Assembly: GCF_014397255.1 (NCBI RefSeq)
Contig: NZ_CP060724.1
Span: 124,001-188,000 of the forward strand
Origin: Weissella diestrammenae
GTDB lineage: Bacteria > Bacillota > Bacilli > Lactobacillales > Lactobacillaceae
Reading direction: 5' to 3'
Length of the DNA stretch: 64,000 bases
How positions within the stretch are numbered: position 1 is the stretch's first letter; the number at the start of each line of letters is the position of its first letter. The notes under the pieces were generated by a model. The model saw only the letters and a program-made list of their open reading frames with translations. It was not told where the DNA came from and ran no database searches. Shown here one piece after another: positions 1 through 64,000 of the stretch. The translations under genes and the position numbers were made by a program.

Positions 1-418
1 CAAAAATAACGCGGATATCATGAGACATCGCTAATAATAATTTTCGATGATTTTCAGCTAAACGTTCTGAATCCGACTTATATTCAATCTTTGATATTTT
101 AGACACACCATCGACAATCGCTGCGACATCTGCCCCAAATTCATGTGCGACATCTTCGATTTCAGCATCTGTGTCCTCAACAACATCATGCAAATAACCA
201 GCAATTACAGTATCTGGGTCCATTTTCAAGTCGGCCAAAATACCCGCAACCTGAATCGGATGGATAATATATGGCTCACCAGATTTCCTTTTTTGTGCTC
301 GATGTAAATTAAAAGCATATTCATACGCATGGTCAACTGCTTGAATATGTTCTGTGTTCATATAGGTTGCATATAGTGCATGCACTTCTGCTTGGGTTAA
401 AACTTTTGCATCTGCCAT
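1..418 (-). CDS. relA: RelA/SpoT-type (p)ppGpp synthetase/hydrolase, N-terminal part (cut by window edge)
   Basis: Only the first 139 codons are in the window; the gene runs off the left edge. The visible part is the HD hydrolase domain of the long RelA/SpoT (Rel) family: residues around 45-55 read GEPYIIHPIQVA and about 30 residues later GYLHDVVEDT, giving the His and the His-Asp pair that bind Mn2+ in the ppGpp hydrolase site. Rel makes and degrades the stringent-response alarmone. The synthetase, TGS and ACT domains, if present, lie outside. The ATG at 418 is preceded by AAGGA. It reads away from dnaE with about 150 bp between, so it could have its own promoter. Family assignment is firm; full-length integrity cannot be judged. 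Confidence 0.9.
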   Translation of the reverse strand, partial: MADAKVLTQAEVHALYATYMNTEHIQAVDHAYEYAFNLHRAQKRKSGEPYIIHPIQVAGILADLKMDPDTVIAGYLHDVVEDTDAEIEDVAHEFGADVAAIVDGVSKISKIEYKSDSERLAENHRKLLLAMSHDIRVIF

Positions 419-571
419 TTGATTATCCTTAGTTTATCGATGCCACACCGATTGGGATTTCCACCCGCAGCGCCACACCGGATTTATCCATACGGATATT
501 TGCTTTTATTGTACCCCAAAACCTGTGATTTACAAAAATTTCTAGCCACTAGAGTACGCTACAAACCTGTT

Positions 572-3500
572 TCACTTAATAGTTTTGAAAACAACATTAT
601 TCGTGCCAAAAATCGACTGTAATGCACGCATCGTTGCTTGATCTGATTGAAGCCATTGAGATTGAGGTAATGCAAGCTTGCGATTATCTGCTTCATAGAC
701 AACCAAGACGGGATTATTACCATGATGCACTTGGAAAACAGCCTCTAGCTCAGTATTGATTGTCTGATTTTCAGCAGACATTGGTACACGTAAATACCAT
801 TGCCCCTTTGATGGTGATTCATCGCTATTATCAGCTCGCGTCTGATTGTTTTGTAATAGTTGTTGCGCAGAAACAACTTGATTTGCAATAATTTGTAGGC
901 CATCCCGCCCTTTTTGTTGTTGTACTGTACCATAAACGGCAACAATTTGTTCTGCTTGTAATAGCGGTTTAATCAGCGTGTACGTTCTTGGAAAGACAGT
1001 AACCGAAATTTGACCTGTCAAATCCATAGCATCAACAAATGCCATAGCATCACCATTTTTCGTCCGAATCAGCTTAACATTTTCAATATATAGCAGAATT
1101 TTGATACTTTTTTGATCAACTGATAAATTTGAAACGGTGGTCAAATCATCCCGATTAACCGCTTCTAAAATTGGTTCAAGCGGATGACCACTGAGATACA
1201 CGCCTAAATACTGCTTTTCATGTTGTAGCCGTTCATTTTGACTATAATCATCCATTTCTCTGACTTTTGGTGTCAATGATTTGAAAAGCGATAACGATTC
1301 ACCTGCTAAGCCGATTGCATCAATGAACCCTTGCAACGACACGACCAAGGCTTTGCGATTTGGATTAAAACGATCAAATGCGCCAACGTCTACCAGCGGA
1401 GTAATGGCTTCAACCGAACGAAACTTATTATCAATTCGACCAATAAAGTCTGCCAGATCTTTAAATGCACCCTGTGCCTGTCGACTAGCAATGATGTTTT
1501 CTCGAAAATCACGACGCATCCCTTGAATACTTGCAAAGCCCATCTGTAACCCGTCTGTATTACTCGAATAACCAGCCCAACTCAAATTAATATCAGGTCG
1601 ATTGATCATAACTTTTGCATTTTTTGCTTCTAAAATGTAATGGCGAACCTTTTCTTGATTGTTAATGTCTGCATTCAAAACGGCTTTAAAAAAGGCAGTT
1701 GGATAATGCGCTTTTAGATAGGCCAGTTGGAATGCCAATTTCGAATATGCAACTGAATGTGAGCGATTAAATCCATATTCAGCAAATGTTTCAATATACC
1801 CATACACCTTTTGTGCCAAGTCTTGTGTATGTCCCTTTGCGATCGCACCAGAAATAAATTGATTTTTAATTGCTGCAATTTTATCAGCATCCTTTTTAGA
1901 CATCGCACGACGTAACAAGTCGGCTTCACTCAATGAGAAACCGGCAAACTTCTCAGCGACACGCATCACTTGTTCTTGATACACAATCACCCCATAGGTT
2001 GGTGACAAAATGTCAGCAACACTATCATCTAACAAATCAATTGCTTCCTGTCCGTGCTTACGCGCAATAAACGTTTGAATATTCTGCATTGGTCCTGGTC
2101 TAAATAACGCGTTTGCAGCGACTAAGTCTTCAAACCGGTCTGGTTTTAATCGGCGCAGCATATTTTTCATACCAGATGATTCAAACTGAAATATACCATT
2201 CGTATACCCTTGTTTAAATAGCTCTAATGTCTGTGAGTCATTTAAATCAATTTGATTAATACTAAACCCTTTTTCATACTTAGTAATCTCATTTAGCGCA
2301 ATATCTAAAATGTTCAAATTGGACAACGCTAAAAAATCCATCTTCAACAAACCCAATCTCTCAACTGGGTTTTTAGTTAATTGCGTTACCAATCGACCGT
2401 CTTCGCCCAATTGTACCGGAATCGTTTGAACCAACGGTGTGGCGGATAAAACAATCCCCGCAGCATGCAATGAATGGTTTCTTGGCAACCCGATGACTTT
2501 TTTAGCTGTATTTAATAGTAATTGGCCATCAACCGGCAAATCAATCAATACATTTTGCAAGCGTTGCGATTTTTTAACTGCTTCGTCCAAAGTGCTGACA
2601 TCATTTGGAATTGCTTTTGAAAGTTGATCCATTTCAGCTGGTTTTAACCCAAACACGCGTGCGACATCGCGCATACTTTGTTTCATGCCAAAAGTTGAAA
2701 ACGTAATAATCTGTGCCACTTGCTGATGTCCATATTTGTCATGCAAGTATTCCAATACAATTTCACGCTTGTTGTCAGGAATATCAATATCAATATCTGG
2801 CATTTGTGCTCGTTCAGCATTTAAGAACCGTTCAAACAACAAATCAAAGGCGATTGGATCGACATCAGTAATGTATAACGCGTATGCAACCAACGACCCA
2901 GCAGCTGAGCCTCGACCAGGGCCAGTTCTAATTGACTGCCGATGCGCAAAATCAATCACATCCCACACAATTAAGAAATACTCATTAAATCCCAATTGAT
3001 CAATGACTGCTAATTCATCTGATAAACGTTGATAATACTGTGTTGGTTCACCTTGCAGGTCACGTAAGCGCCGTTTCAGACCCTGCATAGATAAGTCAGC
3101 CAGATAATCCTTGGCGCTTAGCTTTTTATCTGCAATGACTTGGGGTAAGTTGGTTGATACTTTAGCCATTTCAAACTGGCTGTGGGCTGCTAGCCAATCC
3201 GAATTCAATGCAGCATCACTCAAATTTTTGGCTCGATATGCATTTTCCCATAATTCAGCTTGCTGTAAAAACTGCTGCCCGGCTTGACTCATCGATGCCC
3301 CTAAATTAGTTAACACCTCGCCTTGTCCGATACCTTGTATCACTCGCCTTGTAAATTGATCTTCCGGATCAAGATACCGCACTTCATCAAACGCAATTAA
3401 TCGCAATGCGGCGGGCTCAGCTATGGTCCTTATCGTCTCTATCTCTTCTGAACTCATTTCTAAGTTAACACCAATAAAAATGTGATCAGACGAAAAGAAA

Positions 3501-3949
3501 TGCACCAATTCAGCGATAAACTCATTTGCGCCCGTCGTGCCATTCATCAGTAACAACGACAATTCACTAATACCTGGGACAACGATAAATAAACCGCCAA
3601 AAAAAGGTTGCAAATCAGTAAGCGATACTGTTTGACCTGCTTTACGTGTTTTCAAAAAACTCGAGATTTGAATTAAATGATGATAACCTTGTTGATTTTC
3701 AACGTACAAAGTCAAGGGAAACTGTGTTGCTGCATTGATTAAGCCTTGCACCTCAATCGTCAAGCCCAATACTGCATGTATCTCATTATTCTGTGTTGCT
3801 TGATAAAATTGATCAAGCGCATAAAGCACTGTTTCATCAGCCAACCCAACCGCACGATAACCGCGTTTTTGGGCTGTTTCAACTAAGACGGTTGGCTGAA
3901 GTGGACTTTGAAGTAGCGTATACGTACTTCGAATGTTTAAGGGTACCAT
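572..3949 (-). CDS. dnaE: DNA polymerase III alpha subunit DnaE
   Basis: At 1125 residues this is the usual length for DnaE-type replicative polymerases and shorter than PolC. The N-terminus is a PHP domain. The polymerase core carries GPGRGSAAGSLVAYAL and PDIDIDIPDNKR, whose acidic residues bind catalytic metals. A helix-hairpin-helix region and a C-terminal OB fold (around residues 940-1040, ISVTVFPRTY) follow. In Firmicutes that also have PolC, DnaE extends RNA primers on the lagging strand; polC is not in this window. The ATG at 3949 has a very strong ribosome site (GGGGGAGG). It stands between terminator-flanked DUF2929 and relA and is probably monocistronic. Confidence 0.96.
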   Translation of the reverse strand: MVPLNIRSTYTLLQSPLQPTVLVETAQKRGYRAVGLADETVLYALDQFYQATQNNEIHAVLGLTIEVQGLINAATQFPLTLYVENQQGYHHLIQISSFLKTRKAGQTVSLTDLQPFFGGLFIVVPGISELSLLLMNGTTGANEFIAELVHFFSSDHIFIGVNLEMSSEEIETIRTIAEPAALRLIAFDEVRYLDPEDQFTRRVIQGIGQGEVLTNLGASMSQAGQQFLQQAELWENAYRAKNLSDAALNSDWLAAHSQFEMAKVSTNLPQVIADKKLSAKDYLADLSMQGLKRRLRDLQGEPTQYYQRLSDELAVIDQLGFNEYFLIVWDVIDFAHRQSIRTGPGRGSAAGSLVAYALYITDVDPIAFDLLFERFLNAERAQMPDIDIDIPDNKREIVLEYLHDKYGHQQVAQIITFSTFGMKQSMRDVARVFGLKPAEMDQLSKAIPNDVSTLDEAVKKSQRLQNVLIDLPVDGQLLLNTAKKVIGLPRNHSLHAAGIVLSATPLVQTIPVQLGEDGRLVTQLTKNPVERLGLLKMDFLALSNLNILDIALNEITKYEKGFSINQIDLNDSQTLELFKQGYTNGIFQFESSGMKNMLRRLKPDRFEDLVAANALFRPGPMQNIQTFIARKHGQEAIDLLDDSVADILSPTYGVIVYQEQVMRVAEKFAGFSLSEADLLRRAMSKKDADKIAAIKNQFISGAIAKGHTQDLAQKVYGYIETFAEYGFNRSHSVAYSKLAFQLAYLKAHYPTAFFKAVLNADINNQEKVRHYILEAKNAKVMINRPDINLSWAGYSSNTDGLQMGFASIQGMRRDFRENIIASRQAQGAFKDLADFIGRIDNKFRSVEAITPLVDVGAFDRFNPNRKALVVSLQGFIDAIGLAGESLSLFKSLTPKVREMDDYSQNERLQHEKQYLGVYLSGHPLEPILEAVNRDDLTTVSNLSVDQKSIKILLYIENVKLIRTKNGDAMAFVDAMDLTGQISVTVFPRTYTLIKPLLQAEQIVAVYGTVQQQKGRDGLQIIANQVVSAQQLLQNNQTRADNSDESPSKGQWYLRVPMSAENQTINTELEAVFQVHHGNNPVLVVYEADNRKLALPQSQWLQSDQATMRALQSIFGTNNVVFKTIK

Positions 3950-4010
3950 TAGCCTCCCCCTTTCACGATATCAAGTCATTTAGTTTAATTATACTTGATT
4001 AATAATCTAA

Positions 4011-4039
4011 AAGAAAAGCGCAGAACAAGTGTCCTGCAC
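4011..4039 (-). terminator. Rho-independent terminator after the DUF2929 gene
   Basis: On the minus strand GTGCAGGA pairs with TTCTGCGC, including G-U pairs, around a short loop and is followed by TTTTCTTTT. It lies about 20 bp past the DUF2929 stop codon and ahead of dnaE. Confidence 0.7.
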
Positions 4040-4059
4040 CTTCTATGATCAATTTTAAA

Positions 4060-4272
4060 TTACGCTTCTTCGTCTTCGTCCGAGTCCATAACAACCTTTG
4101 GTGCATGAGCCTTTGAGATAAAGTATGACGCAATAGCGCCAATTGAGCCTGTCACTAATGCCACAATAATCGTTTGTTGGTAATCGGCATGTGCATTTTG
4201 TAGCGCACTACCAATATAACCAATCACCGCACCTAAAATGGCTGTCCAGAAAAATGTTACGATGTACCGCAT
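4060..4272 (-). CDS. DUF2929 (YjzD-like) small membrane protein
   Basis: A 70-residue protein with two predicted membrane helices (about residues 5-22, FFWTAILGAVIGYIGSAL, and 30-48, TIIVALVTGSIGAIASYFI) and an acidic tail ending DSDEDEEA. This matches the DUF2929/YjzD family of Firmicutes, whose function is unknown. Two upstream ATG codons at 4371 and 4281 are in frame, but GTGGGG sits about 9 bases before the ATG at 4272 and the family begins with MRYIVTFFW, so I chose 4272. It has its own terminator and about 200 bp of non-coding DNA upstream. Confidence 0.75.
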   Translation of the reverse strand: MRYIVTFFWTAILGAVIGYIGSALQNAHADYQQTIIVALVTGSIGAIASYFISKAHAPKVVMDSDEDEEA

Positions 4273-4475
4273 GTTTGTCATCCCCACTGAATTATAATTT
4301 ATCTTCATTTTACGCTTTTCAAAGACAGATGTCACATGAAATCTTACGTTTTTCAGATTTCGATCATCCACAACTCATACTTTTAACCAGTACTTCAACT
4401 GTTCCAAATAGAAATTTTAATTGCTTTGATATGAAATACCATCAATTGTCATTTTATGATTGTAAAATACGTGTA

Positions 4476-4976
4476 CTATTTCCGTCTTGAATATTTGATA
4501 ATCTCATAATCAAAATCATTCTCATCATCTGCATGTCCCAAACGAATTGACTCTCCCTGCCAAATTGTTTTATCAACGGGTGCCATCATCACATCACCTG
4601 TAAAATCAGTGTTTAAATAAGTGACATACAATTGAGTGGCATCAGGCATAAAGGATTCATAAATAGCCTTACCACCAATTACCATGAGCTTCTGATTCTG
4701 CTGACTTGCAATCGTTTTAGCCTCGTCGATAGAATGTACGACTTGAAACCCTTCAGGAACAACTAATGATTTGTCATGTGACAAGACCAAATTCGTTCGA
4801 TGCGGTAATGGGCGGCCGTGAAATGATTGCATTGTATGGCGTCCCATAACAACAACCTGATTTTGAGTGATTTCACGAAAGAAACGCATATCGGCTTTTT
4901 CACGCCATGGTATTTCACCGTTCATCGCAATTGTCCCGTTTTCAGTCTGAGCCCAGACTAAGATCGTATCAACCAT
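4476..4976 (-). CDS. folA: Dihydrofolate reductase
   Basis: Reduces dihydrofolate to tetrahydrofolate with NADPH; this is the trimethoprim target. The 166-residue length is typical. Visible features are the substrate loop NGEIPWREKADMRFF (acidic and Trp residues near 20-30), the NADPH-binding VVMGRHTMQSF and the later VIGGKAIYESFMP. The start is the ATG at 4976, since AAAGGAGA lies six bases upstream; an in-frame TTG at 4982 is too close to that site. The ribosome site falls in the 12-base gap after the ABC-F stop codon, so the two are probably co-transcribed. No thyA is seen nearby, although the two are often paired. Confidence 0.95.
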   Translation of the reverse strand: MVDTILVWAQTENGTIAMNGEIPWREKADMRFFREITQNQVVVMGRHTMQSFHGRPLPHRTNLVLSHDKSLVVPEGFQVVHSIDEAKTIASQQNQKLMVIGGKAIYESFMPDATQLYVTYLNTDFTGDVMMAPVDKTIWQGESIRLGHADDENDFDYEIIKYSRRK

Positions 4977-4988
4977 ATTCAATCTCCT

Positions 4989-6893
4989 TTATGATTCAGA
5001 CCGCTCTTCTAATTCGGCCCAACGATTCATCTTTGTCTCTAACAATTCATTCTTTGCATCAAGCGTTTGCTGGAGTACTGCTAATTCTTCAAAGTCAGTC
5101 CCGCTCTGATTCATATTAGCAGTGATATCACTAATATCTGTCTCAAGCTGTTCTATCTCGGCTTCAATCGAACCATACTCGATTTGTTCAGCATACGTTA
5201 ACTTCTTTTTGCCTTTATTGTCATGTCGCGTTACCTCTTTTTCTGCGACATATTGTTTTGCTGCTGGCTTATGGTCGCCTGAAGAGAGCATTGGGGCACC
5301 ATTTTTCAACAAATAATCTGAGAATTGACCATCGTAAGTCTCAATTTGCCCTTGTCCATGAAAAATGAATAACCGGTCAGCAACCTTATCCAAAAAATAT
5401 CGGTCATGGGAAACCGTAATTACAGTCCCCGCAAATTTCTGCAAATAATCTTCGAGCACAGTCAATGTCCCAATATCTAAATCATTAGTCGGTTCATCCA
5501 ATAGCAAGACATTTGGCTGTTCCAAAAGTAATTTGAGCAAATACAAACGTCTTTTTTCGCCACCTGATAATTTTCGGATTAACGTACCATGCATAAAACT
5601 AGGAAATAGAAATTGTTCCAGTAATTCCGTTACTGATACCCGATCACCGTCGCGATTTGTCACTGTTTCAGCCACTTCTGACAAATAAGCAATAACTCGC
5701 TTATCATCCGGAATCGGTTCTGTTTGCTGTGTATAGTAAGCTAACTTGACAGTCTCACCAATTTCAACTGTCCCCGCGTCTAATGCCACTTTCCCAGCAA
5801 TCACGTTTAACAAAGAGGACTTACCTGTACCATTTGGGCCAGTAATTCCAATGCGTTGATTAGCTTGAATCAACGTGTCAAAATGTTCTAAAATGACCAA
5901 TTGATCAAACGATAAATCGGCTTGTTCAATATTGATCACTTTCTTGCCTAATCGCGTCTGTCCCAAATTCACTTCAACATCGCTATCAAGTTTTAATGTC
6001 CCCTGCTTTTCAGCCACTTCAGCAAAACGGTTTTCTCGTGCTTTTTGCTTCGTTGAACGCGCTCTAGCAGAAGTACGCATCCATGCTAATTCTTGTTTAT
6101 ATAACTGTGCCTGCTTATGATCAGCAACCTTTGCTGCCGCAACACGTTCTGCCTTAGCCGTAACATATGCTTCGTAATTACCGGTATATTCATATAATTG
6201 ACCAAACGAGAGTTCAAATACACGATTTGCCACATGATCAAGAAAATAACGATCGTGTGTAACGGCCATCACTGCCCCTTTATAATGGGTTAAATATTTT
6301 TCTAACCACTCAATTGAATCAAAATCCAAATGATTTGTTGGCTCATCAAGCAGTAAAAGATCGGGTGCTTGAATCAAAATCTGTGCCAATCCAACACGTT
6401 TACGTTGACCACCAGATAGTGCAGAAACCGGTAAATTCAGATTAGGCAAATGTAATTGCGTTAAAATCGTTTTCACTTCCGACTCAGCTAACCAAGCGTC
6501 TTCTTGCGTCATTCGTTCTTCTAATTGCGTGTATCGCCTTAACGATTTAGCGTCATTTGGATCCATTGAATAAGTTTCTAAGGCCGCCTCATAATCACGA
6601 ATTAATGCAAAAATTGGCTGTGCTCCAGCAAAAATGGCATCCATCACTAATTTATCTTCATCCAATTGGGGTTCTTGTGTCAAATAACCAATTGAATAGT
6701 CATTAGGCGTCTCAATTAATCCTGAATCAGCTGGCGTCGTTTGAGCTATCGCGTTTAGCAACGTTGTTTTCCCCGCACCATTGACCCCAACAATACCGAT
6801 TCGATCACCTGTTTCTACCAGAAAAGAAACAGTATCTAAGAGGGTCTTTTCGCCGTATACACTAGATAGTTTTGTTGCTCGAAATTGTTTCAT
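4989..6893 (-). CDS. ABC-F family ATPase (YfmR/Uup type)
   Basis: A soluble protein of 634 residues with two ABC domains in tandem and no membrane helices. Walker A motifs are GVNGAGKTTLL near residue 40 and GPNGTGKSSLL near 350; signature motifs are LSGGQRKR and LSGGEKRR; Walker B segments end in LLLDEPTNHLD and LLLDEPTNDLD. Between them is the ABC-F linker rich in Arg and Lys (TSARARSTKQKARENRF). The C-terminal 70 residues form a predicted coiled coil, as in Uup and YfmR, which act on stalled ribosomes. An in-frame ATG lies upstream at 6932, but homology begins at 6893. The cca stop codon is one base away, so they form an operon. Confidence 0.9.
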   Translation of the reverse strand: MKQFRATKLSSVYGEKTLLDTVSFLVETGDRIGIVGVNGAGKTTLLNAIAQTTPADSGLIETPNDYSIGYLTQEPQLDEDKLVMDAIFAGAQPIFALIRDYEAALETYSMDPNDAKSLRRYTQLEERMTQEDAWLAESEVKTILTQLHLPNLNLPVSALSGGQRKRVGLAQILIQAPDLLLLDEPTNHLDFDSIEWLEKYLTHYKGAVMAVTHDRYFLDHVANRVFELSFGQLYEYTGNYEAYVTAKAERVAAAKVADHKQAQLYKQELAWMRTSARARSTKQKARENRFAEVAEKQGTLKLDSDVEVNLGQTRLGKKVINIEQADLSFDQLVILEHFDTLIQANQRIGITGPNGTGKSSLLNVIAGKVALDAGTVEIGETVKLAYYTQQTEPIPDDKRVIAYLSEVAETVTNRDGDRVSVTELLEQFLFPSFMHGTLIRKLSGGEKRRLYLLKLLLEQPNVLLLDEPTNDLDIGTLTVLEDYLQKFAGTVITVSHDRYFLDKVADRLFIFHGQGQIETYDGQFSDYLLKNGAPMLSSGDHKPAAKQYVAEKEVTRHDNKGKKKLTYAEQIEYGSIEAEIEQLETDISDITANMNQSGTDFEELAVLQQTLDAKNELLETKMNRWAELEERSES

Positions 6894-6894
6894 T

Positions 6895-8109
6895 CTACTT
6901 CTCTTTTTCTGCGATTGCTTTGGCTCTGGCAATTAAGTCGGATTGATTATTCGCTACTTGACCAGCAACCACTAATTTTTCAAGTTCACCCAGTATTTTC
7001 CCAAACATCGGACCTGGTTGCAGATTGATGGCTGACTGCAAAATTTTACCACTAATTTGTAACTCATCGCGATGGTGGATCGCCAGTTGCATATATCGAT
7101 TTTTTAATTCTAGAACGTCATTAGGAAGCTGACTTAGCTGTAACACGCGCATCGCATTTGGAAAGGCATCACCAGTCATATACAACTGCCAATTAGTTGC
7201 CTCTGATTGACGCAAAACATTTAATAAGGTAATTGCTTTTTGTGCCTGCTGAATTAATTCGTTACCATGTTTCCAAAGTCGAAGAAAAGTCTCGGTGTCT
7301 TTTGGCGTTAATCCAAGTTCAAATGCAAGCAATGTCCATGCGACAGTTGGTGTATCGGGTTGGTCTTTCGCTAATAGTTCCGCATAACCCCATAAATCAA
7401 TCTCAACATTTTTTAGCCCAGGCATATAGGCATTCAATCGGGTTGCCAACAATTCAAGTAACCCATATTGCGCATTACGACCTTGCAACATTTTAGTTAG
7501 TTCAACATTCACACGTTCGATCGCAATTTTTTCCAATAATGGCGCATGATCAACAATTGCTTGTTTAGTGTCAGGTTCAATTGTAAAATCCAATTGTGCA
7601 GCAAATCGAACGGCACGCATCATGCGTAAAGCATCTTCTTGAAATCGGTCAGATGCATGTCCAACTGCCCTTAACGTTTGATGCTCTAAATCAGATACAC
7701 CATTAAATAAATCGACGACTAGTCCATCACCCCTTAGTGCCAACGCATTAATTGTGAAATCACGGCGTTTTAAATCATCTGATAAAGAACGGACAAAAGT
7801 GACCTGATCCGGTCGCCTAAAATCAGTATACGTTGATTCAGTTCGAAAAGTAGTCGTTTCATAACCTTGTCCATGATCGAGTATCATGACCGTCCCATGT
7901 TCAATTCCTGTATCAACGGTTCGATCGAATAGTTGCTTCACTTCTTCTGGATACGCAGATGTGGCGATATCAACGTCATGAATTGGTTTATTAAGTAAAG
8001 TATCTCGGACGGCTCCCCCAACAAAGTACGCTTCATATCCTGCTGCTTCCAACGTATGAATAATTGGCAATGCACTTTTAAATTCTTCTGGTAAATGTTT
8101 AATCTGCAT
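6895..8109 (-). CDS. cca: CCA tRNA nucleotidyltransferase
   Basis: Adds or repairs the 3' CCA end of tRNAs with CTP and ATP. The 404 residues fit class II enzymes of Bacillales and Lactobacillales. The head domain shows GGAVRDTLLNKPIHDVDIAT, with the Asp pair that binds catalytic metal, then RRDFTINALAL and, near residue 110-160, the RMMRAVRFAAQL segment that selects bases. The C-terminal half is helical. The start at 8109 has AAAGGATG upstream. The stop codon abuts the ABC-F start, and cca leads the cca/ABC-F/folA cluster. Confidence 0.95.
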   Translation of the reverse strand: MQIKHLPEEFKSALPIIHTLEAAGYEAYFVGGAVRDTLLNKPIHDVDIATSAYPEEVKQLFDRTVDTGIEHGTVMILDHGQGYETTTFRTESTYTDFRRPDQVTFVRSLSDDLKRRDFTINALALRGDGLVVDLFNGVSDLEHQTLRAVGHASDRFQEDALRMMRAVRFAAQLDFTIEPDTKQAIVDHAPLLEKIAIERVNVELTKMLQGRNAQYGLLELLATRLNAYMPGLKNVEIDLWGYAELLAKDQPDTPTVAWTLLAFELGLTPKDTETFLRLWKHGNELIQQAQKAITLLNVLRQSEATNWQLYMTGDAFPNAMRVLQLSQLPNDVLELKNRYMQLAIHHRDELQISGKILQSAINLQPGPMFGKILGELEKLVVAGQVANNQSDLIARAKAIAEKEK

Positions 8110-8170
8110 TTTCCCGACATCCTTTCTAATAAAACTTCACGCTAAGTTTACTATACAACGCCAATACCTG

Positions 8171-10654
8171 TCACATAAAATCAGCTGGCGTTAAATCAGC
8201 CATCCCAATGTTTGGTTCGATGGTTGCTGCCATTATTTTTTCTACGGTCAAACGCTCAATCTTTTCTTCGTTTTCGACTGTCTCAAACGTAGTATCTGAC
8301 TGACTACTCTCTACCAAATTTGAGGCGTCATCGTTCTGAACCACTTCTTTTGTCATTTCTGCTACAGTCGGCATTTTTGGTAACACACCATCAATTGCAG
8401 CTGATAACCGCACTGGTAACATTGTTTTGCGAACGGCGCCTTGGGTCTGTGCTGCAGCCTGAAACGCGTCAGGTTCACCAATTAAAACCAACGACTTTCG
8501 AGCACGCGTCAAACCTGTGTACAATAAATTCCGTTGTAGCATTCGGTTAAATTGTCGAACTAACGGTAGAATGACTAAATCATATTCGCCACCTTGTGCT
8601 TTGTGAATCGTTGTTGCATAAGCTAAGGTCAAATTCATAAATTCAGACCGTTGATATGTCACATGTTGCGCTTCAAAATCCACTTCAATCACATCGGATT
8701 TTTCCGTGTTTTGTTTATCCTTTGCAAATAAAATTGTTGTGATATACCCAATATCGCCATTAAAGACATTATTCTCTGGATCATTCGTTTTTTGCATCAC
8801 TTTATCGCCAACGCGGAACCCAAATTCAAAATCACCTTCTCGCCAACGCATCTCACGACTTTTCGCCTTTAATGGATTAAATAAATTCTGTGCAATCAGA
8901 TTGAGTTGGTTCACGCCAGCGTCAGTCCGATACATCGGCGATAAAATTTGCATATCAGCTGCACTATTACCATGCGCAATCCAACTTTTGACAATTTTTT
9001 CAATCGCATCCGCAACTTGTCCGACATGTCCAGCAAAAAATGCCCGATCGTTCTGCTGCTGCATCAAATCATCTGGCAACGTACCATGTTTGACTTCATT
9101 GGCCAATGTCACGATGGAAGAGCCATCTCCTTGTCGGTGAATCAGCTCTAATTCGCGAAAATTAAGTTTCCCACTAGCTAATAAATCCGAGAATACTTGG
9201 CCCGGTCCAACTGAGGGTAACTGATCTTTATCACCAACGAGAATCACCTGCATATTTTGCGGTGTCGCACTCAATAAAATACTGAACAATTCAGTGTCCA
9301 CCATCGACATTTCATCAACAATCAATAATTGGCCTTCAATATTATCAATATCTAAATCGGCCATTTTCTCGCGACCAGTGATTCCTAAGAGTCGATGGAT
9401 GGTTGAGGCTGGCATGCCTGTTGCTTCAGACAGACGTTTTGCCGCTCTTCCTGTTGGTGCCACTAATTTAATCGCTGCATTGATCTTTTTTTCAGTCCAA
9501 CCTGCCTTTTGCATTAAATGCTGGAAAGCAGCCACAACCCCGTTAATAATCGTCGTTTTACCCGTACCAGGTCCACCCGTTAATATAAATAATTTATTGG
9601 TCAAAGCCGCAATCATTGCTTCTTGTTGTTCTTCCGCATATGGAAATGGATTGTCTTTTTCTGCCGCATTTAATGCTTGCACAACTTCAGCACGTTTAAA
9701 TTGACCAATTTGCGTGTTTAACTCAATAATTTTTTGAGCAATTTGGACTTCTGATAGATAGATATCAGCCATAAAAATACGATTATCATCCGCAATCAAA
9801 TAGCCAGCTTGCGTCATACCCAGAATAGCTTGCTTAACCAAACTCATGTCAATTCGCACGTTTTGGGCTTGTTCTAACAAACGGATGGTCACAATGCATA
9901 GTTGCTCAATCGTAATATAAGTATCGCCATTCTCAAAAGTTGCCCGATTTAATGCAGCAATTAATCCAGCTTGAACCCGACGTTCGTCTAAGGCTGACAT
10001 CCCACTTTGCATAGCCAATTGGTCAACGCGAGTGAAACTGACCCCTTCGATATCAATGACTAATTGATAAGGATTATCGTGCAATATATCTAATGTCGCA
10101 TTGCCATACTTGGCATAAATTTGTGCTGCGAGATTGGCGCTAAACCCATAATCATTCAAAGCAATAATCGCACGTTCCATACCATTAGCTTGTTTAAGCT
10201 GAGTCACAATCGTTTTTTGCTGCTTAAATGACAAGCCCAATGTGGCTAATTGATCTGGCGAGTCCAAAATAACGTCAATGGCATTTATACCTAACGCATC
10301 AACAATTTTTTCAGCGGTTTTTTCACCAATGCCATCAAAATCAGAACTTGATAAATATTTAACTAATCCAACACTTGAACTAGCTGCTAACCGTTTATAT
10401 TGTTGGGCACTAAATTGTTCGCCAAAACGTGCATGACTGGTTACCCGTCCAACAAATTCGTATGTCGCACCAATTTGGAGTTCACCAAATGACCCAGTAA
10501 TCGTCATCTCATCAGCATCATAATCAAAATTTTTATCCTCAATCGTGACAGCTAACACCTTATAAAAACTATCCTGTGCTGCAAAAATAATCCCCTCAAC
10601 TTGACCGGTAAGCATTGATTTTTCAGTTTCAAAAAAATGATTTTGATTATTCAT
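8171..10654 (-). CDS. recD2: RecD2-type SF1 DNA helicase
   Basis: An 827-residue RecD-like 5'-3' helicase of the type found in bacteria without RecBC partners. The long N-terminal region carries helix-hairpin-helix motifs (GIGEKTAEKIVDAL near 110). The helicase core has Walker A GGPGTGKTTIING near residue 360, Walker B VDEMSMVDT, the motif III region VGDKDQLPSVGPGQV, TIHKAQGGEYD and LLYTGLTRARKSL. A Ser/Thr/Glu-rich tail ends the protein. It overlaps the TPR gene by eight bases (ATGAATAA), with GGTAGGAAA upstream, so the pair is translationally coupled; this neighbour order is common in Lactobacillales. Role: probably replication-fork and mismatch or recombination repair. Confidence 0.93.
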   Translation of the reverse strand: MNNQNHFFETEKSMLTGQVEGIIFAAQDSFYKVLAVTIEDKNFDYDADEMTITGSFGELQIGATYEFVGRVTSHARFGEQFSAQQYKRLAASSSVGLVKYLSSSDFDGIGEKTAEKIVDALGINAIDVILDSPDQLATLGLSFKQQKTIVTQLKQANGMERAIIALNDYGFSANLAAQIYAKYGNATLDILHDNPYQLVIDIEGVSFTRVDQLAMQSGMSALDERRVQAGLIAALNRATFENGDTYITIEQLCIVTIRLLEQAQNVRIDMSLVKQAILGMTQAGYLIADDNRIFMADIYLSEVQIAQKIIELNTQIGQFKRAEVVQALNAAEKDNPFPYAEEQQEAMIAALTNKLFILTGGPGTGKTTIINGVVAAFQHLMQKAGWTEKKINAAIKLVAPTGRAAKRLSEATGMPASTIHRLLGITGREKMADLDIDNIEGQLLIVDEMSMVDTELFSILLSATPQNMQVILVGDKDQLPSVGPGQVFSDLLASGKLNFRELELIHRQGDGSSIVTLANEVKHGTLPDDLMQQQNDRAFFAGHVGQVADAIEKIVKSWIAHGNSAADMQILSPMYRTDAGVNQLNLIAQNLFNPLKAKSREMRWREGDFEFGFRVGDKVMQKTNDPENNVFNGDIGYITTILFAKDKQNTEKSDVIEVDFEAQHVTYQRSEFMNLTLAYATTIHKAQGGEYDLVILPLVRQFNRMLQRNLLYTGLTRARKSLVLIGEPDAFQAAAQTQGAVRKTMLPVRLSAAIDGVLPKMPTVAEMTKEVVQNDDASNLVESSQSDTTFETVENEEKIERLTVEKIMAATIEPNIGMADLTPADFM

Positions 10655-11300
10655 CGTTTCGATTTCCTACCATCACTTGCAACAAATCATCAAGTTGTCG
10701 CGTCTGTCGTTCAAATTTTTCTGCATCAATCTGTTTTGCCATCGTGAAACCATGATTTTCTCGCTCACCGTTAATGGCAGCAAGCACCCCAAGACCAAAA
10801 TTTGCATCAAAGTTATCCTGATTAACCTTTAGGGCCTGTTCAAATTGCGTAGCTGCTTGCTCAAATGATTGTAAGCTCATCCAAATATTGCCCAGCAAAA
10901 CTTGGGCTGCTTCATCATTTGGTTGCTGTTCAACCCCTGTTAATGCAAAAGCCAATGCTTGTTGGTACCGTTTTTGGTTAAACCAACTTTGGGCTTGCAT
11001 CATTGTGGCATCATGTTTTAAATTCCGATCATCAACCTGCGTAAAAAACTGATTAGCCAATTCATATTTTCCAGCTAAATAATATAGGTTACCAGTCGTA
11101 TACAACAGTTGTTGTTGTGCTTCTGTTGACGATTTGAACAGCGTCAAACTTTTGAGCGCTAATTCTTCTGCCTCAACAAAATTTTCACTCGTTACTAAAA
11201 CATTAATTAAATCAACATATGCACGCCAGTCATGAGCATCATCATTGATACGCGCAACCAACATTTTCAAATCTGCCTGCAAATCTTTTGTTGTTGCCAT
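10647..11300 (-). CDS. Tetratricopeptide repeat protein
   Basis: A protein of 217 residues built of helical tetratricopeptide repeats; for example NLYYLAGKYELANQFF, AQSWFNQKRYQQALAFA and GNIWMSLQSFEQAATQFEQA show the W-LG-Y-A-F-A-P spacing. No signal peptide, so it is cytoplasmic and probably a protein-binding scaffold. The exact role is unknown. The ATG at 11300 is preceded by AGGA at eight bases; the in-frame ATG at 11309 overlaps that site. It is coupled to recD2 by an overlap, as in other lactic acid bacteria, which hints at a shared function. Confidence 0.82.
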   Translation of the reverse strand: MATTKDLQADLKMLVARINDDAHDWRAYVDLINVLVTSENFVEAEELALKSLTLFKSSTEAQQQLLYTTGNLYYLAGKYELANQFFTQVDDRNLKHDATMMQAQSWFNQKRYQQALAFALTGVEQQPNDEAAQVLLGNIWMSLQSFEQAATQFEQALKVNQDNFDANFGLGVLAAINGERENHGFTMAKQIDAEKFERQTRQLDDLLQVMVGNRNDE

Positions 11301-11358
11301 GTCACCCATCCTGTTCTATATATAAACACTTACTTCAAAAAAACTGAGCAAATTGCCA

Positions 11359-12021
11359 TTAAATCGTATTGCTAGCATCAGCTTGCACATCTAAATACGA
11401 TGTATCATTGCGAATAATTTCAGTGAAATTAACATTATCTTTGGTTTCAAGAATTGACGTTGATGTATTGCCTAATCCACCACGGGCCCTAATCTGACTC
11501 AAAGGTGTCTGTAACAGACTTTCCATACCGATCGTCAACAACATCCCATGCCCAAAGAAAATTAAATTCACATCATCACCACCATAGCTCGCAATCGCCT
11601 GTTTAACGGTATGTTGAAAACGTAACTGTACCGCTTCAAATGTTTCAGCACCCAAAACTTGCTTAGCATCAAATTGATCTGGATGATTACGCCATGCATC
11701 ATATTGTTGTGGTTGCTTAGCTTGTACGTCAGCAAACATCTGACCTTCCCAAGAGCCGACACTAAACTCTATCAAACCTGATGACAAGGTTAAGGCCGGT
11801 TGGTCATCCAACAACGACAACGTATTTTCAGCTGTCCGGCGTGCCCTTGCCAAAGGTGAAGACCAAGCATGGGCAAATTTAACGTGTTTCAAATGTGCAC
11901 CCAATTGCTTTATCTGATGATAAGATTCTGGTAACAATGGTGAATCACCATTTGCCCCTTGAAAGCGGCCATCATTATTCCACTCCGTTTTACCATGCCG
12001 AATAAAATATAATCTTGTCAT
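11359..12021 (-). CDS. Histidine phosphatase family protein (GpmB-like)
   Basis: The N-terminus FIRHGKTEWNNDGRFQG holds the RHG motif whose His is phosphorylated in the histidine phosphatase/phosphoglycerate mutase superfamily; SSPLARARRTAE near residue 58 and FFGHGM near 160 supply the other Arg and His residues. At 220 residues it fits single-domain members annotated as phosphoglycerate mutase or broad phosphatase. The lack of the extra segments of cofactor-dependent mutase GpmA makes glycolytic mutase activity unlikely; substrate unknown. AGAGGAGAA precedes the ATG. It sits between purB and the TPR gene and follows the purB terminator. Confidence 0.85.
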   Translation of the reverse strand: MTRLYFIRHGKTEWNNDGRFQGANGDSPLLPESYHQIKQLGAHLKHVKFAHAWSSPLARARRTAENTLSLLDDQPALTLSSGLIEFSVGSWEGQMFADVQAKQPQQYDAWRNHPDQFDAKQVLGAETFEAVQLRFQHTVKQAIASYGGDDVNLIFFGHGMLLTIGMESLLQTPLSQIRARGGLGNTSTSILETKDNVNFTEIIRNDTSYLDVQADASNTI

Positions 12022-12153
12022 CTCATTTTCTCCTCTATGCTTATCTGTTCATTATATCTCAATTTCAATTTTGATTTAACCCGAATCTAGACCTAGCATA
12101 CATTTAAAATTTGTACTAATTTCCCATCAGTAATCAAATGACACAAAAGCCAT

Positions 12154-12181
12154 AAAAAAAGATGGCACCGACCTGCCATCT
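12154..12181 (-). terminator. Rho-independent terminator after purB
   Basis: A perfect 8-bp stem (AGATGGCA/TGCCATCT) around a six-base loop, followed on the minus strand by seven Ts, starting about 13 bp past the purB stop. Confidence 0.92.
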
Positions 12182-12193
12182 CAATCATCCCAT

Positions 12194-13519
12194 TTAAATT
12201 AAACCAATTCGCTTAAAGACATCATCGACATGACGTAAATGCCAATGGTAATCAAATGCATCATCAATTTGAGTCTTAGTTAAAACAGCAGTAATTGCTT
12301 CATCTTGATCAACTAGTGTTCTAAATTGGACTTGTTGATCCCATGAAATAGCCGTTAAAGGTTGAACTGCATCATATGCTTGTTCACGAGACCAATTGGC
12401 ATCATCCATTAATGCATACATTAAGCGTTGCGAATAAATCAAACCATAAGTTCGTGTCATATTTTTTTGCATTGTTTCAGGGAAAACTTGCAAATTTTCA
12501 ACAATTCCCGTTAATCGATGTACCATATAGTCCAGCGTTGCAGTCGCATCTGGTAAGATTATCCGCTCAGCTGAAGAATGTGATATATCTCGTTCATGCC
12601 ACAACGGCACATTTTCAAACGCCGTTACTGCGTAGCCACGCAGTACACGAGACAAGCCAACTATGTTCTCTGAACCAATTGGGTTTCGTTTATGTGGCAT
12701 CGAAGAAGATCCCTTTTGCCCACCAGCAAAACCTTCTTCAACTTCATGAATTTCTGAACGCTGTAATCCTCGGATCTCAACTGCAAGCTCTTCTAAAGTT
12801 GTACCAATTAAAGCCAAAGTTGAGACATACTCGGCATGCAAGTCACGCGGTAGCACTTGTGAACCAATTGGCTGTGGCGTAAGCCCCAAAATCGTCATCG
12901 CGTCTGTTTCGACTTCAGGTGAAATGTTTGCAAACGTTCCAACTGACCCAGATAATTTACCAGTTTCCACAACCGTTGAGGCATTTTCAAAACGTTCAAT
13001 ATCGCGCACCGCCGCTTGATAGTAACGCGCAATCACTAATCCAAATGTTGTTGGCTCAGCGTGCACACCATGTGTCCGTCCCATCATGACTGTGTCTTTA
13101 TATTTTAATGCTAACTTTGCCAAAGCATCCCTGTAACGTATCAAATCAGCTTTAATGATTTTGTTTGCTGCCTGCAACCGAAGTCCTTGTGCGGTATCAA
13201 CAACATCAGTACTGGTGAGACCGTAATGAATCCATTTGCGTTCTGTGCCCAAAGACTGAGACACATTTCGTGTAAAAGCGACCATGTCGTGACGCGTCGT
13301 CTCTTCAATCGCCGCAATTTCTTTGACATCAAATTTTGCATTTTCTTTTATCGCGTCTAATTCAGATGCCGTTGGCCGCTCATTTGCTAATTCAGGATGT
13401 TTTTCACCCTCGCGAACTAACCCACCTGTTACCGCAATTTCAACATCAAGCCAAGCTTGATACTGACTCTGTAGTGACCAAATATTTGCCATCTCAGATC
13501 GTGTATATCGATCAATCAT
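12194..13519 (-). CDS. purB: Adenylosuccinate lyase
   Basis: Cleaves fumarate from SAICAR and from adenylosuccinate in purine and AMP synthesis. The protein is 441 residues, as expected. Visible are MIDRYTRSEM at the start, TSTDVVDTA near 100, GRTHGVHAEPTTFG with the catalytic His, and the fumarase-superfamily signature GSSSMPHKRNPIGSENI near 265 with the catalytic Ser loop. GAGGG lies before the ATG. It is flanked by a terminator and about 125 bp of upstream DNA without other purine genes, so it appears monocistronic. Confidence 0.97.
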   Translation of the reverse strand: MIDRYTRSEMANIWSLQSQYQAWLDVEIAVTGGLVREGEKHPELANERPTASELDAIKENAKFDVKEIAAIEETTRHDMVAFTRNVSQSLGTERKWIHYGLTSTDVVDTAQGLRLQAANKIIKADLIRYRDALAKLALKYKDTVMMGRTHGVHAEPTTFGLVIARYYQAAVRDIERFENASTVVETGKLSGSVGTFANISPEVETDAMTILGLTPQPIGSQVLPRDLHAEYVSTLALIGTTLEELAVEIRGLQRSEIHEVEEGFAGGQKGSSSMPHKRNPIGSENIVGLSRVLRGYAVTAFENVPLWHERDISHSSAERIILPDATATLDYMVHRLTGIVENLQVFPETMQKNMTRTYGLIYSQRLMYALMDDANWSREQAYDAVQPLTAISWDQQVQFRTLVDQDEAITAVLTKTQIDDAFDYHWHLRHVDDVFKRIGLI

Positions 13520-13644
13520 GCGTTGCCCTCATCTTTTTCAATTTAAATATTGTCATCTCATACATCTACTATTTTACCGCAAAACATTAACTAAAAAAAG
13601 AGATTCATTGAAAAATTCATTAAAATCCGAACAAAGCCCAATAA

Positions 13645-14232
13645 TCATTGATCATATTCATCTGTCCATAGAACAATTTCACCAGTCTGTAAACTTTCTG
13701 GTACCCGAATCATGCGTTGGTTCGATGACCCCCGAAAACGTAAAGTCAAATCCATCAACGCTTGTATAAACCGACCATCTACTACTACGTCAATCGCTTT
13801 TAAAAGTGCTTTTTTATCATCAGTCTCTTCAAGCAACTCTTCCCAAGTATAACCGGTCCAAGACCAAATGTCTTTTGTATGCCCAAACTCCTCGCGGACC
13901 CGACGTACCAGCTGCAAAGTAACCCCGGTATTCAAAAATGGTTCTCCTCCCAACAAGGTTAACCCTTGAACATAAGGTTGACGTAAATCATCAATAATCT
14001 GATCTTCTAATGCTTTTGAATATGGTGTCCCGTAATTAAAATTTTGTGCAGCAACATTATAGCAACCTGGACATAAGAATTTACACCCTGAAACATAGAC
14101 TGAACAGCGCACACCCGGGCCATCAACCATGATAAATGGCTTATAATCTGCAATGTTGCTTAATGACAGGTCTTCAGTCCGCCATTCCTGCTTCTCCGGC
14201 ACTGTAATGCCATTCGAAAGTTTCGTTGACAT
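13645..14232 (-). CDS. nrdG: Anaerobic ribonucleotide reductase activating protein (radical SAM)
   Basis: Generates the glycyl radical on NrdD using S-adenosylmethionine and a 4Fe-4S cluster. The CX3CX2C cluster motif is in YVSGCKFLCPGCYN (about residues 46-58), followed by the Gly-rich SAM-binding LLGGEPFLNTG. The 195-residue length is normal for the family with an N-terminal extension. It starts 59 bases inside the end of nrdD, in another frame; GGAGGTG stands 10 bases before the ATG at 14232, so the overlap is real and the two are coupled. Confidence 0.95.
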   Translation of the reverse strand: MSTKLSNGITVPEKQEWRTEDLSLSNIADYKPFIMVDGPGVRCSVYVSGCKFLCPGCYNVAAQNFNYGTPYSKALEDQIIDDLRQPYVQGLTLLGGEPFLNTGVTLQLVRRVREEFGHTKDIWSWTGYTWEELLEETDDKKALLKAIDVVVDGRFIQALMDLTLRFRGSSNQRMIRVPESLQTGEIVLWTDEYDQ

Positions 14233-16363
14233 CTTCTTGATTCACCTCCGTTTGTGACATATGTTTGACTCGTGATGCAATTTCAACATGTCGCCCATGA
14301 ATCATTGGTCGAGCTTGTGGATTGCCCAGATAACCGCACGTTCTTTTGACAACATCACACGTTTGCGGATCACGATTGCCACATTCAGGACAACGAAAAC
14401 CTCTCGCAGTTGGTTGAAAATCACCTTCAAATCCGCATTTAAAGCATTTATCAATCGGCGTATTCGTTCCTAAATAACCGACATGATCATAAGCGAAATC
14501 CCAAACAGCTTCTAAAGCAGCAGGGTTTTGTTTTAAATTAGGGTACTCACAATAATGAATAAAGCCACCCGATGCATACTTTGGATACGCCTCTTCGAAC
14601 GTCAATTTTTCAAATGGATTTGGATGCTTGCGTACATCGTAATGAAAAGAATTTGTGTAATATTCTTTATCGGTAATATCAGCTATTAGTCCAAAACGTA
14701 CTTTGTCCAATTCACAAAAACGATCAGTTAAGGATTCTGCAGGCGTTGAATAAACAGAATAATGGTAGCCATCTTCTGCTTCCCATGCCTTGCAGGCTTC
14801 ATTTAGTCGTTTAACAATCGCCACCGTAAAATCATGCGCAGCTGAATTTTGCTCCCAATCCGGGCCAAAAAAGTGCGTCCCTACTTCATACAACCCGATA
14901 TAGCCTAGCGACAATGTTGCTCGACCATCTCGGAACAAAATATCAACATCATCGCCATCTGTTAGATTCTTACCAAAGACCCCATTTTTATATAAAATTG
15001 GGGCATTCTCAGGCATGGCTTCTTTCGTACGAGCCAATTTAAACTTTAATGCTTTTTTGGCTAGTTCCAAACGCTCTTCCAAAATTTGCCAAAACAAGTT
15101 TCGATCATCACGTGCCTGAATAGCAATACGTGGAATATTGAGTGTGACAACTCCTAAATTCATCCGGCCTTCATTGACTTCAACCCCATTTTCATCACGC
15201 CAACCTTGTAAAAAGGAGCGACATCCCATTGGTGCCTTAAACGAGCCTGTTAGTTCAACAATTTTTTCATAATTTAATACGTCTGGGTACATTCGCTTAG
15301 CTGAACAAGTAATGGCTAATTTTTTAATATCATAATTGGGATCATCAGGCGTCATATTCACACCGCGTTTGAGCGAAAAAACAAGTTTTGGGAAAATTGC
15401 AGTCCGGTGATCTGGCCCAATACCAGCAATGCGAATATCAAAAATCGCTTTTTGAATTTCACGTTCAATCCAGTTTGTTCCTAATCCAAACCCAAGCGTT
15501 GTAAACGGGGTCTGTCCTTGGGCTGATGCCAGCGTATTAATTTCATACTCTAACGCTTGCATGGCATTATAAATATCCTTTTTAGTTTGTTCTGTTGCAT
15601 ACGCAACTTGTTTCTCAGGTGTGACAAACTTCTTAGCCATTTGCAAATGTTTTTGATAGTTTAACGCCGCATAAGGTGCTAATAACTCATCGACGGCATT
15701 CACCGAGGTCCCACCATATTGCGAAGAGGCGACATTAGCAATAATTTGTGCCATTTGCGCTGTTGCCGTACCAATTGATTTTGGCGGTTCAACTTGCGCA
15801 TTGCCCATGACATAACCATTGGCAAACATATGCTTAAAATCGACCAAACAGCAATTCGACATTGGTCCCAATGGCGTGTAATCCAAATCATGCCAATGTA
15901 AATCTCCTCGTAAATGAGCTTTTGCCACCGTCTCAGGTAATAGCTTTAATCCCATCGATTTACCAACCATACCGGCCATTAAATCTCGAAAGGTATTAAA
16001 AACACGCGAATCTTTATTTGCATTTTCATGCATAGTTTTGTCATCACTATTAACCAGTGACCCCAATTTTGTTTCAGGATCAATCGCCCGCGCCCAAATT
16101 TTCTCATTGATTGCATGGACCTCTTGATACTCATGTGCAGCTTCTGGGGCCACCGTTTCTAGCTGTAGCAATACAGCCTCATAGATCATCGCCGTATTTA
16201 AGTACGGCTGAGAACTCACCCGGTGTACATCTGCCATGACAGCCTGCCGTACATCCTCATCAACGCCCAATAAATCAAGAATTAATTCAACTTTATAAGC
16301 ATGAAATTCAACTTTTTCGCCTGAACGTTTTGTAATTAACGTTGAAGTTTCTACAATCGCCAT
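14174..16363 (-). CDS. nrdD: Anaerobic ribonucleoside-triphosphate reductase
   Basis: Makes deoxyribonucleoside triphosphates without oxygen. The first 90 residues form an ATP-cone (KRSGEKVEFHAYKVE) for allosteric control. The catalytic barrel follows, and the C-terminus has a zinc site of four Cys (CFKCGFEGDF and CPECGNRD) just before the glycyl-radical loop RTCGYLGNP. The 729 residues match the family. GAGGAGATGAGGG precedes the ATG. Forms an operon with nrdG. A good promoter lies about 95 bp upstream with a palindrome in the leader (see separate entries). No nrdR is in the window. Confidence 0.97.
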   Translation of the reverse strand: MAIVETSTLITKRSGEKVEFHAYKVELILDLLGVDEDVRQAVMADVHRVSSQPYLNTAMIYEAVLLQLETVAPEAAHEYQEVHAINEKIWARAIDPETKLGSLVNSDDKTMHENANKDSRVFNTFRDLMAGMVGKSMGLKLLPETVAKAHLRGDLHWHDLDYTPLGPMSNCCLVDFKHMFANGYVMGNAQVEPPKSIGTATAQMAQIIANVASSQYGGTSVNAVDELLAPYAALNYQKHLQMAKKFVTPEKQVAYATEQTKKDIYNAMQALEYEINTLASAQGQTPFTTLGFGLGTNWIEREIQKAIFDIRIAGIGPDHRTAIFPKLVFSLKRGVNMTPDDPNYDIKKLAITCSAKRMYPDVLNYEKIVELTGSFKAPMGCRSFLQGWRDENGVEVNEGRMNLGVVTLNIPRIAIQARDDRNLFWQILEERLELAKKALKFKLARTKEAMPENAPILYKNGVFGKNLTDGDDVDILFRDGRATLSLGYIGLYEVGTHFFGPDWEQNSAAHDFTVAIVKRLNEACKAWEAEDGYHYSVYSTPAESLTDRFCELDKVRFGLIADITDKEYYTNSFHYDVRKHPNPFEKLTFEEAYPKYASGGFIHYCEYPNLKQNPAALEAVWDFAYDHVGYLGTNTPIDKCFKCGFEGDFQPTARGFRCPECGNRDPQTCDVVKRTCGYLGNPQARPMIHGRHVEIASRVKHMSQTEVNQEDVNETFEWHYSAGEAGMAD

Positions 16364-16410
16364 TAACCCTCATCTCCTCACTATAGTATGTATTCATTAT
16401 TATTTTTATT

Positions 16411-16445
16411 CGCTAACATAATGTTACATTTCTTCGTTATTAGCG
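16411..16445 (-). promoter_or_regulatory. Palindromic element in the nrdDG leader
   Basis: The 13-bp palindrome TAACATAATGTTA (16414-16426) lies in the transcribed leader of nrdDG. It overlaps the left arm of a wider inverted repeat, CGCTAA (16411-16416) and TTAGCG (16440-16445). It may be an operator or an RNA hairpin. It does not match the NrdR box. Function is inferred only from symmetry and position. Confidence 0.4.
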
Positions 16446-16456
16446 ACTATAATAGC

Positions 16457-16485
16457 ATTATGCACGTCAAAACCCATTGTGTCAA
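16457..16485 (-). promoter_or_regulatory. Sigma-A type promoter of nrdDG
   Basis: On the minus strand TTGACA (16480-16485), a 17-base spacer, and CATAAT (16457-16462). Only one base departs from consensus. The predicted transcript would start near 16450, giving a leader of about 87 bases. Confidence 0.72.
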
Positions 16486-16534
16486 AATCAAAACATAAGA
16501 ATAAATATTCATTTTTACGTTTTGTAAACAACCA

Positions 16535-16560
16535 AAAAACACCTAATTAAAGGTGTTTTT
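16535..16560 (-). terminator. Bidirectional-looking terminator downstream of the DUF1831 operon
   Basis: AAAAACACCT and AGGTGTTTTT form a perfect 10-bp stem with a six-base loop, giving T-runs in both directions. It lies about 180 bp past the DUF1831 stop and upstream of the nrdD promoter, so it should insulate the two. Confidence 0.8.
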
Positions 16561-16739
16561 AGTCATTTTTAGTATTGATTGTTAAATGCATATTCATTAC
16601 TAACATATAATAAGAACATAACACAACGTTATTTTATCAGCGTTTTCATCTGTTTTCTCATTTTGTAATGTGCATAAATGTATATATATAGTTTTCTTTA
16701 CAAGTCAATTAGCTTAAGCAACAGCTTGCAATCAATTCG

Positions 16740-17084
16740 TTATGCCCCTTCTTCAAACAGGATTTCCCGTTGCACTAATTCTTGCAAATAAAAGCGATAT
16801 AACTCAATCATTTCGGGTTGGTTCAGCTTAAAAATATTAACCGTATCGTTGCCACTGGGATTAATCGTCTTAATTTTAACCCCTGATAACTCTTTATTAA
16901 CCACAACTTTTAGCTTAATTGCACTCGCTAACCCTTTACTTGGCTCTAGTGCCCATTGCATAACATACGCACCCGCATTATTTTGCACAAATCCAGTGTC
17001 ACCTAATGCGTACCGCTTTAATTCAGGATTAAAGCGATATGTCTTTGAGTCACCAGGAACTTGAACTGCTTTTTCAAATGCCAT
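16740..17084 (-). CDS. DUF1831 protein
   Basis: A 114-residue cytoplasmic protein beginning MAFEKAVQVPGDSKTYRFNP, which I recognise as the DUF1831 family of Lactobacillales. Such genes often sit near cysteine desulfurase or amino-acid genes and are sometimes labelled putative amino acid metabolism, but no activity is established. Here it ends the murI-rdgB-phosphoesterase cluster, 47 bp after the phosphoesterase. GATGGAGGAA precedes the ATG. No membrane segment or catalytic motif is visible. Confidence 0.75.
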   Translation of the reverse strand: MAFEKAVQVPGDSKTYRFNPELKRYALGDTGFVQNNAGAYVMQWALEPSKGLASAIKLKVVVNKELSGVKIKTINPSGNDTVNIFKLNQPEMIELYRFYLQELVQREILFEEGA

Positions 17085-17131
17085 TACTATTCCTCCATCT
17101 TATCTGTTTTAATTAATACATCATAATCATG

Positions 17132-17650
17132 TTAGCGGGGAAAACTAAATTGTAATTCCGGCACAGCCCGCAAATCTCGATTATAGAACTGCACCTGCAA
17201 AGTATCAGCCGTCACCGTAAGTATCGCAAACGTGCCCCCAATATACGCATAAGGTCCCTTAGGCAAAGCAATCGAACCTGGATTAATAAATAGTTTATTA
17301 TCAATCACCTCAGCCCCCAATTGATGCGTATGTCCGAGTGTGACTACTTCAATATTAAGTGTACTAACTTTTTGTCGAATCTGATTCAAATTAAGCTCAG
17401 TCTGATATAAATGACCATGCGTTTGATAAATATCAATTGTTGCGTCGTGATATTGGCGATCATCTGGAAACATTGCGTCAAAATCCATATTTCCAATCAC
17501 TGGCAACATTGTATTAAACAATTCATCATCAGCTGGTAATTCAGAATCACCATTATAAAAAATTGCGTGCACCTTATTTTGATAGGCAGTGACAATTTTT
17601 CCCAAAACTGCCCGATCCCCATGCGCATCAGAAACAAATAAATAATCCAT
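17132..17650 (-). CDS. YfcE/MJ0936-family metallophosphoesterase
   Basis: The 172-residue protein shows all blocks of a small calcineurin-like phosphodiesterase: SDAHGD (residues 7-12), NGDSE near 38, GNMD near 56 and TLGHTHQ near 110, supplying the two-metal site. Members hydrolyse model phosphodiesters; the natural substrate is unknown. The ATG at 17650 shares one base with the rdgB stop (TAATG) and has GGGAGGAAA upstream; an in-frame ATG at 17668 lacks such support. The rdgB-yfcE pairing next to murI is widely conserved in Firmicutes. Confidence 0.88.
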   Translation of the reverse strand: MDYLFVSDAHGDRAVLGKIVTAYQNKVHAIFYNGDSELPADDELFNTMLPVIGNMDFDAMFPDDRQYHDATIDIYQTHGHLYQTELNLNQIRQKVSTLNIEVVTLGHTHQLGAEVIDNKLFINPGSIALPKGPYAYIGGTFAILTVTADTLQVQFYNRDLRAVPELQFSFPR

Positions 17651-18249
17651 TATTTTTCCTCCCACCATAAATCAAACTTTGCAACAAATTGTCGCAATGC
17701 TGCCCCACGATGTGAAATCTCGTTTTTTTGCGCAACGGATAATTCTGCAAGTGTTTTATGATAAGGCTCATAGTAAAACAATGGGTCATAGCCAAATCCA
17801 TTTGTCCCCTGCGCATGCTCCAAAATCATGCCTTGAACTTGACCTGAAGCAACAAGCTCACTCCCATTCGGCTTAATGGCAACAATATCAGTTTGAAAAG
17901 CCGCTTCACGTGTACTAGGTGCTACTTTTTTCAATTCAACTAACAATTTTTGATTATTAGCCTTATCATCGTGATCCCCAGCATAACGCGCCGAGTAAAT
18001 TCCTGGTGCCCCATTCAACGCATCAACAATTAATCCTGAATCCTCCGCAATTACTGGTTGATTAAGGTATGTCGCAATGGTTTGGGCTTTAATCCGTGCA
18101 TTTTCTTCAAAAGTTTGACCATTTTCGACAATATCAGGTACATCTGTCAACTCATTTAACGAGATTAGGTTTAATCCAAAGGGAGCTAAAGCCGTTTTAA
18201 ATTCACGTACTTTACCTTCATTTTTCGTCGCAAAAATTATTGATTGCAT
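17650..18249 (-). CDS. rdgB: RdgB/HAM1 non-canonical purine NTP pyrophosphatase
   Basis: Hydrolyses XTP and (d)ITP to keep deaminated purines out of nucleic acids. The N-terminus IIFATKNEGKVREF binds the nucleotide phosphates; VIAEDSGLIVDALNGAPGIYSARYAG in the middle holds the catalytic Asp; GFGYDPLFYYEP and SHRGAALRQF lie near the end. The 199-residue length is standard. The ATG at 18249 has AGGAAAGGAA upstream and lies one base after the murI stop, so an upstream ATG at 18279 inside murI was rejected. Confidence 0.95.
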   Translation of the reverse strand: MQSIIFATKNEGKVREFKTALAPFGLNLISLNELTDVPDIVENGQTFEENARIKAQTIATYLNQPVIAEDSGLIVDALNGAPGIYSARYAGDHDDKANNQKLLVELKKVAPSTREAAFQTDIVAIKPNGSELVASGQVQGMILEHAQGTNGFGYDPLFYYEPYHKTLAELSVAQKNEISHRGAALRQFVAKFDLWWEEK

Positions 18250-18250
18250 A

Positions 18251-19087
18251 CTATTCCTTTCCTGGCTGGGCCAAACCATTAGCCGTTATTGTCAATTGCT
18301 CAACATGTAAATTATCGAGGTTCAGCCAGTGCTCACCTAAGTTTTTAAACTGGTCAACTGCACCAGTTGTAAAATAACGATCTGCTTGTCGATCAACTAC
18401 AGTATCATCATGCTGCAAGTTTTTACCGGATAATGTTTTTACGACCAAGTTAACGGCCTCAGCACCAGAGTTGATAAGTTTAACTGAATTGCCCATCGCC
18501 TCTTGAATGAATGGTTCTAATAATGGGTAATGTGTGCAGCCCAGGATGAGTGTATCGACTTGATGTTGCTCAAAATAACGCAATTTGGTCTGTACTGCCC
18601 GACGCGCATCTTCTGATTCATAATCATGCTTTTCAACAATTTCAACAAATTCAGGTACTGGTAATTGCACAATATTTGCGGTTTGGTCTTGTGCCAATAG
18701 CGCATCATAATAGCTCATTGAATTAACTGTACCGGCCGTCGCAATCACGCCAATTTCACCATCAGTCGTTGCACGAATGGCGGCATCGACTCCGGGTTGA
18801 ATCACGCCAATCACCGGAATCGATAGCGACGCTTGCAACTGTGGCAAAGCTGCCGCTGTCGCTGTATTACATGCCACAACTAATAATTTAATTTTTTTTG
18901 CAACTAAGAAAGCTGCCATTTGTTCAGTGAAGTGCACAACCTCCGCTGTAGGGCGAGGACCGTATGGCATTCTAGCTGTATCACCAACGTAATAAATTTG
19001 TTCATTCGGCAACTGATTCAACGCTTGTTTCACCACTGTCAAGCCACCAACACCCGAATCAATATAACCTATTGCTCGATTATTCAT
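18251..19087 (-). CDS. murI: Glutamate racemase
   Basis: Converts L- to D-glutamate for peptidoglycan. The two catalytic Cys are in VACNTATA (near residue 75) and LGCTHYPLL (near 187); the N-terminal IDSGVGGLTVVKQAL provides the first Asp and Ser. The 278 residues agree with the family. It leads an operon murI-rdgB-phosphoesterase-DUF1831 with one-base gaps or overlaps between the first three genes. It follows the HAD phosphatase gene by only 14 bp, so that gene may be part of the same transcript. Confidence 0.96.
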   Translation of the reverse strand: MNNRAIGYIDSGVGGLTVVKQALNQLPNEQIYYVGDTARMPYGPRPTAEVVHFTEQMAAFLVAKKIKLLVVACNTATAAALPQLQASLSIPVIGVIQPGVDAAIRATTDGEIGVIATAGTVNSMSYYDALLAQDQTANIVQLPVPEFVEIVEKHDYESEDARRAVQTKLRYFEQHQVDTLILGCTHYPLLEPFIQEAMGNSVKLINSGAEAVNLVVKTLSGKNLQHDDTVVDRQADRYFTTGAVDQFKNLGEHWLNLDNLHVEQLTITANGLAQPGKE

Positions 19088-19101
19088 TTTTCATACACTT
19101 T

Positions 19102-19725
19102 CTAATTATTCTGCGCCCAATTTACAACATCACTTGGCCGGTCAAAAATATAATCTGCCTGTTGCTCAAACACCTCTTGATTCGGCACACCCCAAGCTGC
19201 CATGCCAAATTTAACACCAGCTGCATGTGCAGCACCCATATCATGGACAGAATCACCAATATAAATTGTCTCTTCCGGTTGAATTGACAAACGCGAAAGT
19301 GCTAATAAGATTGGATCCGGTGCAGGCTTCATTTTTTTGGTCATCCCAGCAAAAACAAAATCCGAAAAGAATTGTTCGATCCCAAATCGATCATGATGCG
19401 CTTCAAATTCTTCTGGTGTATTCGATGTAACAACACCAAGTGTTTCCTGCTGTGCAGACAAAGCAGCCAACATGTCCGCAACACCATCATACAGTCGAAT
19501 ACTATCGCGATATTGCTCCAAATTTTTGCGCCACGCCACTTGAATGACCTCTGGGTTAGGAATTTTTAAATTCACAAGTGATTCATAAGCAGGTAAGCCA
19601 AAAACTCGATACAGTGTATCGTACGGTTTTTCAATGCCCTGTTGTTTTAACGTATAATCCAAAGCACCAATATACATTTCCTCAGTCGCAAGTAATGTAC
19701 CATCAACATCAAAAATAATCGCCAC
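19102..19725 (-). CDS. HAD family phosphatase (phosphoglycolate phosphatase/PpaX-like)
   Basis: All four HAD motifs are visible: FDVDGTLL (residues 5-12, nucleophile Asp), VVTSN near 98, KMKPAPDP near 132 and YIGDSVHD near 157. A helical cap domain follows motif I (subfamily IA). Members act on phosphoglycolate, pyrophosphate or sugar phosphates; the substrate cannot be told from sequence. The start is GTG at 19725, five bases after GAGGAAG. It lies 14 bp before murI on the same strand. Length 207 residues. Confidence 0.85.
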   Translation of the reverse strand: MAIIFDVDGTLLATEEMYIGALDYTLKQQGIEKPYDTLYRVFGLPAYESLVNLKIPNPEVIQVAWRKNLEQYRDSIRLYDGVADMLAALSAQQETLGVVTSNTPEEFEAHHDRFGIEQFFSDFVFAGMTKKMKPAPDPILLALSRLSIQPEETIYIGDSVHDMGAAHAAGVKFGMAAWGVPNQEVFEQQADYIFDRPSDVVNWAQNN

Positions 19726-19818
19726 AATATCTTCCTCATCTCATCATTTATATCTATATTCTACCATGTTCCCTCATCTGACGAAGTACTAAGACGTCAC
19801 TAACTAAAAGATTAGCTA

Positions 19819-19851
19819 CAAAAAAAGACCAGCCCACACCACTAGTCTTTT
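19819..19851 (-). terminator. Rho-independent terminator after the deoxynucleoside kinase gene
   Basis: On the minus strand AAAAGACTAG pairs with CTGGTCTTTT (one G-U) around a nine-base loop, followed by more Ts. It begins a few bases past the stop at 19856. Confidence 0.88.
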
Positions 19852-19855
19852 ATCT

Positions 19856-20500
19856 TTAATGCACTTCTACTTCTAATTCAGCAAGACGTTGGTCAATTAA
19901 TGCTAAGACCGTTGCACGATTTTGTTCGTCTTCAAGGTCATACTTCTGCAAATCAATTCGCATCTTTGGTGAAGCGTCATATTCTTCATACCAATTTTGG
20001 TACGCACGCCACATCTTCAAATAATATGCCCGCAATTCAGCATTATCTTCGAACTGTTCATAATCACGACCACGTTTTTTAATACGATACAAAATCGTAT
20101 CAAAATCTGCATCAGCAAACACCATTAAATCAGGTCGACCTTTTTGCGTTGTTGATAATTCAGTCATCATATTGTTCAATAAATTCATATAGACATCTAA
20201 CTCTGCGTCAGATATATTACCTGAACTATGATTTTCTTTAGTGAACAATGCATCTTCATAAATTGACCGATCCAAGACATTGTTATCATCAGCTAGTGCT
20301 TTTTTAATCATCGCAAACCGCTTATTTAAAAAATAAATCTGCAACAAAAATCCATATTGCTTTGGGTCTGCATAATACAATGGTAGCACTGGGTTCTCAC
20401 CAACAGGTTCGAAAAACGCTTGCGTGCCTTTATGCTTTGCTATTAAATCCGTTAAGGTTGTCTTACCAACCCCAATCATGCCTGCCGTGATAATCACCAT
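19856..20500 (-). CDS. Deoxynucleoside kinase (dAK/dGK type)
   Basis: Phosphorylates deoxynucleosides for salvage. The 214-residue protein starts with a P-loop, GMIGVGKTTL (residues 6-15), followed by FFEPVGENPVLPLYY; the DRS motif is in VLDRSIYEDALF near 75, and the Arg-rich lid RIKKRGRDYEQF lies near 140. This matches the deoxyadenosine/deoxyguanosine kinase family common in lactobacilli; specificity for dA, dG or dC is undetermined. The ATG at 20500 has GAAGGA upstream; an in-frame ATG at 20539 does not. It is 81 bp from the upstream lipase-like gene. Confidence 0.9.
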   Translation of the reverse strand: MVIITAGMIGVGKTTLTDLIAKHKGTQAFFEPVGENPVLPLYYADPKQYGFLLQIYFLNKRFAMIKKALADDNNVLDRSIYEDALFTKENHSSGNISDAELDVYMNLLNNMMTELSTTQKGRPDLMVFADADFDTILYRIKKRGRDYEQFEDNAELRAYYLKMWRAYQNWYEEYDASPKMRIDLQKYDLEDEQNRATVLALIDQRLAELEVEVH

Positions 20501-20581
20501 GATTGTCCTTCTTTCGTTAATTTTATCTTCATCATCCACCTAACAGAACGTTAGGAATATGCTATAACTATATTAACGAAA

Positions 20582-21367
20582 TCACGACTTAAAAACAACT
20601 ACATCGGTTGTAATATTTGTCTTATTTTTGTTGTAATCCTTAAAATAACCATAACTATCAAGCATTACGTCAGTCATATGATTTTTATATGGCGATGTCA
20701 CTTCTGGCTCAGCAGCAATACTAATCGTTGTCCCCGGTAATCGCACACCTATTGAATGAATGACATCGCCCACCTTATCAATATATACCAATTCTTTATG
20801 CTCACTTGTCGCGATGTGTCGATGCTTCATCGCAAAATCAACCGAAAAACCAGGTCCATTCACTGATACTGCTCGTTCAACACGTTGACACAACATCGCA
20901 ACATAAATCGCAAACTTACCACCACGTGAATGCCCACTCACCACTAACTTGCCATACTTAGCGGGCAACTGGTCAATAAAAGTTCGTACAGCCCCATATA
21001 TTTCCGTAGCAACAAACATACTCCGAAAATTATCTAGCCATTCAACCGCGCTCACAGTGCCTCTAAAAATAACAGAATAATTCGTTTGAGTTGGACTTTC
21101 AAATACCAATGCCGTTGCTAGCTCGTCATGATAAACTGACACAACACGATGCGCCTGCAGCCAATAATTATTTTGAATAATTTGTAATATTTGTTGCCAA
21201 CTTGCTTCAGACATCATAATCGGTAATTGGTGTTGGCTTAATTGCGCTTGTGCTAATCGCACTAATTCAGCAACCGTTTTGCCTGTCACATCATTGAAAT
21301 CATTATCTGAAATCGTATAAATGAGTGTATCTAAAAGCACCAGATTTTCATTCGTTAATTTTCGCAT
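20582..21367 (-). CDS. Mbeg1-like (DUF2974) alpha/beta-hydrolase
   Basis: A 261-residue protein with the lipase nucleophile elbow GHSRGG near residue 147 and a following YVAMLCQRV helix; YSVIFRGT near 95 precedes it, as in class 3 lipases. This fits the Mbeg1-like/DUF2974 family found in Firmicutes, whose substrates are unknown. No signal peptide is visible, so it is cytoplasmic. The ATG at 21367 has GGGATGAG at eight bases; the GTG at 21376 is too close to it. It is separated from glmS by a terminator and may share a transcript with the kinase gene. Confidence 0.78.
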   Translation of the reverse strand: MRKLTNENLVLLDTLIYTISDNDFNDVTGKTVAELVRLAQAQLSQHQLPIMMSEASWQQILQIIQNNYWLQAHRVVSVYHDELATALVFESPTQTNYSVIFRGTVSAVEWLDNFRSMFVATEIYGAVRTFIDQLPAKYGKLVVSGHSRGGKFAIYVAMLCQRVERAVSVNGPGFSVDFAMKHRHIATSEHKELVYIDKVGDVIHSIGVRLPGTTISIAAEPEVTSPYKNHMTDVMLDSYGYFKDYNKNKTNITTDVVVFKS

Positions 21368-21441
21368 CTTTTTCACTCATCCCGACAATTATTTACACGT
21401 ACTACTCTAGCAGAAGTGGGCATCAAATATCAAATCTACCC

Positions 21442-21475
21442 AAAAAAGGCACTGGTTTCATACCAATGCCTTTTT
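21442..21475 (-). terminator. Rho-independent terminator after glmS
   Basis: AAGGCATTGGT and ACCAGTGCCTT on the minus strand form a stem of 11 pairs with one G-U, loop ATGAA, then a run of six Ts. It starts seven bases past the glmS stop. Confidence 0.9.
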
Positions 21476-21481
21476 CTATCA

Positions 21482-23308
21482 TTATTGAACGGTAACTGAT
21501 TTTGCAAGGTTTCTTGGTCGATCAACATCAAGATGACGACCAAGCGATGTATAGTAAGCAAGCAATTGGGTTGGCACGACCGAAACTAATGGCGTCAACA
21601 ATGGGTTCACATCAGGTAAGATGTAATCGTCTCCTGTTTGAGCCAAGGCCTTTGTCACGATCGTGAATGGTCGCGCGCCTCGTGCAGTAGTTTCTGATAG
21701 GTTACCACGTACCAAACCAGCAGTTTTCGGTTGCGTAATAAGCGCAATTACTGGTGTTCCCTCTTCAATCAATGCTAGCGTACCGTGTTTTAGTTCGCCA
21801 GCAGCGAACCCTTCAGCTTGAACATATGAAATTTCTTTTAATTTCAATGCTGCTTCTAATGCTACCGCGGCATCGGCCCCACGACCAATATAAAAAGCAC
21901 TATGGGTTGTTTCAGGAACTAACATTTGATTGGCAACCTTTTCAAACACCGCTTTATCATCAACAATTGATTGGATTGCAACTGCAATTTCAGACAGCTG
22001 TTCATGGAGATTGAACGTCATCTGATTAGCATCAGCCAAAGCATAGGCAAGAATAGCTTGTAACGTGACCTGTGCGACATAAGCTTTAGTAGATGCAACT
22101 GCAATTTCTGGCCCAGCCATCAATGGCAATGCATAAGTGGCCTCACGCCACAATGTTGATTTCTCAACATTGGTCAAAGTTAATGAGTGGAACCCTTGTT
22201 CATTAACATTTTGAAGCACTTCACGCGAATCAGCTGTTTCACCCGATTGTGATAAGAAAATAAAGAACGGCTTTTGTGATAAGATTGACTGTTCATAGGC
22301 AAATTCAGATGCCAAATAGACACTGGTTGGCTTGTTTGACCATTGCTCGAACATACGTGCCCCAACTAATCCAGCATGATATGAAGTTCCAGCAGCAACA
22401 ATATAAATATGGTCTGCCGCTTCCATTTCATCCAAAATGGCTTGACCTAACTTAATTTGACCATCATCCGTCAAATAACGGGCCACTAAGCGACGAATCA
22501 CAACCGGTTGCTCATCAACCTCTTTTAACATGTAATATGGATAAATTCCTTTATCGGTTTCAGCAGCATCGATATCCAAATGGAAAGGCTCACGTGTGAC
22601 CGAACGCCCATCAGCAGCAAACAATTGAACACGATTTGGATCAACAATGGCAACTTCGCCATCGTGTAATTCAATAAAATCATGAGTCTCATCAAGCATT
22701 GCTACGGCATCTGATGTCACAACGTTAAAATTATCACCAACACCAATTAAGAGTGGTGACTTACGCTTAGCAACATACATCCGATCAGGTTCTGCTTGAT
22801 CCATAAGCAAAAAGCCATATGCTGAATCGCCAAACAATGTTAACGCTTTTTTAAACGCATCAAAAGTTGATAGGCTCTCATTTGTTACAAATTTTGCGAT
22901 TAACTGGACAGCAACTTCTGTATCAGTGTCAGATTGGAAATCGACATCTGATAAGTACTTTTGCTTTAATTCTAAATAATTTTCAATCACACCGTTATGC
23001 ACAAGATAGAAACGACCATCAGCCGAAACATGTGGGTGAGAATTTTTAACAGCCGGCACGCCATGTGTTGCCCATCGTGTATGTGCAATCCCAGAAGTAC
23101 CTGAAATATTTTTCGTTGCCACTAATGCTTCTAAGTCTGCAACTCGACCTTTTTCTCGAACCAATGTATCTGCATCTGCATCAGCATTTGGCACAAAGAC
23201 ACCCGCTGAGTCATACCCACGATACTCGAGTTTTTCTAACCCTTTTAACAAAATTGGCGTTGAATCTTGATTCGTACCAGTAAAACCGACGATACCACAG
23301 TAAAACAT
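21482..23308 (-). CDS. glmS: Glutamine-fructose-6-phosphate aminotransferase (isomerizing)
   Basis: Makes glucosamine-6-phosphate for peptidoglycan and wall sugars. The N-terminal class II glutaminase has GIVGFTG and later HTRWATHG and HNGVIEN; two SIS domains follow (GTSYHAGLVGARM and SQSGETADS near 300-350; GRGADAAVALEAALKLKEISY near 470). The C-terminus DRPRNLAKSVTVQ is typical. Odd point: the only start codon gives Met-Phe-Tyr-Cys, while the family begins Met-Cys so that Cys is freed as N-terminal nucleophile. The next codons upstream and downstream offer no alternative, and GAGG lies seven bases before this ATG. Otherwise full length at 608 residues. Confidence 0.95.
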   Translation of the reverse strand: MFYCGIVGFTGTNQDSTPILLKGLEKLEYRGYDSAGVFVPNADADADTLVREKGRVADLEALVATKNISGTSGIAHTRWATHGVPAVKNSHPHVSADGRFYLVHNGVIENYLELKQKYLSDVDFQSDTDTEVAVQLIAKFVTNESLSTFDAFKKALTLFGDSAYGFLLMDQAEPDRMYVAKRKSPLLIGVGDNFNVVTSDAVAMLDETHDFIELHDGEVAIVDPNRVQLFAADGRSVTREPFHLDIDAAETDKGIYPYYMLKEVDEQPVVIRRLVARYLTDDGQIKLGQAILDEMEAADHIYIVAAGTSYHAGLVGARMFEQWSNKPTSVYLASEFAYEQSILSQKPFFIFLSQSGETADSREVLQNVNEQGFHSLTLTNVEKSTLWREATYALPLMAGPEIAVASTKAYVAQVTLQAILAYALADANQMTFNLHEQLSEIAVAIQSIVDDKAVFEKVANQMLVPETTHSAFYIGRGADAAVALEAALKLKEISYVQAEGFAAGELKHGTLALIEEGTPVIALITQPKTAGLVRGNLSETTARGARPFTIVTKALAQTGDDYILPDVNPLLTPLVSVVPTQLLAYYTSLGRHLDVDRPRNLAKSVTVQ

Positions 23309-23371
23309 ATTTATACCTCGTGTAAAGACTTTTCATAATTGGTCTAGTTTTTATTTAACTTACAAAATTAA

Positions 23372-23399
23372 ATTATAGCCTTTAAATCAGCACGGTCAA
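23372..23399 (-). promoter_or_regulatory. Promoter of glmS
   Basis: On the minus strand TTGACC (23394-23399), 16 bases, TATAAT (23372-23377). A transcript would begin near 23365, leaving a leader of about 57 bases, too short for a glmS ribozyme. Confidence 0.72.
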
Positions 23400-23426
23400 G
23401 CTTCATTCTCAAAACGAATCGATAAA

Positions 23427-23444
23427 TGGTATACATTGGTATAC
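23427..23444. repeat. Two direct repeats of TGGTATAC, one helical turn apart, upstream of the glmS promoter
   Basis: TGGTATAC occurs at 23427-23434 and again at 23437-23444, a 10-bp period, 28 bp upstream of the -35 element. The phasing suggests a protein-binding site, but no known operator is recognised. Confidence 0.4.
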
Positions 23445-23473
23445 TTTGAATAAATACATACTTACAGCCAGCC

Positions 23474-24670
23474 TTAATAAATTGTTTCACCATGTTGCGC
23501 AACATCAATACCTGCCAGTTCAACTCTTTGATCAACGCGTAACGGCATGACATGTTTAATGAATTTCACAATCATAAACGTGATGCTCACCACAACCAAT
23601 AACGTCACACTGATTGATAACGTCTGGACAAGAAACAAGTGACCTTGTCCTTCAATTAGGCCTGCATGGCCTGCTAATGATTTAATCGCAAAAACCCCAG
23701 TTAACAAACCACCAAAAATACCACCAATACCATGAATACCAAAGGCATCTAATGTATCGTCATAACCTAAATGATTTTTCACATACGTAATGCTCAACCA
23801 GACAACAAACGCGACAATCAACCCGATGACAGCAGCGCTTCCTGGATTAACATAGCCAGCCCCAGGCGTAATTGCCACAAGTCCGGCTAATGCACCTGAC
23901 AAAAGATCAGTTACCTTAATATGTTGTGCCAATACCAACGAGATAATCAACCACGTTACCATTCCCATCGATGCAGCCACCGATGTGTTGATGAAAGCTA
24001 AAATTGCCTGCCCATTAGCGGCTAATGCCGACCCTGCATTAAATCCAAACCAACCAAACCAAAGTAACCCGCCACCAATCACAATTGCTGGCATATTATG
24101 CGCCACAGTCGACGTCATTTCTTGCCGGCGCCCAAGACATAGTGCCAAAACGAGGCTCGAAACCCCTGATGAAATATGCACCACAGTGCCACCTGCAAAA
24201 TCAAGGACCCCTAACCGTGCAAACCAACCGTTACCCCAAACCATATGTGCGAGTGGTACATAAACTAGAAATAGCCACAAAATAAGAAAAACAATAAATG
24301 CTTTGAAATTCATACGACCAACCACACCCCCGGCAATAATTGCCATTGTTATCATTGGAAACATACCTTGAAAGAGTGCGAATAGCCCATCTGGAATCGT
24401 ATAGCCCTTTGTACTATCAACCATAGATACACCATGCAAAAATGCATCGTGGAAATCACCAATAATGGCCTGATTACCACTAAAAGCAAGCGAATAACCA
24501 ACCACAAACCAAAGGACACCACCGATTGCAATCGCAATGAGAACCATCGCAAAAGTATTAACCATATGTTTAGGATGGGTAAATCCCCCATAAAATAATG
24601 CCAATCCAGGCACCATTAGCCAAACTAGTGCCGTAGCCATTAAGACCCACGCAATATTTCCTGCCGTCAT
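23474..24670 (-). CDS. amtB: Ammonium transporter
   Basis: A channel-like Amt protein of 398 residues with about eleven membrane helices. Signature parts are PGLALFYGGF near residue 21, the conserved VPLAHMVWG segment near 140, AHNMPAIVIGGGLLWFGWFGFNAGS with the His of the pore near 190, and the second pore His in DAFGIHGIGGIFGGLLTG near 315. It takes up ammonium. No GlnK/GlnB gene is next to it, unlike many amtB genes. It is preceded by the frr terminator, so it has its own transcript, and followed by the glmS promoter. Confidence 0.95.
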   Translation of the reverse strand: MTAGNIAWVLMATALVWLMVPGLALFYGGFTHPKHMVNTFAMVLIAIAIGGVLWFVVGYSLAFSGNQAIIGDFHDAFLHGVSMVDSTKGYTIPDGLFALFQGMFPMITMAIIAGGVVGRMNFKAFIVFLILWLFLVYVPLAHMVWGNGWFARLGVLDFAGGTVVHISSGVSSLVLALCLGRRQEMTSTVAHNMPAIVIGGGLLWFGWFGFNAGSALAANGQAILAFINTSVAASMGMVTWLIISLVLAQHIKVTDLLSGALAGLVAITPGAGYVNPGSAAVIGLIVAFVVWLSITYVKNHLGYDDTLDAFGIHGIGGIFGGLLTGVFAIKSLAGHAGLIEGQGHLFLVQTLSISVTLLVVVSITFMIVKFIKHVMPLRVDQRVELAGIDVAQHGETIY

Positions 24671-24764
24671 TATCCTTACCTCCAGCGATATTCATAGTCT
24701 CTATATCAAGCATTCTAACGATAAGCGTTATCACCGGTGTAAAACATGTTAACTTTAACGACAT

Positions 24765-24796
24765 AAAAAAAGAAGCTGGTATAGACCACCAGCTTC
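24765..24796 (-). terminator. Rho-independent terminator after the tsf-pyrH-frr operon
   Basis: GAAGCTGGT and ACCAGCTTC form a perfect 9-bp stem with a seven-base loop followed on the minus strand by a run of seven Ts, a few bases past the frr stop. Confidence 0.93.
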
Positions 24797-24804
24797 AATC
24801 ACAA

Positions 24805-25350
24805 TTAAATTGTTAATAACTCTTTTTCTTTTTCAGAAGCAATTGATTCGATGTTTTTAATACCGTCATCAGTAACAACTTGGATATCTTTCTCCAATTT
24901 TCGTAGCTCATCTTCTGAAATTTCTTCTTTTTTAGCAGCGTCCAAAGCATCACGTCGAATATTACGAACCGCGACTTTTGACTTTTCTGCTTCAGCTTTA
25001 ACTTCCTTAGCTAAATCCTTACGTGTCTCCTCAGTCAACGCTGGAATAACTAAGCGAATAACTGAGCCATCATTAGCTGGAGTGAGACCAAGATCTGACG
25101 CAAAAATAGCTTGCTCAATGGCCTTTAAAGCTGTTTTATCAAAAGGTGTTACCAATAAAACGCGCGCTTCTGGTACAGTCACTGATGCCAATTGATTCAA
25201 AGGCGTTTCAGCCCCATAATACTCAGCAGTCACTGACCGCAAAATTTGTGGATTTGCTACGCCAGCCCGAATATTACCCAACTGGTGTTGTAGTGCTTGA
25301 CCAGCCTTTTCCATTCGAGTTTTTGCTGACTCTAAGATTGCATTTGCCAT
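24805..25350 (-). CDS. frr: Ribosome recycling factor
   Basis: Splits post-termination ribosomes together with EF-G. The 181-residue protein has the family pattern: N-terminal helix with [14 protein letters not shown], the small beta domain with [51 protein letters not shown] in the long helix. The ATG at 25350 has GGAGG ten bases upstream; an in-frame TTG at 25359 is only three bases from it and was rejected. It follows pyrH by five bases and closes the tsf-pyrH-frr operon. Confidence 0.97.
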
Positions 25351-25355
25351 GTTTA

Positions 25356-26977
<1,622 letters not shown>

Positions 26978-27308
26978 TTTCAATGGTCTCCTTCAAAATT
27001 CAAAAGTTTTATCTAGTCAATTATACACAATTCTCGTGCTTTTATCACTACAAACCAGTCAATTCATCGTCAGAATCATCACATTTGTTTCAAATCACAC
27101 GTTTAAACCGTATCTAATAAGGACATACCAATTGATAACGTGTCATTTGCACACCAATTTAACATTAAAGTCAGCTGATTACTCCACCCCAAGTCCTACT
27201 TATTCTAAATTTGTCTGCCCTGCTTATTATTTGTTGCTTCTTAAGACAGTCAAAAAACGTCTGTACTCAGTTATCCTCTATACAAACGTCACCGCTATCA
27301 CTATTCAA
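26978..27308. other. 331-bp region between tsf and the PNPOx-family gene
   Basis: Holds a terminator for the upstream gene (27252-27289) and then about 250 bp leading to tsf. A TATAAT box on the minus strand at 27020-27025, about 43 bp before the tsf start, is the best -10 candidate, but no good -35 sits at 16-18 bp; TTGACT lies further upstream at about 27056. No gene seen. Confidence 0.5.
27252..27289 (-). terminator. Rho-independent terminator after the PNPOx-family gene
   Basis: On the minus strand ACGTTTGTA pairs with TACAGACGT (one G-U) around a 15-base loop, followed by TTTTTT. It begins about 20 bp past the stop at 27309 and separates this gene from tsf. Confidence 0.78.
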
Positions 27309-27740
27309 CTAAACTAACTCTAAATCAAATATACCTTGATCACCAAATATCTTTGCTGTTTCAAATTCAATTTCAATAACAATGAAGTCAGCAACCGCTT
27401 CGCCCACTGTATCTTCCCACTCTGGAATTTGTTTGGCAATCAACGGGCAAATCTCTGCCATTGACTTCTCAGATAATTTAGCAGTCGCGGCATTAGAAGT
27501 CACGACACCATTATCATGGTCAGTTGGGACAGTCATAAATGAAACATTCGGATTCTTTTGAATATCCATAACTTTTTTGGATGACGCTGGTGATGTAATA
27601 TATAAAACATTGCTGAAATCGTCCGGCAAAAAGAAAAACACATCACGATTACTTGGAATGTTATCTACTGCGGTTGCTAAATTCAATACATGCGATTCGC
27701 GTAAATACTTTAACATCATTGCGTGATTATTATTATCCAT
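27309..27740 (-). CDS. Pyridoxamine 5'-phosphate oxidase family (FMN-binding split barrel) protein
   Basis: A 143-residue single-domain protein with the split-barrel pattern: LRESHVLNLATAVDNIPSNRDVFFF, then NVLYITSPASSKKVMDIQKNPNVSFMTVP near residues 45-75. Such proteins bind FMN or a similar cofactor and are usually annotated as general stress or pyridoxamine phosphate oxidase-like; true PNPOx is longer. The ATG at 27740 has GGGAG eight bases upstream, while the in-frame GTG at 27749 overlaps that site. It lies between rpsB and tsf, set off by terminators on both sides. Confidence 0.8.
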   Translation of the reverse strand: MDNNNHAMMLKYLRESHVLNLATAVDNIPSNRDVFFFLPDDFSNVLYITSPASSKKVMDIQKNPNVSFMTVPTDHDNGVVTSNAATAKLSEKSMAEICPLIAKQIPEWEDTVGEAVADFIVIEIEFETAKIFGDQGIFDLELV

Positions 27741-27865
27741 GATTTTCACTCCCTTATTCTACTTATTTTTTATACTACTCGTATTTTGTGAACAAAGTAT
27801 GGTGTTTTTTTGTCTATAAACCTTATTTAATGCCTTCTAATCTAGTGCGTTACGCCGAAAAACAA

Positions 27866-27897
27866 AAAAGGCATACACAAATTTGTGTATGCCTTTT
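27866..27897 (-). terminator. Strong terminator after rpsB
   Basis: A 32-bp perfect palindrome with two 16-bp arms, ending in TTTT on both strands, 15 bp past the rpsB stop. It can act in both directions, though nothing converges from the plus strand. Confidence 0.92.
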
Positions 27898-27912
27898 AAT
27901 AAAAGATACAAA

Positions 27913-28698
27913 TTAATTATTGTCGCCTTCAACGATTTCTGTTAATTCTTCAATTGAAGTGGCCTTATCGGCACCTGCTTCTTTATCAAATTCAACAGAT
28001 TCTGCAACTGCATCTTCACCTTGGTTACCTTCAATAACAGCATCAGCCATCTTTGCAGTAATCAAACGAACGGCACGGATTGCATCATCATTTGATGGGA
28101 TTTTAACATCAATTTGATCAGGATCAGCATTTGTATCAACCATAGCGACAATCGGAATATTAAGCTTTTGTGCTTCTTGCACAGCCAATTGTTCCTTATG
28201 TGGATCAACGATAAACAACAAATCTGGGATACGAGGCATGTCAGCAATTCCACCTAGGAACTTTTCCAACTTCTCGCGTTGCTTTGTCAACAAGGCAACT
28301 TCCTTCTTTGGCAAACGATCAAAAGTACCATCTTCTGACCATGAACGCAATTCCTTCAAACGTGCAATACGCTTTTGGATAGTAGACCAGTTCGTCATTG
28401 TACCACCAAGCCAACGGTGGTTCACGAAGTACATGTTCGCACGTGTTGCTTCTTCTGACACAGCGTCTTGGGCTTGTTTCTTTGTTCCAACGAACAAAAC
28501 GATTGCCCCATTAGCTGCAGCATCACGTACATAATTGTACGCTTGGTCAACCAATTTAACTGTCTTTTGCAAATCGATAATGTAAATACCATTACGCTCT
28601 GTAAAGATGTATTCACCCATCTTTGGGTTCCAACGACGTGTTTGGTGACCAAAATGGACACCAGCTTCAAGCAATTGCTTCATTGAGATTACTGCCAT
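27913..28698 (-). CDS. rpsB: 30S ribosomal protein S2
   Basis: The 261-residue protein begins [25 protein letters not shown], with [21 protein letters not shown], then [12 protein letters not shown] and [13 protein letters not shown] near 88, and [15 protein letters not shown] near 160, as in all S2 proteins. The C-terminal 40 residues are acidic, as in other lactic acid bacteria. TTGGAGGAAG stands eleven bases before the ATG at 28698; an in-frame ATG at 28728 is inside the leader. A structured leader and a good promoter precede it, and it is followed by a strong terminator, so rpsB is a single-gene transcript. Confidence 0.97.
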
Positions 28699-28728
28699 GA
28701 GTAAACTTCCTCCAAAATGTTTTTCCAC

Positions 28729-28786
28729 CTAATACCGCATGTAGTTCGACGACCCTACAGGGCACCCGTTCAACTATTGGTATTAG
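28729..28786 (-). ncRNA. Structured rpsB leader, probable S2 autoregulatory element
   Basis: On the minus strand CTAATACC (28779-28786) pairs with GGTATTAG (28729-28736), closing a region with inner arms TAGTT/AACTA and a small CCC-TGTA-GGG hairpin. It lies between the promoter and the ribosome site, 30 bp before the ATG. Autoregulatory leaders for S2 are known in several bacteria; that this is one is inferred from fold and location. Confidence 0.6.
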
Positions 28787-28818
28787 TGAGTATTTTCTGG
28801 TTATTAAACCAATATTTA

Positions 28819-28847
28819 ATTTTACGTGATTCAACAGCGAAAGTCAA
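28819..28847 (-). promoter_or_regulatory. Promoter of rpsB
   Basis: On the minus strand TTGACT (28842-28847), a 17-base spacer and TAAAAT (28819-28824). The transcript would start near 28812 and include the folded leader. Confidence 0.72.
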
Positions 28848-28875
28848 CTAAATAACACGTCACAGGATGCATCCA

Positions 28876-28926
28876 AAATAAAATACAAGAAAATACACAT
28901 AACGTGCATCGCCTTGTATTTTTTAT
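28876..28926 (-). terminator. Terminator after the trmN6-like/GIY-YIG operon
   Basis: AAAATACAAG (28880-28889) pairs with CTTGTATTTT (28913-28922), with a further inner stem ATGCAC/GTGTAT, and T-rich flanks. It lies about 90 bp beyond the GIY-YIG stop. Confidence 0.65.
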
Positions 28927-29015
28927 TTTTTCATCTTACCCCAAAACATTAACGGTACAGTTCATATCATTACAGTCAACGATACTGCGCATCCCATACA
29001 CCTTGTCTTAGCGAT

Positions 29016-29303
29016 TTAACTTAACGGCGTGAAATCAGTCACACCATGCGCCATTAAATATTTCACTTTCTTTTGACGCGGCAATTTCTTAAAACGCGCC
29101 TCAGCTTTGAGAGCATCACTTTTCGAAGTAAACACTTCATCATACAATAACTTCAGTGGGTGTCGACTTGCTGGCCGCGTGTATTTAGCGCCTTTACCCG
29201 CCGCATGCGTTGCCAAGCGACGTTGAACATTATCAGTAAACCCTGTATAGAGGGTATTGTCAGCGGTCAACAAGACATACATATAATAATTTTTATCTAC
29301 CAT
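29016..29303 (-). CDS. GIY-YIG nuclease superfamily protein (YazA/YhbQ type)
   Basis: A 95-residue single-domain protein. The GIY-YIG core is seen as YYMYVLLTADNTLYTGFTDNVQRRLATH, with Tyr, Tyr-Thr-Gly and Arg in register, followed by HPLKLLYDEVFTSKSDALKAEARFKKL, giving the Glu of the active site. Members of this UPF0213 group may act on damaged DNA; the role is not established. Its ATG shares one base with the upstream methyltransferase stop (TAATG), an arrangement shared with yabB-yazA in Bacillus. Confidence 0.87.
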   Translation of the reverse strand: MVDKNYYMYVLLTADNTLYTGFTDNVQRRLATHAAGKGAKYTRPASRHPLKLLYDEVFTSKSDALKAEARFKKLPRQKKVKYLMAHGVTDFTPLS

Positions 29304-30055
29304 TAACTACGGCCTTCATAAATTGCCCATACCTCATCCCGATAAGTATCATCTTCATGATGGGTCACAATCGGTGGTAAAATTTGCGTACCTGTCAAAC
29401 GGCCGTTCTTGATAGCTTCAATTAAAACGATATTGGCTTCACGTCCCACCTTTGGATACACAAATTGTACCCGTTTAGGAATTAAATTGTTAGCGCGTAA
29501 TGCATCCAATATTTCAAATAACCTATCCGGTCGGTGCACCATGAAGAAGTGACCTCCAGATTTTAACAATTTTTTGGCAGTATGTGTGACCAATGCTAAA
29601 TCCGCCTTGATTTCATGCCGAGCAATTGCATAATGTTGATTAGGATTCTTATGTGATTGTTCAGTCGCCGCAAAATACGGCGGATTTGAAACTACCGTTT
29701 CGACTGAACCGGGCTTAAGCGTCTCAAAAACGTCACGCATATCAGCATTAATGATTTTAATTTTATCATCCAATTCATTCATCATTACTGAACGTTGCGC
29801 CATATCAGCTAAGCGTGGCTGAATCTCAATGCCAATAATTTTTCCCGTCACTTTATGAGCCATAAACAGTGGAATAGCCCCATTACCAGTACCCAAATCG
29901 ACGATTGTGCCGCGACCACCATTTCGGGGATTTGCAAAATGGGCCAACAAAACCGCATCTAACGAGAATGAAAAAACATCACGACTTTGAATGATTTTAA
30001 CTTCATCTCGATAAAGCATATCTATTCGCTCACCGTCTCTTAATTCAACCGTCAT
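29303..30055 (-). CDS. tRNA1(Val) A37 N6-methyltransferase-like protein (YabB/TrmN6 family)
   Basis: A SAM-dependent methyltransferase of 250 residues. SAM motif I is VDLGTGNGAIPLFMA near residue 48, and the N6-adenine catalytic motif NPPY is in VVSNPPYFAA near 120. The family modifies tRNA1(Val) A37 in E. coli; the target here is inferred. The ATG at 30055 has GGAGA at eight bases; the ATG at 30070 in frame lacks a ribosome site and in fact lies in that site's upstream part. Operon with the GIY-YIG gene as in Bacillus yabB-yazA. Confidence 0.87.
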   Translation of the reverse strand: MTVELRDGERIDMLYRDEVKIIQSRDVFSFSLDAVLLAHFANPRNGGRGTIVDLGTGNGAIPLFMAHKVTGKIIGIEIQPRLADMAQRSVMMNELDDKIKIINADMRDVFETLKPGSVETVVSNPPYFAATEQSHKNPNQHYAIARHEIKADLALVTHTAKKLLKSGGHFFMVHRPDRLFEILDALRANNLIPKRVQFVYPKVGREANIVLIEAIKNGRLTGTQILPPIVTHHEDDTYRDEVWAIYEGRS

Positions 30056-30111
30056 TATCAACTTCTCCATGTATAATCTATCTTAACCTATTGTCTAGTG
30101 CGTACAATGAA

Positions 30112-30140
30112 TTGTCAACTCATTTCGCATTCGTTAAATT
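30112..30140 (+). promoter_or_regulatory. Probable promoter of plsC
   Basis: TTGTCA (30112-30117), 17 bases, TAAATT (30135-30140), about 45 bp before the plsC start. A CATAAT box 5 bp further downstream is an alternative -10. Confidence 0.45.
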
Positions 30141-30185
30141 TATGGCATAATAGAAGGCACAAGTATTGATCAAGGGGAATGAATT

Positions 30186-30830
30186 ATGTTTTATCACATT
30201 GCTGCGCGCATTGTTCAATTTATTATCTGGTTAATTAACGGCAAATATACGCTTTTAAATCAAGAAAAGTTGCCTGATGATAACTATATTTTGGTTGGCC
30301 CACATCGTACATGGTGGGATCCCCTATATTTCGCCGTTGCTGGCTATCCAAACGTCTACATGTTTATGGCTAAAAAAGAATTATTTAAAAACCCAATTAT
30401 TGGGTGGATTATCAGTCATTCTCACGGATTTGCTGTTGATCGCGAAAATCCTGGGCCTTCCGTGATTAAAATTCCAGTCAACGGGCTCAAAAAGGATAAC
30501 CTTAGCCTCATCATGTTTCCATCAGGTTCACGCCATTCCCAAGAGATGAAAGACGGGGCACTCGTCATCGCGCGCTTGGCAAAAAAGCCAATCGTACCGC
30601 TCGTATATCAAGGCCCTTTAAAATTTTCAGACCTCTTCAAACGAAATAATGTCACGATGGCTTATGGCGACCCCATCTATCCAGACCAATTTTCAAAACA
30701 AAAAGAGTTAGCATCCGAAGAATTTAATGCTGTCTTAACTGCTTCATTTGAGGCGCTTGATGCCCAAATCAATCCAAATTGGCACTACGTTGATGTTCAC
30801 CCTGAACGACGGGAAAATTATTTGAAATAG
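30186..30830 (+). CDS. plsC: 1-acyl-sn-glycerol-3-phosphate acyltransferase
   Basis: Acylates lysophosphatidic acid to phosphatidic acid at the membrane. The HX4D catalytic motif is in GPHRTWWDPLYF near residue 38; the glycerol-phosphate site FPSGSRH (for FPEGTR) lies near 115, and the hydrophobic N-terminus (ARIVQFIIWLIN) anchors it. The Glu of FPEGTR is replaced by Ser, which occurs in some members. 214 residues. GGGGAATG precedes the ATG. One of three plus-strand genes; it ends in a shared terminator with the YneF gene that converges on it. Confidence 0.9.
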   Translation: MFYHIAARIVQFIIWLINGKYTLLNQEKLPDDNYILVGPHRTWWDPLYFAVAGYPNVYMFMAKKELFKNPIIGWIISHSHGFAVDRENPGPSVIKIPVNGLKKDNLSLIMFPSGSRHSQEMKDGALVIARLAKKPIVPLVYQGPLKFSDLFKRNNVTMAYGDPIYPDQFSKQKELASEEFNAVLTASFEALDAQINPNWHYVDVHPERRENYLK

Positions 30831-30858
30831 ACGCTCAATATTTATATTGAAACATCTA

Positions 30859-30895
30859 AAAAGCGCGACTAATTACAGAAATTAGTCGCGCTTTT
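30859..30895. terminator. Bidirectional terminator between plsC and yneF-like gene
   Basis: A 16-bp perfect stem, from AAAAGCGCGACTAATT and its complement, with a five-base loop (ACAGA) and T-runs in both directions. It serves the two convergent genes. Confidence 0.93.
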
Positions 30896-30908
30896 CAATG
30901 ACATTAAC

Positions 30909-31133
30909 TTATTTTGTTTGCGTGTTATTTTTCATTTGTGCCATCATTTGGTTCAACTTCTTTTGTGAAGGCTTTTGACCCATTGATGTCATCATTGATT
31001 TCATCATTTCTTCTGAAATCGGTGGATTCTTTTTCAAATAACTTTCCATTGAGCGACGTGCAAGGAAAAATCCAGCCACACCGCCAACCAACAATGCCAA
31101 AACAACTAATACAATCCAAATTGAAGTACTCAT
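30909..31133 (-). CDS. UPF0154 (YneF) membrane protein
   Basis: A 74-residue protein with one N-terminal membrane helix ([22 protein letters not shown]) and a charged Met/Lys/Gln-rich tail ([20 protein letters not shown]). This is the UPF0154/YneF family, which has no known activity. In Bacillus, yneF and ynzC lie in the lexA locus; the same three are neighbours here. AAAGGACG lies before the ATG. Confidence 0.85.
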
Positions 31134-31216
31134 AATTACGTCCTTTTGTCTATAAATTCACTATTTCATTGTACCCAAAACCGATATGAATTACTACCCC
31201 TATCAATTTTAACGCG

Positions 31217-31471
31217 TTAATCTTCACGAATACCATTTTCACGTTGAATCTGCTTCACCTTTTCAGGTGTTACCTCTTGTCCATCTTTATCAAAGACTTG
31301 TAGCATTTCAACCTGTGAACGAAAAGCGGCCCGGAAATTTGCTAGGAATTCAGCCCTTAAATCTTTACGTTCTGCTTCCTCTTCAGGTGTTAGGCCCGCC
31401 GCCGTCTTTGCTTTTGCTGCTAATTCATTAATTCTTGTCCGAACAGCTAACATATGTGAATCTTCTGCCAA
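31217..31471 (-). CDS. DUF896 (YnzC) protein
   Basis: An 84-residue, all-helical cytoplasmic protein with RINELAAKAKTAAGLTPEEEAERKDLR-like pattern and a C-terminus VTPEKVKQIQRENGIRED, typical of DUF896/YnzC; function unknown. The start given is TTG at 31471, nine bases after GGAGG; an in-frame ATG at 31453 also fits the family start but has a poor ribosome site. Divergent from lexA and upstream of yneF, as in the Bacillus lexA-yneA-ynzC region, where it is under SOS control. No SOS box is visible here. Confidence 0.85.
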   Translation of the reverse strand: MAEDSHMLAVRTRINELAAKAKTAAGLTPEEEAERKDLRAEFLANFRAAFRSQVEMLQVFDKDGQEVTPEKVKQIQRENGIRED

Positions 31472-31560
31472 TATTCATTCCTCCATTCAACCATCTCTTC
31501 AACATTATAACATTTTATTACAATGGTCGATATGAGGCAGTTTAATTGTCAGTATCACAG

Positions 31561-31566
31561 TATAAT
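31561..31566 (+). promoter_or_regulatory. -10 element of lexA
   Basis: A consensus TATAAT 36 bp before the lexA ATG; the -35 at 17 bp (CAGTTT) is poor. No palindromic SOS operator (GAAC-N4-GTTC type) overlaps it. Confidence 0.5.
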
Positions 31567-31601
31567 ATAAAACAAATGGCCTAATATGAAGGAGTTTGTT
31601 G

Positions 31602-32213
31602 ATGGCAAAAAAAGAAGAGAAACAACTCAACGTTTTACGTTTTATCTATGAAACAAGTCACAGAAATGGATTCCCACCAACGATTCGTGAAATTGGGGAC
31701 GGATTGGGCATGACTTCCCCATCGACAGTTCATGGCTACCTGACTCGTTTGCAAGATAAAGGGTACTTGTTTAGGGATCCAGATAAACCCAGAGCGCTCG
31801 AAATAACAGCAAGTGGTTTAAATGCAATGGGCATCCAACAAAATCCAACCATTCCATACTTAGATGGTCCTTGGTCAAAATTTAATCCGGAAACGGCGCA
31901 TCGCTCACCCTTACCAGATAATCTGATTCGTTACGCCGGCAAATTATTCTTAATGCGAATGACTGGTGATAACATGCAGAAAATTGGTATCTTTGATGGC
32001 GACGACTTATACATCAGTCAACAAAATGATGCTGAAAACGGTGAAATTGTCGCCTATATTGGTCAAGATCAAAAGGTTAAAATTGCACGCTTCTTTAGAG
32101 AGCGTGCTCAGTATCGTTTTCAACCTGAAAACAATCAATACCATCCAGAAATTATGTTTGAACTCACCATCATCGGCCGTGTAGTGTCGCTATTTCGTAA
32201 TTCAATTTATTAA
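31602..32213 (+). CDS. lexA: LexA-like repressor, autocleavage site and catalytic dyad lost
   Basis: A 203-residue LexA homologue. The winged-helix domain is well kept (residues 10-68: FPPTIREIGDGLGM, SPSTVHGYLTRLQDKGYL, RDPDKPRALEI). The C-terminal domain has the S24 fold (IGIFDGDDLYIS, GEIVAYI, FQPENNQYHPE). But GDSM is GDNM (Asn 124 for the catalytic Ser), the catalytic Lys aligns with Ala 162 in IARFFRE against VKRFYKE of Bacillus, and the VxAG cleavage site is absent (YLDGPWSKF). Autocleavage therefore seems impossible. The ATG at 31602 follows AAGGAG by seven bases. Divergent from ynzC-yneF. Target genes unknown; it may repress constitutively or respond in another way. Confidence 0.9.
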   Translation: MAKKEEKQLNVLRFIYETSHRNGFPPTIREIGDGLGMTSPSTVHGYLTRLQDKGYLFRDPDKPRALEITASGLNAMGIQQNPTIPYLDGPWSKFNPETAHRSPLPDNLIRYAGKLFLMRMTGDNMQKIGIFDGDDLYISQQNDAENGEIVAYIGQDQKVKIARFFRERAQYRFQPENNQYHPEIMFELTIIGRVVSLFRNSIY

Positions 32214-32243
32214 CAACTTGCCTATTATCGTTATAAACCGCAG

Positions 32244-32276
32244 AAAAACGCATGTCAGACTATGGCATGCGTTTTT
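32244..32276. terminator. Bidirectional terminator between lexA and apt
   Basis: AAAAACGCATG and CATGCGTTTTT form an 11-bp stem with an 11-base loop, T-runs on both strands, between two convergent genes. Confidence 0.92.
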
Positions 32277-32294
32277 ATATCATATATTTAATCT

Positions 32295-32822
32295 CTATTC
32301 GCCTTCATAAGCCAACAAAGCATGAATATCGTAACCCTTTAAGATATCACGGCCACTCAATGCATTAAGTTCAATCAAAAAGCCAAGCCCAACCACTTCA
32401 CCGCCTAATTTTTCGACTAGGTTAATGGTTGCTGCAATTGTTCCACCAGTAGCCAATAAATCGTCAACAATAACAACTTTGTCACCTGGCTTAATCGCAT
32501 CGCGATTAATTTCTAAAGTCGCTGAGCCATACTCTAAAGCATAGTGCTCAGATACGGTTTCTCTTGGTAATTTACCCGGCTTTCGCGCTGGTACAAATCC
32601 AATCCCCAATTCAATTGCAATGGGCGTTCCTAACAAAAAGCCTCGTGATTCGGGGGCTACCACTACTGTCGCACCTTGTTTTTGTGCGTACATTGCTAAC
32701 TGATGCGTTGCCATTTTTAAAGCAGCAGCATCTGCTAACAACGGTGTTACATCTCGAAAAATAATCCCAGATTCCGGAAAATCAGGAATTGATGCAACGT
32801 AATCATGCAAATCAATTGTCAT
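32295..32822 (-). CDS. apt: Adenine phosphoribosyltransferase
   Basis: Converts adenine and PRPP to AMP. The 175-residue length and FPESGIIFRDVTPLL near the N-terminus are typical; VVAPESRGFLLG near 55 and the PRPP loop VVIVDDLLATGGTIAA near 118 complete the site. TAGGAG precedes the ATG. It ends the plsY-pncA-rnz-recJ-apt operon, 26 bp after recJ; the recJ-apt pairing is common in Firmicutes. Confidence 0.97.
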   Translation of the reverse strand: MTIDLHDYVASIPDFPESGIIFRDVTPLLADAAALKMATHQLAMYAQKQGATVVVAPESRGFLLGTPIAIELGIGFVPARKPGKLPRETVSEHYALEYGSATLEINRDAIKPGDKVVIVDDLLATGGTIAATINLVEKLGGEVVGLGFLIELNALSGRDILKGYDIHALLAYEGE

Positions 32823-32848
32823 ATTTTATGCTCCTATTGCCGATTAAC

Positions 32849-35155
32849 TTAGTCGGCTTTCGCTAATTCATTTAGCAGTTGCTCAAGCTCACTCGTTGAA
32901 CTATAGATTAATTGTCGCTCGATCTCACGTTTATTGAGATACGCTTGATAACTTTTCGTTTGTTCTAACTCGGTGGACACTGGTTGTTGAACTGCATTTA
33001 AAAAACCATTTTCAATTGTAACAAATTTTGCATCTAAAAACACATTGATTATCAATCTTAATGTTTCCGGACTCATTTTTAAATGTGCAGCCATTTGATC
33101 GAAGTACTGTTTCAATGCCACCTGTCTTTGCTGCATCATAAATTTATAAAACGTTGCAAATTCAGCATGTCCCGGTACTTTCTGTAAATATGCCGGGTGT
33201 GATGTATAAAAAATAGGCGCCCAGCCATCTGCCGGTACATATGCCAACACTTGGTGTAATTGGTCTAAATCCGCTGGTAAATCAACAAACGCCATCAGAC
33301 CGGCATTCGTCAAATTAAATGCATCCTCCCACCAAATTGCACGACTGTTTCCTTGAATCACAGAATTAAGCTGTTCATAAACCTTCTGATTAAAGAAAAT
33401 GTACGTTGCGGTATGGTTAAAGGTCTGCCTTGTTAAACGTGATGTGCGAATATCAAGAATGCCTGACCCTTGTGCTCGCATATCTTTAGCAATCATCTGA
33501 TAATTTGTAGCGCCACGAAAAGTGTTTTTACTCATCGTCCCCACAACTTCTAAACTATCATAATGCCCTGTCAAAGCATCAGCATACATTCCCATTTGCC
33601 AACCAATAATTGGTAATGGTTGATCTGAGGTTTGACCCGTAAATCGTAAATGCTTCCCATCACTCATTGTTTTAACATTTTGTGTATTTGTCAGTGCAAC
33701 CAAAAAAATAGGTTCAGCATTATCTTGTCCAAATGGTGCTAATAATTGTAATTGATCAAAATTTTGTTGATTAAAGTCTTGTCCTGAAACAGATGCGGTA
33801 ATCGATAAAGGCAATTGATTATCTTCTGCCAAATGTTGTGTCAACGCAGCTTGATTCAATAGTTCTCGTACCGCAACTAAATTTTCAAATGGAATAGTCA
33901 TTCCAGCTGCTAGCGCATGTCCGCCAAAAGCATGATATAACGCTCGATGGGGCTGCATAGCTTGGTATAAATTGAATGCAGAAATCGAGCGGGCTGATCC
34001 CTTCATCATATCGCCAGCATGATTTAAAATAATTGTCGGTTTACCTGTGTGTTCAAGAACCCGGGCGGCAACGATACCTAAAACGCCCTCATGCCAACCT
34101 TGTCCGACAATCAGCAAGACTGCATCGTTTTGTCGCTCACCTGCGGCTTGCTGCAAAGCTTGCTCAGTGATTGAATCCACCAACGCCTTACGTTCATCAT
34201 TTAAACTATCAATCTGTGTTGCTAAGCGCTTAGCTTCATCGTCATCATCACTCAACAGTAATCTAACCCCATCTGTTGCGTCTTTTAAACGGCCCAGCGA
34301 ATTAAGCCGGGGAGCAATTTGAAAGCCAACTGTTTCGGCAGTGACTTGATCAATTTGACCAGACAGCAAAGATAAAATGGCTTCAATTCCCAAACGTGGT
34401 GCCTGATTAATACTTTTAAGGCCTAACGCAACAATGACTCGATTTTCGTCGGTCAAAGACATGACATCAGCGATCGTCCCAATAGCTGCTAAGTCAAGCA
34501 TTTCATCTGCTGGTGCTTCAAGTAATGCCGAAGCTACCTTAAAAGCAACTCCCGCTCCAGAAAGTGCACCGAACGGATAGTCACCCATCGGATGCCTTGG
34601 ATGAATGACCGCAACAGCTTCCGGTAGCTGATCTGGTAACTCGTGATGATCCGTAACGATTGTATCCACACCAACCGTTTTTAACCAAGCAATTTCATCA
34701 TAACCCGTTACCCCATTATCAACGGTAATCAATAGTTCCATTCCTTCGGCAACTAATTGTTGATAGGCTGCCAAATTTGGCCCATAGCCGTCATTAAACC
34801 GACTTGGTACAAAATAAGTAACATTTGCCCCCATAATTTCCAAAGCAGACGTCATGATTGTCGTTGCTGTCATACCGTCAACATCATAATCACCATACAC
34901 AACTATTTTCTCATTGTTATCAATCGCGGCCATGATACGATCAACAGCAGTTGTCATCCCATAAAATAAAAAAGGGTCGTACAACATATCTAAGTCTGGA
35001 TGAAGGAATCGGTTCACTTTATCTAACGTGTCATAGCCCCGTGAAACCAAGATTTGCGCAATTAATTGAGACGCACCAAATGCATCTTGAATGTCTTTAA
35101 CTGTCTGATTATCTTGTGATGCTAAGACTTGCCAGTTGTATTTTGAGGCAATCAT
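32849..35155 (-). CDS. recJ: Single-stranded-DNA-specific exonuclease RecJ
   Basis: A 5'-3' exonuclease in recombination and base-excision repair. At 768 residues it matches the long Bacillus-type protein. DHH motifs are visible: VVYGDYDVDGMTATTI near residue 85, TVDNGVTGYDE near 145, IVTDHHELP near 165; the DHHA1 domain has GGHALAAGM near 415. An OB region follows, and a C-terminal extension of about 200 residues is typical of lactic acid bacteria. The ATG abuts the rnz stop codon, with GAGGAAG upstream, so the two are tightly coupled. Confidence 0.95.
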   Translation of the reverse strand: MIASKYNWQVLASQDNQTVKDIQDAFGASQLIAQILVSRGYDTLDKVNRFLHPDLDMLYDPFLFYGMTTAVDRIMAAIDNNEKIVVYGDYDVDGMTATTIMTSALEIMGANVTYFVPSRFNDGYGPNLAAYQQLVAEGMELLITVDNGVTGYDEIAWLKTVGVDTIVTDHHELPDQLPEAVAVIHPRHPMGDYPFGALSGAGVAFKVASALLEAPADEMLDLAAIGTIADVMSLTDENRVIVALGLKSINQAPRLGIEAILSLLSGQIDQVTAETVGFQIAPRLNSLGRLKDATDGVRLLLSDDDDEAKRLATQIDSLNDERKALVDSITEQALQQAAGERQNDAVLLIVGQGWHEGVLGIVAARVLEHTGKPTIILNHAGDMMKGSARSISAFNLYQAMQPHRALYHAFGGHALAAGMTIPFENLVAVRELLNQAALTQHLAEDNQLPLSITASVSGQDFNQQNFDQLQLLAPFGQDNAEPIFLVALTNTQNVKTMSDGKHLRFTGQTSDQPLPIIGWQMGMYADALTGHYDSLEVVGTMSKNTFRGATNYQMIAKDMRAQGSGILDIRTSRLTRQTFNHTATYIFFNQKVYEQLNSVIQGNSRAIWWEDAFNLTNAGLMAFVDLPADLDQLHQVLAYVPADGWAPIFYTSHPAYLQKVPGHAEFATFYKFMMQQRQVALKQYFDQMAAHLKMSPETLRLIINVFLDAKFVTIENGFLNAVQQPVSTELEQTKSYQAYLNKREIERQLIYSSTSELEQLLNELAKAD

Positions 35156-36148
35156 TTATACTTCCTCATCTTCCTGCGCCACATGTTCAACCAATTTAAT
35201 TGGGCCAGCATTGGTCTGCAACCCCATTGGAATATCGTAAACATCAAAGTCCTGCACAACTCTTGTATTGGCAAAAACAGTTTGCGCCGCATATGCCAAC
35301 TCATTTGCTAAGCGGCCGGGATATCTAGCTGAAATATGGGTCAATAACAGACGTCCAACATGGCCATTAGCCGCACTTTCTGCTGCTTGAATGCTTGTTG
35401 AATGATAGTATGCTCGGGCCAACTTCCCCTCACCTTTACCATAAGTTGCCTCATGGACAACAACCGTCGCATCTTGGACTAAAGGCCGAACATTGTCTGT
35501 TTTACGGGTATCACCTAGAATGGTAACAACACGTCCTTTCTTAGATGGTCCAACAACGTCGGCAGCCAATATAGTGCGACCGTCAGACAGAACAACATCT
35601 TCGCCACGCTTTAAGCGACCATAAATTGGTCCTGCAGGTATTTGGAGCTCACGTAACCGATCAACCAATAATTCTCCTGCATGATCAGCCTCAATAATCC
35701 GATACCCAAACGATAAAATACGGTGGTCTAACGGCAATGCTTCAACCTTAAATTTTTCATTTTCAAAAACGGTCCCACCAGCATCTGGTTGTTCATGATA
35801 GTTAATGCGATAGGTTAAATGGGTCTGAGATGTTCGCAAACTAGTTTCAATATAATTTTTTATCCCTCTTGGGCCAAAAATATCCAATGGTTCTTCACCA
35901 CCCTGAAATGAACGCGATGACAATAAGCCAGGCAATCCAAAAATGTGATCACCATGTAAATGCGTCACAAAAATTTTAGTAACCTTTCGTGGCCGAATGG
36001 TTGAACGTAACATTTGCTGCTGCGTGCCTTCGCCAGCATCAAATAACCAAACTTCATTTAGTTCTTCTAATAGTCTTAATGCGATACTCGTGACATTTCG
36101 ATAGCGTGCTGGAACGCCAGCACCTGTGCCCAAAAATTCAAGTTGCAT
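35156..36148 (-). CDS. rnz: Ribonuclease Z
   Basis: tRNA 3' endonuclease of the metallo-beta-lactamase fold, 330 residues. The zinc site [15 protein letters not shown] is near residues 61-75; [15 protein letters not shown] opens the protein; [21 protein letters not shown] near 235 and [11 protein letters not shown] near 270 carry further His/Asp ligands; the exosite arm lies near 155-190 ([13 protein letters not shown]). Stop codon adjoins recJ. The ribosome site (GAAGGACGG) is rather distant, about 14 bases from the ATG. Confidence 0.95.
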
Positions 36149-36170
36149 ATGTCAGTGTACCGTCCTTCAA

Positions 36171-36728
36171 TCAATCATTTTCTTCAATAATATTTGCACC
36201 TAATGTGTTTTTTAAGTGCTGCAAGGCCCAAGCATGTCCTGCTGCATCAAAAGATGCAACAGCCGCTTCAGGCACATTAATTTGATAACCTAAATTATAA
36301 GCATCAATTGCGGTGTGTAAGACACATATATCTGTGCAGACACCCACTAGCGTAATCTCTGTAATTTTCCGTTCACGCAATCGAAGATCTAAATCGGTCC
36401 CTGCAAATGCTGAATAGTGTCGTTTATCCATATAATAAACATTTGCCTGATCTGCCGTTTTTTCATAGTAAGCCTGTAACGCACCAAATAACTGACGCCC
36501 ATTCGTACCTGCTAAATTATGCGCAGGGAATAATCGACTTTCAGGGTGATACTCATCCCCAATTGTATGGCGATCAATAGCATAGACGACAAAATCTTGC
36601 TGTTCGGTGGCCTGTTTTGTCAATTCAAGGATTTTAGCATGTAAATTTTGTGCAGGCTTGCCCGCGGTTAACGCACCATCATCAGCGACAAAATCATTCG
36701 TGTAATCAATCGAAATTAGTGCTTTCAT
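36171..36728 (-). CDS. pncA: Nicotinamidase/isochorismatase-family hydrolase
   Basis: Probably deamidates nicotinamide to nicotinate for NAD salvage. The catalytic triad is suggested by Asp in SIDYTNDFV (residue 9-10), Lys in MDKRHYSAF near 100 and Cys in GVCTDICVLHTAIDAYNLGY near 130; metal ligands could be Asp 53 and His 55 in AIDRHTIGDEYHPES. 185 residues, typical of LAB PncA. AAGGAG precedes the ATG. It is 20 bp after plsY and 22 bp before rnz. Confidence 0.87.
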   Translation of the reverse strand: MKALISIDYTNDFVADDGALTAGKPAQNLHAKILELTKQATEQQDFVVYAIDRHTIGDEYHPESRLFPAHNLAGTNGRQLFGALQAYYEKTADQANVYYMDKRHYSAFAGTDLDLRLRERKITEITLVGVCTDICVLHTAIDAYNLGYQINVPEAAVASFDAAGHAWALQHLKNTLGANIIEEND

Positions 36729-36747
36729 TAGACATACTCCTTAGCTG

Positions 36748-37374
36748 TCACTTTTTAATCCAATAAGGTAAACCAAACTTAATTGTATTCTCAGTACCGT
36801 GAATAATTCGTTGAATATTTGAACGATGTAAATAGACAACAAAAAGCATTAATATTGAGCAGACAGTTGCCAAAATGGTATCGTCAATCACCCAAAATAG
36901 AATGGAACTCATTAGAAAACCTAAAATTGATGCAACCGAAACCATGCTCGAAATCAGTAAACCAAAAACAAAGAAACAAAATGACCAAACAAATAGTGTT
37001 GGTGAGTATGCCAATAAAATCCCCAACGAAGTTGCAACGCCTTTTCCGCCCTTAAAATTCAACCAAAATGAAAAGGTATGTCCAATCACTGCTACAACCC
37101 CAATAATGAGGACCCAATAATGTTGTGAAGTTGGTAACGGCCCCCAAACATACGCCATCGATGCTGCTGCCGTTCCCTTTAAGATATCTAATACAAAAAC
37201 CACCGTCCCAGGAATTTTCCCCAAAATCCGAAATGTATTAGTAGTTCCAATATTTCCAGACCCTAAAGTCAACAAATCTTTATGATAAATAAATTTCCCA
37301 ATCCAGTATCCAAAAGGAATGGCGCCTAATAAATAAGCAATAATAATGCTAATCACCACATGTGTTCCGGTCAT
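36748..37374 (-). CDS. plsY: Glycerol-3-phosphate acyltransferase (acyl-phosphate dependent)
   Basis: First acylation step of phospholipid synthesis, using acyl-phosphate. A 208-residue membrane protein with about five helices. The three conserved loops are visible: LGSGNIGTTNTFRILG near residue 36-50, GHTFSFWLNFKGGKGVATSLG near 100-120, and YLHRSNIQRI near 183. TGGAG lies seven bases before the ATG. It is first in the plsY-pncA-rnz-recJ-apt string, all on the minus strand with gaps of 0-26 bp. Confidence 0.96.
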   Translation of the reverse strand: MTGTHVVISIIIAYLLGAIPFGYWIGKFIYHKDLLTLGSGNIGTTNTFRILGKIPGTVVFVLDILKGTAAASMAYVWGPLPTSQHYWVLIIGVVAVIGHTFSFWLNFKGGKGVATSLGILLAYSPTLFVWSFCFFVFGLLISSMVSVASILGFLMSSILFWVIDDTILATVCSILMLFVVYLHRSNIQRIIHGTENTIKFGLPYWIKK

Positions 37375-37527
37375 AATAACTCCATCATTTGTATTAATTT
37401 TTCTGTATTGAAGCCCTTATCTATCTAACAAGGTTTTCTACATACCTACTCATTTTATCACGAAAACTATTGAATTATTAGTACCACAATCGCAATTATT
37501 AATCTGCCGTCATTACCCAATACGAAT

Positions 37528-37558
37528 CAAAAAAAGCAAATACAAATTGTATTTGCTT
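37528..37558 (-). terminator. Rho-independent terminator after the glycosyltransferase gene
   Basis: AAGCAAATAC and GTATTTGCTT form a 10-bp stem with loop AAATT; a T-run follows on the minus strand. It lies about 33 bp past the stop at 37592. Confidence 0.87.
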
Positions 37559-37591
37559 AATTTTTAAATAAACCGCACAAAACGTATACAC

Positions 37592-38551
37592 TTAAATCTT
37601 TTCATTTTTAGTTTCTGTTTTTGCTAATTGAGATAAACGCACCTCGTGCTCACATGCTTCAATGGCATGCTTATAATAAGCCCCTTGACGAATAAATTTA
37701 CTAAAGGCGCTCACGTTTTCAACCATCTTTAAGTAACTTTCTCGTGTGGTATCTTGCATCAAACGATCAATGTCCGCCAGACTTTCAATCATTAGCCCCA
37801 AACCAAAACTGCGAATTAAATGTGCCGCCGAATCATGTTTTGAAATAATGACAGGCACCCCACCAGCTAAAAACATCGATATTTCATAGGATAAATTAAG
37901 AAATCGTTTATCGTTCGCTCGATCATCTTCAAATACCAAACCAAATCCACTATGTGGTACATCATTAACTTTATTGGGATCTAATTCAGACACCTGGTTA
38001 AGCAAACTGTCTTTTTCGTGAATTTTTTCTTGGAAGACATTAATTGGCGTTTGAAGCTGCCAATTTTTAATATATTTCTTGGTTGGCGCATTGACTACTG
38101 AAACTTCGCGGCTAAATTCGGCAATCGTCACAGGTGCTGGTATCAAATAATCATGGATCTCAACCGTCCTCACGCGGGTAACAATTCCAATTTCCCGTAA
38201 TTGTGACAAGATGTCATTATTTTGGATCAACAAACAATCTGCTAAATTAAGTATCTCCACCATCATTTTATCATTGCCTAAGTTAAAGCAGTCAATATCC
38301 AAGGCAACTAAAATCAATGACACATCAAGTGATTTTAGAAATTCAACTCGCGTGTAATCTGCATTTTTCTCATCTTCATTTGATAAGACTGGATATAATA
38401 CAATGTCTCCTTTAGCAAAATGGCCGGTCAAAACGCGATTAATTGGAATTGGAATATATCCTAACTTGGATGCAATGTCGACGATATCTGCTCGAACTTT
38501 TAAAGCGACTTCTTTTTGCTGTGACGATACATATATAACAAATTTATTCAT
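37592..38551 (-). CDS. Gtf3-like glucosyltransferase family protein
   Basis: A 319-residue cytoplasmic protein of GT-B type. The C-terminal segment with LSYEISMFLAGGVPVII and HLIRSFGLGLMIESLADI is characteristic of the Gtf3/SP_1767-like glucosyltransferase group, in which related enzymes extend O-glycans on serine-rich adhesins; other members make wall polysaccharides. Acceptor here is unknown. The start at 38551 has GGGGGAAC upstream; ATG codons further upstream lack a site. It follows the ADP-ribosylglycohydrolase-like gene by 88 bp and may be co-transcribed. No adhesin gene is nearby. Confidence 0.7.
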   Translation of the reverse strand: MNKFVIYVSSQQKEVALKVRADIVDIASKLGYIPIPINRVLTGHFAKGDIVLYPVLSNEDEKNADYTRVEFLKSLDVSLILVALDIDCFNLGNDKMMVEILNLADCLLIQNNDILSQLREIGIVTRVRTVEIHDYLIPAPVTIAEFSREVSVVNAPTKKYIKNWQLQTPINVFQEKIHEKDSLLNQVSELDPNKVNDVPHSGFGLVFEDDRANDKRFLNLSYEISMFLAGGVPVIISKHDSAAHLIRSFGLGLMIESLADIDRLMQDTTRESYLKMVENVSAFSKFIRQGAYYKHAIEACEHEVRLSQLAKTETKNEKI

Positions 38552-38639
38552 TTTAAGTTCCCCCAGCCCTTTTAAATAAAAAATACCTAAGACTATCATC
38601 TTAAGTATCAACTATATTTTTTATTTAAAATTGCCCACA

Positions 38640-39551
38640 TTATGAATAAATTGCGAATTTACCACTTAATACGGCTTTATTCAATAATGTTTCCAGCTCA
38701 GTTTGCATATCATGCGTAACAATGTCGCTTGGATAATCATGCTGCTGATATATAATAGCGGCCACCGTGCCCACTAATGGTAAAATAGCATGCGATTTTC
38801 CAGGAATTTCAACGGTCAGTTTCATGGCGGCATCATACGAATCAGTATTAAGCAAAACCCATGTAATCACTTCAAGGGTATCCACGATATAACCAGTTGC
38901 TTTGAGCTCCTTCATTGGTTTATTAACAAAATCAGGTGTATTTAAATTCTCGAATTCAGACAATGCCTCTGCAAAGATATCGTGTTCAGAATAATACTCA
39001 TAAGCCAATCCGACTGCGCGATCTAAGGCCATCTCCAAATCAAATCCATCTAGAATTTGCCCGATTAAGATTGCATATAAGCCAATTCCAACCAAGCCTC
39101 GTGGATGATTATGGGTTAACCCAGCTATTTGATGTAAAGTTAGCATAGCTGTTTCATTATTGATAAAATCAGAGCCATACTGCGAATACAGATAAAGAAT
39201 CACAGGCATCATTCGCGTCAAAGCACCACTTCCGTTGTCATCTTCAGCAATTCCGCCTGAAGAAAAAGGATCATGATTCTCAGAGAAACGCAAAATAGCA
39301 CCTTGAGTCGTTTTTCCAATGGTTTGAATTTGACCATTCGCAGTATACTTGCCTTCTGCATACCATTTCTCAAATTCATTCATAATATCGATTAAATTAT
39401 ACCCATTTGATAGGGCATTAATGGTTGCCAAAGTTAATGAGCTGTCACTACCCCATACTTGGGTACCTTCTGTATGGTCTTGCTGAGATTTTAAATCACC
39501 ATCCAGCAAACCGAGGGTGCTATTAATTAATGGATTATTCGGTAAGTCCAT
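38640..39551 (-). CDS. ADP-ribosylglycohydrolase-fold protein with degenerate metal site
   Basis: A 303-residue protein that follows the ADP-ribosylglycohydrolase family along its length: WGSDSSLTLATINAL (31-47), NEFEKWYAEGKYTANGQI, IGKTTQGAI, DNGSGALTRMMPV, LTHNHPRGLVGIGLY, ATGYIVDTLEVITWVLLNTDSYDAA. In active relatives the first block reads WSDDTS and a late block GxDTDTIAA; here they are WGSDSS and GKSHAI (251-256), so most Mg2+ ligands are gone. It is probably a pseudoenzyme or binding protein. The ATG at 39551 has AAGGAAGGGG; an ATG at 39590 does not. Divergent from the DUF2507 gene. Confidence 0.78.
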   Translation of the reverse strand: MDLPNNPLINSTLGLLDGDLKSQQDHTEGTQVWGSDSSLTLATINALSNGYNLIDIMNEFEKWYAEGKYTANGQIQTIGKTTQGAILRFSENHDPFSSGGIAEDDNGSGALTRMMPVILYLYSQYGSDFINNETAMLTLHQIAGLTHNHPRGLVGIGLYAILIGQILDGFDLEMALDRAVGLAYEYYSEHDIFAEALSEFENLNTPDFVNKPMKELKATGYIVDTLEVITWVLLNTDSYDAAMKLTVEIPGKSHAILPLVGTVAAIIYQQHDYPSDIVTHDMQTELETLLNKAVLSGKFAIYS

Positions 39552-39603
39552 GTTTAATTCCCCTTCCTTTCCATTCAGAAATTGTAACATTTTTGCAACG
39601 TAT

Positions 39604-39632
39604 TTGGCAAATTAAGTTTATTTCGTTATAAT
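39604..39632 (+). promoter_or_regulatory. Promoter of the DUF2507 gene
   Basis: TTGGCA (39604-39609), 17 bases, TATAAT (39627-39632), about 33 bp before the start codon at 39665. Confidence 0.72.
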
Positions 39633-39664
39633 TGACATATTCAATTCAAACGAGGAGCTCTCAA

Positions 39665-40078
39665 ATGGCTGAAGAAATAACTAATATTTTCCCAATTGTC
39701 TTACTACGTGATCGACTAATGCCCAATCTATTTAATGAAGACATTGCCGATATTACCTATTGGGCTGGGAAAAGTCTAGCCCGTGAATTTGAACTCCACG
39801 GCATTAAGGCGATTATTGATTTCTTTAATGATGCCGGATTTGGTACGCTTACCATGCACAGTCAAAAAGCAACAATGCAAAAATGGCATCTGACAGGGCA
39901 AGTCATTGAAACCCGACTAAATGAAGAAAAAGTACCAGACTTTAACCTCGAAGCTGGATTTATTGCACAACAAACACAACAGCAATTGGGCTTTGGGGCT
40001 GAAGCACAGGTTGAAATTAATAAAAACATTGTCATTCTAACTGTTCTGACTGAATCAGCGGGGACACTACAAGACTAA
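39665..40078 (+). CDS. DUF2507 (YslB) protein
   Basis: A 137-residue cytoplasmic protein. FPIVLLRDRLMPNLFNEDIADITYWAGKSLARE is the family start of DUF2507, found across Firmicutes as YslB; the fold resembles the 4-vinyl reductase/V4R group that binds small ligands or lipids, but the function is unknown. The ATG at 39665 is preceded by GAGGAG. It stands alone on the plus strand between a good promoter and a shared terminator. Confidence 0.82.
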   Translation: MAEEITNIFPIVLLRDRLMPNLFNEDIADITYWAGKSLAREFELHGIKAIIDFFNDAGFGTLTMHSQKATMQKWHLTGQVIETRLNEEKVPDFNLEAGFIAQQTQQQLGFGAEAQVEINKNIVILTVLTESAGTLQD

Positions 40079-40080
40079 AT

Positions 40081-40122
40081 AAAAGGTCGGTCAATGAGCA
40101 GATGCCCATTAACTGACCTTTT
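40081..40122. terminator. Bidirectional terminator between the DUF2507 gene and map
   Basis: AAAAGGTCGGT pairs with ACTGACCTTTT (one G-U), extended by AATG/CATT, with T-runs on both strands between convergent genes. Confidence 0.87.
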
Positions 40123-40128
40123 ATTATT

Positions 40129-40914
40129 TTATAGTAAATACTTGGCATCAAATTCTGGATCCTGTGACGTTAATATTTTTGGTCCATCATTTGTAATTGC
40201 AATTGTATGTTCATATTGTGCTGACCATGATCCGTCCAACGTGGTCACTGTCCAGCCATCTTCCTCAGACGTTTCAACTTCAAAGCCGCCGAGATTAACC
40301 ATCGGTTCAATGGTAATTGTCATGCCAGGCTTTAATCTTAACCCGCGGCCAGCAACACCATAATGCGGCACGGCTGGTTCTTCATGCATCGTTGGTCCGA
40401 TTCCATGTCCGATATAATCGCGGACATTACCATACCCATTTTCATCTTCAATAAAAGCATTAATGGTTGCACCAATATCTCCCAAACGATTACCAACTTG
40501 CGCTTGGTCAATCCCTAAGTATAACGCTTTGTGCGTTACATCCATTAAACGTTGTACTTTGGGGCTCACCTCACCAACCGCATACGTCCATGCTGAATCA
40601 GAATATGCCCCATCCAGTTCAACGACTGTATCGACCTTAACAATATCCCCCTCGTTTAAATACAACGCCTTACGTGGGAACGCATGCGCAACTTCGTCAT
40701 TAACCGATACTGTCGTTGCGTATTCAAAACCTTCAAAGCCAATTTGTGCAGCTCGACCGCCATGACTTTCAATATATTGACGGCCAAACACCTCAATTTC
40801 CCAAGTTGAGATACCTGGTTTAATAATTTGACGCAGGCCTTGATGCATGCCTGCGATAATTGCACCAGACTTCGCCATTGCTTCTATTTCTCGTTGTGAT
40901 TTTAACGTAATCAT
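40129..40914 (-). CDS. map: Methionine aminopeptidase type I
   Basis: Removes the initiator Met from nascent proteins. The 261 residues include the metal ligands: Asp in VKVDTVVELDGAYSDSAWTY near 97-113, His in GHGIGPTMHEEPAVP near 175, Glu in TITIEPMVNLGG near 205 and Glu in QYEHTIAIT near 240. The Asn of usual KxDV is replaced by VDTV but the Asp pair is kept. The ATG at 40914 follows CTGGAGGAC; an in-frame codon at 40935 lacks a site. It lies after the DyP gene, separated by a terminator. Confidence 0.95.
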   Translation of the reverse strand: MITLKSQREIEAMAKSGAIIAGMHQGLRQIIKPGISTWEIEVFGRQYIESHGGRAAQIGFEGFEYATTVSVNDEVAHAFPRKALYLNEGDIVKVDTVVELDGAYSDSAWTYAVGEVSPKVQRLMDVTHKALYLGIDQAQVGNRLGDIGATINAFIEDENGYGNVRDYIGHGIGPTMHEEPAVPHYGVAGRGLRLKPGMTITIEPMVNLGGFEVETSEEDGWTVTTLDGSWSAQYEHTIAITNDGPKILTSQDPEFDAKYLL

Positions 40915-40985
40915 TTTCGTCCTCCAGTTTAACATTCACTATTAACTATACCACGCTTTATCGTATCTCGTTCAATCTACAATGA

Positions 40986-41013
40986 AAAAGGTCAGGCTAA
41001 CACCTGACCTTTT
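40986..41013 (-). terminator. Rho-independent terminator after the DyP peroxidase gene
   Basis: AAAAGGTCAGG and CCTGACCTTTT form an 11-bp stem with a six-base loop, T-run on the minus strand, 11 bp past the stop at 41025. Confidence 0.93.
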
Positions 41014-41024
41014 AATCCAAAGTT

Positions 41025-41981
41025 TTATGCTTCGTTTAATTCACCATCTGCGATCTTCGCCAATAATTCACGCGACGGAATGAAATATAATTGTCCCGTT
41101 AGGATAGTTGAAAAAGTTAACAAATAATCTGTTTTAGCTAGCATGCTTTCTAACATCGCCTTTGTGACGGTCCAATGTCTTGCGTACCCAATAAAATATG
41201 TTCCAGTGTTTTGACTAGCCTCATCGGAATAAGGAACGTTCATCCGCACAATTTTTTGCTCAACGCCATTTATATCTACTTTTGAGGCAACATTATGCGC
41301 ATTTTTAAACTTTTCATCATCCGGTAACTCTAAATCAGTATATTTTTCACGGCCAACGGCTTTTTCTTGTTCTTCATGTTTCAAATGACCCCAAAAGTCC
41401 ATGTCGTGGCGCCACTTTTGTGCAAAGGCGTACGACCCATTAATAAATGCTGGATCTTCTGAGCCAATGATAGCATAATCTGCCGCATCTTCAGGTGCTG
41501 GCGCTTCGGTCCCATCAATAAACCCAATAATAGCGCGACCTTCAAAATACCTAAAGCCTTTTGTTTCATCTATCAATGTTGTAATTGGCTTTAAGAAGCG
41601 CATAAATTGCGTCACCACTTCATACACAACTGCCTCATTCGCAGCTCGAATATGAAAAAAAATATCACCTTCAGTCGCAGGCATCGTGTATTCTGGCCCC
41701 TCTAAAGTCGTATACGTCTCTAACTCATTGGGCTTTGCAGCCGTTGGAAATAAGTAATCCCAAGCCGCATTACTAAATCCAATTGCAACCCGCAGATTAT
41801 CCTGATTTGCTCGAATACGCATTGAACGGATAATCGCTTGTGAGCGATCGGCAAATTCCTGAATCACATTCTGCGCCTCTACCTGACTATCTCGAGATAA
41901 TTTTAATACAACAAATGCAACACTACGACCAACATCTTTCCAAACATCTTGTGCCTGATCTGGATTCATTATTTCCGTCAT
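41025..41981 (-). CDS. DyP-type peroxidase (YfeX-like)
   Basis: A haem peroxidase of 318 residues without a signal peptide, so cytoplasmic. The GXXDG motif is in IGFIDGTEAPAPEDA near residue 150, with the catalytic Asp; the His of KNAHNVASKVD near 225 is the likely proximal haem ligand, and Arg in IVRMNVPYSD near 245 the distal Arg. The alignment fits the intracellular YfeX/EfeB-like class. GGAGGGG precedes the ATG. It lies 24 bp after a phosphoribosyltransferase gene and 700 bp from perR. No encapsulin gene or C-terminal targeting tail is seen. Confidence 0.9.
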   Translation of the reverse strand: MTEIMNPDQAQDVWKDVGRSVAFVVLKLSRDSQVEAQNVIQEFADRSQAIIRSMRIRANQDNLRVAIGFSNAAWDYLFPTAAKPNELETYTTLEGPEYTMPATEGDIFFHIRAANEAVVYEVVTQFMRFLKPITTLIDETKGFRYFEGRAIIGFIDGTEAPAPEDAADYAIIGSEDPAFINGSYAFAQKWRHDMDFWGHLKHEEQEKAVGREKYTDLELPDDEKFKNAHNVASKVDINGVEQKIVRMNVPYSDEASQNTGTYFIGYARHWTVTKAMLESMLAKTDYLLTFSTILTGQLYFIPSRELLAKIADGELNEA

Positions 41982-42005
41982 CTTTCCCCTCCAAATTTAA
42001 CTATT

Positions 42006-42584
42006 CTAATCAAGTGATACCGGTTCAAAGTCATCACCATTTTGTTCAAATAACGGCAATCCTTCCAAAAAAACTAAATCTTTACGATGTACCGCATCAC
42101 CTTCCGCCAAGATTGCAGCTTGGGCAACGACCTTGGCGCCTACTGACTTTAATAATTCTGAGGCTGCCGCCATTGAAGCACCACTTGTCACAATATCATC
42201 AACTATGACCACTTTTTTCCCAACTAGTCGTTTTGAATCAATAGCATCTAAATACATATTTTTGGTATTACCCCATCGATCAACATAATCTTTTTGGGCG
42301 ATTGGCGATTGCATATATATTTTTTTTGACTGCCTCAATACAATATATTCTGAATGCAGGCTCAAAACCGACATTTCATGCACGAGCGGAATGCCCATAC
42401 TTTCTGTTGTTACCAGATAATCAAAATTATCCGGTATTTTATCGACCAACAATTTTGCTGACTCATGTGTCATCCGTGCATCACCTAATAAGACAAAGAC
42501 AGCCATACCATGTGTTTCATCAATGGGGATAATTGGCAACCGTCGCGTATAATCACCGACCGTTAATAAATAACTCTTGACCAT
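42006..42584 (-). CDS. Phosphoribosyltransferase family protein
   Basis: A type I phosphoribosyltransferase of 192 residues with the PRPP loop VVIVDDIVTSGASMAAASELL near residue 130-150 and a hood region TTESMGIPLVHEMSVL near 65-80. Similar proteins are annotated as adenine or xanthine phosphoribosyltransferase or as regulators; the base cannot be assigned. AGGAGGTAG precedes the ATG. It is 24 bp upstream of the DyP gene and 102 bp downstream of perR, so it probably shares a transcript with the peroxidase. Confidence 0.8.
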   Translation of the reverse strand: MVKSYLLTVGDYTRRLPIIPIDETHGMAVFVLLGDARMTHESAKLLVDKIPDNFDYLVTTESMGIPLVHEMSVLSLHSEYIVLRQSKKIYMQSPIAQKDYVDRWGNTKNMYLDAIDSKRLVGKKVVIVDDIVTSGASMAAASELLKSVGAKVVAQAAILAEGDAVHRKDLVFLEGLPLFEQNGDDFEPVSLD

Positions 42585-42686
42585 TATAACTACCTCCTAT
42601 ATTGCATCTAATTGACTACACCTTTATTTTCCCATAACTAACAAAAATTAGTTCAAAATAACTCCGATGATTTAGACTAAATATAT

Positions 42687-43142
42687 TTAACCCTGGTTAC
42701 CTAAGCGGCGCTGACAGTCAGGACAAATCCCCCGCACTTCCACTTGATATGACCCAATTTTGTATCCCGTTGCCTCAGCTGCCAATTTTGGTAATTCCGT
42801 TAATGGGAAATTGTCAGCATCGACAATTTTGCCACAATTGGTGCAAATCACATGATAATGCGGGATACCAAACCAATCGTAATGCATCTTACCATCCGTT
42901 TTATTATCAATCGCCAAAACTAGTCGCGCATTAACTAACATATCTAACGTATTATAGACAGTCGCTAAACTGATTTTCTCAGATACCGCTTGCAAATCAT
43001 GATAAATGGCCTTGGCTGTCGGATGGGTCGGTACCATTCGGTTTTCTACCAAATATCGGACAATAATTGAACGTTGCTCTGTTAATTTAAAACCTGACCT
43101 TTTTACCGCTGCAAAAGCAGCTTCTACTTTATTTTCTGTCAA
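42687..43142 (-). CDS. perR: PerR-type peroxide/metal sensing repressor (Fur family)
   Basis: Peroxide-sensing Fur-family repressor of 151 residues. The winged helix has LTEQRSIIVRYLV and SLATVYNTLDMLV. The regulatory metal ligands of Bacillus PerR are all present: His in THPT (near 39), Asp in HYDWFG, the two His in PHYHVIC, and Asp in GKIVDAD, where Fur proteins usually have Glu. The structural zinc is held by CTNC and CPDC. The start is TTG at 43142, overlapping the VIT stop codon by four bases (TTGA), so it is translationally coupled. A perfect Per box precedes the operon, which implies autoregulation. Confidence 0.88.
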   Translation of the reverse strand: MTENKVEAAFAAVKRSGFKLTEQRSIIVRYLVENRMVPTHPTAKAIYHDLQAVSEKISLATVYNTLDMLVNARLVLAIDNKTDGKMHYDWFGIPHYHVICTNCGKIVDADNFPLTELPKLAAEATGYKIGSYQVEVRGICPDCQRRLGNQG

Positions 43143-43828
43143 AATAATTTACCAATCCCATAATGAATAGCAATTGTAATCAATGCAATTACGACATTTC
43201 TCAACATTGCACGCTTCATGAAACCATGACCAAGATAAGCACTTAGCAAACCAATCATCGCTGATATGATAGCTGTGATTAATATGGTTCCTACAATACC
43301 ATTTTCTCCTGTCACAAAGGTCATTGTCAATAAAGGAAAAACACCAGCCATTGCCGCGCATATCAGTGATGAGATTGCTGCACCCATCGGGCTCACATAG
43401 TGTCCTAATTGAACATCATATTTTGCAGTCAACACAGCTTCCAGGGGTTTCGTTGCCATCAAAGCCTGTGCAATTTTCCGACTTGTCATTTCTGAAACAC
43501 CTTTTTGCAAGTAAAATTGATAGATATCAGCTTCAACACTTTGTGGATTAGCCGCTAAACGCCTTGTTTCTAAATCAACAACTACTTCTTCGGCATCTTT
43601 TTGTGAACTAACCGAAGCATATTCACCCGATGCCATTGACAAAGCGCATGCGAATAAATCTGCAATCCCAGCAATAAAAATCGTAAATGAATTGGATGTT
43701 GCAGCACCGACAGAGAATAACACACCAACAACGGTTAGAATACCATCATTTGAACCCAACACACCGGCTCGAATAACATTCAGGCGTTCTTCCATGGTCT
43801 CATTTGGCGCCGATTTAATATTTTTCAT
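43139..43828 (-). CDS. VIT/CCC1 family metal transporter (second of pair)
   Basis: A 229-residue membrane protein of the VIT1/CCC1 family, which moves Fe2+ or Mn2+ out of the cytoplasm. The family signature is clear: EERLNVIRAGVLGSNDGILTVVGVLFSVGAA in helix 1 and LFACALSMASGEYASVSSQKDAEE in helix 2, then a cytoplasmic domain and three more helices (MGAAISSLICAAMAGVFPLL, GTILITAIISAMIGLLSAYL and RNVVIALITIAIHYGIG). It follows the first VIT gene by five bases and overlaps perR. GGAGATAGGAG precedes the ATG. Metal specificity is inferred from the PerR link. Confidence 0.9.
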   Translation of the reverse strand: MKNIKSAPNETMEERLNVIRAGVLGSNDGILTVVGVLFSVGAATSNSFTIFIAGIADLFACALSMASGEYASVSSQKDAEEVVVDLETRRLAANPQSVEADIYQFYLQKGVSEMTSRKIAQALMATKPLEAVLTAKYDVQLGHYVSPMGAAISSLICAAMAGVFPLLTMTFVTGENGIVGTILITAIISAMIGLLSAYLGHGFMKRAMLRNVVIALITIAIHYGIGKLF

Positions 43829-43833
43829 CGCTC

Positions 43834-44526
43834 CTATCTCCCCATCATTAGTCCAATAGCATATGTTACTAACATCGTAAAAATACCTGCCAAAACATTG
43901 CGCAAAGTCGCACGATATAGATTAGCACCTGATAATTTAGCCGAAGAGTACCCAGTGAAAGCTAAAGCAATAATAACTGACAAAGCAGTTACCATGACAT
44001 TGATTGCATGTTCATGCGGCATTGTTGAAATAGCTAACATCGGTAAAATTGAACCTAACGGAAAAGAAATCATAGATGCGACACTCGCTGACATCGCATT
44101 CATCTCTTCGTGTAATGTAAAGCCATAACGTTCACGAATTGTTGTCCCCAAAGGATCAACAATCATCATTTCTGAAACCGCCTGTCGAGCTAAATCACTC
44201 GGAATACCTGACTTGACGTATTTGTTTTCTAACCAAGTCTGTTCTTGTTGAAAGCTTGACTCTAATCGATTTTGTTGTTCTTTTTCTGCCCTTTTCTGCG
44301 CATCATTTTGCGCGTGTACCGAAACATACTCACCCATCGCCATTGAGACCGTACCAGCTAACGCGCCGGCAAACCCAGCAATTAAAATCGAGAAAGTATT
44401 GGTTGTTGCGCCTGCCACCCCAATAACAATCCCCGAAACAGACAGGATGCCGTCATTAGCTCCCATCACGGATGCTCGGATAATGTTATTGCGTTGTGCC
44501 AGACTTTTTGTTTGCTTATGTACCAT
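43834..44526 (-). CDS. VIT/CCC1 family metal transporter (first of pair)
   Basis: A 230-residue paralogue of the next gene, with NNIIRASVMGANDGILSVSGIVIGVAGA, GALAGTVSMAMGEYVSVHAQNDAQKRAEKE and three C-terminal helices. The cytoplasmic helix is rich in Glu, Gln and Lys, where VIT proteins have a metal-binding domain. The pair may form a heterodimer or have different metal preferences. AAAAGGAGATGACG is the ribosome site. This is the first gene of the operon and follows the promoter and Per box at 44546-44594. Confidence 0.9.
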   Translation of the reverse strand: MVHKQTKSLAQRNNIIRASVMGANDGILSVSGIVIGVAGATTNTFSILIAGFAGALAGTVSMAMGEYVSVHAQNDAQKRAEKEQQNRLESSFQQEQTWLENKYVKSGIPSDLARQAVSEMMIVDPLGTTIRERYGFTLHEEMNAMSASVASMISFPLGSILPMLAISTMPHEHAINVMVTALSVIIALAFTGYSSAKLSGANLYRATLRNVLAGIFTMLVTYAIGLMMGR

Positions 44527-44545
44527 TCGTCATCTCCTTTTTAAT

Positions 44546-44560
44546 TTAGAATCATTATAA
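44546..44560 (-). promoter_or_regulatory. PerR box in front of the VIT-VIT-perR operon
   Basis: TTATAATGATTCTAA on the minus strand matches the Bacillus Per box TTANAATNATTNTAA at every fixed position. It lies just downstream of the predicted -10, over the likely transcription start, and 20 bp before the ATG: a position for repression. Confidence 0.85.
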
Positions 44561-44565
44561 TTTTA

Positions 44566-44594
44566 AATATACCAAATTGATTCTTCATATTCAA
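44566..44594 (-). promoter_or_regulatory. Promoter of the VIT-VIT-perR operon
   Basis: On the minus strand TTGAAT (44589-44594), a 17-base spacer, TATATT (44566-44571). The Per box immediately follows. Confidence 0.65.
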
Positions 44595-44616
44595 GTCCAA
44601 GCAACTAAGACGCGAC

Positions 44617-44650
44617 AAAAAAACCACCGGTCCAAAACAGACCAGTGGTT
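44617..44650 (-). terminator. Rho-independent terminator after recA
   Basis: AACCACTGGTC pairs with GACCGGTGGTT (one G-U) around a seven-base loop, then a run of seven Ts on the minus strand, 45 bp past the recA stop. Confidence 0.9.
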
Positions 44651-44694
44651 ACAATTAATTCTTTACAGCTGCTATTGAGATAAAAGGTTATCTT

Positions 44695-45831
44695 CTATTC
44701 TTCAATGTCTAATGCAATATCATCTTCTGTTTTTGCGTTAGATACTTCCTCGGCTGGTGCTTCACCTTCGCCCAAGTATGCCTGTCTCACCCGTTTGAAA
44801 ATATCATCATAAGCATTTTTATTTTCAGGATCATCAAGCCAACGAATAACATTAACCTTTCCTTGACCAATCTTGTCCCCATTATATGAGAACCATGAGC
44901 CAGCCTTATCAATAATATCTTTATCAACCGCCAAGTCAATCATCTCACCGGTTTTAGAAATACCCTTTCCAAACATAATTTCGACTTCCACCTCGCGGAA
45001 AGGCGCAGCCACTTTATTCTTGACCACTTTAATGCGCGTAATATTTCCAACTGACTTAACATTATCATCATCAGCCTTTGTCGCATCAATACCACCCTTT
45101 CGACGAACATCTAATCGAACAGTTGAGTAGAATTTAAGCGCACGTCCACCTGGTGTTGTTTCAGGATTACCAAACATGATCCCAATCTTTTCTCGTAATT
45201 GATTAATGAAAATAACCGTCGTGCCAGTTTTCAAAATAGCACCGGACAATTTACGAAGGGCTTGAGACATCATACGCGCTTGTAGCCCAACACTCGTATC
45301 ACCGATTTCGCCGTCAATTTCTGCCTTCGGCGTTAAAGCGGCAACAGAATCAACTACGACCATATCAACGGCACCTGAATTAATCAAAGCATCAGCAATC
45401 GACAAACCTTGTTCACCTGTATCTGGTTGTGACAAAAGCAATTCATCAACATTGACCCCCAACGCTTTAGCATACTCAACATCCATGGCATTTTCCGCAT
45501 CGATATAGGCCACAATACCACCATTTGCTTGCGCTTCAGCCGCGGCATGGAGCGCTAATGTTGTTTTACCTGATGATTCGGGACCATAGATTTCAATAAT
45601 ACGCCCCTTAGGGTAGCCACCAACACCAAGTGCAATATCCAACTTCAAAGACCCAGTCGATGTTGATTCAACCTTAGTAAACTTAGAATCACCCATCTTC
45701 ATAACCGCACCTTTTCCAAATGACTTCTCAATTTTCTTTAGTGCTTCATTCAACGCTGCATCCCGTGCTTTAGGGTCTGTTATTTTACCTTCGATTTTCT
45801 TATTTGGGTTAATATTTTTCCCACTTGCCAT
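44695..45831 (-). CDS. recA: Recombinase RecA
   Basis: Strand-exchange ATPase. The 378 residues show Walker [16 protein letters not shown] near 85, Walker [13 protein letters not shown] near 160, and the loop [11 protein letters not shown] near 205 then [24 protein letters not shown], plus an acidic C-terminus. TGGAGG precedes the ATG. RecA would normally trigger LexA autocleavage, but the LexA-like protein of this window lacks the active site; no SOS box is visible in the 41 bp between recA and pncC or just inside. It lies at the end of the ymfF-ymfH-rodZ-pgsA-pncC-recA string. Confidence 0.97.
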
Positions 45832-45872
45832 TTAATCGGCCTCCATATTTTTATTAATAAATTAAGTATAAC

Positions 45873-46388
45873 CTAATTACCTGACTTTGTAACTATTTTT
45901 TCAAAATATTTATCTGGTGTCAAAATAACTGCATTCAATAAGTTCATTCCCGCTGACACAGCAGCTTCACGCACCATTTGGCGATCGCCTTCCAATTGAA
46001 AAGCTTGAACGTAGCTTAGTCGTTGACCGTAAACAATTCCGATATATACAGTGCCAGCTGCATGCCCTTCTAGTGAATCAGGACCCGCCACACCCGTAAA
46101 ACTTATGGCCCAATCGGTCTGCATTTTTTTAGCTGCCCCAAATGCCATTGCGACTGCGACCTGTTCTGAAACCACACCATATCGTGCAATTAATGCCTGC
46201 GGCACTCCCGTCAGTAACGTTTTTGCTGTCGCTGAATAAGTCACAAAAGCACCTGGAAACACTGCTGATATCCCCGGTGTTTCTGCAAGTGTTGCCGCAA
46301 ACAAGCCGGCCGTTAGACTTTCAACAGCAGTGATGGTTTCATCCATTTTTATTAATTTCTGTCCTAATTGGATCTTTTGTTCAGTCAT
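45873..46388 (-). CDS. pncC: PncC-type nicotinamide-nucleotide amidohydrolase (CinA C-terminal domain only)
   Basis: A 171-residue stand-alone version of the CinA C-terminal domain, which deamidates nicotinamide mononucleotide. TAVESLTAGLFAATL near residue 20 has the catalytic Ser, followed by GAFVTYSATAKTLL, VVSEQVAVAMA and SFTGVAGPDSLEGHAAGTVYIGI. The N-terminal MoCF-like domain of full CinA (about 410 residues) is missing; no remnant is seen upstream, so this is a short version rather than a recent break. TAGGAGGTGG precedes the ATG. Placed between pgsA and recA, where full cinA lies in Bacillus and streptococci. Confidence 0.9.
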   Translation of the reverse strand: MTEQKIQLGQKLIKMDETITAVESLTAGLFAATLAETPGISAVFPGAFVTYSATAKTLLTGVPQALIARYGVVSEQVAVAMAFGAAKKMQTDWAISFTGVAGPDSLEGHAAGTVYIGIVYGQRLSYVQAFQLEGDRQMVREAAVSAGMNLLNAVILTPDKYFEKIVTKSGN

Positions 46389-46445
46389 TTTAATCCACCT
46401 CCTACTAAATAATGAACCATATAACGATAAACGTTACATTTTGAA

Positions 46446-46474
46446 ATAAAAAAAGGCGACGTTGGTCACCTTTA
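46446..46474 (-). terminator. Terminator after pgsA
   Basis: AAAGGTGAC pairs with GTCGCCTTT (one G-U) around a four-base loop (CAAC), then a T-run on the minus strand, just past the pgsA stop. pncC and recA then need a further promoter or readthrough. Confidence 0.8.
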
Positions 46475-46479
46475 TTATC

Positions 46480-47055
46480 TTATTTTAAGCCATCGGCAAA
46501 CACAAATCGTGCCTTCCAAAAATATTCAATTCCCGAATAAACGGTAAAGAATACTGCAATCCACAACATAATCTGGGCAAAAGGAATGCCAATTGTCGCA
46601 AAGCCAAAATTATGCAACAAGAAAAACGTAATGGCTAACATTTGCGTTGTTGTTTTAATTTTTCCAGGCATCGCTGCAGCCATCACCTGACCATTGTTTT
46701 CAACAATTAGGGTCCGTAATCCAGTTACAGCTAATTCTCGAATGACAATAACAGCCACCATCCAAGCTGGTACCCATCCAAATTGGACAAAGTAAATCAA
46801 TGCCGTCATGACTAATAACTTATCAGCCAAAGGGTCAGCAAACTTCCCAAAATTAGTCACTAAATGTTGGCGACGTGCAATCTGACCATCCAGCGTATCT
46901 GTTAGTGATGCAGCAATAAAAATCAACGCAGCAATCAAATGGGTTGTAGGTAACATATCGCTACCACCCCATAAATTGATTGGTACCATCAAAATAATGG
47001 CAAATAACGGGATTAAAACGATACGAAAAACTGTTAACTTATTTGGTAAATTCAT
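46480..47055 (-). CDS. pgsA: CDP-diacylglycerol-glycerol-3-phosphate 3-phosphatidyltransferase
   Basis: Makes phosphatidylglycerol-phosphate. The 191-residue membrane protein has the CDP-alcohol phosphatidyltransferase signature: SLTDTLDGQIARRQHLVTNFGKFADPLADK near residues 55-85, with four Asp that bind metal. It begins MNLPNKLTVFRI, the amphipathic start of the family, and has about four further helices. TAGGAAG precedes the ATG. It is 17 bp after rodZ. Feeds the anionic lipid pool used by cardiolipin synthase, encoded 3.5 kb away. Confidence 0.96.
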   Translation of the reverse strand: MNLPNKLTVFRIVLIPLFAIILMVPINLWGGSDMLPTTHLIAALIFIAASLTDTLDGQIARRQHLVTNFGKFADPLADKLLVMTALIYFVQFGWVPAWMVAVIVIRELAVTGLRTLIVENNGQVMAAAMPGKIKTTTQMLAITFFLLHNFGFATIGIPFAQIMLWIAVFFTVYSGIEYFWKARFVFADGLK

Positions 47056-47071
47056 GTCTTACTTCCTAAAA

Positions 47072-47965
47072 CTATTTTTGTGCAACATTAAAGACTGCAC
47101 GCCAGACTAAACCTGTATTATTCAAAGGTGCGTCAATCCCATTAAATTGGAGGGTTAAATTATTAGCATTACCCGTTTGTAGTGTGACAAAAGTGTTGTC
47201 GCTTGGAATATCAACCTCATGCGTCTCACCAGCTTGGATGGTCCCTGAATACAATACAACCCCAGCATTATTTGTTACTTGTGTCCATGATGCGCCACGA
47301 CCCGTTATTTTTAACTTTCGCGCTTCATTGACTGGCACTTTGACCGCAAAAGTTGACGTTGTGCCAGCGACAGAAGCAGGTGCAACTTCCGTCTTAGGCT
47401 TTTCAGACGCACTCGAAGCCTGCTTTTCTTTTTGCTTTTTTGATGTGGAAGTTGCTGACGTCTCTGAACTACTTGAAGCCACCTTAGACGTTGCTACTGA
47501 GACTTGTGAGTTATTCGCTGGTTCTTGCTTAGCTTTCCCAGCAAAATTGGCAACAAACGCCCAGACAACAATCACAACAATTAGCGCCACAATCGCCAAG
47601 ATAACCTTTGGCATCATGACACTGGCTTTTTCGATGGTTGACTCTTCTTGTCGGTGCATGCCAGCACGCGTCACGTTATCAGCATCAACTCGAGATTTAT
47701 CCAAATCAGGTGCAACCGTTGGTGCAATAATCTCATGTGATTCCAATAACGAATCAGCATCTAACCCGACAGTTGCCGCATACTGTCGAGTAAACGCGCG
47801 CTCATAAAACTGACCTGGCAACTGGTCCAATTGATCATTTTCAATTGCTTGTAGGTAACGTTTTTGAATCTTCGTTTGGGCTTGAATGTCGTCTAGTGTT
47901 AGTCCCTTTTCAATACGAGCTTTTTGTAATTCCTCACCAATACCACGCTGTTGCTCTTCTGTCAT
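47072..47965 (-). CDS. rodZ: RodZ-like helix-turn-helix membrane protein (YmfM)
   Basis: A 297-residue bitopic protein. The N-terminal HTH_25 domain reads EELQKARIEKGLTLDDIQAQTKIQKRYLQAIENDQLDQLPG and FYERAFTRQYA, as in RodZ, which links MreB to the membrane. A single membrane helix follows (VILAIVALIVVIVVWAFVA near 125-143), then a Ser/Lys/Thr-rich linker and the extracellular DUF4115 domain with WTQVTNNAGVVLYSGTIQAGE. No mre genes are in the window. It precedes pgsA by 17 bp, and follows ymfH by 54 bp, as in Bacillus. Confidence 0.93.
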   Translation of the reverse strand: MTEEQQRGIGEELQKARIEKGLTLDDIQAQTKIQKRYLQAIENDQLDQLPGQFYERAFTRQYAATVGLDADSLLESHEIIAPTVAPDLDKSRVDADNVTRAGMHRQEESTIEKASVMMPKVILAIVALIVVIVVWAFVANFAGKAKQEPANNSQVSVATSKVASSSSETSATSTSKKQKEKQASSASEKPKTEVAPASVAGTTSTFAVKVPVNEARKLKITGRGASWTQVTNNAGVVLYSGTIQAGETHEVDIPSDNTFVTLQTGNANNLTLQFNGIDAPLNNTGLVWRAVFNVAQK

Positions 47966-48019
47966 GCTTCTAATTCCTTAATTAACTAATATTTATACTT
48001 TTATTTTACCATACAAAAG

Positions 48020-49282
48020 TTAATTTGGACGGGCAATTATACTAGCAATTGGACTAACAGCAACACGCCGAATCATTTCGTGCACCGTCATAACCGACAA
48101 ATTTTGAAGAATCTCAATCTCATCATCCAACAACGTTCCGCCAAAAGTATTCCCCTCATATCGCGTCACAATCTCTTCTAATGAATTCAGCTTGGCTACC
48201 ATACGTCCTAACATGTCTTTTTTGGCTAAATCATACCATTTTTTTAGATCTTCAAATCTGTCACTCAACACTTGTAACTCATCTGATACTAAGCTGATTA
48301 ACTCCTCTGGTTCCGATGTTTCAGCAATAATGGTCACAAATGCAAAGGCACGTTCCCAATCAAACTCCACACTAAAACTATCATCAATTAAGCCTGAATC
48401 GTACCAATTCATATAAACTGGTGAAAATTCACCAAAAACCAGATCCATGACCAGCGACCATGCAATAGCATCATTTAATGCAGCCTTCCCAACTGGTAAC
48501 ATTTGACCCTCATAAAAGCGTTGACCAATCGCTACTTTATTCCGCACCGTTTCTAATTCAATCTCTACTGGTAGCGTATCCACAGCTGATAAAACTGGTA
48601 AGTGATAATGGCCCGTAATTTGTGGCCTAGCTTGGCCAAGTTCTGACTGCGCAATCAATGTCCGAATCTGAATCGGATCAAATGCGCCAGCCACCACGAT
48701 TTCCATTTTATTTGGCACATAATTATGGGTGTATGCCGTCATTAGTGCCCTCGCATCAATCTGTTTGATACTATCAAGTGTTCCAGCAATATCAGTGCCC
48801 AATGGGTCTTGTGGGAAAAGTCGATTCAAAATTGCACGATACAAACGAGAAGCTGGATCATCCTGATACATCTCGATTTCTTGTCCAATAATCCCAATTT
48901 CTTTCTTCAGTTCTTTTTCCGGAAAATAAGGGGTTTGTGTAAAAGATAATAATTCTTCAAAACTGTCGTATTGATAACCACGCGAAGTTAAAAAATAACT
49001 TGTTCGGGTTTGTGATGTAAATGCATTCACGTTATCACCAAAACTACTAATTTTGGTGAAAGCATCATAGGCTGGTTGTGCAAACAATCGATGCTCTAAG
49101 AAATGAGCTAATCCAGCTGGTTCATGCGTAAGCACACCTTTGTCTTCAAAAATCTGGTCACGAGCGCCATAATCAACTGTCACCATCGCCATCATCTGAT
49201 GATAATCCGAACGTGGTACTAAATGAATTTTCAGCCCATTATCTAATTGATCATGACTCACCTGCAAAATTTTGTGCGCCAT
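48020..49282 (-). CDS. M16 family metallopeptidase (YmfH)
   Basis: A 420-residue peptidase of the pitrilysin clan. The inverted zinc motif HXXEH is intact as HFLEH (residues 60-64) with the downstream Glu expected near 140 (IIGQEIEMYQDDPA). Usually paired with an inactive partner to form a clam-shell; here YmfF is that partner. GAGAGGAATT precedes the ATG, which is two bases after the ymfF stop. Substrate unknown; in other LAB the gene lies in the same rodZ-pgsA string. Confidence 0.9.
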   Translation of the reverse strand: MAHKILQVSHDQLDNGLKIHLVPRSDYHQMMAMVTVDYGARDQIFEDKGVLTHEPAGLAHFLEHRLFAQPAYDAFTKISSFGDNVNAFTSQTRTSYFLTSRGYQYDSFEELLSFTQTPYFPEKELKKEIGIIGQEIEMYQDDPASRLYRAILNRLFPQDPLGTDIAGTLDSIKQIDARALMTAYTHNYVPNKMEIVVAGAFDPIQIRTLIAQSELGQARPQITGHYHLPVLSAVDTLPVEIELETVRNKVAIGQRFYEGQMLPVGKAALNDAIAWSLVMDLVFGEFSPVYMNWYDSGLIDDSFSVEFDWERAFAFVTIIAETSEPEELISLVSDELQVLSDRFEDLKKWYDLAKKDMLGRMVAKLNSLEEIVTRYEGNTFGGTLLDDEIEILQNLSVMTVHEMIRRVAVSPIASIIARPN

Positions 49283-49284
49283 GT

Positions 49285-50538
49285 CTAATTCCTCTCCCTT
49301 GTTAACATCAAGTCAATTTGCAAAATCAAAGCTTGTGCAACCTTTTGCACTGCCGCTACCGTGACAGCATTTATTTGTTCAGTCCACTGTTGATCAGTTA
49401 AAATTAATCCTGTTAACTGCTGTGACAATAAATAATCGAGTTGACGTTCTGGTCGATCTAACGCCACAACATAATCATTAATCATCAGCCGTTTCACGAT
49501 TGATAACTCTTCAGCTGTAATCGGCTGTGTTTGAAGTTGCTCGATTTGTTGTGCAATCATTTGCCTAGCTTGTGCTAAATCATCAAGTTCCAAACCGGCT
49601 GACACTAATAATACACCTGTATAGGGATTAAAATCAGAATAAACAGCATACGCCAATCCAGCCTTCTCACGAACATTCGAAAATAATCGTGAGACACCCA
49701 ATCCACCAAAAAGTGCATTAAAAACGTAACCAACAAATCGTTGTTGCACTGTTAAATTCAATTGGTATATTTGAACTAAACGTGCCTGATTAACGTTTGC
49801 AGCCAGTGAATGCATCTGAAGTACCTGCTGTGTCTGTTGCTCAAATGGCGATATTTGACTCATACGAGGTTGAAAATTAAAACGATTCAAAAGCGGTAAA
49901 ATACTTGTGTCACTAAAATCACCTTGCAACATAATATCGACACGATCATTTTGATACATACGTTTCAATTCATGCCACGCCATTAATGGTGTGACGTGTT
50001 CAATGGACTCAGACTGACCGAAGGCGGTTTCTCCAAGATATGATGTCTGAAAATACGCTGTTAGAGCTGTTCTAATCGCTTGATATTCACGATCTTCAAA
50101 TAAGCCTGCGATTTCATCCAGGGCAATTTCTTGCTGTCGAGAAAAAACTGTTAAATCAAATCCAATCTCGTCATTACCGAGTGGTCTTAATAAAACTTCT
50201 TGTAAAAATTCCAACCCAGTCTGCACCATATTAGTCTTATCATTAGTGAATACATCATTCACTAATGATAAATTTAACCTTAGATTGTGAATCGCACCTA
50301 GATTTGAAACATCGACACTAAAATCAGCCCCATACATTTGACTAATTTTTTTTGCCATCAATGTCTGACTAAAATATTGTTTTGAAACCGTTTCAAGCAT
50401 GTTACTCACTAAAAAACGTTCAGCGAAATGTGCTTTAGCTTTCGGCTGGGAAAAATTAATACTGATTTGATTTGTCGCAAATTGTGTCGTCTGAACGATG
50501 TGCACATAGACACCATTTGTTAGTTCAATTGTTTTCAA
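49285..50538 (-). CDS. M16 family peptidase-like protein, inactive partner (YmfF)
   Basis: A 417-residue M16-fold protein. Where the partner has HFLEH, this one has AERFLVSNMLE near residue 37, so the zinc site is lost, as in YmfF of other Firmicutes. The C-terminal half has FNALFGGLGVSRLFSNVREKAGLAYAVYSDF, the Arg/Tyr patch that binds substrate in the partner lobe. The start appears to be TTG at 50538 with a weak GGGTAA; no better codon exists before residue 44. First gene of the ymfF-ymfH-rodZ-pgsA transcript. Confidence 0.88.
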   Translation of the reverse strand: MKTIELTNGVYVHIVQTTQFATNQISINFSQPKAKAHFAERFLVSNMLETVSKQYFSQTLMAKKISQMYGADFSVDVSNLGAIHNLRLNLSLVNDVFTNDKTNMVQTGLEFLQEVLLRPLGNDEIGFDLTVFSRQQEIALDEIAGLFEDREYQAIRTALTAYFQTSYLGETAFGQSESIEHVTPLMAWHELKRMYQNDRVDIMLQGDFSDTSILPLLNRFNFQPRMSQISPFEQQTQQVLQMHSLAANVNQARLVQIYQLNLTVQQRFVGYVFNALFGGLGVSRLFSNVREKAGLAYAVYSDFNPYTGVLLVSAGLELDDLAQARQMIAQQIEQLQTQPITAEELSIVKRLMINDYVVALDRPERQLDYLLSQQLTGLILTDQQWTEQINAVTVAAVQKVAQALILQIDLMLTRERN

Positions 50539-50577
50539 TGGTATTACCCGATTTCTATTTGGTATTAACGCGTTGGC

Positions 50578-52041
50578 CTATAGAATAGGTGATAATAGAC
50601 GCGAAACTTGTTGTAAAACATGTTTCCAAGCTGGTTGTTTGCTAAAGTATGCCTTTGACAAACGTGTTGATTTCTGCATATCTATTTCAAATATTTTTTC
50701 AAGTGCGCCTGCGATTTCATGGTCGTATAAAAATGCATTCGCTTCAAAATTTAACACAAACGAACGAATATCCATATTTGCAGAGCCGACTGAAGCAATT
50801 CGCCCATCAATGCTGACCATTTTTGCGTGCAAAAATCCATTATCATAACGATAAATTTCCGCACCAACTTCTAACAATTGTGAGGCGTAGTACTCCGTTG
50901 CTCGATACACAAAAGGATGGTCAGGAATTGATGGTATCATCAATCGAACACGAATACCCGATTGAATTGCCATTCGTAAGACTTCTAAGACCGCTTGATC
51001 AGGAATAAAATACGGCGTTTGAATCGTAATACTTTCTGTTGCCGTTGCAAACATCTTTAAATAGCCAGTTTGAATTTGTTTATCCGAATTATCGGGTCCT
51101 GATGACACAATCTGAATAGCAGTTGTGTCATTCACCAATTCACGTCGACTAGGAAAATAATCATCTGAAAATGTCAACTGTTGCTTATGCGTTGTTGCAT
51201 TCCAATCAGTAAAGAAACGTGATTGCACAGCCAAAACTGCGTCACCTTCAATTCTAAGATGTGTATCCCGCCAATAACCGAACTTCTTACTCTTACCTAA
51301 ATATTGATCACCGACATTGAAACCACCAATATAAGCGACATTACCGTCTATCACCACAAGTTTTCGATGATCACGAAAATTCATTCGAAATGTGATTAAT
51401 ACGTATCTTGGTGCCATAAAGGGTAGAACCTGACCACCCGCCTCTTTCAAACGACGCCACATTTTTTCATGCCGACCATGTGACCCCCATTGATCAAATA
51501 GGACACGCACACGTACGCCTTTTTTGGCTTTAGCGACTAGCAAGTCCACTAATTGATTACCAATTTCATCATCATAAATTGTGAAATACTCAATATTAAT
51601 ATGATGCTTGGCCCTTTGAATATCATCAAAAAGTTGCTCAAATTTTTTATGACCATCAGTAAAAATACGGACTGCATTATGAAAAGTTAATATTGCTTCA
51701 TCATTTTGCAAAAACAGCCGTACAAAACTATTTTCTTCATCAAAATGATCAGTGGTGACATTTGAATTAGCCAGTTCCTTTTGATTGGTCACAATTTTAT
51801 CAATACCCAAAACCTCTTGCGTTTGAAGACTAAAAATTTTGGCACTCGTCAAATTACGACCAATAAACATATAGATAATAAAGCCAATGAATGGTAAACC
51901 TAAAAGAACTAGCAACCAAGCCCAAATGGCCGTCACCTCACGTTTTCCTCGAAAAACAATAATAAATGCCAAAATGGCATTAATAGCAAGTAAGCTAATT
52001 GTAATAAAATTTAAATTAAAATGTAGTAGCATCAGACGCAT
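50578..52041 (-). CDS. cls: Cardiolipin synthase
   Basis: Condenses two phosphatidylglycerols to cardiolipin. A 487-residue phospholipase D superfamily protein with two N-terminal membrane helices (ISLLAINAILAFIIVF and IWAWLLVLLGLPFIGFIIYMF) and two HKD motifs: HRKLVVIDGNVAYIGGFN near 225 and HAKMVSIDGRIASVGSANMD near 405. The ATG at 52041 and one at 52032 are both possible; the first has AAAGGTAGAGG upstream. Ends 39 bp before ymfF. Confidence 0.95.
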   Translation of the reverse strand: MRLMLLHFNLNFITISLLAINAILAFIIVFRGKREVTAIWAWLLVLLGLPFIGFIIYMFIGRNLTSAKIFSLQTQEVLGIDKIVTNQKELANSNVTTDHFDEENSFVRLFLQNDEAILTFHNAVRIFTDGHKKFEQLFDDIQRAKHHINIEYFTIYDDEIGNQLVDLLVAKAKKGVRVRVLFDQWGSHGRHEKMWRRLKEAGGQVLPFMAPRYVLITFRMNFRDHRKLVVIDGNVAYIGGFNVGDQYLGKSKKFGYWRDTHLRIEGDAVLAVQSRFFTDWNATTHKQQLTFSDDYFPSRRELVNDTTAIQIVSSGPDNSDKQIQTGYLKMFATATESITIQTPYFIPDQAVLEVLRMAIQSGIRVRLMIPSIPDHPFVYRATEYYASQLLEVGAEIYRYDNGFLHAKMVSIDGRIASVGSANMDIRSFVLNFEANAFLYDHEIAGALEKIFEIDMQKSTRLSKAYFSKQPAWKHVLQQVSRLLSPIL

Positions 52042-52085
52042 GCTGCCTCTACCTTTCGTTTAGTGTAATAGTTTGAGTTTAACAT

Positions 52086-52113
52086 AAAAACGCCTTAATA
52101 ATAAGGCGTTTTT
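52086..52113 (-). terminator. Terminator after the gntK-gntP operon
   Basis: AAAAACGCCTT and AAGGCGTTTTT form a perfect 11-bp stem with a six-base loop; T-run on the minus strand, 22 bp past the gntP stop and before cls. Confidence 0.93.
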
Positions 52114-52134
52114 CAATTCGAATTAATTTATTCA

Positions 52135-53637
52135 CTATGAGAATAAAGCACTTAATATAAGCACCATAATTAGTCCGACTACGGAAATAAGCGTTTCTAA
52201 CACAGTCCAAATTTTCAATGTCTGTGGCACACTCAAGTCAAAGAATTCTTTAAACATCCAGAATCCTGCATCATTGACGTGTGAAGCGGCTAACGACCCT
52301 GCCCCAATGGCTAAGACCACGAAGGCTGGATTGACTGCCGTTTGGCTAGCAACTAAAGGTGCAACAATTCCGGCCGATGTCAGGCCCGCAACTGTGGCTG
52401 AACCGACGGACACTCGAATAATAACCGCAATTAACCATGCAAAGATAATTGGAGAAAGTGATGTGTGTGAAAATGCAGCAGCAATTGCAGTTGAGATACC
52501 ACCTGCTGTCAAAACACCCTTAAAGGCTGCACCACCACCAATAACCATCAATAAGTTAGCAATTGACTTTAAGGCGTCTGACAATGATGTGCCGACTTCG
52601 GTCATTGTCCGGCCTTGCTTTGGCCCCATTGACCAAATTGCAAATGACATTGCAATCACCATTGCAATGACAGGATTACCAAACATCGCTACGACTTGAT
52701 CCATTGTTGAAGGATGCATTAAATAACCATGTTGTGCGGCGGCAGTCATTCCTTGCCAAGCCGTATCACCAATTTCACCGCTATAGACTTGCTTTCCACC
52801 ATTGTGCACCATTGTATAAACGGTTGAAATCAACATGAAAAATACGGGTAATAATGACGTTAAAATTGAAATTCCAAAACTTGGCGTCTCATCGAGTTCG
52901 AATTTTTTAACTTCACCAATGGCATTTAACTTTTTAGTTATTTTGAAGGCAGATGGTTCTATCTTTTGAATCACCCGTGTAAATAATGGCCCGGCAATCA
53001 CCAAAGCCACGATTGCAACAATCACCCCATACATGAGGACGACGCCCATATTAGCGCCTAAAATATTCGTCACTGCAGTAGGTGATGGTTGGGGTGGCAA
53101 GAAACCTTGCGCGGCTGATAAAGCAGCTGCCATCGGAATACCCAAGTAAAGAAGTGATACACCAGCTTCAAGCGCAATCGTAAAGACGATTGGAATTAAA
53201 ACAACCATTCCGACTTCAAACAATAATGAAATACCGATAATAAATGATGCGATTGCAACTGCCCATTGTAATTTACTTTTACCAAATCGTGCAATTAATG
53301 TCGACGCGATACGATAAGAACCACCCGCATCTGCGACCAAACGACCAATCATTGATCCAAATCCAAAGACAATGACCAGCTCGCCCATCGTACCACCGAT
53401 ACCATTTTTCAAAGCATCCGCAATCCCGGCTGGATTCATACCCAATCCCAAGGCCACTAAAATCGATGTAATAATCAAAGAGACAAACGTATTGACTTTA
53501 ACCTTCAAGATTAAGATCAGTAAGGCAATAATTCCCAATACTAAGATTAAGAATGGCCAAACATTCAATCCATTTAACATCCATTGATAAAATCCCGTCT
53601 CAGGATTAGTTGTTAATCCTGATGCTACATTAAACAT
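52135..53637 (-). CDS. gntP: GntP family gluconate:H+ symporter (downstream copy)
   Basis: A 500-residue permease with about twelve helices of the GntP family. KVNTFVSLIITSILVALGLGM, GFGSMIGRLVADAGGSYRIA, GFLPPQPSPTAV and SHVNDAGFWMFKEFFDL are family blocks; the last is the most constant. Compared with the other copy here it has about 25 extra N-terminal residues and an insertion near 265-310. GCAGGAAAAAG precedes the ATG. It lies 33 bp after gntK, with no promoter of its own visible, so it belongs to the gntK transcript. Substrate may be gluconate or a related sugar acid. Confidence 0.92.
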   Translation of the reverse strand: MFNVASGLTTNPETGFYQWMLNGLNVWPFLILVLGIIALLILILKVKVNTFVSLIITSILVALGLGMNPAGIADALKNGIGGTMGELVIVFGFGSMIGRLVADAGGSYRIASTLIARFGKSKLQWAVAIASFIIGISLLFEVGMVVLIPIVFTIALEAGVSLLYLGIPMAAALSAAQGFLPPQPSPTAVTNILGANMGVVLMYGVIVAIVALVIAGPLFTRVIQKIEPSAFKITKKLNAIGEVKKFELDETPSFGISILTSLLPVFFMLISTVYTMVHNGGKQVYSGEIGDTAWQGMTAAAQHGYLMHPSTMDQVVAMFGNPVIAMVIAMSFAIWSMGPKQGRTMTEVGTSLSDALKSIANLLMVIGGGAAFKGVLTAGGISTAIAAAFSHTSLSPIIFAWLIAVIIRVSVGSATVAGLTSAGIVAPLVASQTAVNPAFVVLAIGAGSLAASHVNDAGFWMFKEFFDLSVPQTLKIWTVLETLISVVGLIMVLILSALFS

Positions 53638-53670
53638 ATTTCTTTTTCCTGCTTCCTTTTTCGATCAATA

Positions 53671-55197
53671 TTAATTATGCTTTCGCTGGAAATCCGCAAT
53701 ATTTGCGTACTCAGTTTGCAACTGTCGACTCAAGCGAATGAAGATCGGCGCTAACTCGCGATATACTTCGTAATTTTTTGGATTAGGCTCATACGTATTG
53801 GCTTGACCAACCATATCCCCAATCACATCTAGTGAATCAACCAACCCAAGCGCCTTTTGGGCCATCACTGTGGCAGCAAGTGCCCCAGATTCAAAGGCCT
53901 CAGGTACTGTAACCGGTTGTTCAAATATATCCGCTAGCATTTGACGCCACAAAGCTGAACGTGCAAAACCACCTGTCGCTTGTACTGACTTCAAATCGCC
54001 AACAACTTCTTCCAAAGCCAATTCAACCATATAGATATTAAAAATAATACCCTCTAGGACTGCCCGTGCCATGTGCGCACGCGTATGTCCATGCGTTAAT
54101 CCAAAGAATGAACCACGTGCGTTAGCATCCCAGATTGGTGCTCGTTCACCACCAAGATAAGGGTGGAACAACAAACCATCGGCACCGGCTGGCACATTGC
54201 TAGCAATTTCTGTGATCAAATCATATGAATCCATGCCTAATAATTCAGCGGTCGATTTTTCTGAATCAAATAAGTTATTACGCACCCAGCGGAATACGTC
54301 ACCACCATTATTAACCGGCCCACCAACTACCCAATGTTCCTTATCCAAGGCGTAAGTAAATGTTCGTCCTTTTGGATCAATCATTGGTGCATCAGCAACG
54401 ACTCGAATGGCACCAGAAGTCCCAATTGTAACTGCGGCTACACCAGGTTGTACGGCATTCACTCCCAAATTTGATAGTGGTCCGTCACCAGCACCATATA
54501 CGAATGGTGTGTCTTTTGGTAGGCCCAAAAGTGCCGAGTATTCATCGGCCATACCCCGTTCGATTTCATAGGGTTCAACCGGCGTTGGCATTTGTTCCTT
54601 TCGAATACCTGTAACTTCTAAGGCTTGCTTATCCCAATCGAGTTCGAAAATATTAAACATTCCGGTCCCAGAAGCAATCGAGATATCCATTTTGTTAGCA
54701 CCAAATAGTCGATGGAAAATATATTCTTTGATACCCAAATAGTGTGCAGCTTGATTGTAGATATCCGTTCGTTCATTTTTCAACCATAGCATCTTTGATA
54801 AAGGTGCCATTGGATGGATTGGGGTCCCAGTTTTATTATAAATCTCCTGTCCCACCCCATTTGCACGTAATTCTTCTGTATATTTAACCGCACGTGTATC
54901 AGCCCATGTGATAACACGTGTCAATGGATTCCATTGCTCATCAAAAGCGATTAAAGAATGCATTGCCGACGAGAATGACACAGCCAAAATATTGGCATCT
55001 TTATCAAACCGAACGACTTCTCGAATGGCATCAGAAAATGCTTCGAAAATTTCATTCAAATCTTCTTCCGCCATGTCCGGCGCATCACGATATAAGTTAT
55101 AACCTTTATTTGCAGACGTAATAACATGTCCTGCTTTATCAAATAGGACGGCCTTTGTCGAGGTCGTTCCCATGTCAACACCAATTAAATAGTCCAT
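53671..55197 (-). CDS. gntK: Gluconokinase (FGGY family)
   Basis: Phosphorylates gluconate to 6-phosphogluconate, which enters the phosphoketolase path used by heterofermentative lactic acid bacteria. The 508-residue FGGY kinase has IGVDMGTTSTKAVLF at the N-terminus, ITWADTRAVKYTEEL near 105, YGAGDGPLSNLGVNAV with the catalytic Asp near 235, TIGTSGAIRV near 260 and ATGGFARSALWRQMLADIF near 410. The ATG at 55197 follows CGGAGGATC; an in-frame ATG upstream at 55272 has no site. Promoter and operator are at 55243-55272. It lies between two gntP permeases. Confidence 0.94.
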   Translation of the reverse strand: MDYLIGVDMGTTSTKAVLFDKAGHVITSANKGYNLYRDAPDMAEEDLNEIFEAFSDAIREVVRFDKDANILAVSFSSAMHSLIAFDEQWNPLTRVITWADTRAVKYTEELRANGVGQEIYNKTGTPIHPMAPLSKMLWLKNERTDIYNQAAHYLGIKEYIFHRLFGANKMDISIASGTGMFNIFELDWDKQALEVTGIRKEQMPTPVEPYEIERGMADEYSALLGLPKDTPFVYGAGDGPLSNLGVNAVQPGVAAVTIGTSGAIRVVADAPMIDPKGRTFTYALDKEHWVVGGPVNNGGDVFRWVRNNLFDSEKSTAELLGMDSYDLITEIASNVPAGADGLLFHPYLGGERAPIWDANARGSFFGLTHGHTRAHMARAVLEGIIFNIYMVELALEEVVGDLKSVQATGGFARSALWRQMLADIFEQPVTVPEAFESGALAATVMAQKALGLVDSLDVIGDMVGQANTYEPNPKNYEVYRELAPIFIRLSRQLQTEYANIADFQRKHN

Positions 55198-55242
55198 TTG
55201 ATCCTCCGTTGTGAAATTACCAATCATGAACGCAATATGATT

Positions 55243-55272
55243 ATTATAATGTAAAACGCTTACATATAGCAA
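55243..55272 (-). promoter_or_regulatory. gntK promoter with operator between -35 and -10
   Basis: On the minus strand TTGCTA (55267-55272), an 18-base spacer, TATAAT (55243-55248). The spacer holds TGTAAGCGTTTTAC (55251-55264), differing by one base from the site at 56765-56778. AAAACGCTT and AAGCGTTTT (55253-55279) could also fold into a weak terminator for the upstream gntP. Confidence 0.72.
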
Positions 55273-55301
55273 GCGTTTTTATAGTAATTTATTTACATTG
55301 A

Positions 55302-56687
55302 TTAAACACCCATGGCATTTAGTAATAATACAATTAGTAAACCAACCACGGCGATGACTGTTTCCAGCACTGTCCAGATTTGAAGGGTCTGTTTAACATC
55401 CAAATCAAAATATTCTTTAAACATCCAAAAGCCAGCATCGTTTACGTGTGAAGCTGCCAATGAACCAGCACCAATGACAAGTACCATTAAGGCTGGGTTA
55501 ACACCGGCGGCGGTCATCAATGGCGCCACTAATCCGGCGGCGGTCAAAGCGGCCACTGTGGCTGAGCCTAATGCAACACGTAACAGCACGGTGATCAACC
55601 AAGCTAGGATTAACGGTGAAATATTTGAATCGGCAAATAAATTTGAGATTTGGCCGGAAATTCCGCCATCAATCAAAATTTGCTTAAAGGCTGCCCCACC
55701 ACCAATAATTAATAGCAACATGGCAATTGATTTAACGGACTCTTCCACCGTTACCATCATTGTCTTAAAGCCGAGTCCTTGATGTAGTCCCATTGACCAC
55801 ATTGCAAAGACCAACGAGAAAATCATAGCTGTGACGGGATTCCCAATCATCGTTAAGAATGCTTCAACATTATTTTTACCAACCATCAAGCCGGCGGCAT
55901 TCTTAGCAATTGCAAATGGTTGTCCGTCATTCATCACGACATTGAAAATCGTCGTAATTCCCATAAAGATAACTGGCATTAATGCCGTCAAAACTGATAA
56001 TCCAAAACCAGGCGTTTCTTCTAATTTGAATGTCTTTTGTGCGCCAAATGCTGTTAACTTAGTCTTAACTTGGAAAGCATCTGGTGCAAACTTCTGTGCT
56101 AACTTTGTAAACAATGGTCCAGCAATAATTGCCGCTGGAATTGCAATCAACACCCCGTACATGAGGACTTGACCCGGATTCGCACCTAATGCACCTGAAA
56201 TTGCTGTTGGTGCTGGGTGTGGTGGTAGGAAACCATGAGTAACTGACAATGCTGCCGCCATTGGAATTCCAAGCGTCAGCAAAGGAATTCCGGCTTCCAA
56301 AGCGATGGCAAAGACAATCGGAATCAACAAAACCATTCCAACTTCAAAGAACAATGCAATCCCAATGATAAATGATGCGGCCATAATCGCAATTTGCACA
56401 CGTTTTTTACCAAAAACATTAATCAAAGTATGTGCGATTCGATAAGCCCCACCTGCATCAGCGACTAATCGCCCAAGCATGGCACCAAATCCAAAGACAA
56501 TGGCTAGTTCACCTAATGACCCACCAATACCATTTTGAATTGAAACCGGGATTTGGGCAAAATTCATACCCAATCCCAATCCGACAACAACTGAAGTTAG
56601 GATCAATGCAATGAATGTATTGACCTTAAACTTAATAATTAATAACAATAAGAATAAAATTCCTAAAAATAATACCAAAAATGACAT
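55302..56687 (-). CDS. gntP: GntP family gluconate:H+ symporter (upstream copy)
   Basis: A 461-residue GntP-family permease, closely similar to the downstream copy: FKVNTFIALILTSVVVGLGLGM, GFGAMLGRLVADAGGAYRIA, GFLPPHPAPTAI and SHVNDAGFWMFKEYFDL. About twelve membrane helices; no signal peptide. GGAGAGGAAAAT precedes the ATG. It is separated from gntK by 104 bp with a second promoter. Its own promoter at 56758-56786 carries the same operator as gntK, so both transcripts should respond to one regulator; that regulator is not in the window. Confidence 0.92.
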   Translation of the reverse strand: MSFLVLFLGILFLLLLIIKFKVNTFIALILTSVVVGLGLGMNFAQIPVSIQNGIGGSLGELAIVFGFGAMLGRLVADAGGAYRIAHTLINVFGKKRVQIAIMAASFIIGIALFFEVGMVLLIPIVFAIALEAGIPLLTLGIPMAAALSVTHGFLPPHPAPTAISGALGANPGQVLMYGVLIAIPAAIIAGPLFTKLAQKFAPDAFQVKTKLTAFGAQKTFKLEETPGFGLSVLTALMPVIFMGITTIFNVVMNDGQPFAIAKNAAGLMVGKNNVEAFLTMIGNPVTAMIFSLVFAMWSMGLHQGLGFKTMMVTVEESVKSIAMLLLIIGGGAAFKQILIDGGISGQISNLFADSNISPLILAWLITVLLRVALGSATVAALTAAGLVAPLMTAAGVNPALMVLVIGAGSLAASHVNDAGFWMFKEYFDLDVKQTLQIWTVLETVIAVVGLLIVLLLNAMGV

Positions 56688-56757
56688 AGTATTTTCCTCT
56701 CCTATTTAGCGGAATAAATGCTGTGCGCCAGTCTCATCAATTTAAGACCACTCATAA

Positions 56758-56786
56758 ATTATAAGTAAAGCGCTTACATTTTGCAA
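56758..56786 (-). promoter_or_regulatory. Promoter of the upstream gntP with operator between -35 and -10
   Basis: On the minus strand TTGCAA (56781-56786), a 17-base spacer, TATAAT (56758-56763). The spacer holds TGTAAGCGCTTTAC (56765-56778), 13 of 14 bases identical to the gntK site. Confidence 0.75.
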
Positions 56787-56827
56787 GCTAAAAGTGAAAA
56801 GTTTTTTCATTTTCTGCAAAAATATAC

Positions 56828-56857
56828 AAAAAAAGACAATATCATTTCGATATTATC
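56828..56857 (-). terminator. Terminator after the GT2 glycosyltransferase gene
   Basis: GATAATATC and GATATTGTC form a 9-bp stem (one G-U) with loop GAAAT, followed by seven Ts on the minus strand, 19 bp past the stop. Confidence 0.88.
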
Positions 56858-56876
56858 CCTTTCTAATACGATTCAT

Positions 56877-57992
56877 TTATTTTTTGAACTTATTCGCCAT
56901 TTGAACTTTATAATCCATAATAAAGCGATCAGTTGCTTGATTAATGCCCTTTAAATCTTCTAATTGACAATGATTAATCAATTCAATTTCACGATCTAAA
57001 GTCATGCGCTCTGTTGGATGTGCTAACTGATAAGCACGTAAGATGGCATTAATTGAACGTACGTCTGAGCTTTGCATACCGGCAGCAAACTCGATTTTAG
57101 GATTAAACCAAATACCCCGCCAAACACCACCGACAATCATTTTAGCTTTTTGCCAACGGTATTTAACATTACGCTTTAATAACACCCGTGGTAATTCAAA
57201 ACGAATTGCCCCTAATGCACTATGCCGCATATCGCGTTTTGAAATACGGCGCGCAGTTAAGATACGATTTCTAAATTCATATGCATAACGCCACAAACGA
57301 CTTGCATCAACTTCTCGAACAATATCACCTGGCATCGAGTTTTCTTTTGACTTGTGGACGACAACCGACTTCAATACTGTGTAGCCACGATTGACGTCAG
57401 CAATACGATTAGTATATTCCATGTCATCACCCCAAATAAAGTATTCCTTTTGTGGTAATCCAATCATGCTCACCATTTGACGTGAGAACAGAACCGAGAC
57501 GAAAGTCGAGTTAACGACTTCAACACCCGGATTATCACTATTCAGAGGTGATTGCCAAGTAAAGCCACGTGGTGCAGGCACATTCATCCATGATGGATGT
57601 CCATCTTTGGTTCCCCATCGAACAACTGAGTTAACAAAACCTACATGTTCATTATCTTCAATGAAATCAACCAAATGTACTAATGCGTCTGGTTCAACAA
57701 TTGTATCATCATCCATTAACCAAACATATTCATCATCTAATTTCTCTGCAAAGAGTTGAACAGCCTTATTAAAGCCACCAGCACCGCCTAGGTTCTCGGT
57801 TGAATTGTAAACAATCACCCGTTCATCTTGAATCGTATCCAGATACGCTGCCGTCCCATCAGTCGACAAATTATTCACGACAATCACATGACTAAGGTAT
57901 TCAGTTTGGTTCAATACAGCAGCCAGAGACTCTTTTAACAGATCCAAACGATTATACGTGACGATTGCTGCTGTAACTTGTTTATTACTCAT
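56877..57992 (-). CDS. GT2 family glycosyltransferase
   Basis: A 371-residue cytoplasmic protein with a GT-A domain: VTAAIVTYNRLDLLKESL at the N-terminus, VVNNLSTDGTAAYL near 40, NLGGAGGFNKAV near 68 and WLMDDDTIVEPDAL with the metal-binding DXD type triad at about 94-96. A second acidic motif is FIWGDDMEYTNRI near 190. It resembles galactofuranosyl/rhamnosyl transferases (GlfT-like). It lies 62 bp after the TagG-like permease; together they suggest a cell-wall or capsular glycan, but the product is unknown. Confidence 0.83.
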   Translation of the reverse strand: MSNKQVTAAIVTYNRLDLLKESLAAVLNQTEYLSHVIVVNNLSTDGTAAYLDTIQDERVIVYNSTENLGGAGGFNKAVQLFAEKLDDEYVWLMDDDTIVEPDALVHLVDFIEDNEHVGFVNSVVRWGTKDGHPSWMNVPAPRGFTWQSPLNSDNPGVEVVNSTFVSVLFSRQMVSMIGLPQKEYFIWGDDMEYTNRIADVNRGYTVLKSVVVHKSKENSMPGDIVREVDASRLWRYAYEFRNRILTARRISKRDMRHSALGAIRFELPRVLLKRNVKYRWQKAKMIVGGVWRGIWFNPKIEFAAGMQSSDVRSINAILRAYQLAHPTERMTLDREIELINHCQLEDLKGINQATDRFIMDYKVQMANKFKK

Positions 57993-58054
57993 TAATTTAC
58001 CCCTAAATTGGTTTTATTCTTGTATTTATGACTAATCATCCGTGTAAAATGGAA

Positions 58055-58882
58055 TCAAATAAAATCAATTAATTGATCTTTAAACTTCAGATATAAATGC
58101 GTACCAATGACTGCAAAGAAAGCCATCTCTAACCAAAAGATTGCCATCATAGTTGGCGAATTCCAAAACCACTGATTATTTAAAAATGTTGCACGCCAAC
58201 CATTCACAATATAGTAGAACGGATTAACTCTAGAAATAAAATAAATAAAGTTATTAAAGCTATTACCTTGTACTGGTTCAGAAAGGATACCTGAAACGAA
58301 GAATAATAAGCGTAGCACTTGACGAATGGCCAAATCATAATCAGGAATCAAAATATTGATTGTGGCACTAAAAATACCCAAGAAAAACAGCATCACAGCC
58401 GCCGCGAACCCATAGTATATGATTTGAAACCAGTAAAGGTTAGGATGGAAATGTCCCGTTGTAATCATGGCGATGGCTGCGACAACTGAAATCGACATCA
58501 CGGCTGGTATTACCTGCACAACACGAATCATCGGAAGAATAACTACTGGAAACTTAACATTTCGAACCATAAATAGTTGTGTTTGAATGGAACGAATGGT
58601 ATCGGAAAAACCCTGATTGACCAGATACCAGCCGGCAAATCCAACCGCCATCCATGTAAAATACGGCATCCCATCTTGTGGTGCTCGTGTTTGAAAACCG
58701 CCCCCAAAAATAACCGCATAGGTTAACACTTGAAATAATGGGTCCAAAATTTCCCACAAACTACCTAAATACTTATGTGCATTATTAGCACGTGTATCAT
58801 AAATTGCTAAACGAACCGTCAACCCTAAATGCTTAATTTGATCAGCGGCAAGTCCAAAAATCGATTTAATAATTATCCACAT
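58055..58882 (-). CDS. ABC-2 type polysaccharide/teichoic acid exporter permease (TagG/Wzm-like)
   Basis: A 275-residue integral membrane protein with about six helices. The N-terminus ARAN-type region TRANNAHKYLGSLWEILDPLFQVLTYAVIFG is characteristic of TagG and Wzm, as is RVNPFYYIVNGWRATFLN near 225. It pairs with the ATPase encoded five bases upstream to move lipid-linked wall polymers across the membrane. GTAGGTAA precedes the ATG. Confidence 0.88.
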   Translation of the reverse strand: MWIIIKSIFGLAADQIKHLGLTVRLAIYDTRANNAHKYLGSLWEILDPLFQVLTYAVIFGGGFQTRAPQDGMPYFTWMAVGFAGWYLVNQGFSDTIRSIQTQLFMVRNVKFPVVILPMIRVVQVIPAVMSISVVAAIAMITTGHFHPNLYWFQIIYYGFAAAVMLFFLGIFSATINILIPDYDLAIRQVLRLLFFVSGILSEPVQGNSFNNFIYFISRVNPFYYIVNGWRATFLNNQWFWNSPTMMAIFWLEMAFFAVIGTHLYLKFKDQLIDFI

Positions 58883-58887
58883 TTAAT

Positions 58888-59865
58888 TTACCTACCAAAT
58901 TTCATCCAGATTACCACGGCAATCATGAGAATAATTGCTGATAGAGTAATCATTAAACTTAACCGACTAAAGCCCTCGAAGCTTCTTAATCTGGTAACCC
59001 GTCGAATCTCCGATTCAGGCAACCCTTTTCTAGCATAGTCATCCCTTAGTTGGTCAATTGTGAAAATTTGTTGGTAATGCTTTTGTTCAGTCACATACCG
59101 TGCGCGGTCGTCTTCTGACATGTCATCAAGCTGCCGTGTAAAGGCTTGATATTGATCAGCTACTGTTTTCGTTGGACCAAAAGCACGCATTTCTCCATAT
59201 TGAATCCACATCACTTTATTCGTGAACTCACGTACTTGATTTAAATCATGTGACACAAAGAAAATGGTTTTGCCTTCTGCGATAAATTCACGAATTTTTC
59301 CCAATGCCTTTTTTGAGAAATTTTGATCACCAACTGACAAGGCCTCATCAACGATTAAAATATCCGGATCATTATGCGTAACAATTGAAAAGCCTAGTTT
59401 CGAACGCATACCAGAAGAATAGTCTTTAACCGGTTGGTCAATAAATTCACCTAACTCCGAAAACTCAATAATACTTGGCATGGCCGCATCGATTTCTCGG
59501 TTTGACATCCCCATCATTAATTGTTTCAGCCTAATGTTTTCGCGCCCAGTTAAATCCCAATTCAGGCCTTCATTAATGGCAACAACGCCAATTTTACCGT
59601 TAATTTCAAGCGAACCTGACGTCTGTGGAATAACACCACTTAAAACATTCAGTAGGGTTGATTTCCCTGAACCATTTGTTCCGACAATACCAACCACATC
59701 ACCGGGTTCAATTTCAAAAGATAAGCCCCGTAAGGCCCAAAAATTTGCCCCGTCTTTATTTCCAGTAAAAATTGATTTTAGTTTTTCAGATTGTGTCGAA
59801 AAAAGCTGAAAGTTTTTCGTAATACCTTTCGCTCTGACACTAAATTTATCATTTTCATTCGACAT
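58888..59865 (-). CDS. ABC exporter ATPase (TagH/Wzt-like)
   Basis: A 325-residue ABC ATPase. Walker A is GTNGSGKSTLLNVL near 65, signature YSSGMRSKLGF near 150, Walker B ILIVDEALSVGD near 170, and FVSHDLNQV near 205. The N-terminal KNFQLF---SEKLKSIF stretch is typical of the teichoic/O-antigen exporter family. The C-terminus carries a membrane helix (LMITLSAIILMIAVVIWM), as in TagH of Firmicutes. The ATG at 59865 is favoured over 59889; neither has a strong site. It precedes the permease by five bases and follows the CutC-like gene by 42. Confidence 0.9.
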   Translation of the reverse strand: MSNENDKFSVRAKGITKNFQLFSTQSEKLKSIFTGNKDGANFWALRGLSFEIEPGDVVGIVGTNGSGKSTLLNVLSGVIPQTSGSLEINGKIGVVAINEGLNWDLTGRENIRLKQLMMGMSNREIDAAMPSIIEFSELGEFIDQPVKDYSSGMRSKLGFSIVTHNDPDILIVDEALSVGDQNFSKKALGKIREFIAEGKTIFFVSHDLNQVREFTNKVMWIQYGEMRAFGPTKTVADQYQAFTRQLDDMSEDDRARYVTEQKHYQQIFTIDQLRDDYARKGLPESEIRRVTRLRSFEGFSRLSLMITLSAIILMIAVVIWMKFGR

Positions 59866-59907
59866 TTTATTCTCGCTTTGCTTTATCATGACTGTTAAAT
59901 AATCATG

Positions 59908-60375
59908 TTAATTACATATAATTGATGATTCAGACTGTACACCATACCAATCTAGCCAACGTTGGTTTTTCTGTCGTATTTCTGGCATCATTTCAAGTTG
60001 TGCCGCAGCATAAAATATCTGCATCGACCCAGCTGCCTCGATTAATTTAATCATCGCACTACGATCTAATTCAAATTGACCGTTCAAGGCAGCAAATGAT
60101 ACGCATTGCACCCCGGATGTGCGTAATAGTTGGAATAAACGAATCGTTCTGTCAACATCCTTCGTATCAAATTGATAATCACCATTTCGAGACCAGACAT
60201 GCACTACCAGTAGCATCTGATTATCTTGTGCAACCTCTACAGCTGAATTCAACAAATCAAGATTTTCAATGCGTCCGGTTGCGTTCATACGAACCGTCAG
60301 TCTAATTTTACGAGCACTTTGTTTAACGCTCGCTTGCAACGTGATAAAATCGGTAACTGCCATTTCAGTGAGCAC
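59908..60375 (-). CDS. Short, divergent CutC-family-like protein
   Basis: A 155-residue protein resembling the middle of CutC TIM-barrel proteins: VHVWSRNGDYQFDTKDVDRTIRLFQLLRTSGVQCVSFAALNG parallels the CutC region with RPRGGDFVY and GVVFGAL, followed by ELDRSAMIKLIEAAGSMQIFYAA in place of the FHRAFD block. The typical length is over 200 residues, so the last barrel strands are missing and the His/Arg residues are changed. It may be a degenerate relic or a new role. The start is GTG at 60375, eight bases after AAGGAGG; an ATG at 60363 lies too far. Precedes the ABC exporter ATPase by 42 bp. Confidence 0.55.
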   Translation of the reverse strand: MLTEMAVTDFITLQASVKQSARKIRLTVRMNATGRIENLDLLNSAVEVAQDNQMLLVVHVWSRNGDYQFDTKDVDRTIRLFQLLRTSGVQCVSFAALNGQFELDRSAMIKLIEAAGSMQIFYAAAQLEMMPEIRQKNQRWLDWYGVQSESSIICN

Positions 60376-60470
60376 ATTCAGGTCCTCCTTATGGTCATTA
60401 TCATTGAATTTATCACAATTTGTTTCAGATTGGGGTATTCTACCTGGTATCCTTAATAAATTTTAACGAA

Positions 60471-62171
60471 TCATGAGGGCTTATTTGCTCGTAAACGCTG
60501 CACAAACTCCAGCTCTGGCGTCACCGTCATCGTTTGTTGCCCCTCAAAAATAACAAAACCAGGTTTTGACCCATTGGGCTTTCTTAACCGTTTAACCGGT
60601 AAATAGTCAACGGGCACGTGGGTTGATGCTCGAGCTTTTGAAAAGAAAGCCGCTAATTTAGCACCAGCTATCAAGGTCTCATCTGTTGGTTCTGAAGCGT
60701 GAATGACGACATGGGATCCAGGAATGTCTTTTGTATGAAGCCAAATATCGTTTTTTGCGGCAGTTTTCATTGATAAGCGTTCGTTTTGAAGATTGTTTTT
60801 CCCAACCTCAATCAGGGTGCCATCATGCGTATAAAATTTTTCCGGTGCACTAATTTGCGACTTTTGTTTTTTCTTGGTTTGAACACGCAAATAACCCCCT
60901 TGAATTAATTCTTGTCGAATTTCTTCAATATCTTTAGGGGCAGCCAATTCAATTTGCGTCATCAAACTGTCAAAGTAATCAATTTCAAGTTGTGTCAGAG
61001 CCATTTGTTCATTAATAAACTTAACTGACACTTTTAATTTATTGTAACGGGTAAAATATTTCTGCGCATTTTGTGACGGCCCAATCTGATTTGAAAGTGC
61101 AATTTTTAGTGGCCGATTATCATCATAATAATTTGGTAACGAAATTTCAGTCATTCCCCGTTCGACCTGATGCATATAAGTAGTTAATAATTCGCCTTTA
61201 ATCTTATACTCATCTGCATTGTCCGCTGCTTTTAATTCCTGTTGAAATTTCTTAATTTTATTTTGATTCTTTTTTAATTCATTTTTTACAATACGAATCA
61301 CTGTCCCCGCTTGTTGTTGTACGCGATCACGTTCTGATTTTTCAGAAAAATATTGATCTAGCATTTCAGACAAACTTGGATAATGAACACGCTCTCCAGA
61401 TAAGCTCAACCAATCAAATGGCGCAAATGACACCCCATTATCCGACATTATCAGCTGAGGAGTCGGATTTTCAAAGTGCTTTAACCATGCCTGTGCATTC
61501 GCCATTGGATCCCCCTCCGACTGCACCACCATGGCAAATTCGCGCGCTGAATCTCGGGCGAAGCCTTGAAAATGATGTTGAATAGCTGGGACCAAATCAT
61601 CAAGTTTTGGCAAATCCAAAACCATTTTTGCCAAACCACTTAAAGACTGATAAGGATTAATCACGTCTTGCTTAGGTGGCATGACGTATTGCCCACCAGG
61701 AATTAATGACCGAACGCGATTTTGATCCGGCGACACATGTTTAATCAAATCAATAATTTTTTGTGAAGCTTCATCAACAAGAAAGAGGTTTGAGTGCCGA
61801 CCCATCATTTCTAAATACAACGATGTTTTTTCTTCATCACCCAATTCATTGCGCCCAGTTGTCGACAATTTTATGATTCGATCATTTTCAATTTGTTCAA
61901 TATTTAGTAATTGTGCGCCTTCTAAGTGTTTACGTAGCATCATCGCAAAATTAGGTGCAGTTTGTGGATTAGCGTACTTAATTTTTGAAATTTGTGTCCG
62001 CGCAAACGTTGGGTGCGCACTTAATAATAATGGAAAGTTGGTGCGGTTATTTCGAATAATTAAAAACACTTCATTTGGATATGGCTGATGAATTTTCATA
62101 ATCCGTCCACCAACTAATTGTTGCTTTAACTCATGCACCATCGCATGTGTGAATAACCCATCAAATGACAT
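60471..62171 (-). CDS. rqcH: Rqc2 homologue RqcH (NFACT protein, formerly FbpA)
   Basis: Ribosome-associated quality control factor that adds Ala tails on stalled peptides; older names are fibronectin-binding protein. A 566-residue protein with NFACT-N (FDGLFTHAMVHELKQQLVGGRIMKIHQPYPNE), helix-hairpin-helix, coiled coil near 270-400 and NFACT-R domain (IEVGKNNLQNERLSMKTAAKNDIWLHTKDIPGSHVVI). The ATG at 62171 follows GGGAGGTCACG; a codon at 62252 lies deep in ribF. It overlaps ribF by 11 bases. Confidence 0.92.
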   Translation of the reverse strand: MSFDGLFTHAMVHELKQQLVGGRIMKIHQPYPNEVFLIIRNNRTNFPLLLSAHPTFARTQISKIKYANPQTAPNFAMMLRKHLEGAQLLNIEQIENDRIIKLSTTGRNELGDEEKTSLYLEMMGRHSNLFLVDEASQKIIDLIKHVSPDQNRVRSLIPGGQYVMPPKQDVINPYQSLSGLAKMVLDLPKLDDLVPAIQHHFQGFARDSAREFAMVVQSEGDPMANAQAWLKHFENPTPQLIMSDNGVSFAPFDWLSLSGERVHYPSLSEMLDQYFSEKSERDRVQQQAGTVIRIVKNELKKNQNKIKKFQQELKAADNADEYKIKGELLTTYMHQVERGMTEISLPNYYDDNRPLKIALSNQIGPSQNAQKYFTRYNKLKVSVKFINEQMALTQLEIDYFDSLMTQIELAAPKDIEEIRQELIQGGYLRVQTKKKQKSQISAPEKFYTHDGTLIEVGKNNLQNERLSMKTAAKNDIWLHTKDIPGSHVVIHASEPTDETLIAGAKLAAFFSKARASTHVPVDYLPVKRLRKPNGSKPGFVIFEGQQTMTVTPELEFVQRLRANKPS

Positions 62172-63126
62172 CGTGACCTCCCTGCCGTTCAAGGTGAGAA
62201 AAATAATTTCCTGCTGAAATTTTATCCTGATGAAGTTGTTGAATGAGCGCATTCATATCCGAAAACTTTTGCTCATCGCGAAGGTATTTCTCCCATTTGA
62301 CATGAACCTGTTCTCCATAGACTTCTTCATTAAAATCAAACAAATTGATTTCAACGGTCTGCGCTCGTCCAGCGCCAAATGTCACATTATAGCCAATCTG
62401 TCCCATACCTTGATACCAATGTCCAGCAATGGCAACTTGTGCAATGTATACCCCTTCACCTGGTAGTCTTTCATCAATCGGTGTTTCAATATTTAACGTT
62501 GGAAAACCCATAGTTCTACCACGGGCTTCACCGTGAACAACGACCCCAGTCGTTTCATAAGGTATCGTTAATAATTGCGTGAGCGTTTGTAAATCTCCAG
62601 CTGCTAAGACTTGACGCGCTAAGGTTGATGCACTCGCTTGTTTTGCCAGATAGACCGGTGGCACCTCAATCACATCAAACCGTCCCTGAGCTAATTTTGG
62701 CAAGGTCGTCATATTAGCAGTCAATTTTGGACCAAAGGTATGATCATAGCCGGCAACAACTGCCACAGCATTTAAATCAGCCATATATTGCTGAACAAAA
62801 TCAACCGGCGCCACATGGGCTAATGCAGATGTAAAATCAACCAAATAAACCACATCAACCGCCAGTTGTTCAAAAATCTCTAATTTCCGCTGAATAGTCG
62901 TCAAATATTTGATTGGTGTATCATGCTTTTCAAAAACCACTGACGCATGCTGATTATATGTAAGAACAGCAAGTTGCGCGCCACGCGCACGCGCCTCTCT
63001 TTTCGCCCGGTCAATGACTGCACGATGCCCAATATGTACACCATCAAAAAAACCCATTGCCAATACGACTGGTCCTGCAATGATTTTTGTTTTGTCATAT
63101 GGATGGTGTAAATGAACCACTTGCAT
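62161..63126 (-). CDS. ribF: Bifunctional riboflavin kinase/FAD synthetase
   Basis: Turns riboflavin into FMN and FAD. The 321 residues have the N-terminal nucleotidyltransferase (VLAMGFFDGVHIGHRAVIDRA near 23-42; VVAGYDHTFG near 145) and C-terminal flavokinase (VHGEARGRTMGFPTLNIET near 210; PGEGVYIAQVAI; GAGRAQTVEINLFDFNEEVYG near 260). GATGGGAGAAA precedes the ATG. It follows truB by 86 bp and a terminator, and overlaps rqcH. The truB-ribF order is widespread in Firmicutes. Confidence 0.96.
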   Translation of the reverse strand: MQVVHLHHPYDKTKIIAGPVVLAMGFFDGVHIGHRAVIDRAKREARARGAQLAVLTYNQHASVVFEKHDTPIKYLTTIQRKLEIFEQLAVDVVYLVDFTSALAHVAPVDFVQQYMADLNAVAVVAGYDHTFGPKLTANMTTLPKLAQGRFDVIEVPPVYLAKQASASTLARQVLAAGDLQTLTQLLTIPYETTGVVVHGEARGRTMGFPTLNIETPIDERLPGEGVYIAQVAIAGHWYQGMGQIGYNVTFGAGRAQTVEINLFDFNEEVYGEQVHVKWEKYLRDEQKFSDMNALIQQLHQDKISAGNYFSHLERQGGHDVI

Positions 63127-63166
63127 ATTATTTCTCCCATCAATTTACTGATCTTCTTTTAACATC

Positions 63167-63208
63167 AAAAAAGGCTGTTAAATTCGTTTGTCAACCGCCA
63201 TAACAGCC
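63167..63208 (-). terminator. Terminator after truB
   Basis: GGCTGTTA and TAACAGCC form an 8-bp stem around a 20-base loop, followed by six Ts on the minus strand, five bases past the truB stop. Confidence 0.72.
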
Positions 63209-63212
63209 ATTA

Positions 63213-64000
63213 TCAGTCAAAAATTGTAAAAGTTCGGTATGGTCGGTACAGTTGCTTATCCGCGTGCCAATCAACAATGGATTTAACTTCACCGGAATAC
63301 GTATATACAATCCGTGGTGCCGTAAATGGAATTGCTTCCGCAGGCAAGCCCTTACCGTCGCGTACCCATTGCCATTGTGCCTGCGTCAATTCATACCTTG
63401 GTAAATCACCTAAAGCTTCATCAATTGGTCGTAACCAGTCACCTAATCCTTCCGCAGCGCGTGCTTTGATTTCTTCTAAAGTATGCGCATTTGCTAATGA
63501 AAACCCACCAGCTACGGTCCGAGTCAACTGACTCATCACTGCTGGAACACCAAGTTTCATCCCTAAATCAACCGCTAATGTTCGGATATAAGTTCCCTTC
63601 GATACTTCTGCGACAAATTTAAATTTTTGTAGTTGATTAATTGCATCGTATCGTGGCTCATCTAATAATTCAAAGCGGTAAATTATCGCTTGACGCTCTG
63701 GTCGGTCAACAGTTTCTCCGGCTCGTGCATAGTGATATAATCGTCGACCATTAACCTTCACTGCTGAATACATTGGTGGAATTTGGGTAATATTACCAGT
63801 TAATTCTGCCATTTTGGCTTCAATTTGCTGTCGCGTAAACGGCTTGATAATCGCTTGTCTGGCCACCTCTGCACCATCAAGATCCTCGGTCTCAGTCGCA
63901 AAGCCTAACGTTACCTCACCAACATACGTTTTACCAGTCGCTTGTAAAAACTCAATTGCCTTTGTTGCTTTACCCAATGCAATTGGTAAGACACCATCAA
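63213..64000 (-). CDS. truB: tRNA pseudouridine(55) synthase, C-terminal 261 residues (cut by window edge)
   Basis: The gene enters from the right edge; about 261 codons are seen, starting in frame at DGVLPIALGKATK. Family blocks are FLQATGKTYVGEVTLGFATETEDLDG, QIPPMYSAVKVNGRRLYHYARAGE and CSKGTYIRTLAVDLG-like VSKGTYIRTLAVDLGMKLG. The catalytic Asp of the GTLDPxATG loop lies just beyond the edge. Makes pseudouridine 55 in the T-loop of tRNAs. An apparent start TTG at 63977 is internal. Confidence 0.93.
   Translation of the reverse strand, partial: DGVLPIALGKATKAIEFLQATGKTYVGEVTLGFATETEDLDGAEVARQAIIKPFTRQQIEAKMAELTGNITQIPPMYSAVKVNGRRLYHYARAGETVDRPERQAIIYRFELLDEPRYDAINQLQKFKFVAEVSKGTYIRTLAVDLGMKLGVPAVMSQLTRTVAGGFSLANAHTLEEIKARAAEGLGDWLRPIDEALGDLPRYELTQAQWQWVRDGKGLPAEAIPFTAPRIVYTYSGEVKSIVDWHADKQLYRPYRTFTIFD

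Follow-up and report, generated by a model that had tools for sequence, protein, structure and literature searches.

An apparently uncleavable LexA in the genus Weissella, released from the SOS network and possibly dedicated to one cell-wall gene

The window, that is, the whole 64,000-nucleotide stretch of Weissella diestrammenae DNA analyzed here, carries a lexA gene beside a divergent neighbor, together with an intact recA. The features on which the analysis draws are listed below by position in the window.

31217..31471, minus strand: divergent gene and conserved neighbor of lexA (ORF call), presumably ynzC/DUF896-like
31472..31601, plus strand: ynzC–lexA intergenic region, lacking the SOS box found before 41 of 48 outgroup lexA genes
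31602..32213, plus strand: lexA, encoding a 203-residue LexA ortholog predicted to be non-cleavable (TIGR00498, PF01726, PF00717)
31602..31805, plus strand: N-terminal winged-helix DNA-binding half, residues 1–68, with PF01726 at residues 6–65 and low dN/dS
31848..31892, plus strand: segment TIPYLDGPWSKFNPE in place of the Ala-Gly cleavage region (25 Weissella LexAs aligned with 48 others)
31971..31973, plus strand: Asn124 codon, where other LexAs encode the catalytic Ser (LexA alignments, solved chains)
32085..32087, plus strand: Ala162 codon, where other LexAs encode the catalytic Lys (LexA alignments, solved chains)
44695..45831, minus strand: recA, intact, with no SOS box within 250 bp upstream

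The product of the ORF at 31602–32213 scores 130 bits against the TIGR00498 LexA equivalog profile (cut-off 110.95) over residues 3–200. Both PF01726 (LexA winged helix) and PF00717 (S24) exceed their cut-offs, which bears out the description in the first-pass annotation of a well-kept DNA-binding half joined to a recognizable S24 fold. The gene is a single chromosomal copy adjoining ynzC, and its product groups with other LexAs in the phylogenetic tree; judged by its sequence, it is a true LexA ortholog. The closest named record is the LexA of an unclassified Lactobacillaceae metagenome-assembled genome, Po218_bin95 (74% identical). A second lexA was looked for, as had been advised; the 1.66-Mb genome, assembled as a single contig, yielded one LexA and no further S24 repressor, the only additional S24-profile match being a signal peptidase I.

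Self-cleaving LexA proteins of the S24 type feature an Ala-Gly cleavage site, a catalytic Ser and a catalytic Lys, and none of the three is present in the window protein. Asn124 occupies the Ser position, Ala162 occupies the Lys position, and TIPYLDGPWSKFNPE (residues 83–97) stands where the VPV-G-VTAG segment would be. Alignments to 48 outgroup LexAs and to solved LexA chains agree on all three replacements, which had already been read from the sequence in the first-pass annotation. When compared with 3jso, Ala162 lies opposite the Ala in EVTVARLKKQ, which we take to be the engineered K156A site. Lys160, two residues N-terminal of Ala162, could point to the same side of the strand; it cannot complete a catalytic dyad because no Ser is present. 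Given these residue losses, RecA-stimulated self-cleavage of the window LexA appears very unlikely, as had been proposed. An AlphaFold2 model built from a six-sequence alignment was set aside as weak (mean pLDDT 56), and solved LexA chains were therefore aligned instead of running a fold search. Among these chains, the Lys of Thermotoga maritima LexA (PDB chain 3k2z_A) falls one residue off in the ungapped alignment because TLAKFY replaces the TVKRF of other LexAs.

Profile searches of 28 Weissella genomes identified lexA in 25, with no match in G018, G086 and G161 (W. koreensis KACC 15510). These three lexA-less genomes retain recA and dinB. The assignment of the genomes to Weissella rests on plasmid sequence: a 6-kb portion of the second G161 contig proved identical to plasmid NC_015756.1 of W. 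koreensis KACC 15510, and the best matches of G155 plasmid stretches were to W. cibaria and W. confusa. Among the 25 LexAs, the Ala-Gly site is retained in none, at least one of Ser and Lys is missing in every protein, and no protein keeps two of the three features: Ser alone is kept in four (G055, G158, G169 and G163) and Lys alone in six (G152, G154–157 and G159). By contrast, all three features are intact in 48/48 LexAs of other Lactobacillaceae, as well as in the four LexAs sampled from more distant bacteria, a difference far beyond chance. A branch with 100/99 support sets the Weissella LexAs apart, and the residues now found at the former Ser position (N, A, T, H, D) and the former Lys position (Y, A, G, L, S, D) are diverse. 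The simplest history would be one ancestral loss followed by drift at the former catalytic positions. The genus-wide distribution also upholds the earlier argument that the replacements are old and do not reflect a sequencing error. In three other Lactobacillaceae genera, each represented by one genome (G017, G028 and G034), no lexA was found; these may be further independent losses or, for G017 and G028, incomplete genomes.

The outgroups define what the Weissella promoters have lost. Their SOS box is of the CRAAC-N4-GTTYG type; before lexA it ends exactly 21 bp upstream of the best −10 in 31 of the 41 genes that carry it, and it usually overlaps a TTGAAA-like −35, a repressive layout. An ordinary SOS box before lexA is missing throughout the genus, G167 having an imperfect one, and no box was found at the readable recA and dinB promoters of the genus apart from that of recA in the lexA-less G161, where a 9-of-10 match lies 195 bp before the gene. 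Nor does a box precede umuC in the four closest genomes. The genes themselves persist: recA and dinB are kept, and nearly all Weissella species have a second Y-family polymerase (G163 and G164 have five Y-family matches each, compared with two in most of the genus). Genome-wide, most Weissella genomes contain no more SOS-box matches than the reversed-pattern control gives, and 27 of the 29 fetched matches lie inside ORFs. Such counts fail to separate outgroups from the genus, and box position at defined genes was therefore used. The best explanation appears to be that the SOS network dissolved, along with autocleavage, in or before the Weissella ancestor. As the boxes at lexA, recA and dinB are gone, DNA damage would not be expected to act through LexA.

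Despite these losses, lexA is probably not a dead gene. The dN/dS ratio of the DNA-binding half is 0.008–0.06 in most informative genus pairs, which points to strong purifying selection on that half. For the C-terminal half, the ratio approaches zero among the W. confusa-like species and is 0.19–0.29 among G166, G113 and G151, compared with 0.004–0.06 in outgroups; DNA binding therefore seems to have been kept while C-terminal parts became freer in some lineages. The C-terminal value of the G171/G172 pair was disregarded as an artefact, its codons being thrown out of register by an internal stop. Individual tips of the genus do show decay: the G171 gene (L054) contains an in-frame TGA, those of G164 (L056) and G163 (L057) have shortened C-terminal halves, and three species have lost the gene completely.

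One box of the SOS type remains at a promoter. In the window genome, GAAC-N4-GTTC occurs 12 times, with 11 copies inside ORFs and the sole intergenic copy, GCGAACGTACGTTCGC, located around C1:1477577 before a gene for a secreted LysM/CAP protein. SOS-type boxes that had been returned earlier in G153 and G137, when the gene was unknown, both precede orthologs of this LysM gene. Eighteen species combine a full-length LexA with the ortholog; in 17 of them (G000, G055, G113, G137, G151, G153–159 and G165–169) the promoter carries the box, matching the core at 7 or 8 of its 8 bases, and G160 is the exception with half a box. The box is absent in 3/3 species in which the ortholog accompanies a damaged LexA (G163, G164 and G171). 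The Fisher p of 0.003 for this association ignores shared ancestry, which counts against the explanation favored below. The right flank of the box varies by clade (GTTCGC or GTTCCCC), and the recognition helix of LexA is conserved in the genus/outgroup alignment.

The LysM ortholog was not found in the three lexA-less species (G018, G086 and G161), and outside Weissella only LysM-domain matches were obtained. It was likewise not found in G152, G162, G170 and G172, all of which keep LexA; in these four, LexA would therefore have another role or be decaying. The protein ends in a CAP domain in the window genome and in NlpC/P60 in W. confusa/cibaria-like species; with the C-terminal domain swapped, the conserved parts are therefore the signal region, the LysM domain and the promoter. 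A pattern made from the LysM-promoter boxes hits, across the 28 genomes, this promoter and three intra-ORF sites only; recovery of the LysM boxes is circular, and the absence of other promoters alone is informative. An imperfect intergenic site in G000 (CGTACAATAGTTCG, C1:1300735) was left aside. In G162, where the full-length LexA is kept and the LysM ortholog is missing, an intergenic site (CGAACGTGAGTTTG, L176 at 1501) lies about 60 bp before a transporter-like ORF and is a candidate other target. In G157, the recA, dinB and LysM-gene pieces are out of order; this genome is 66% complete by marker genes, and its assembly may be scrambled.

The geometry of the LysM promoters differs from that of the outgroup lexA promoters. 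The gap between box and −10 is 24–26 bp, compared with 21 bp at outgroup lexA. For this measurement G157 was left out, and four promoters (G168, G166, G113 and G151) had their −10 assigned by eye, where a script had chosen another TA-rich hexamer (gap 18 or 19) and the −10 aligned with relatives gives 25 or 26. Relative to the predicted start site, the box center lies at approximately −42.5 to −44.5, and the best −35 hexamer matches the consensus at no more than 3 of 6 positions. This is the layout of class II activation, with an operator near −41.5 and a poor −35. Because the box lies 3–5 bp upstream of the outgroup repressing position and no good −35 is present, the promoters look activator-dependent.

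These properties can be set beside several characterized proteins. E. coli LexA S119A and K156A are engineered non-cleavable mutants; Weissella proteins naturally carry Ala at the Lys position (window) or at the Ser position (W. confusa-like species), in addition to loss of the cleavage site, although their state evolved and is conserved over a genus, whereas the mutants come from laboratory selection. Lambda CI, a cleavable repressor of the S24 superfamily, activates PRM from an operator centered near −42, close to the center of the LysM box; it differs from LexA in its DNA-binding fold, and activation by Weissella LexA is suggested by promoter layout only. A naturally uncleavable LexA occurs in Synechocystis sp. 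PCC 6803, where the protein lacks the Ala-Gly site and the catalytic Ser and is not an SOS regulator (PMC7567884, PMC4759255); it acts as an activator of the hox operon and as a repressor elsewhere (PMC4759255; PMC7567884). The window protein is likewise an ortholog without Ala-Gly and Ser that appears to be kept under selection. Unlike Synechocystis, Weissella belongs to an unrelated lineage, the loss covers the whole genus and extends to Lys in most species, and there is one recognizable candidate target as against a broad regulon. IrvR of Streptococcus mutans is a LexA-like protein outside RecA control that is tied to a cell-surface protein and still self-cleaves (PMC7101444); Weissella LexA would share the first two properties, whereas IrvR retains cleavage and is not a lexA ortholog. 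With the canonical Lactobacillaceae LexA/SOS regulon (PMC3616900), Weissella shares the profile match, the neighboring gene, the DNA-binding half and the GAAC-N4-GTTC core; it differs in lacking the cleavage residues, the autoregulatory box and the recA and dinB boxes. That RegPrecise-type study from 2013 called the LexA regulon universal in Lactobacillaceae, using a sample without Weissella (PMC3616900).

On balance, we lean modestly toward an uncleavable LexA that has left the SOS circuit and now serves a single cell-wall gene, perhaps by activating it. Autocleavage would have been lost in or before the Weissella ancestor, as would the SOS boxes of lexA, recA and dinB, and LexA would remain as a DNA-binding protein, presumably dimeric, that cannot be cleaved. 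The one clear operator left to it would be the GAAC-N4-GTTC box before the genus-specific secreted LysM gene, at which LexA would likely recruit RNA polymerase, with the output set by LexA level or by some signal. The fuller statement, that the whole genus abolished LexA-controlled SOS and turned LexA into an uncleavable activator of one secreted LysM protein, is a tentative one, to which we give somewhat less than even credence. The activator option raised in the first-pass annotation thus gains support from the position of the remaining box and stays unproven, and the earlier interpretation as a whole is partly supported.

That LexA acts as a permanent repressor of SOS genes, an option raised in the first-pass annotation, would accord with the intact DNA-binding half but is highly improbable, because its operators are missing at lexA, recA, dinB and, in four genomes, umuC, and genome-wide box counts mostly do not exceed the control. 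Drift toward loss, in which autocleavage disappeared, SOS was abandoned and the remainder is decaying, would explain the three complete losses, the in-frame stop of G171, the shortened halves of G163 and G164 and the relaxed C-terminal half in G166, G113 and G151; it fits poorly with genus-wide purification of the DNA-binding half, constraint on both halves in the W. confusa-like group and the persistence of a conserved operator, and we consider it quite improbable.

Two further readings concern the LysM promoter. Its box might serve another transcription factor, with LexA having other targets or none, as the four species with LexA and no LysM ortholog, the half box of G160 and the clade-specific right flank would suggest. 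Against this, the core is identical to that of the SOS box at outgroup lexA promoters, species with a damaged LexA lack the box, and the recognition helix is conserved, which makes another factor unlikely. Alternatively, uncleavable LexA might bind the LysM box as a constitutive repressor relieved by some other signal, such as a ligand, phosphorylation or Clp-type proteolysis. LexA represses elsewhere, a box ending near −38 could still hinder polymerase, and Synechocystis LexA represses without cleavage and is phosphorylated (PMC7567884); nevertheless, the upstream shift of the box by 3–5 bp and the lack of a good −35 argue against repression, and we regard it as a less probable mode, though one deserving real weight. 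If LexA does bind the box, the promoter layout and the Synechocystis precedent somewhat favor activation.

In a full-text literature search with partial coverage, no paper described an uncleavable LexA from Weissella or from lactic acid bacteria at large. Since such a protein is known from Synechocystis, the kind itself is not new; the novelty would lie in a Gram-positive lineage having lost cleavage throughout a genus, in the dissolution of its SOS regulon and in the proposed move to a single cell-wall gene. Beside Synechocystis, Weissella would thereby be the second natural example, independently arisen, of a LexA that no longer answers to DNA damage; the case is clean in that it spans a whole genus and the intact LexA state is found in all neighboring genera sampled. 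A study of dextransucrase in W. cibaria reasoned from SOS LexA with an E. coli matrix (PMC9498152); that reasoning would need correction, as would the statement of a universal LexA regulon (PMC3616900). A LexA-dependent SOS response is predicted to be missing from Weissella, with consequences for mutagenesis, for tolerance to drugs and for the induction of prophages in food and probiotic strains, and the genus may offer a tractable example of a global repressor turning into the regulator of one gene.
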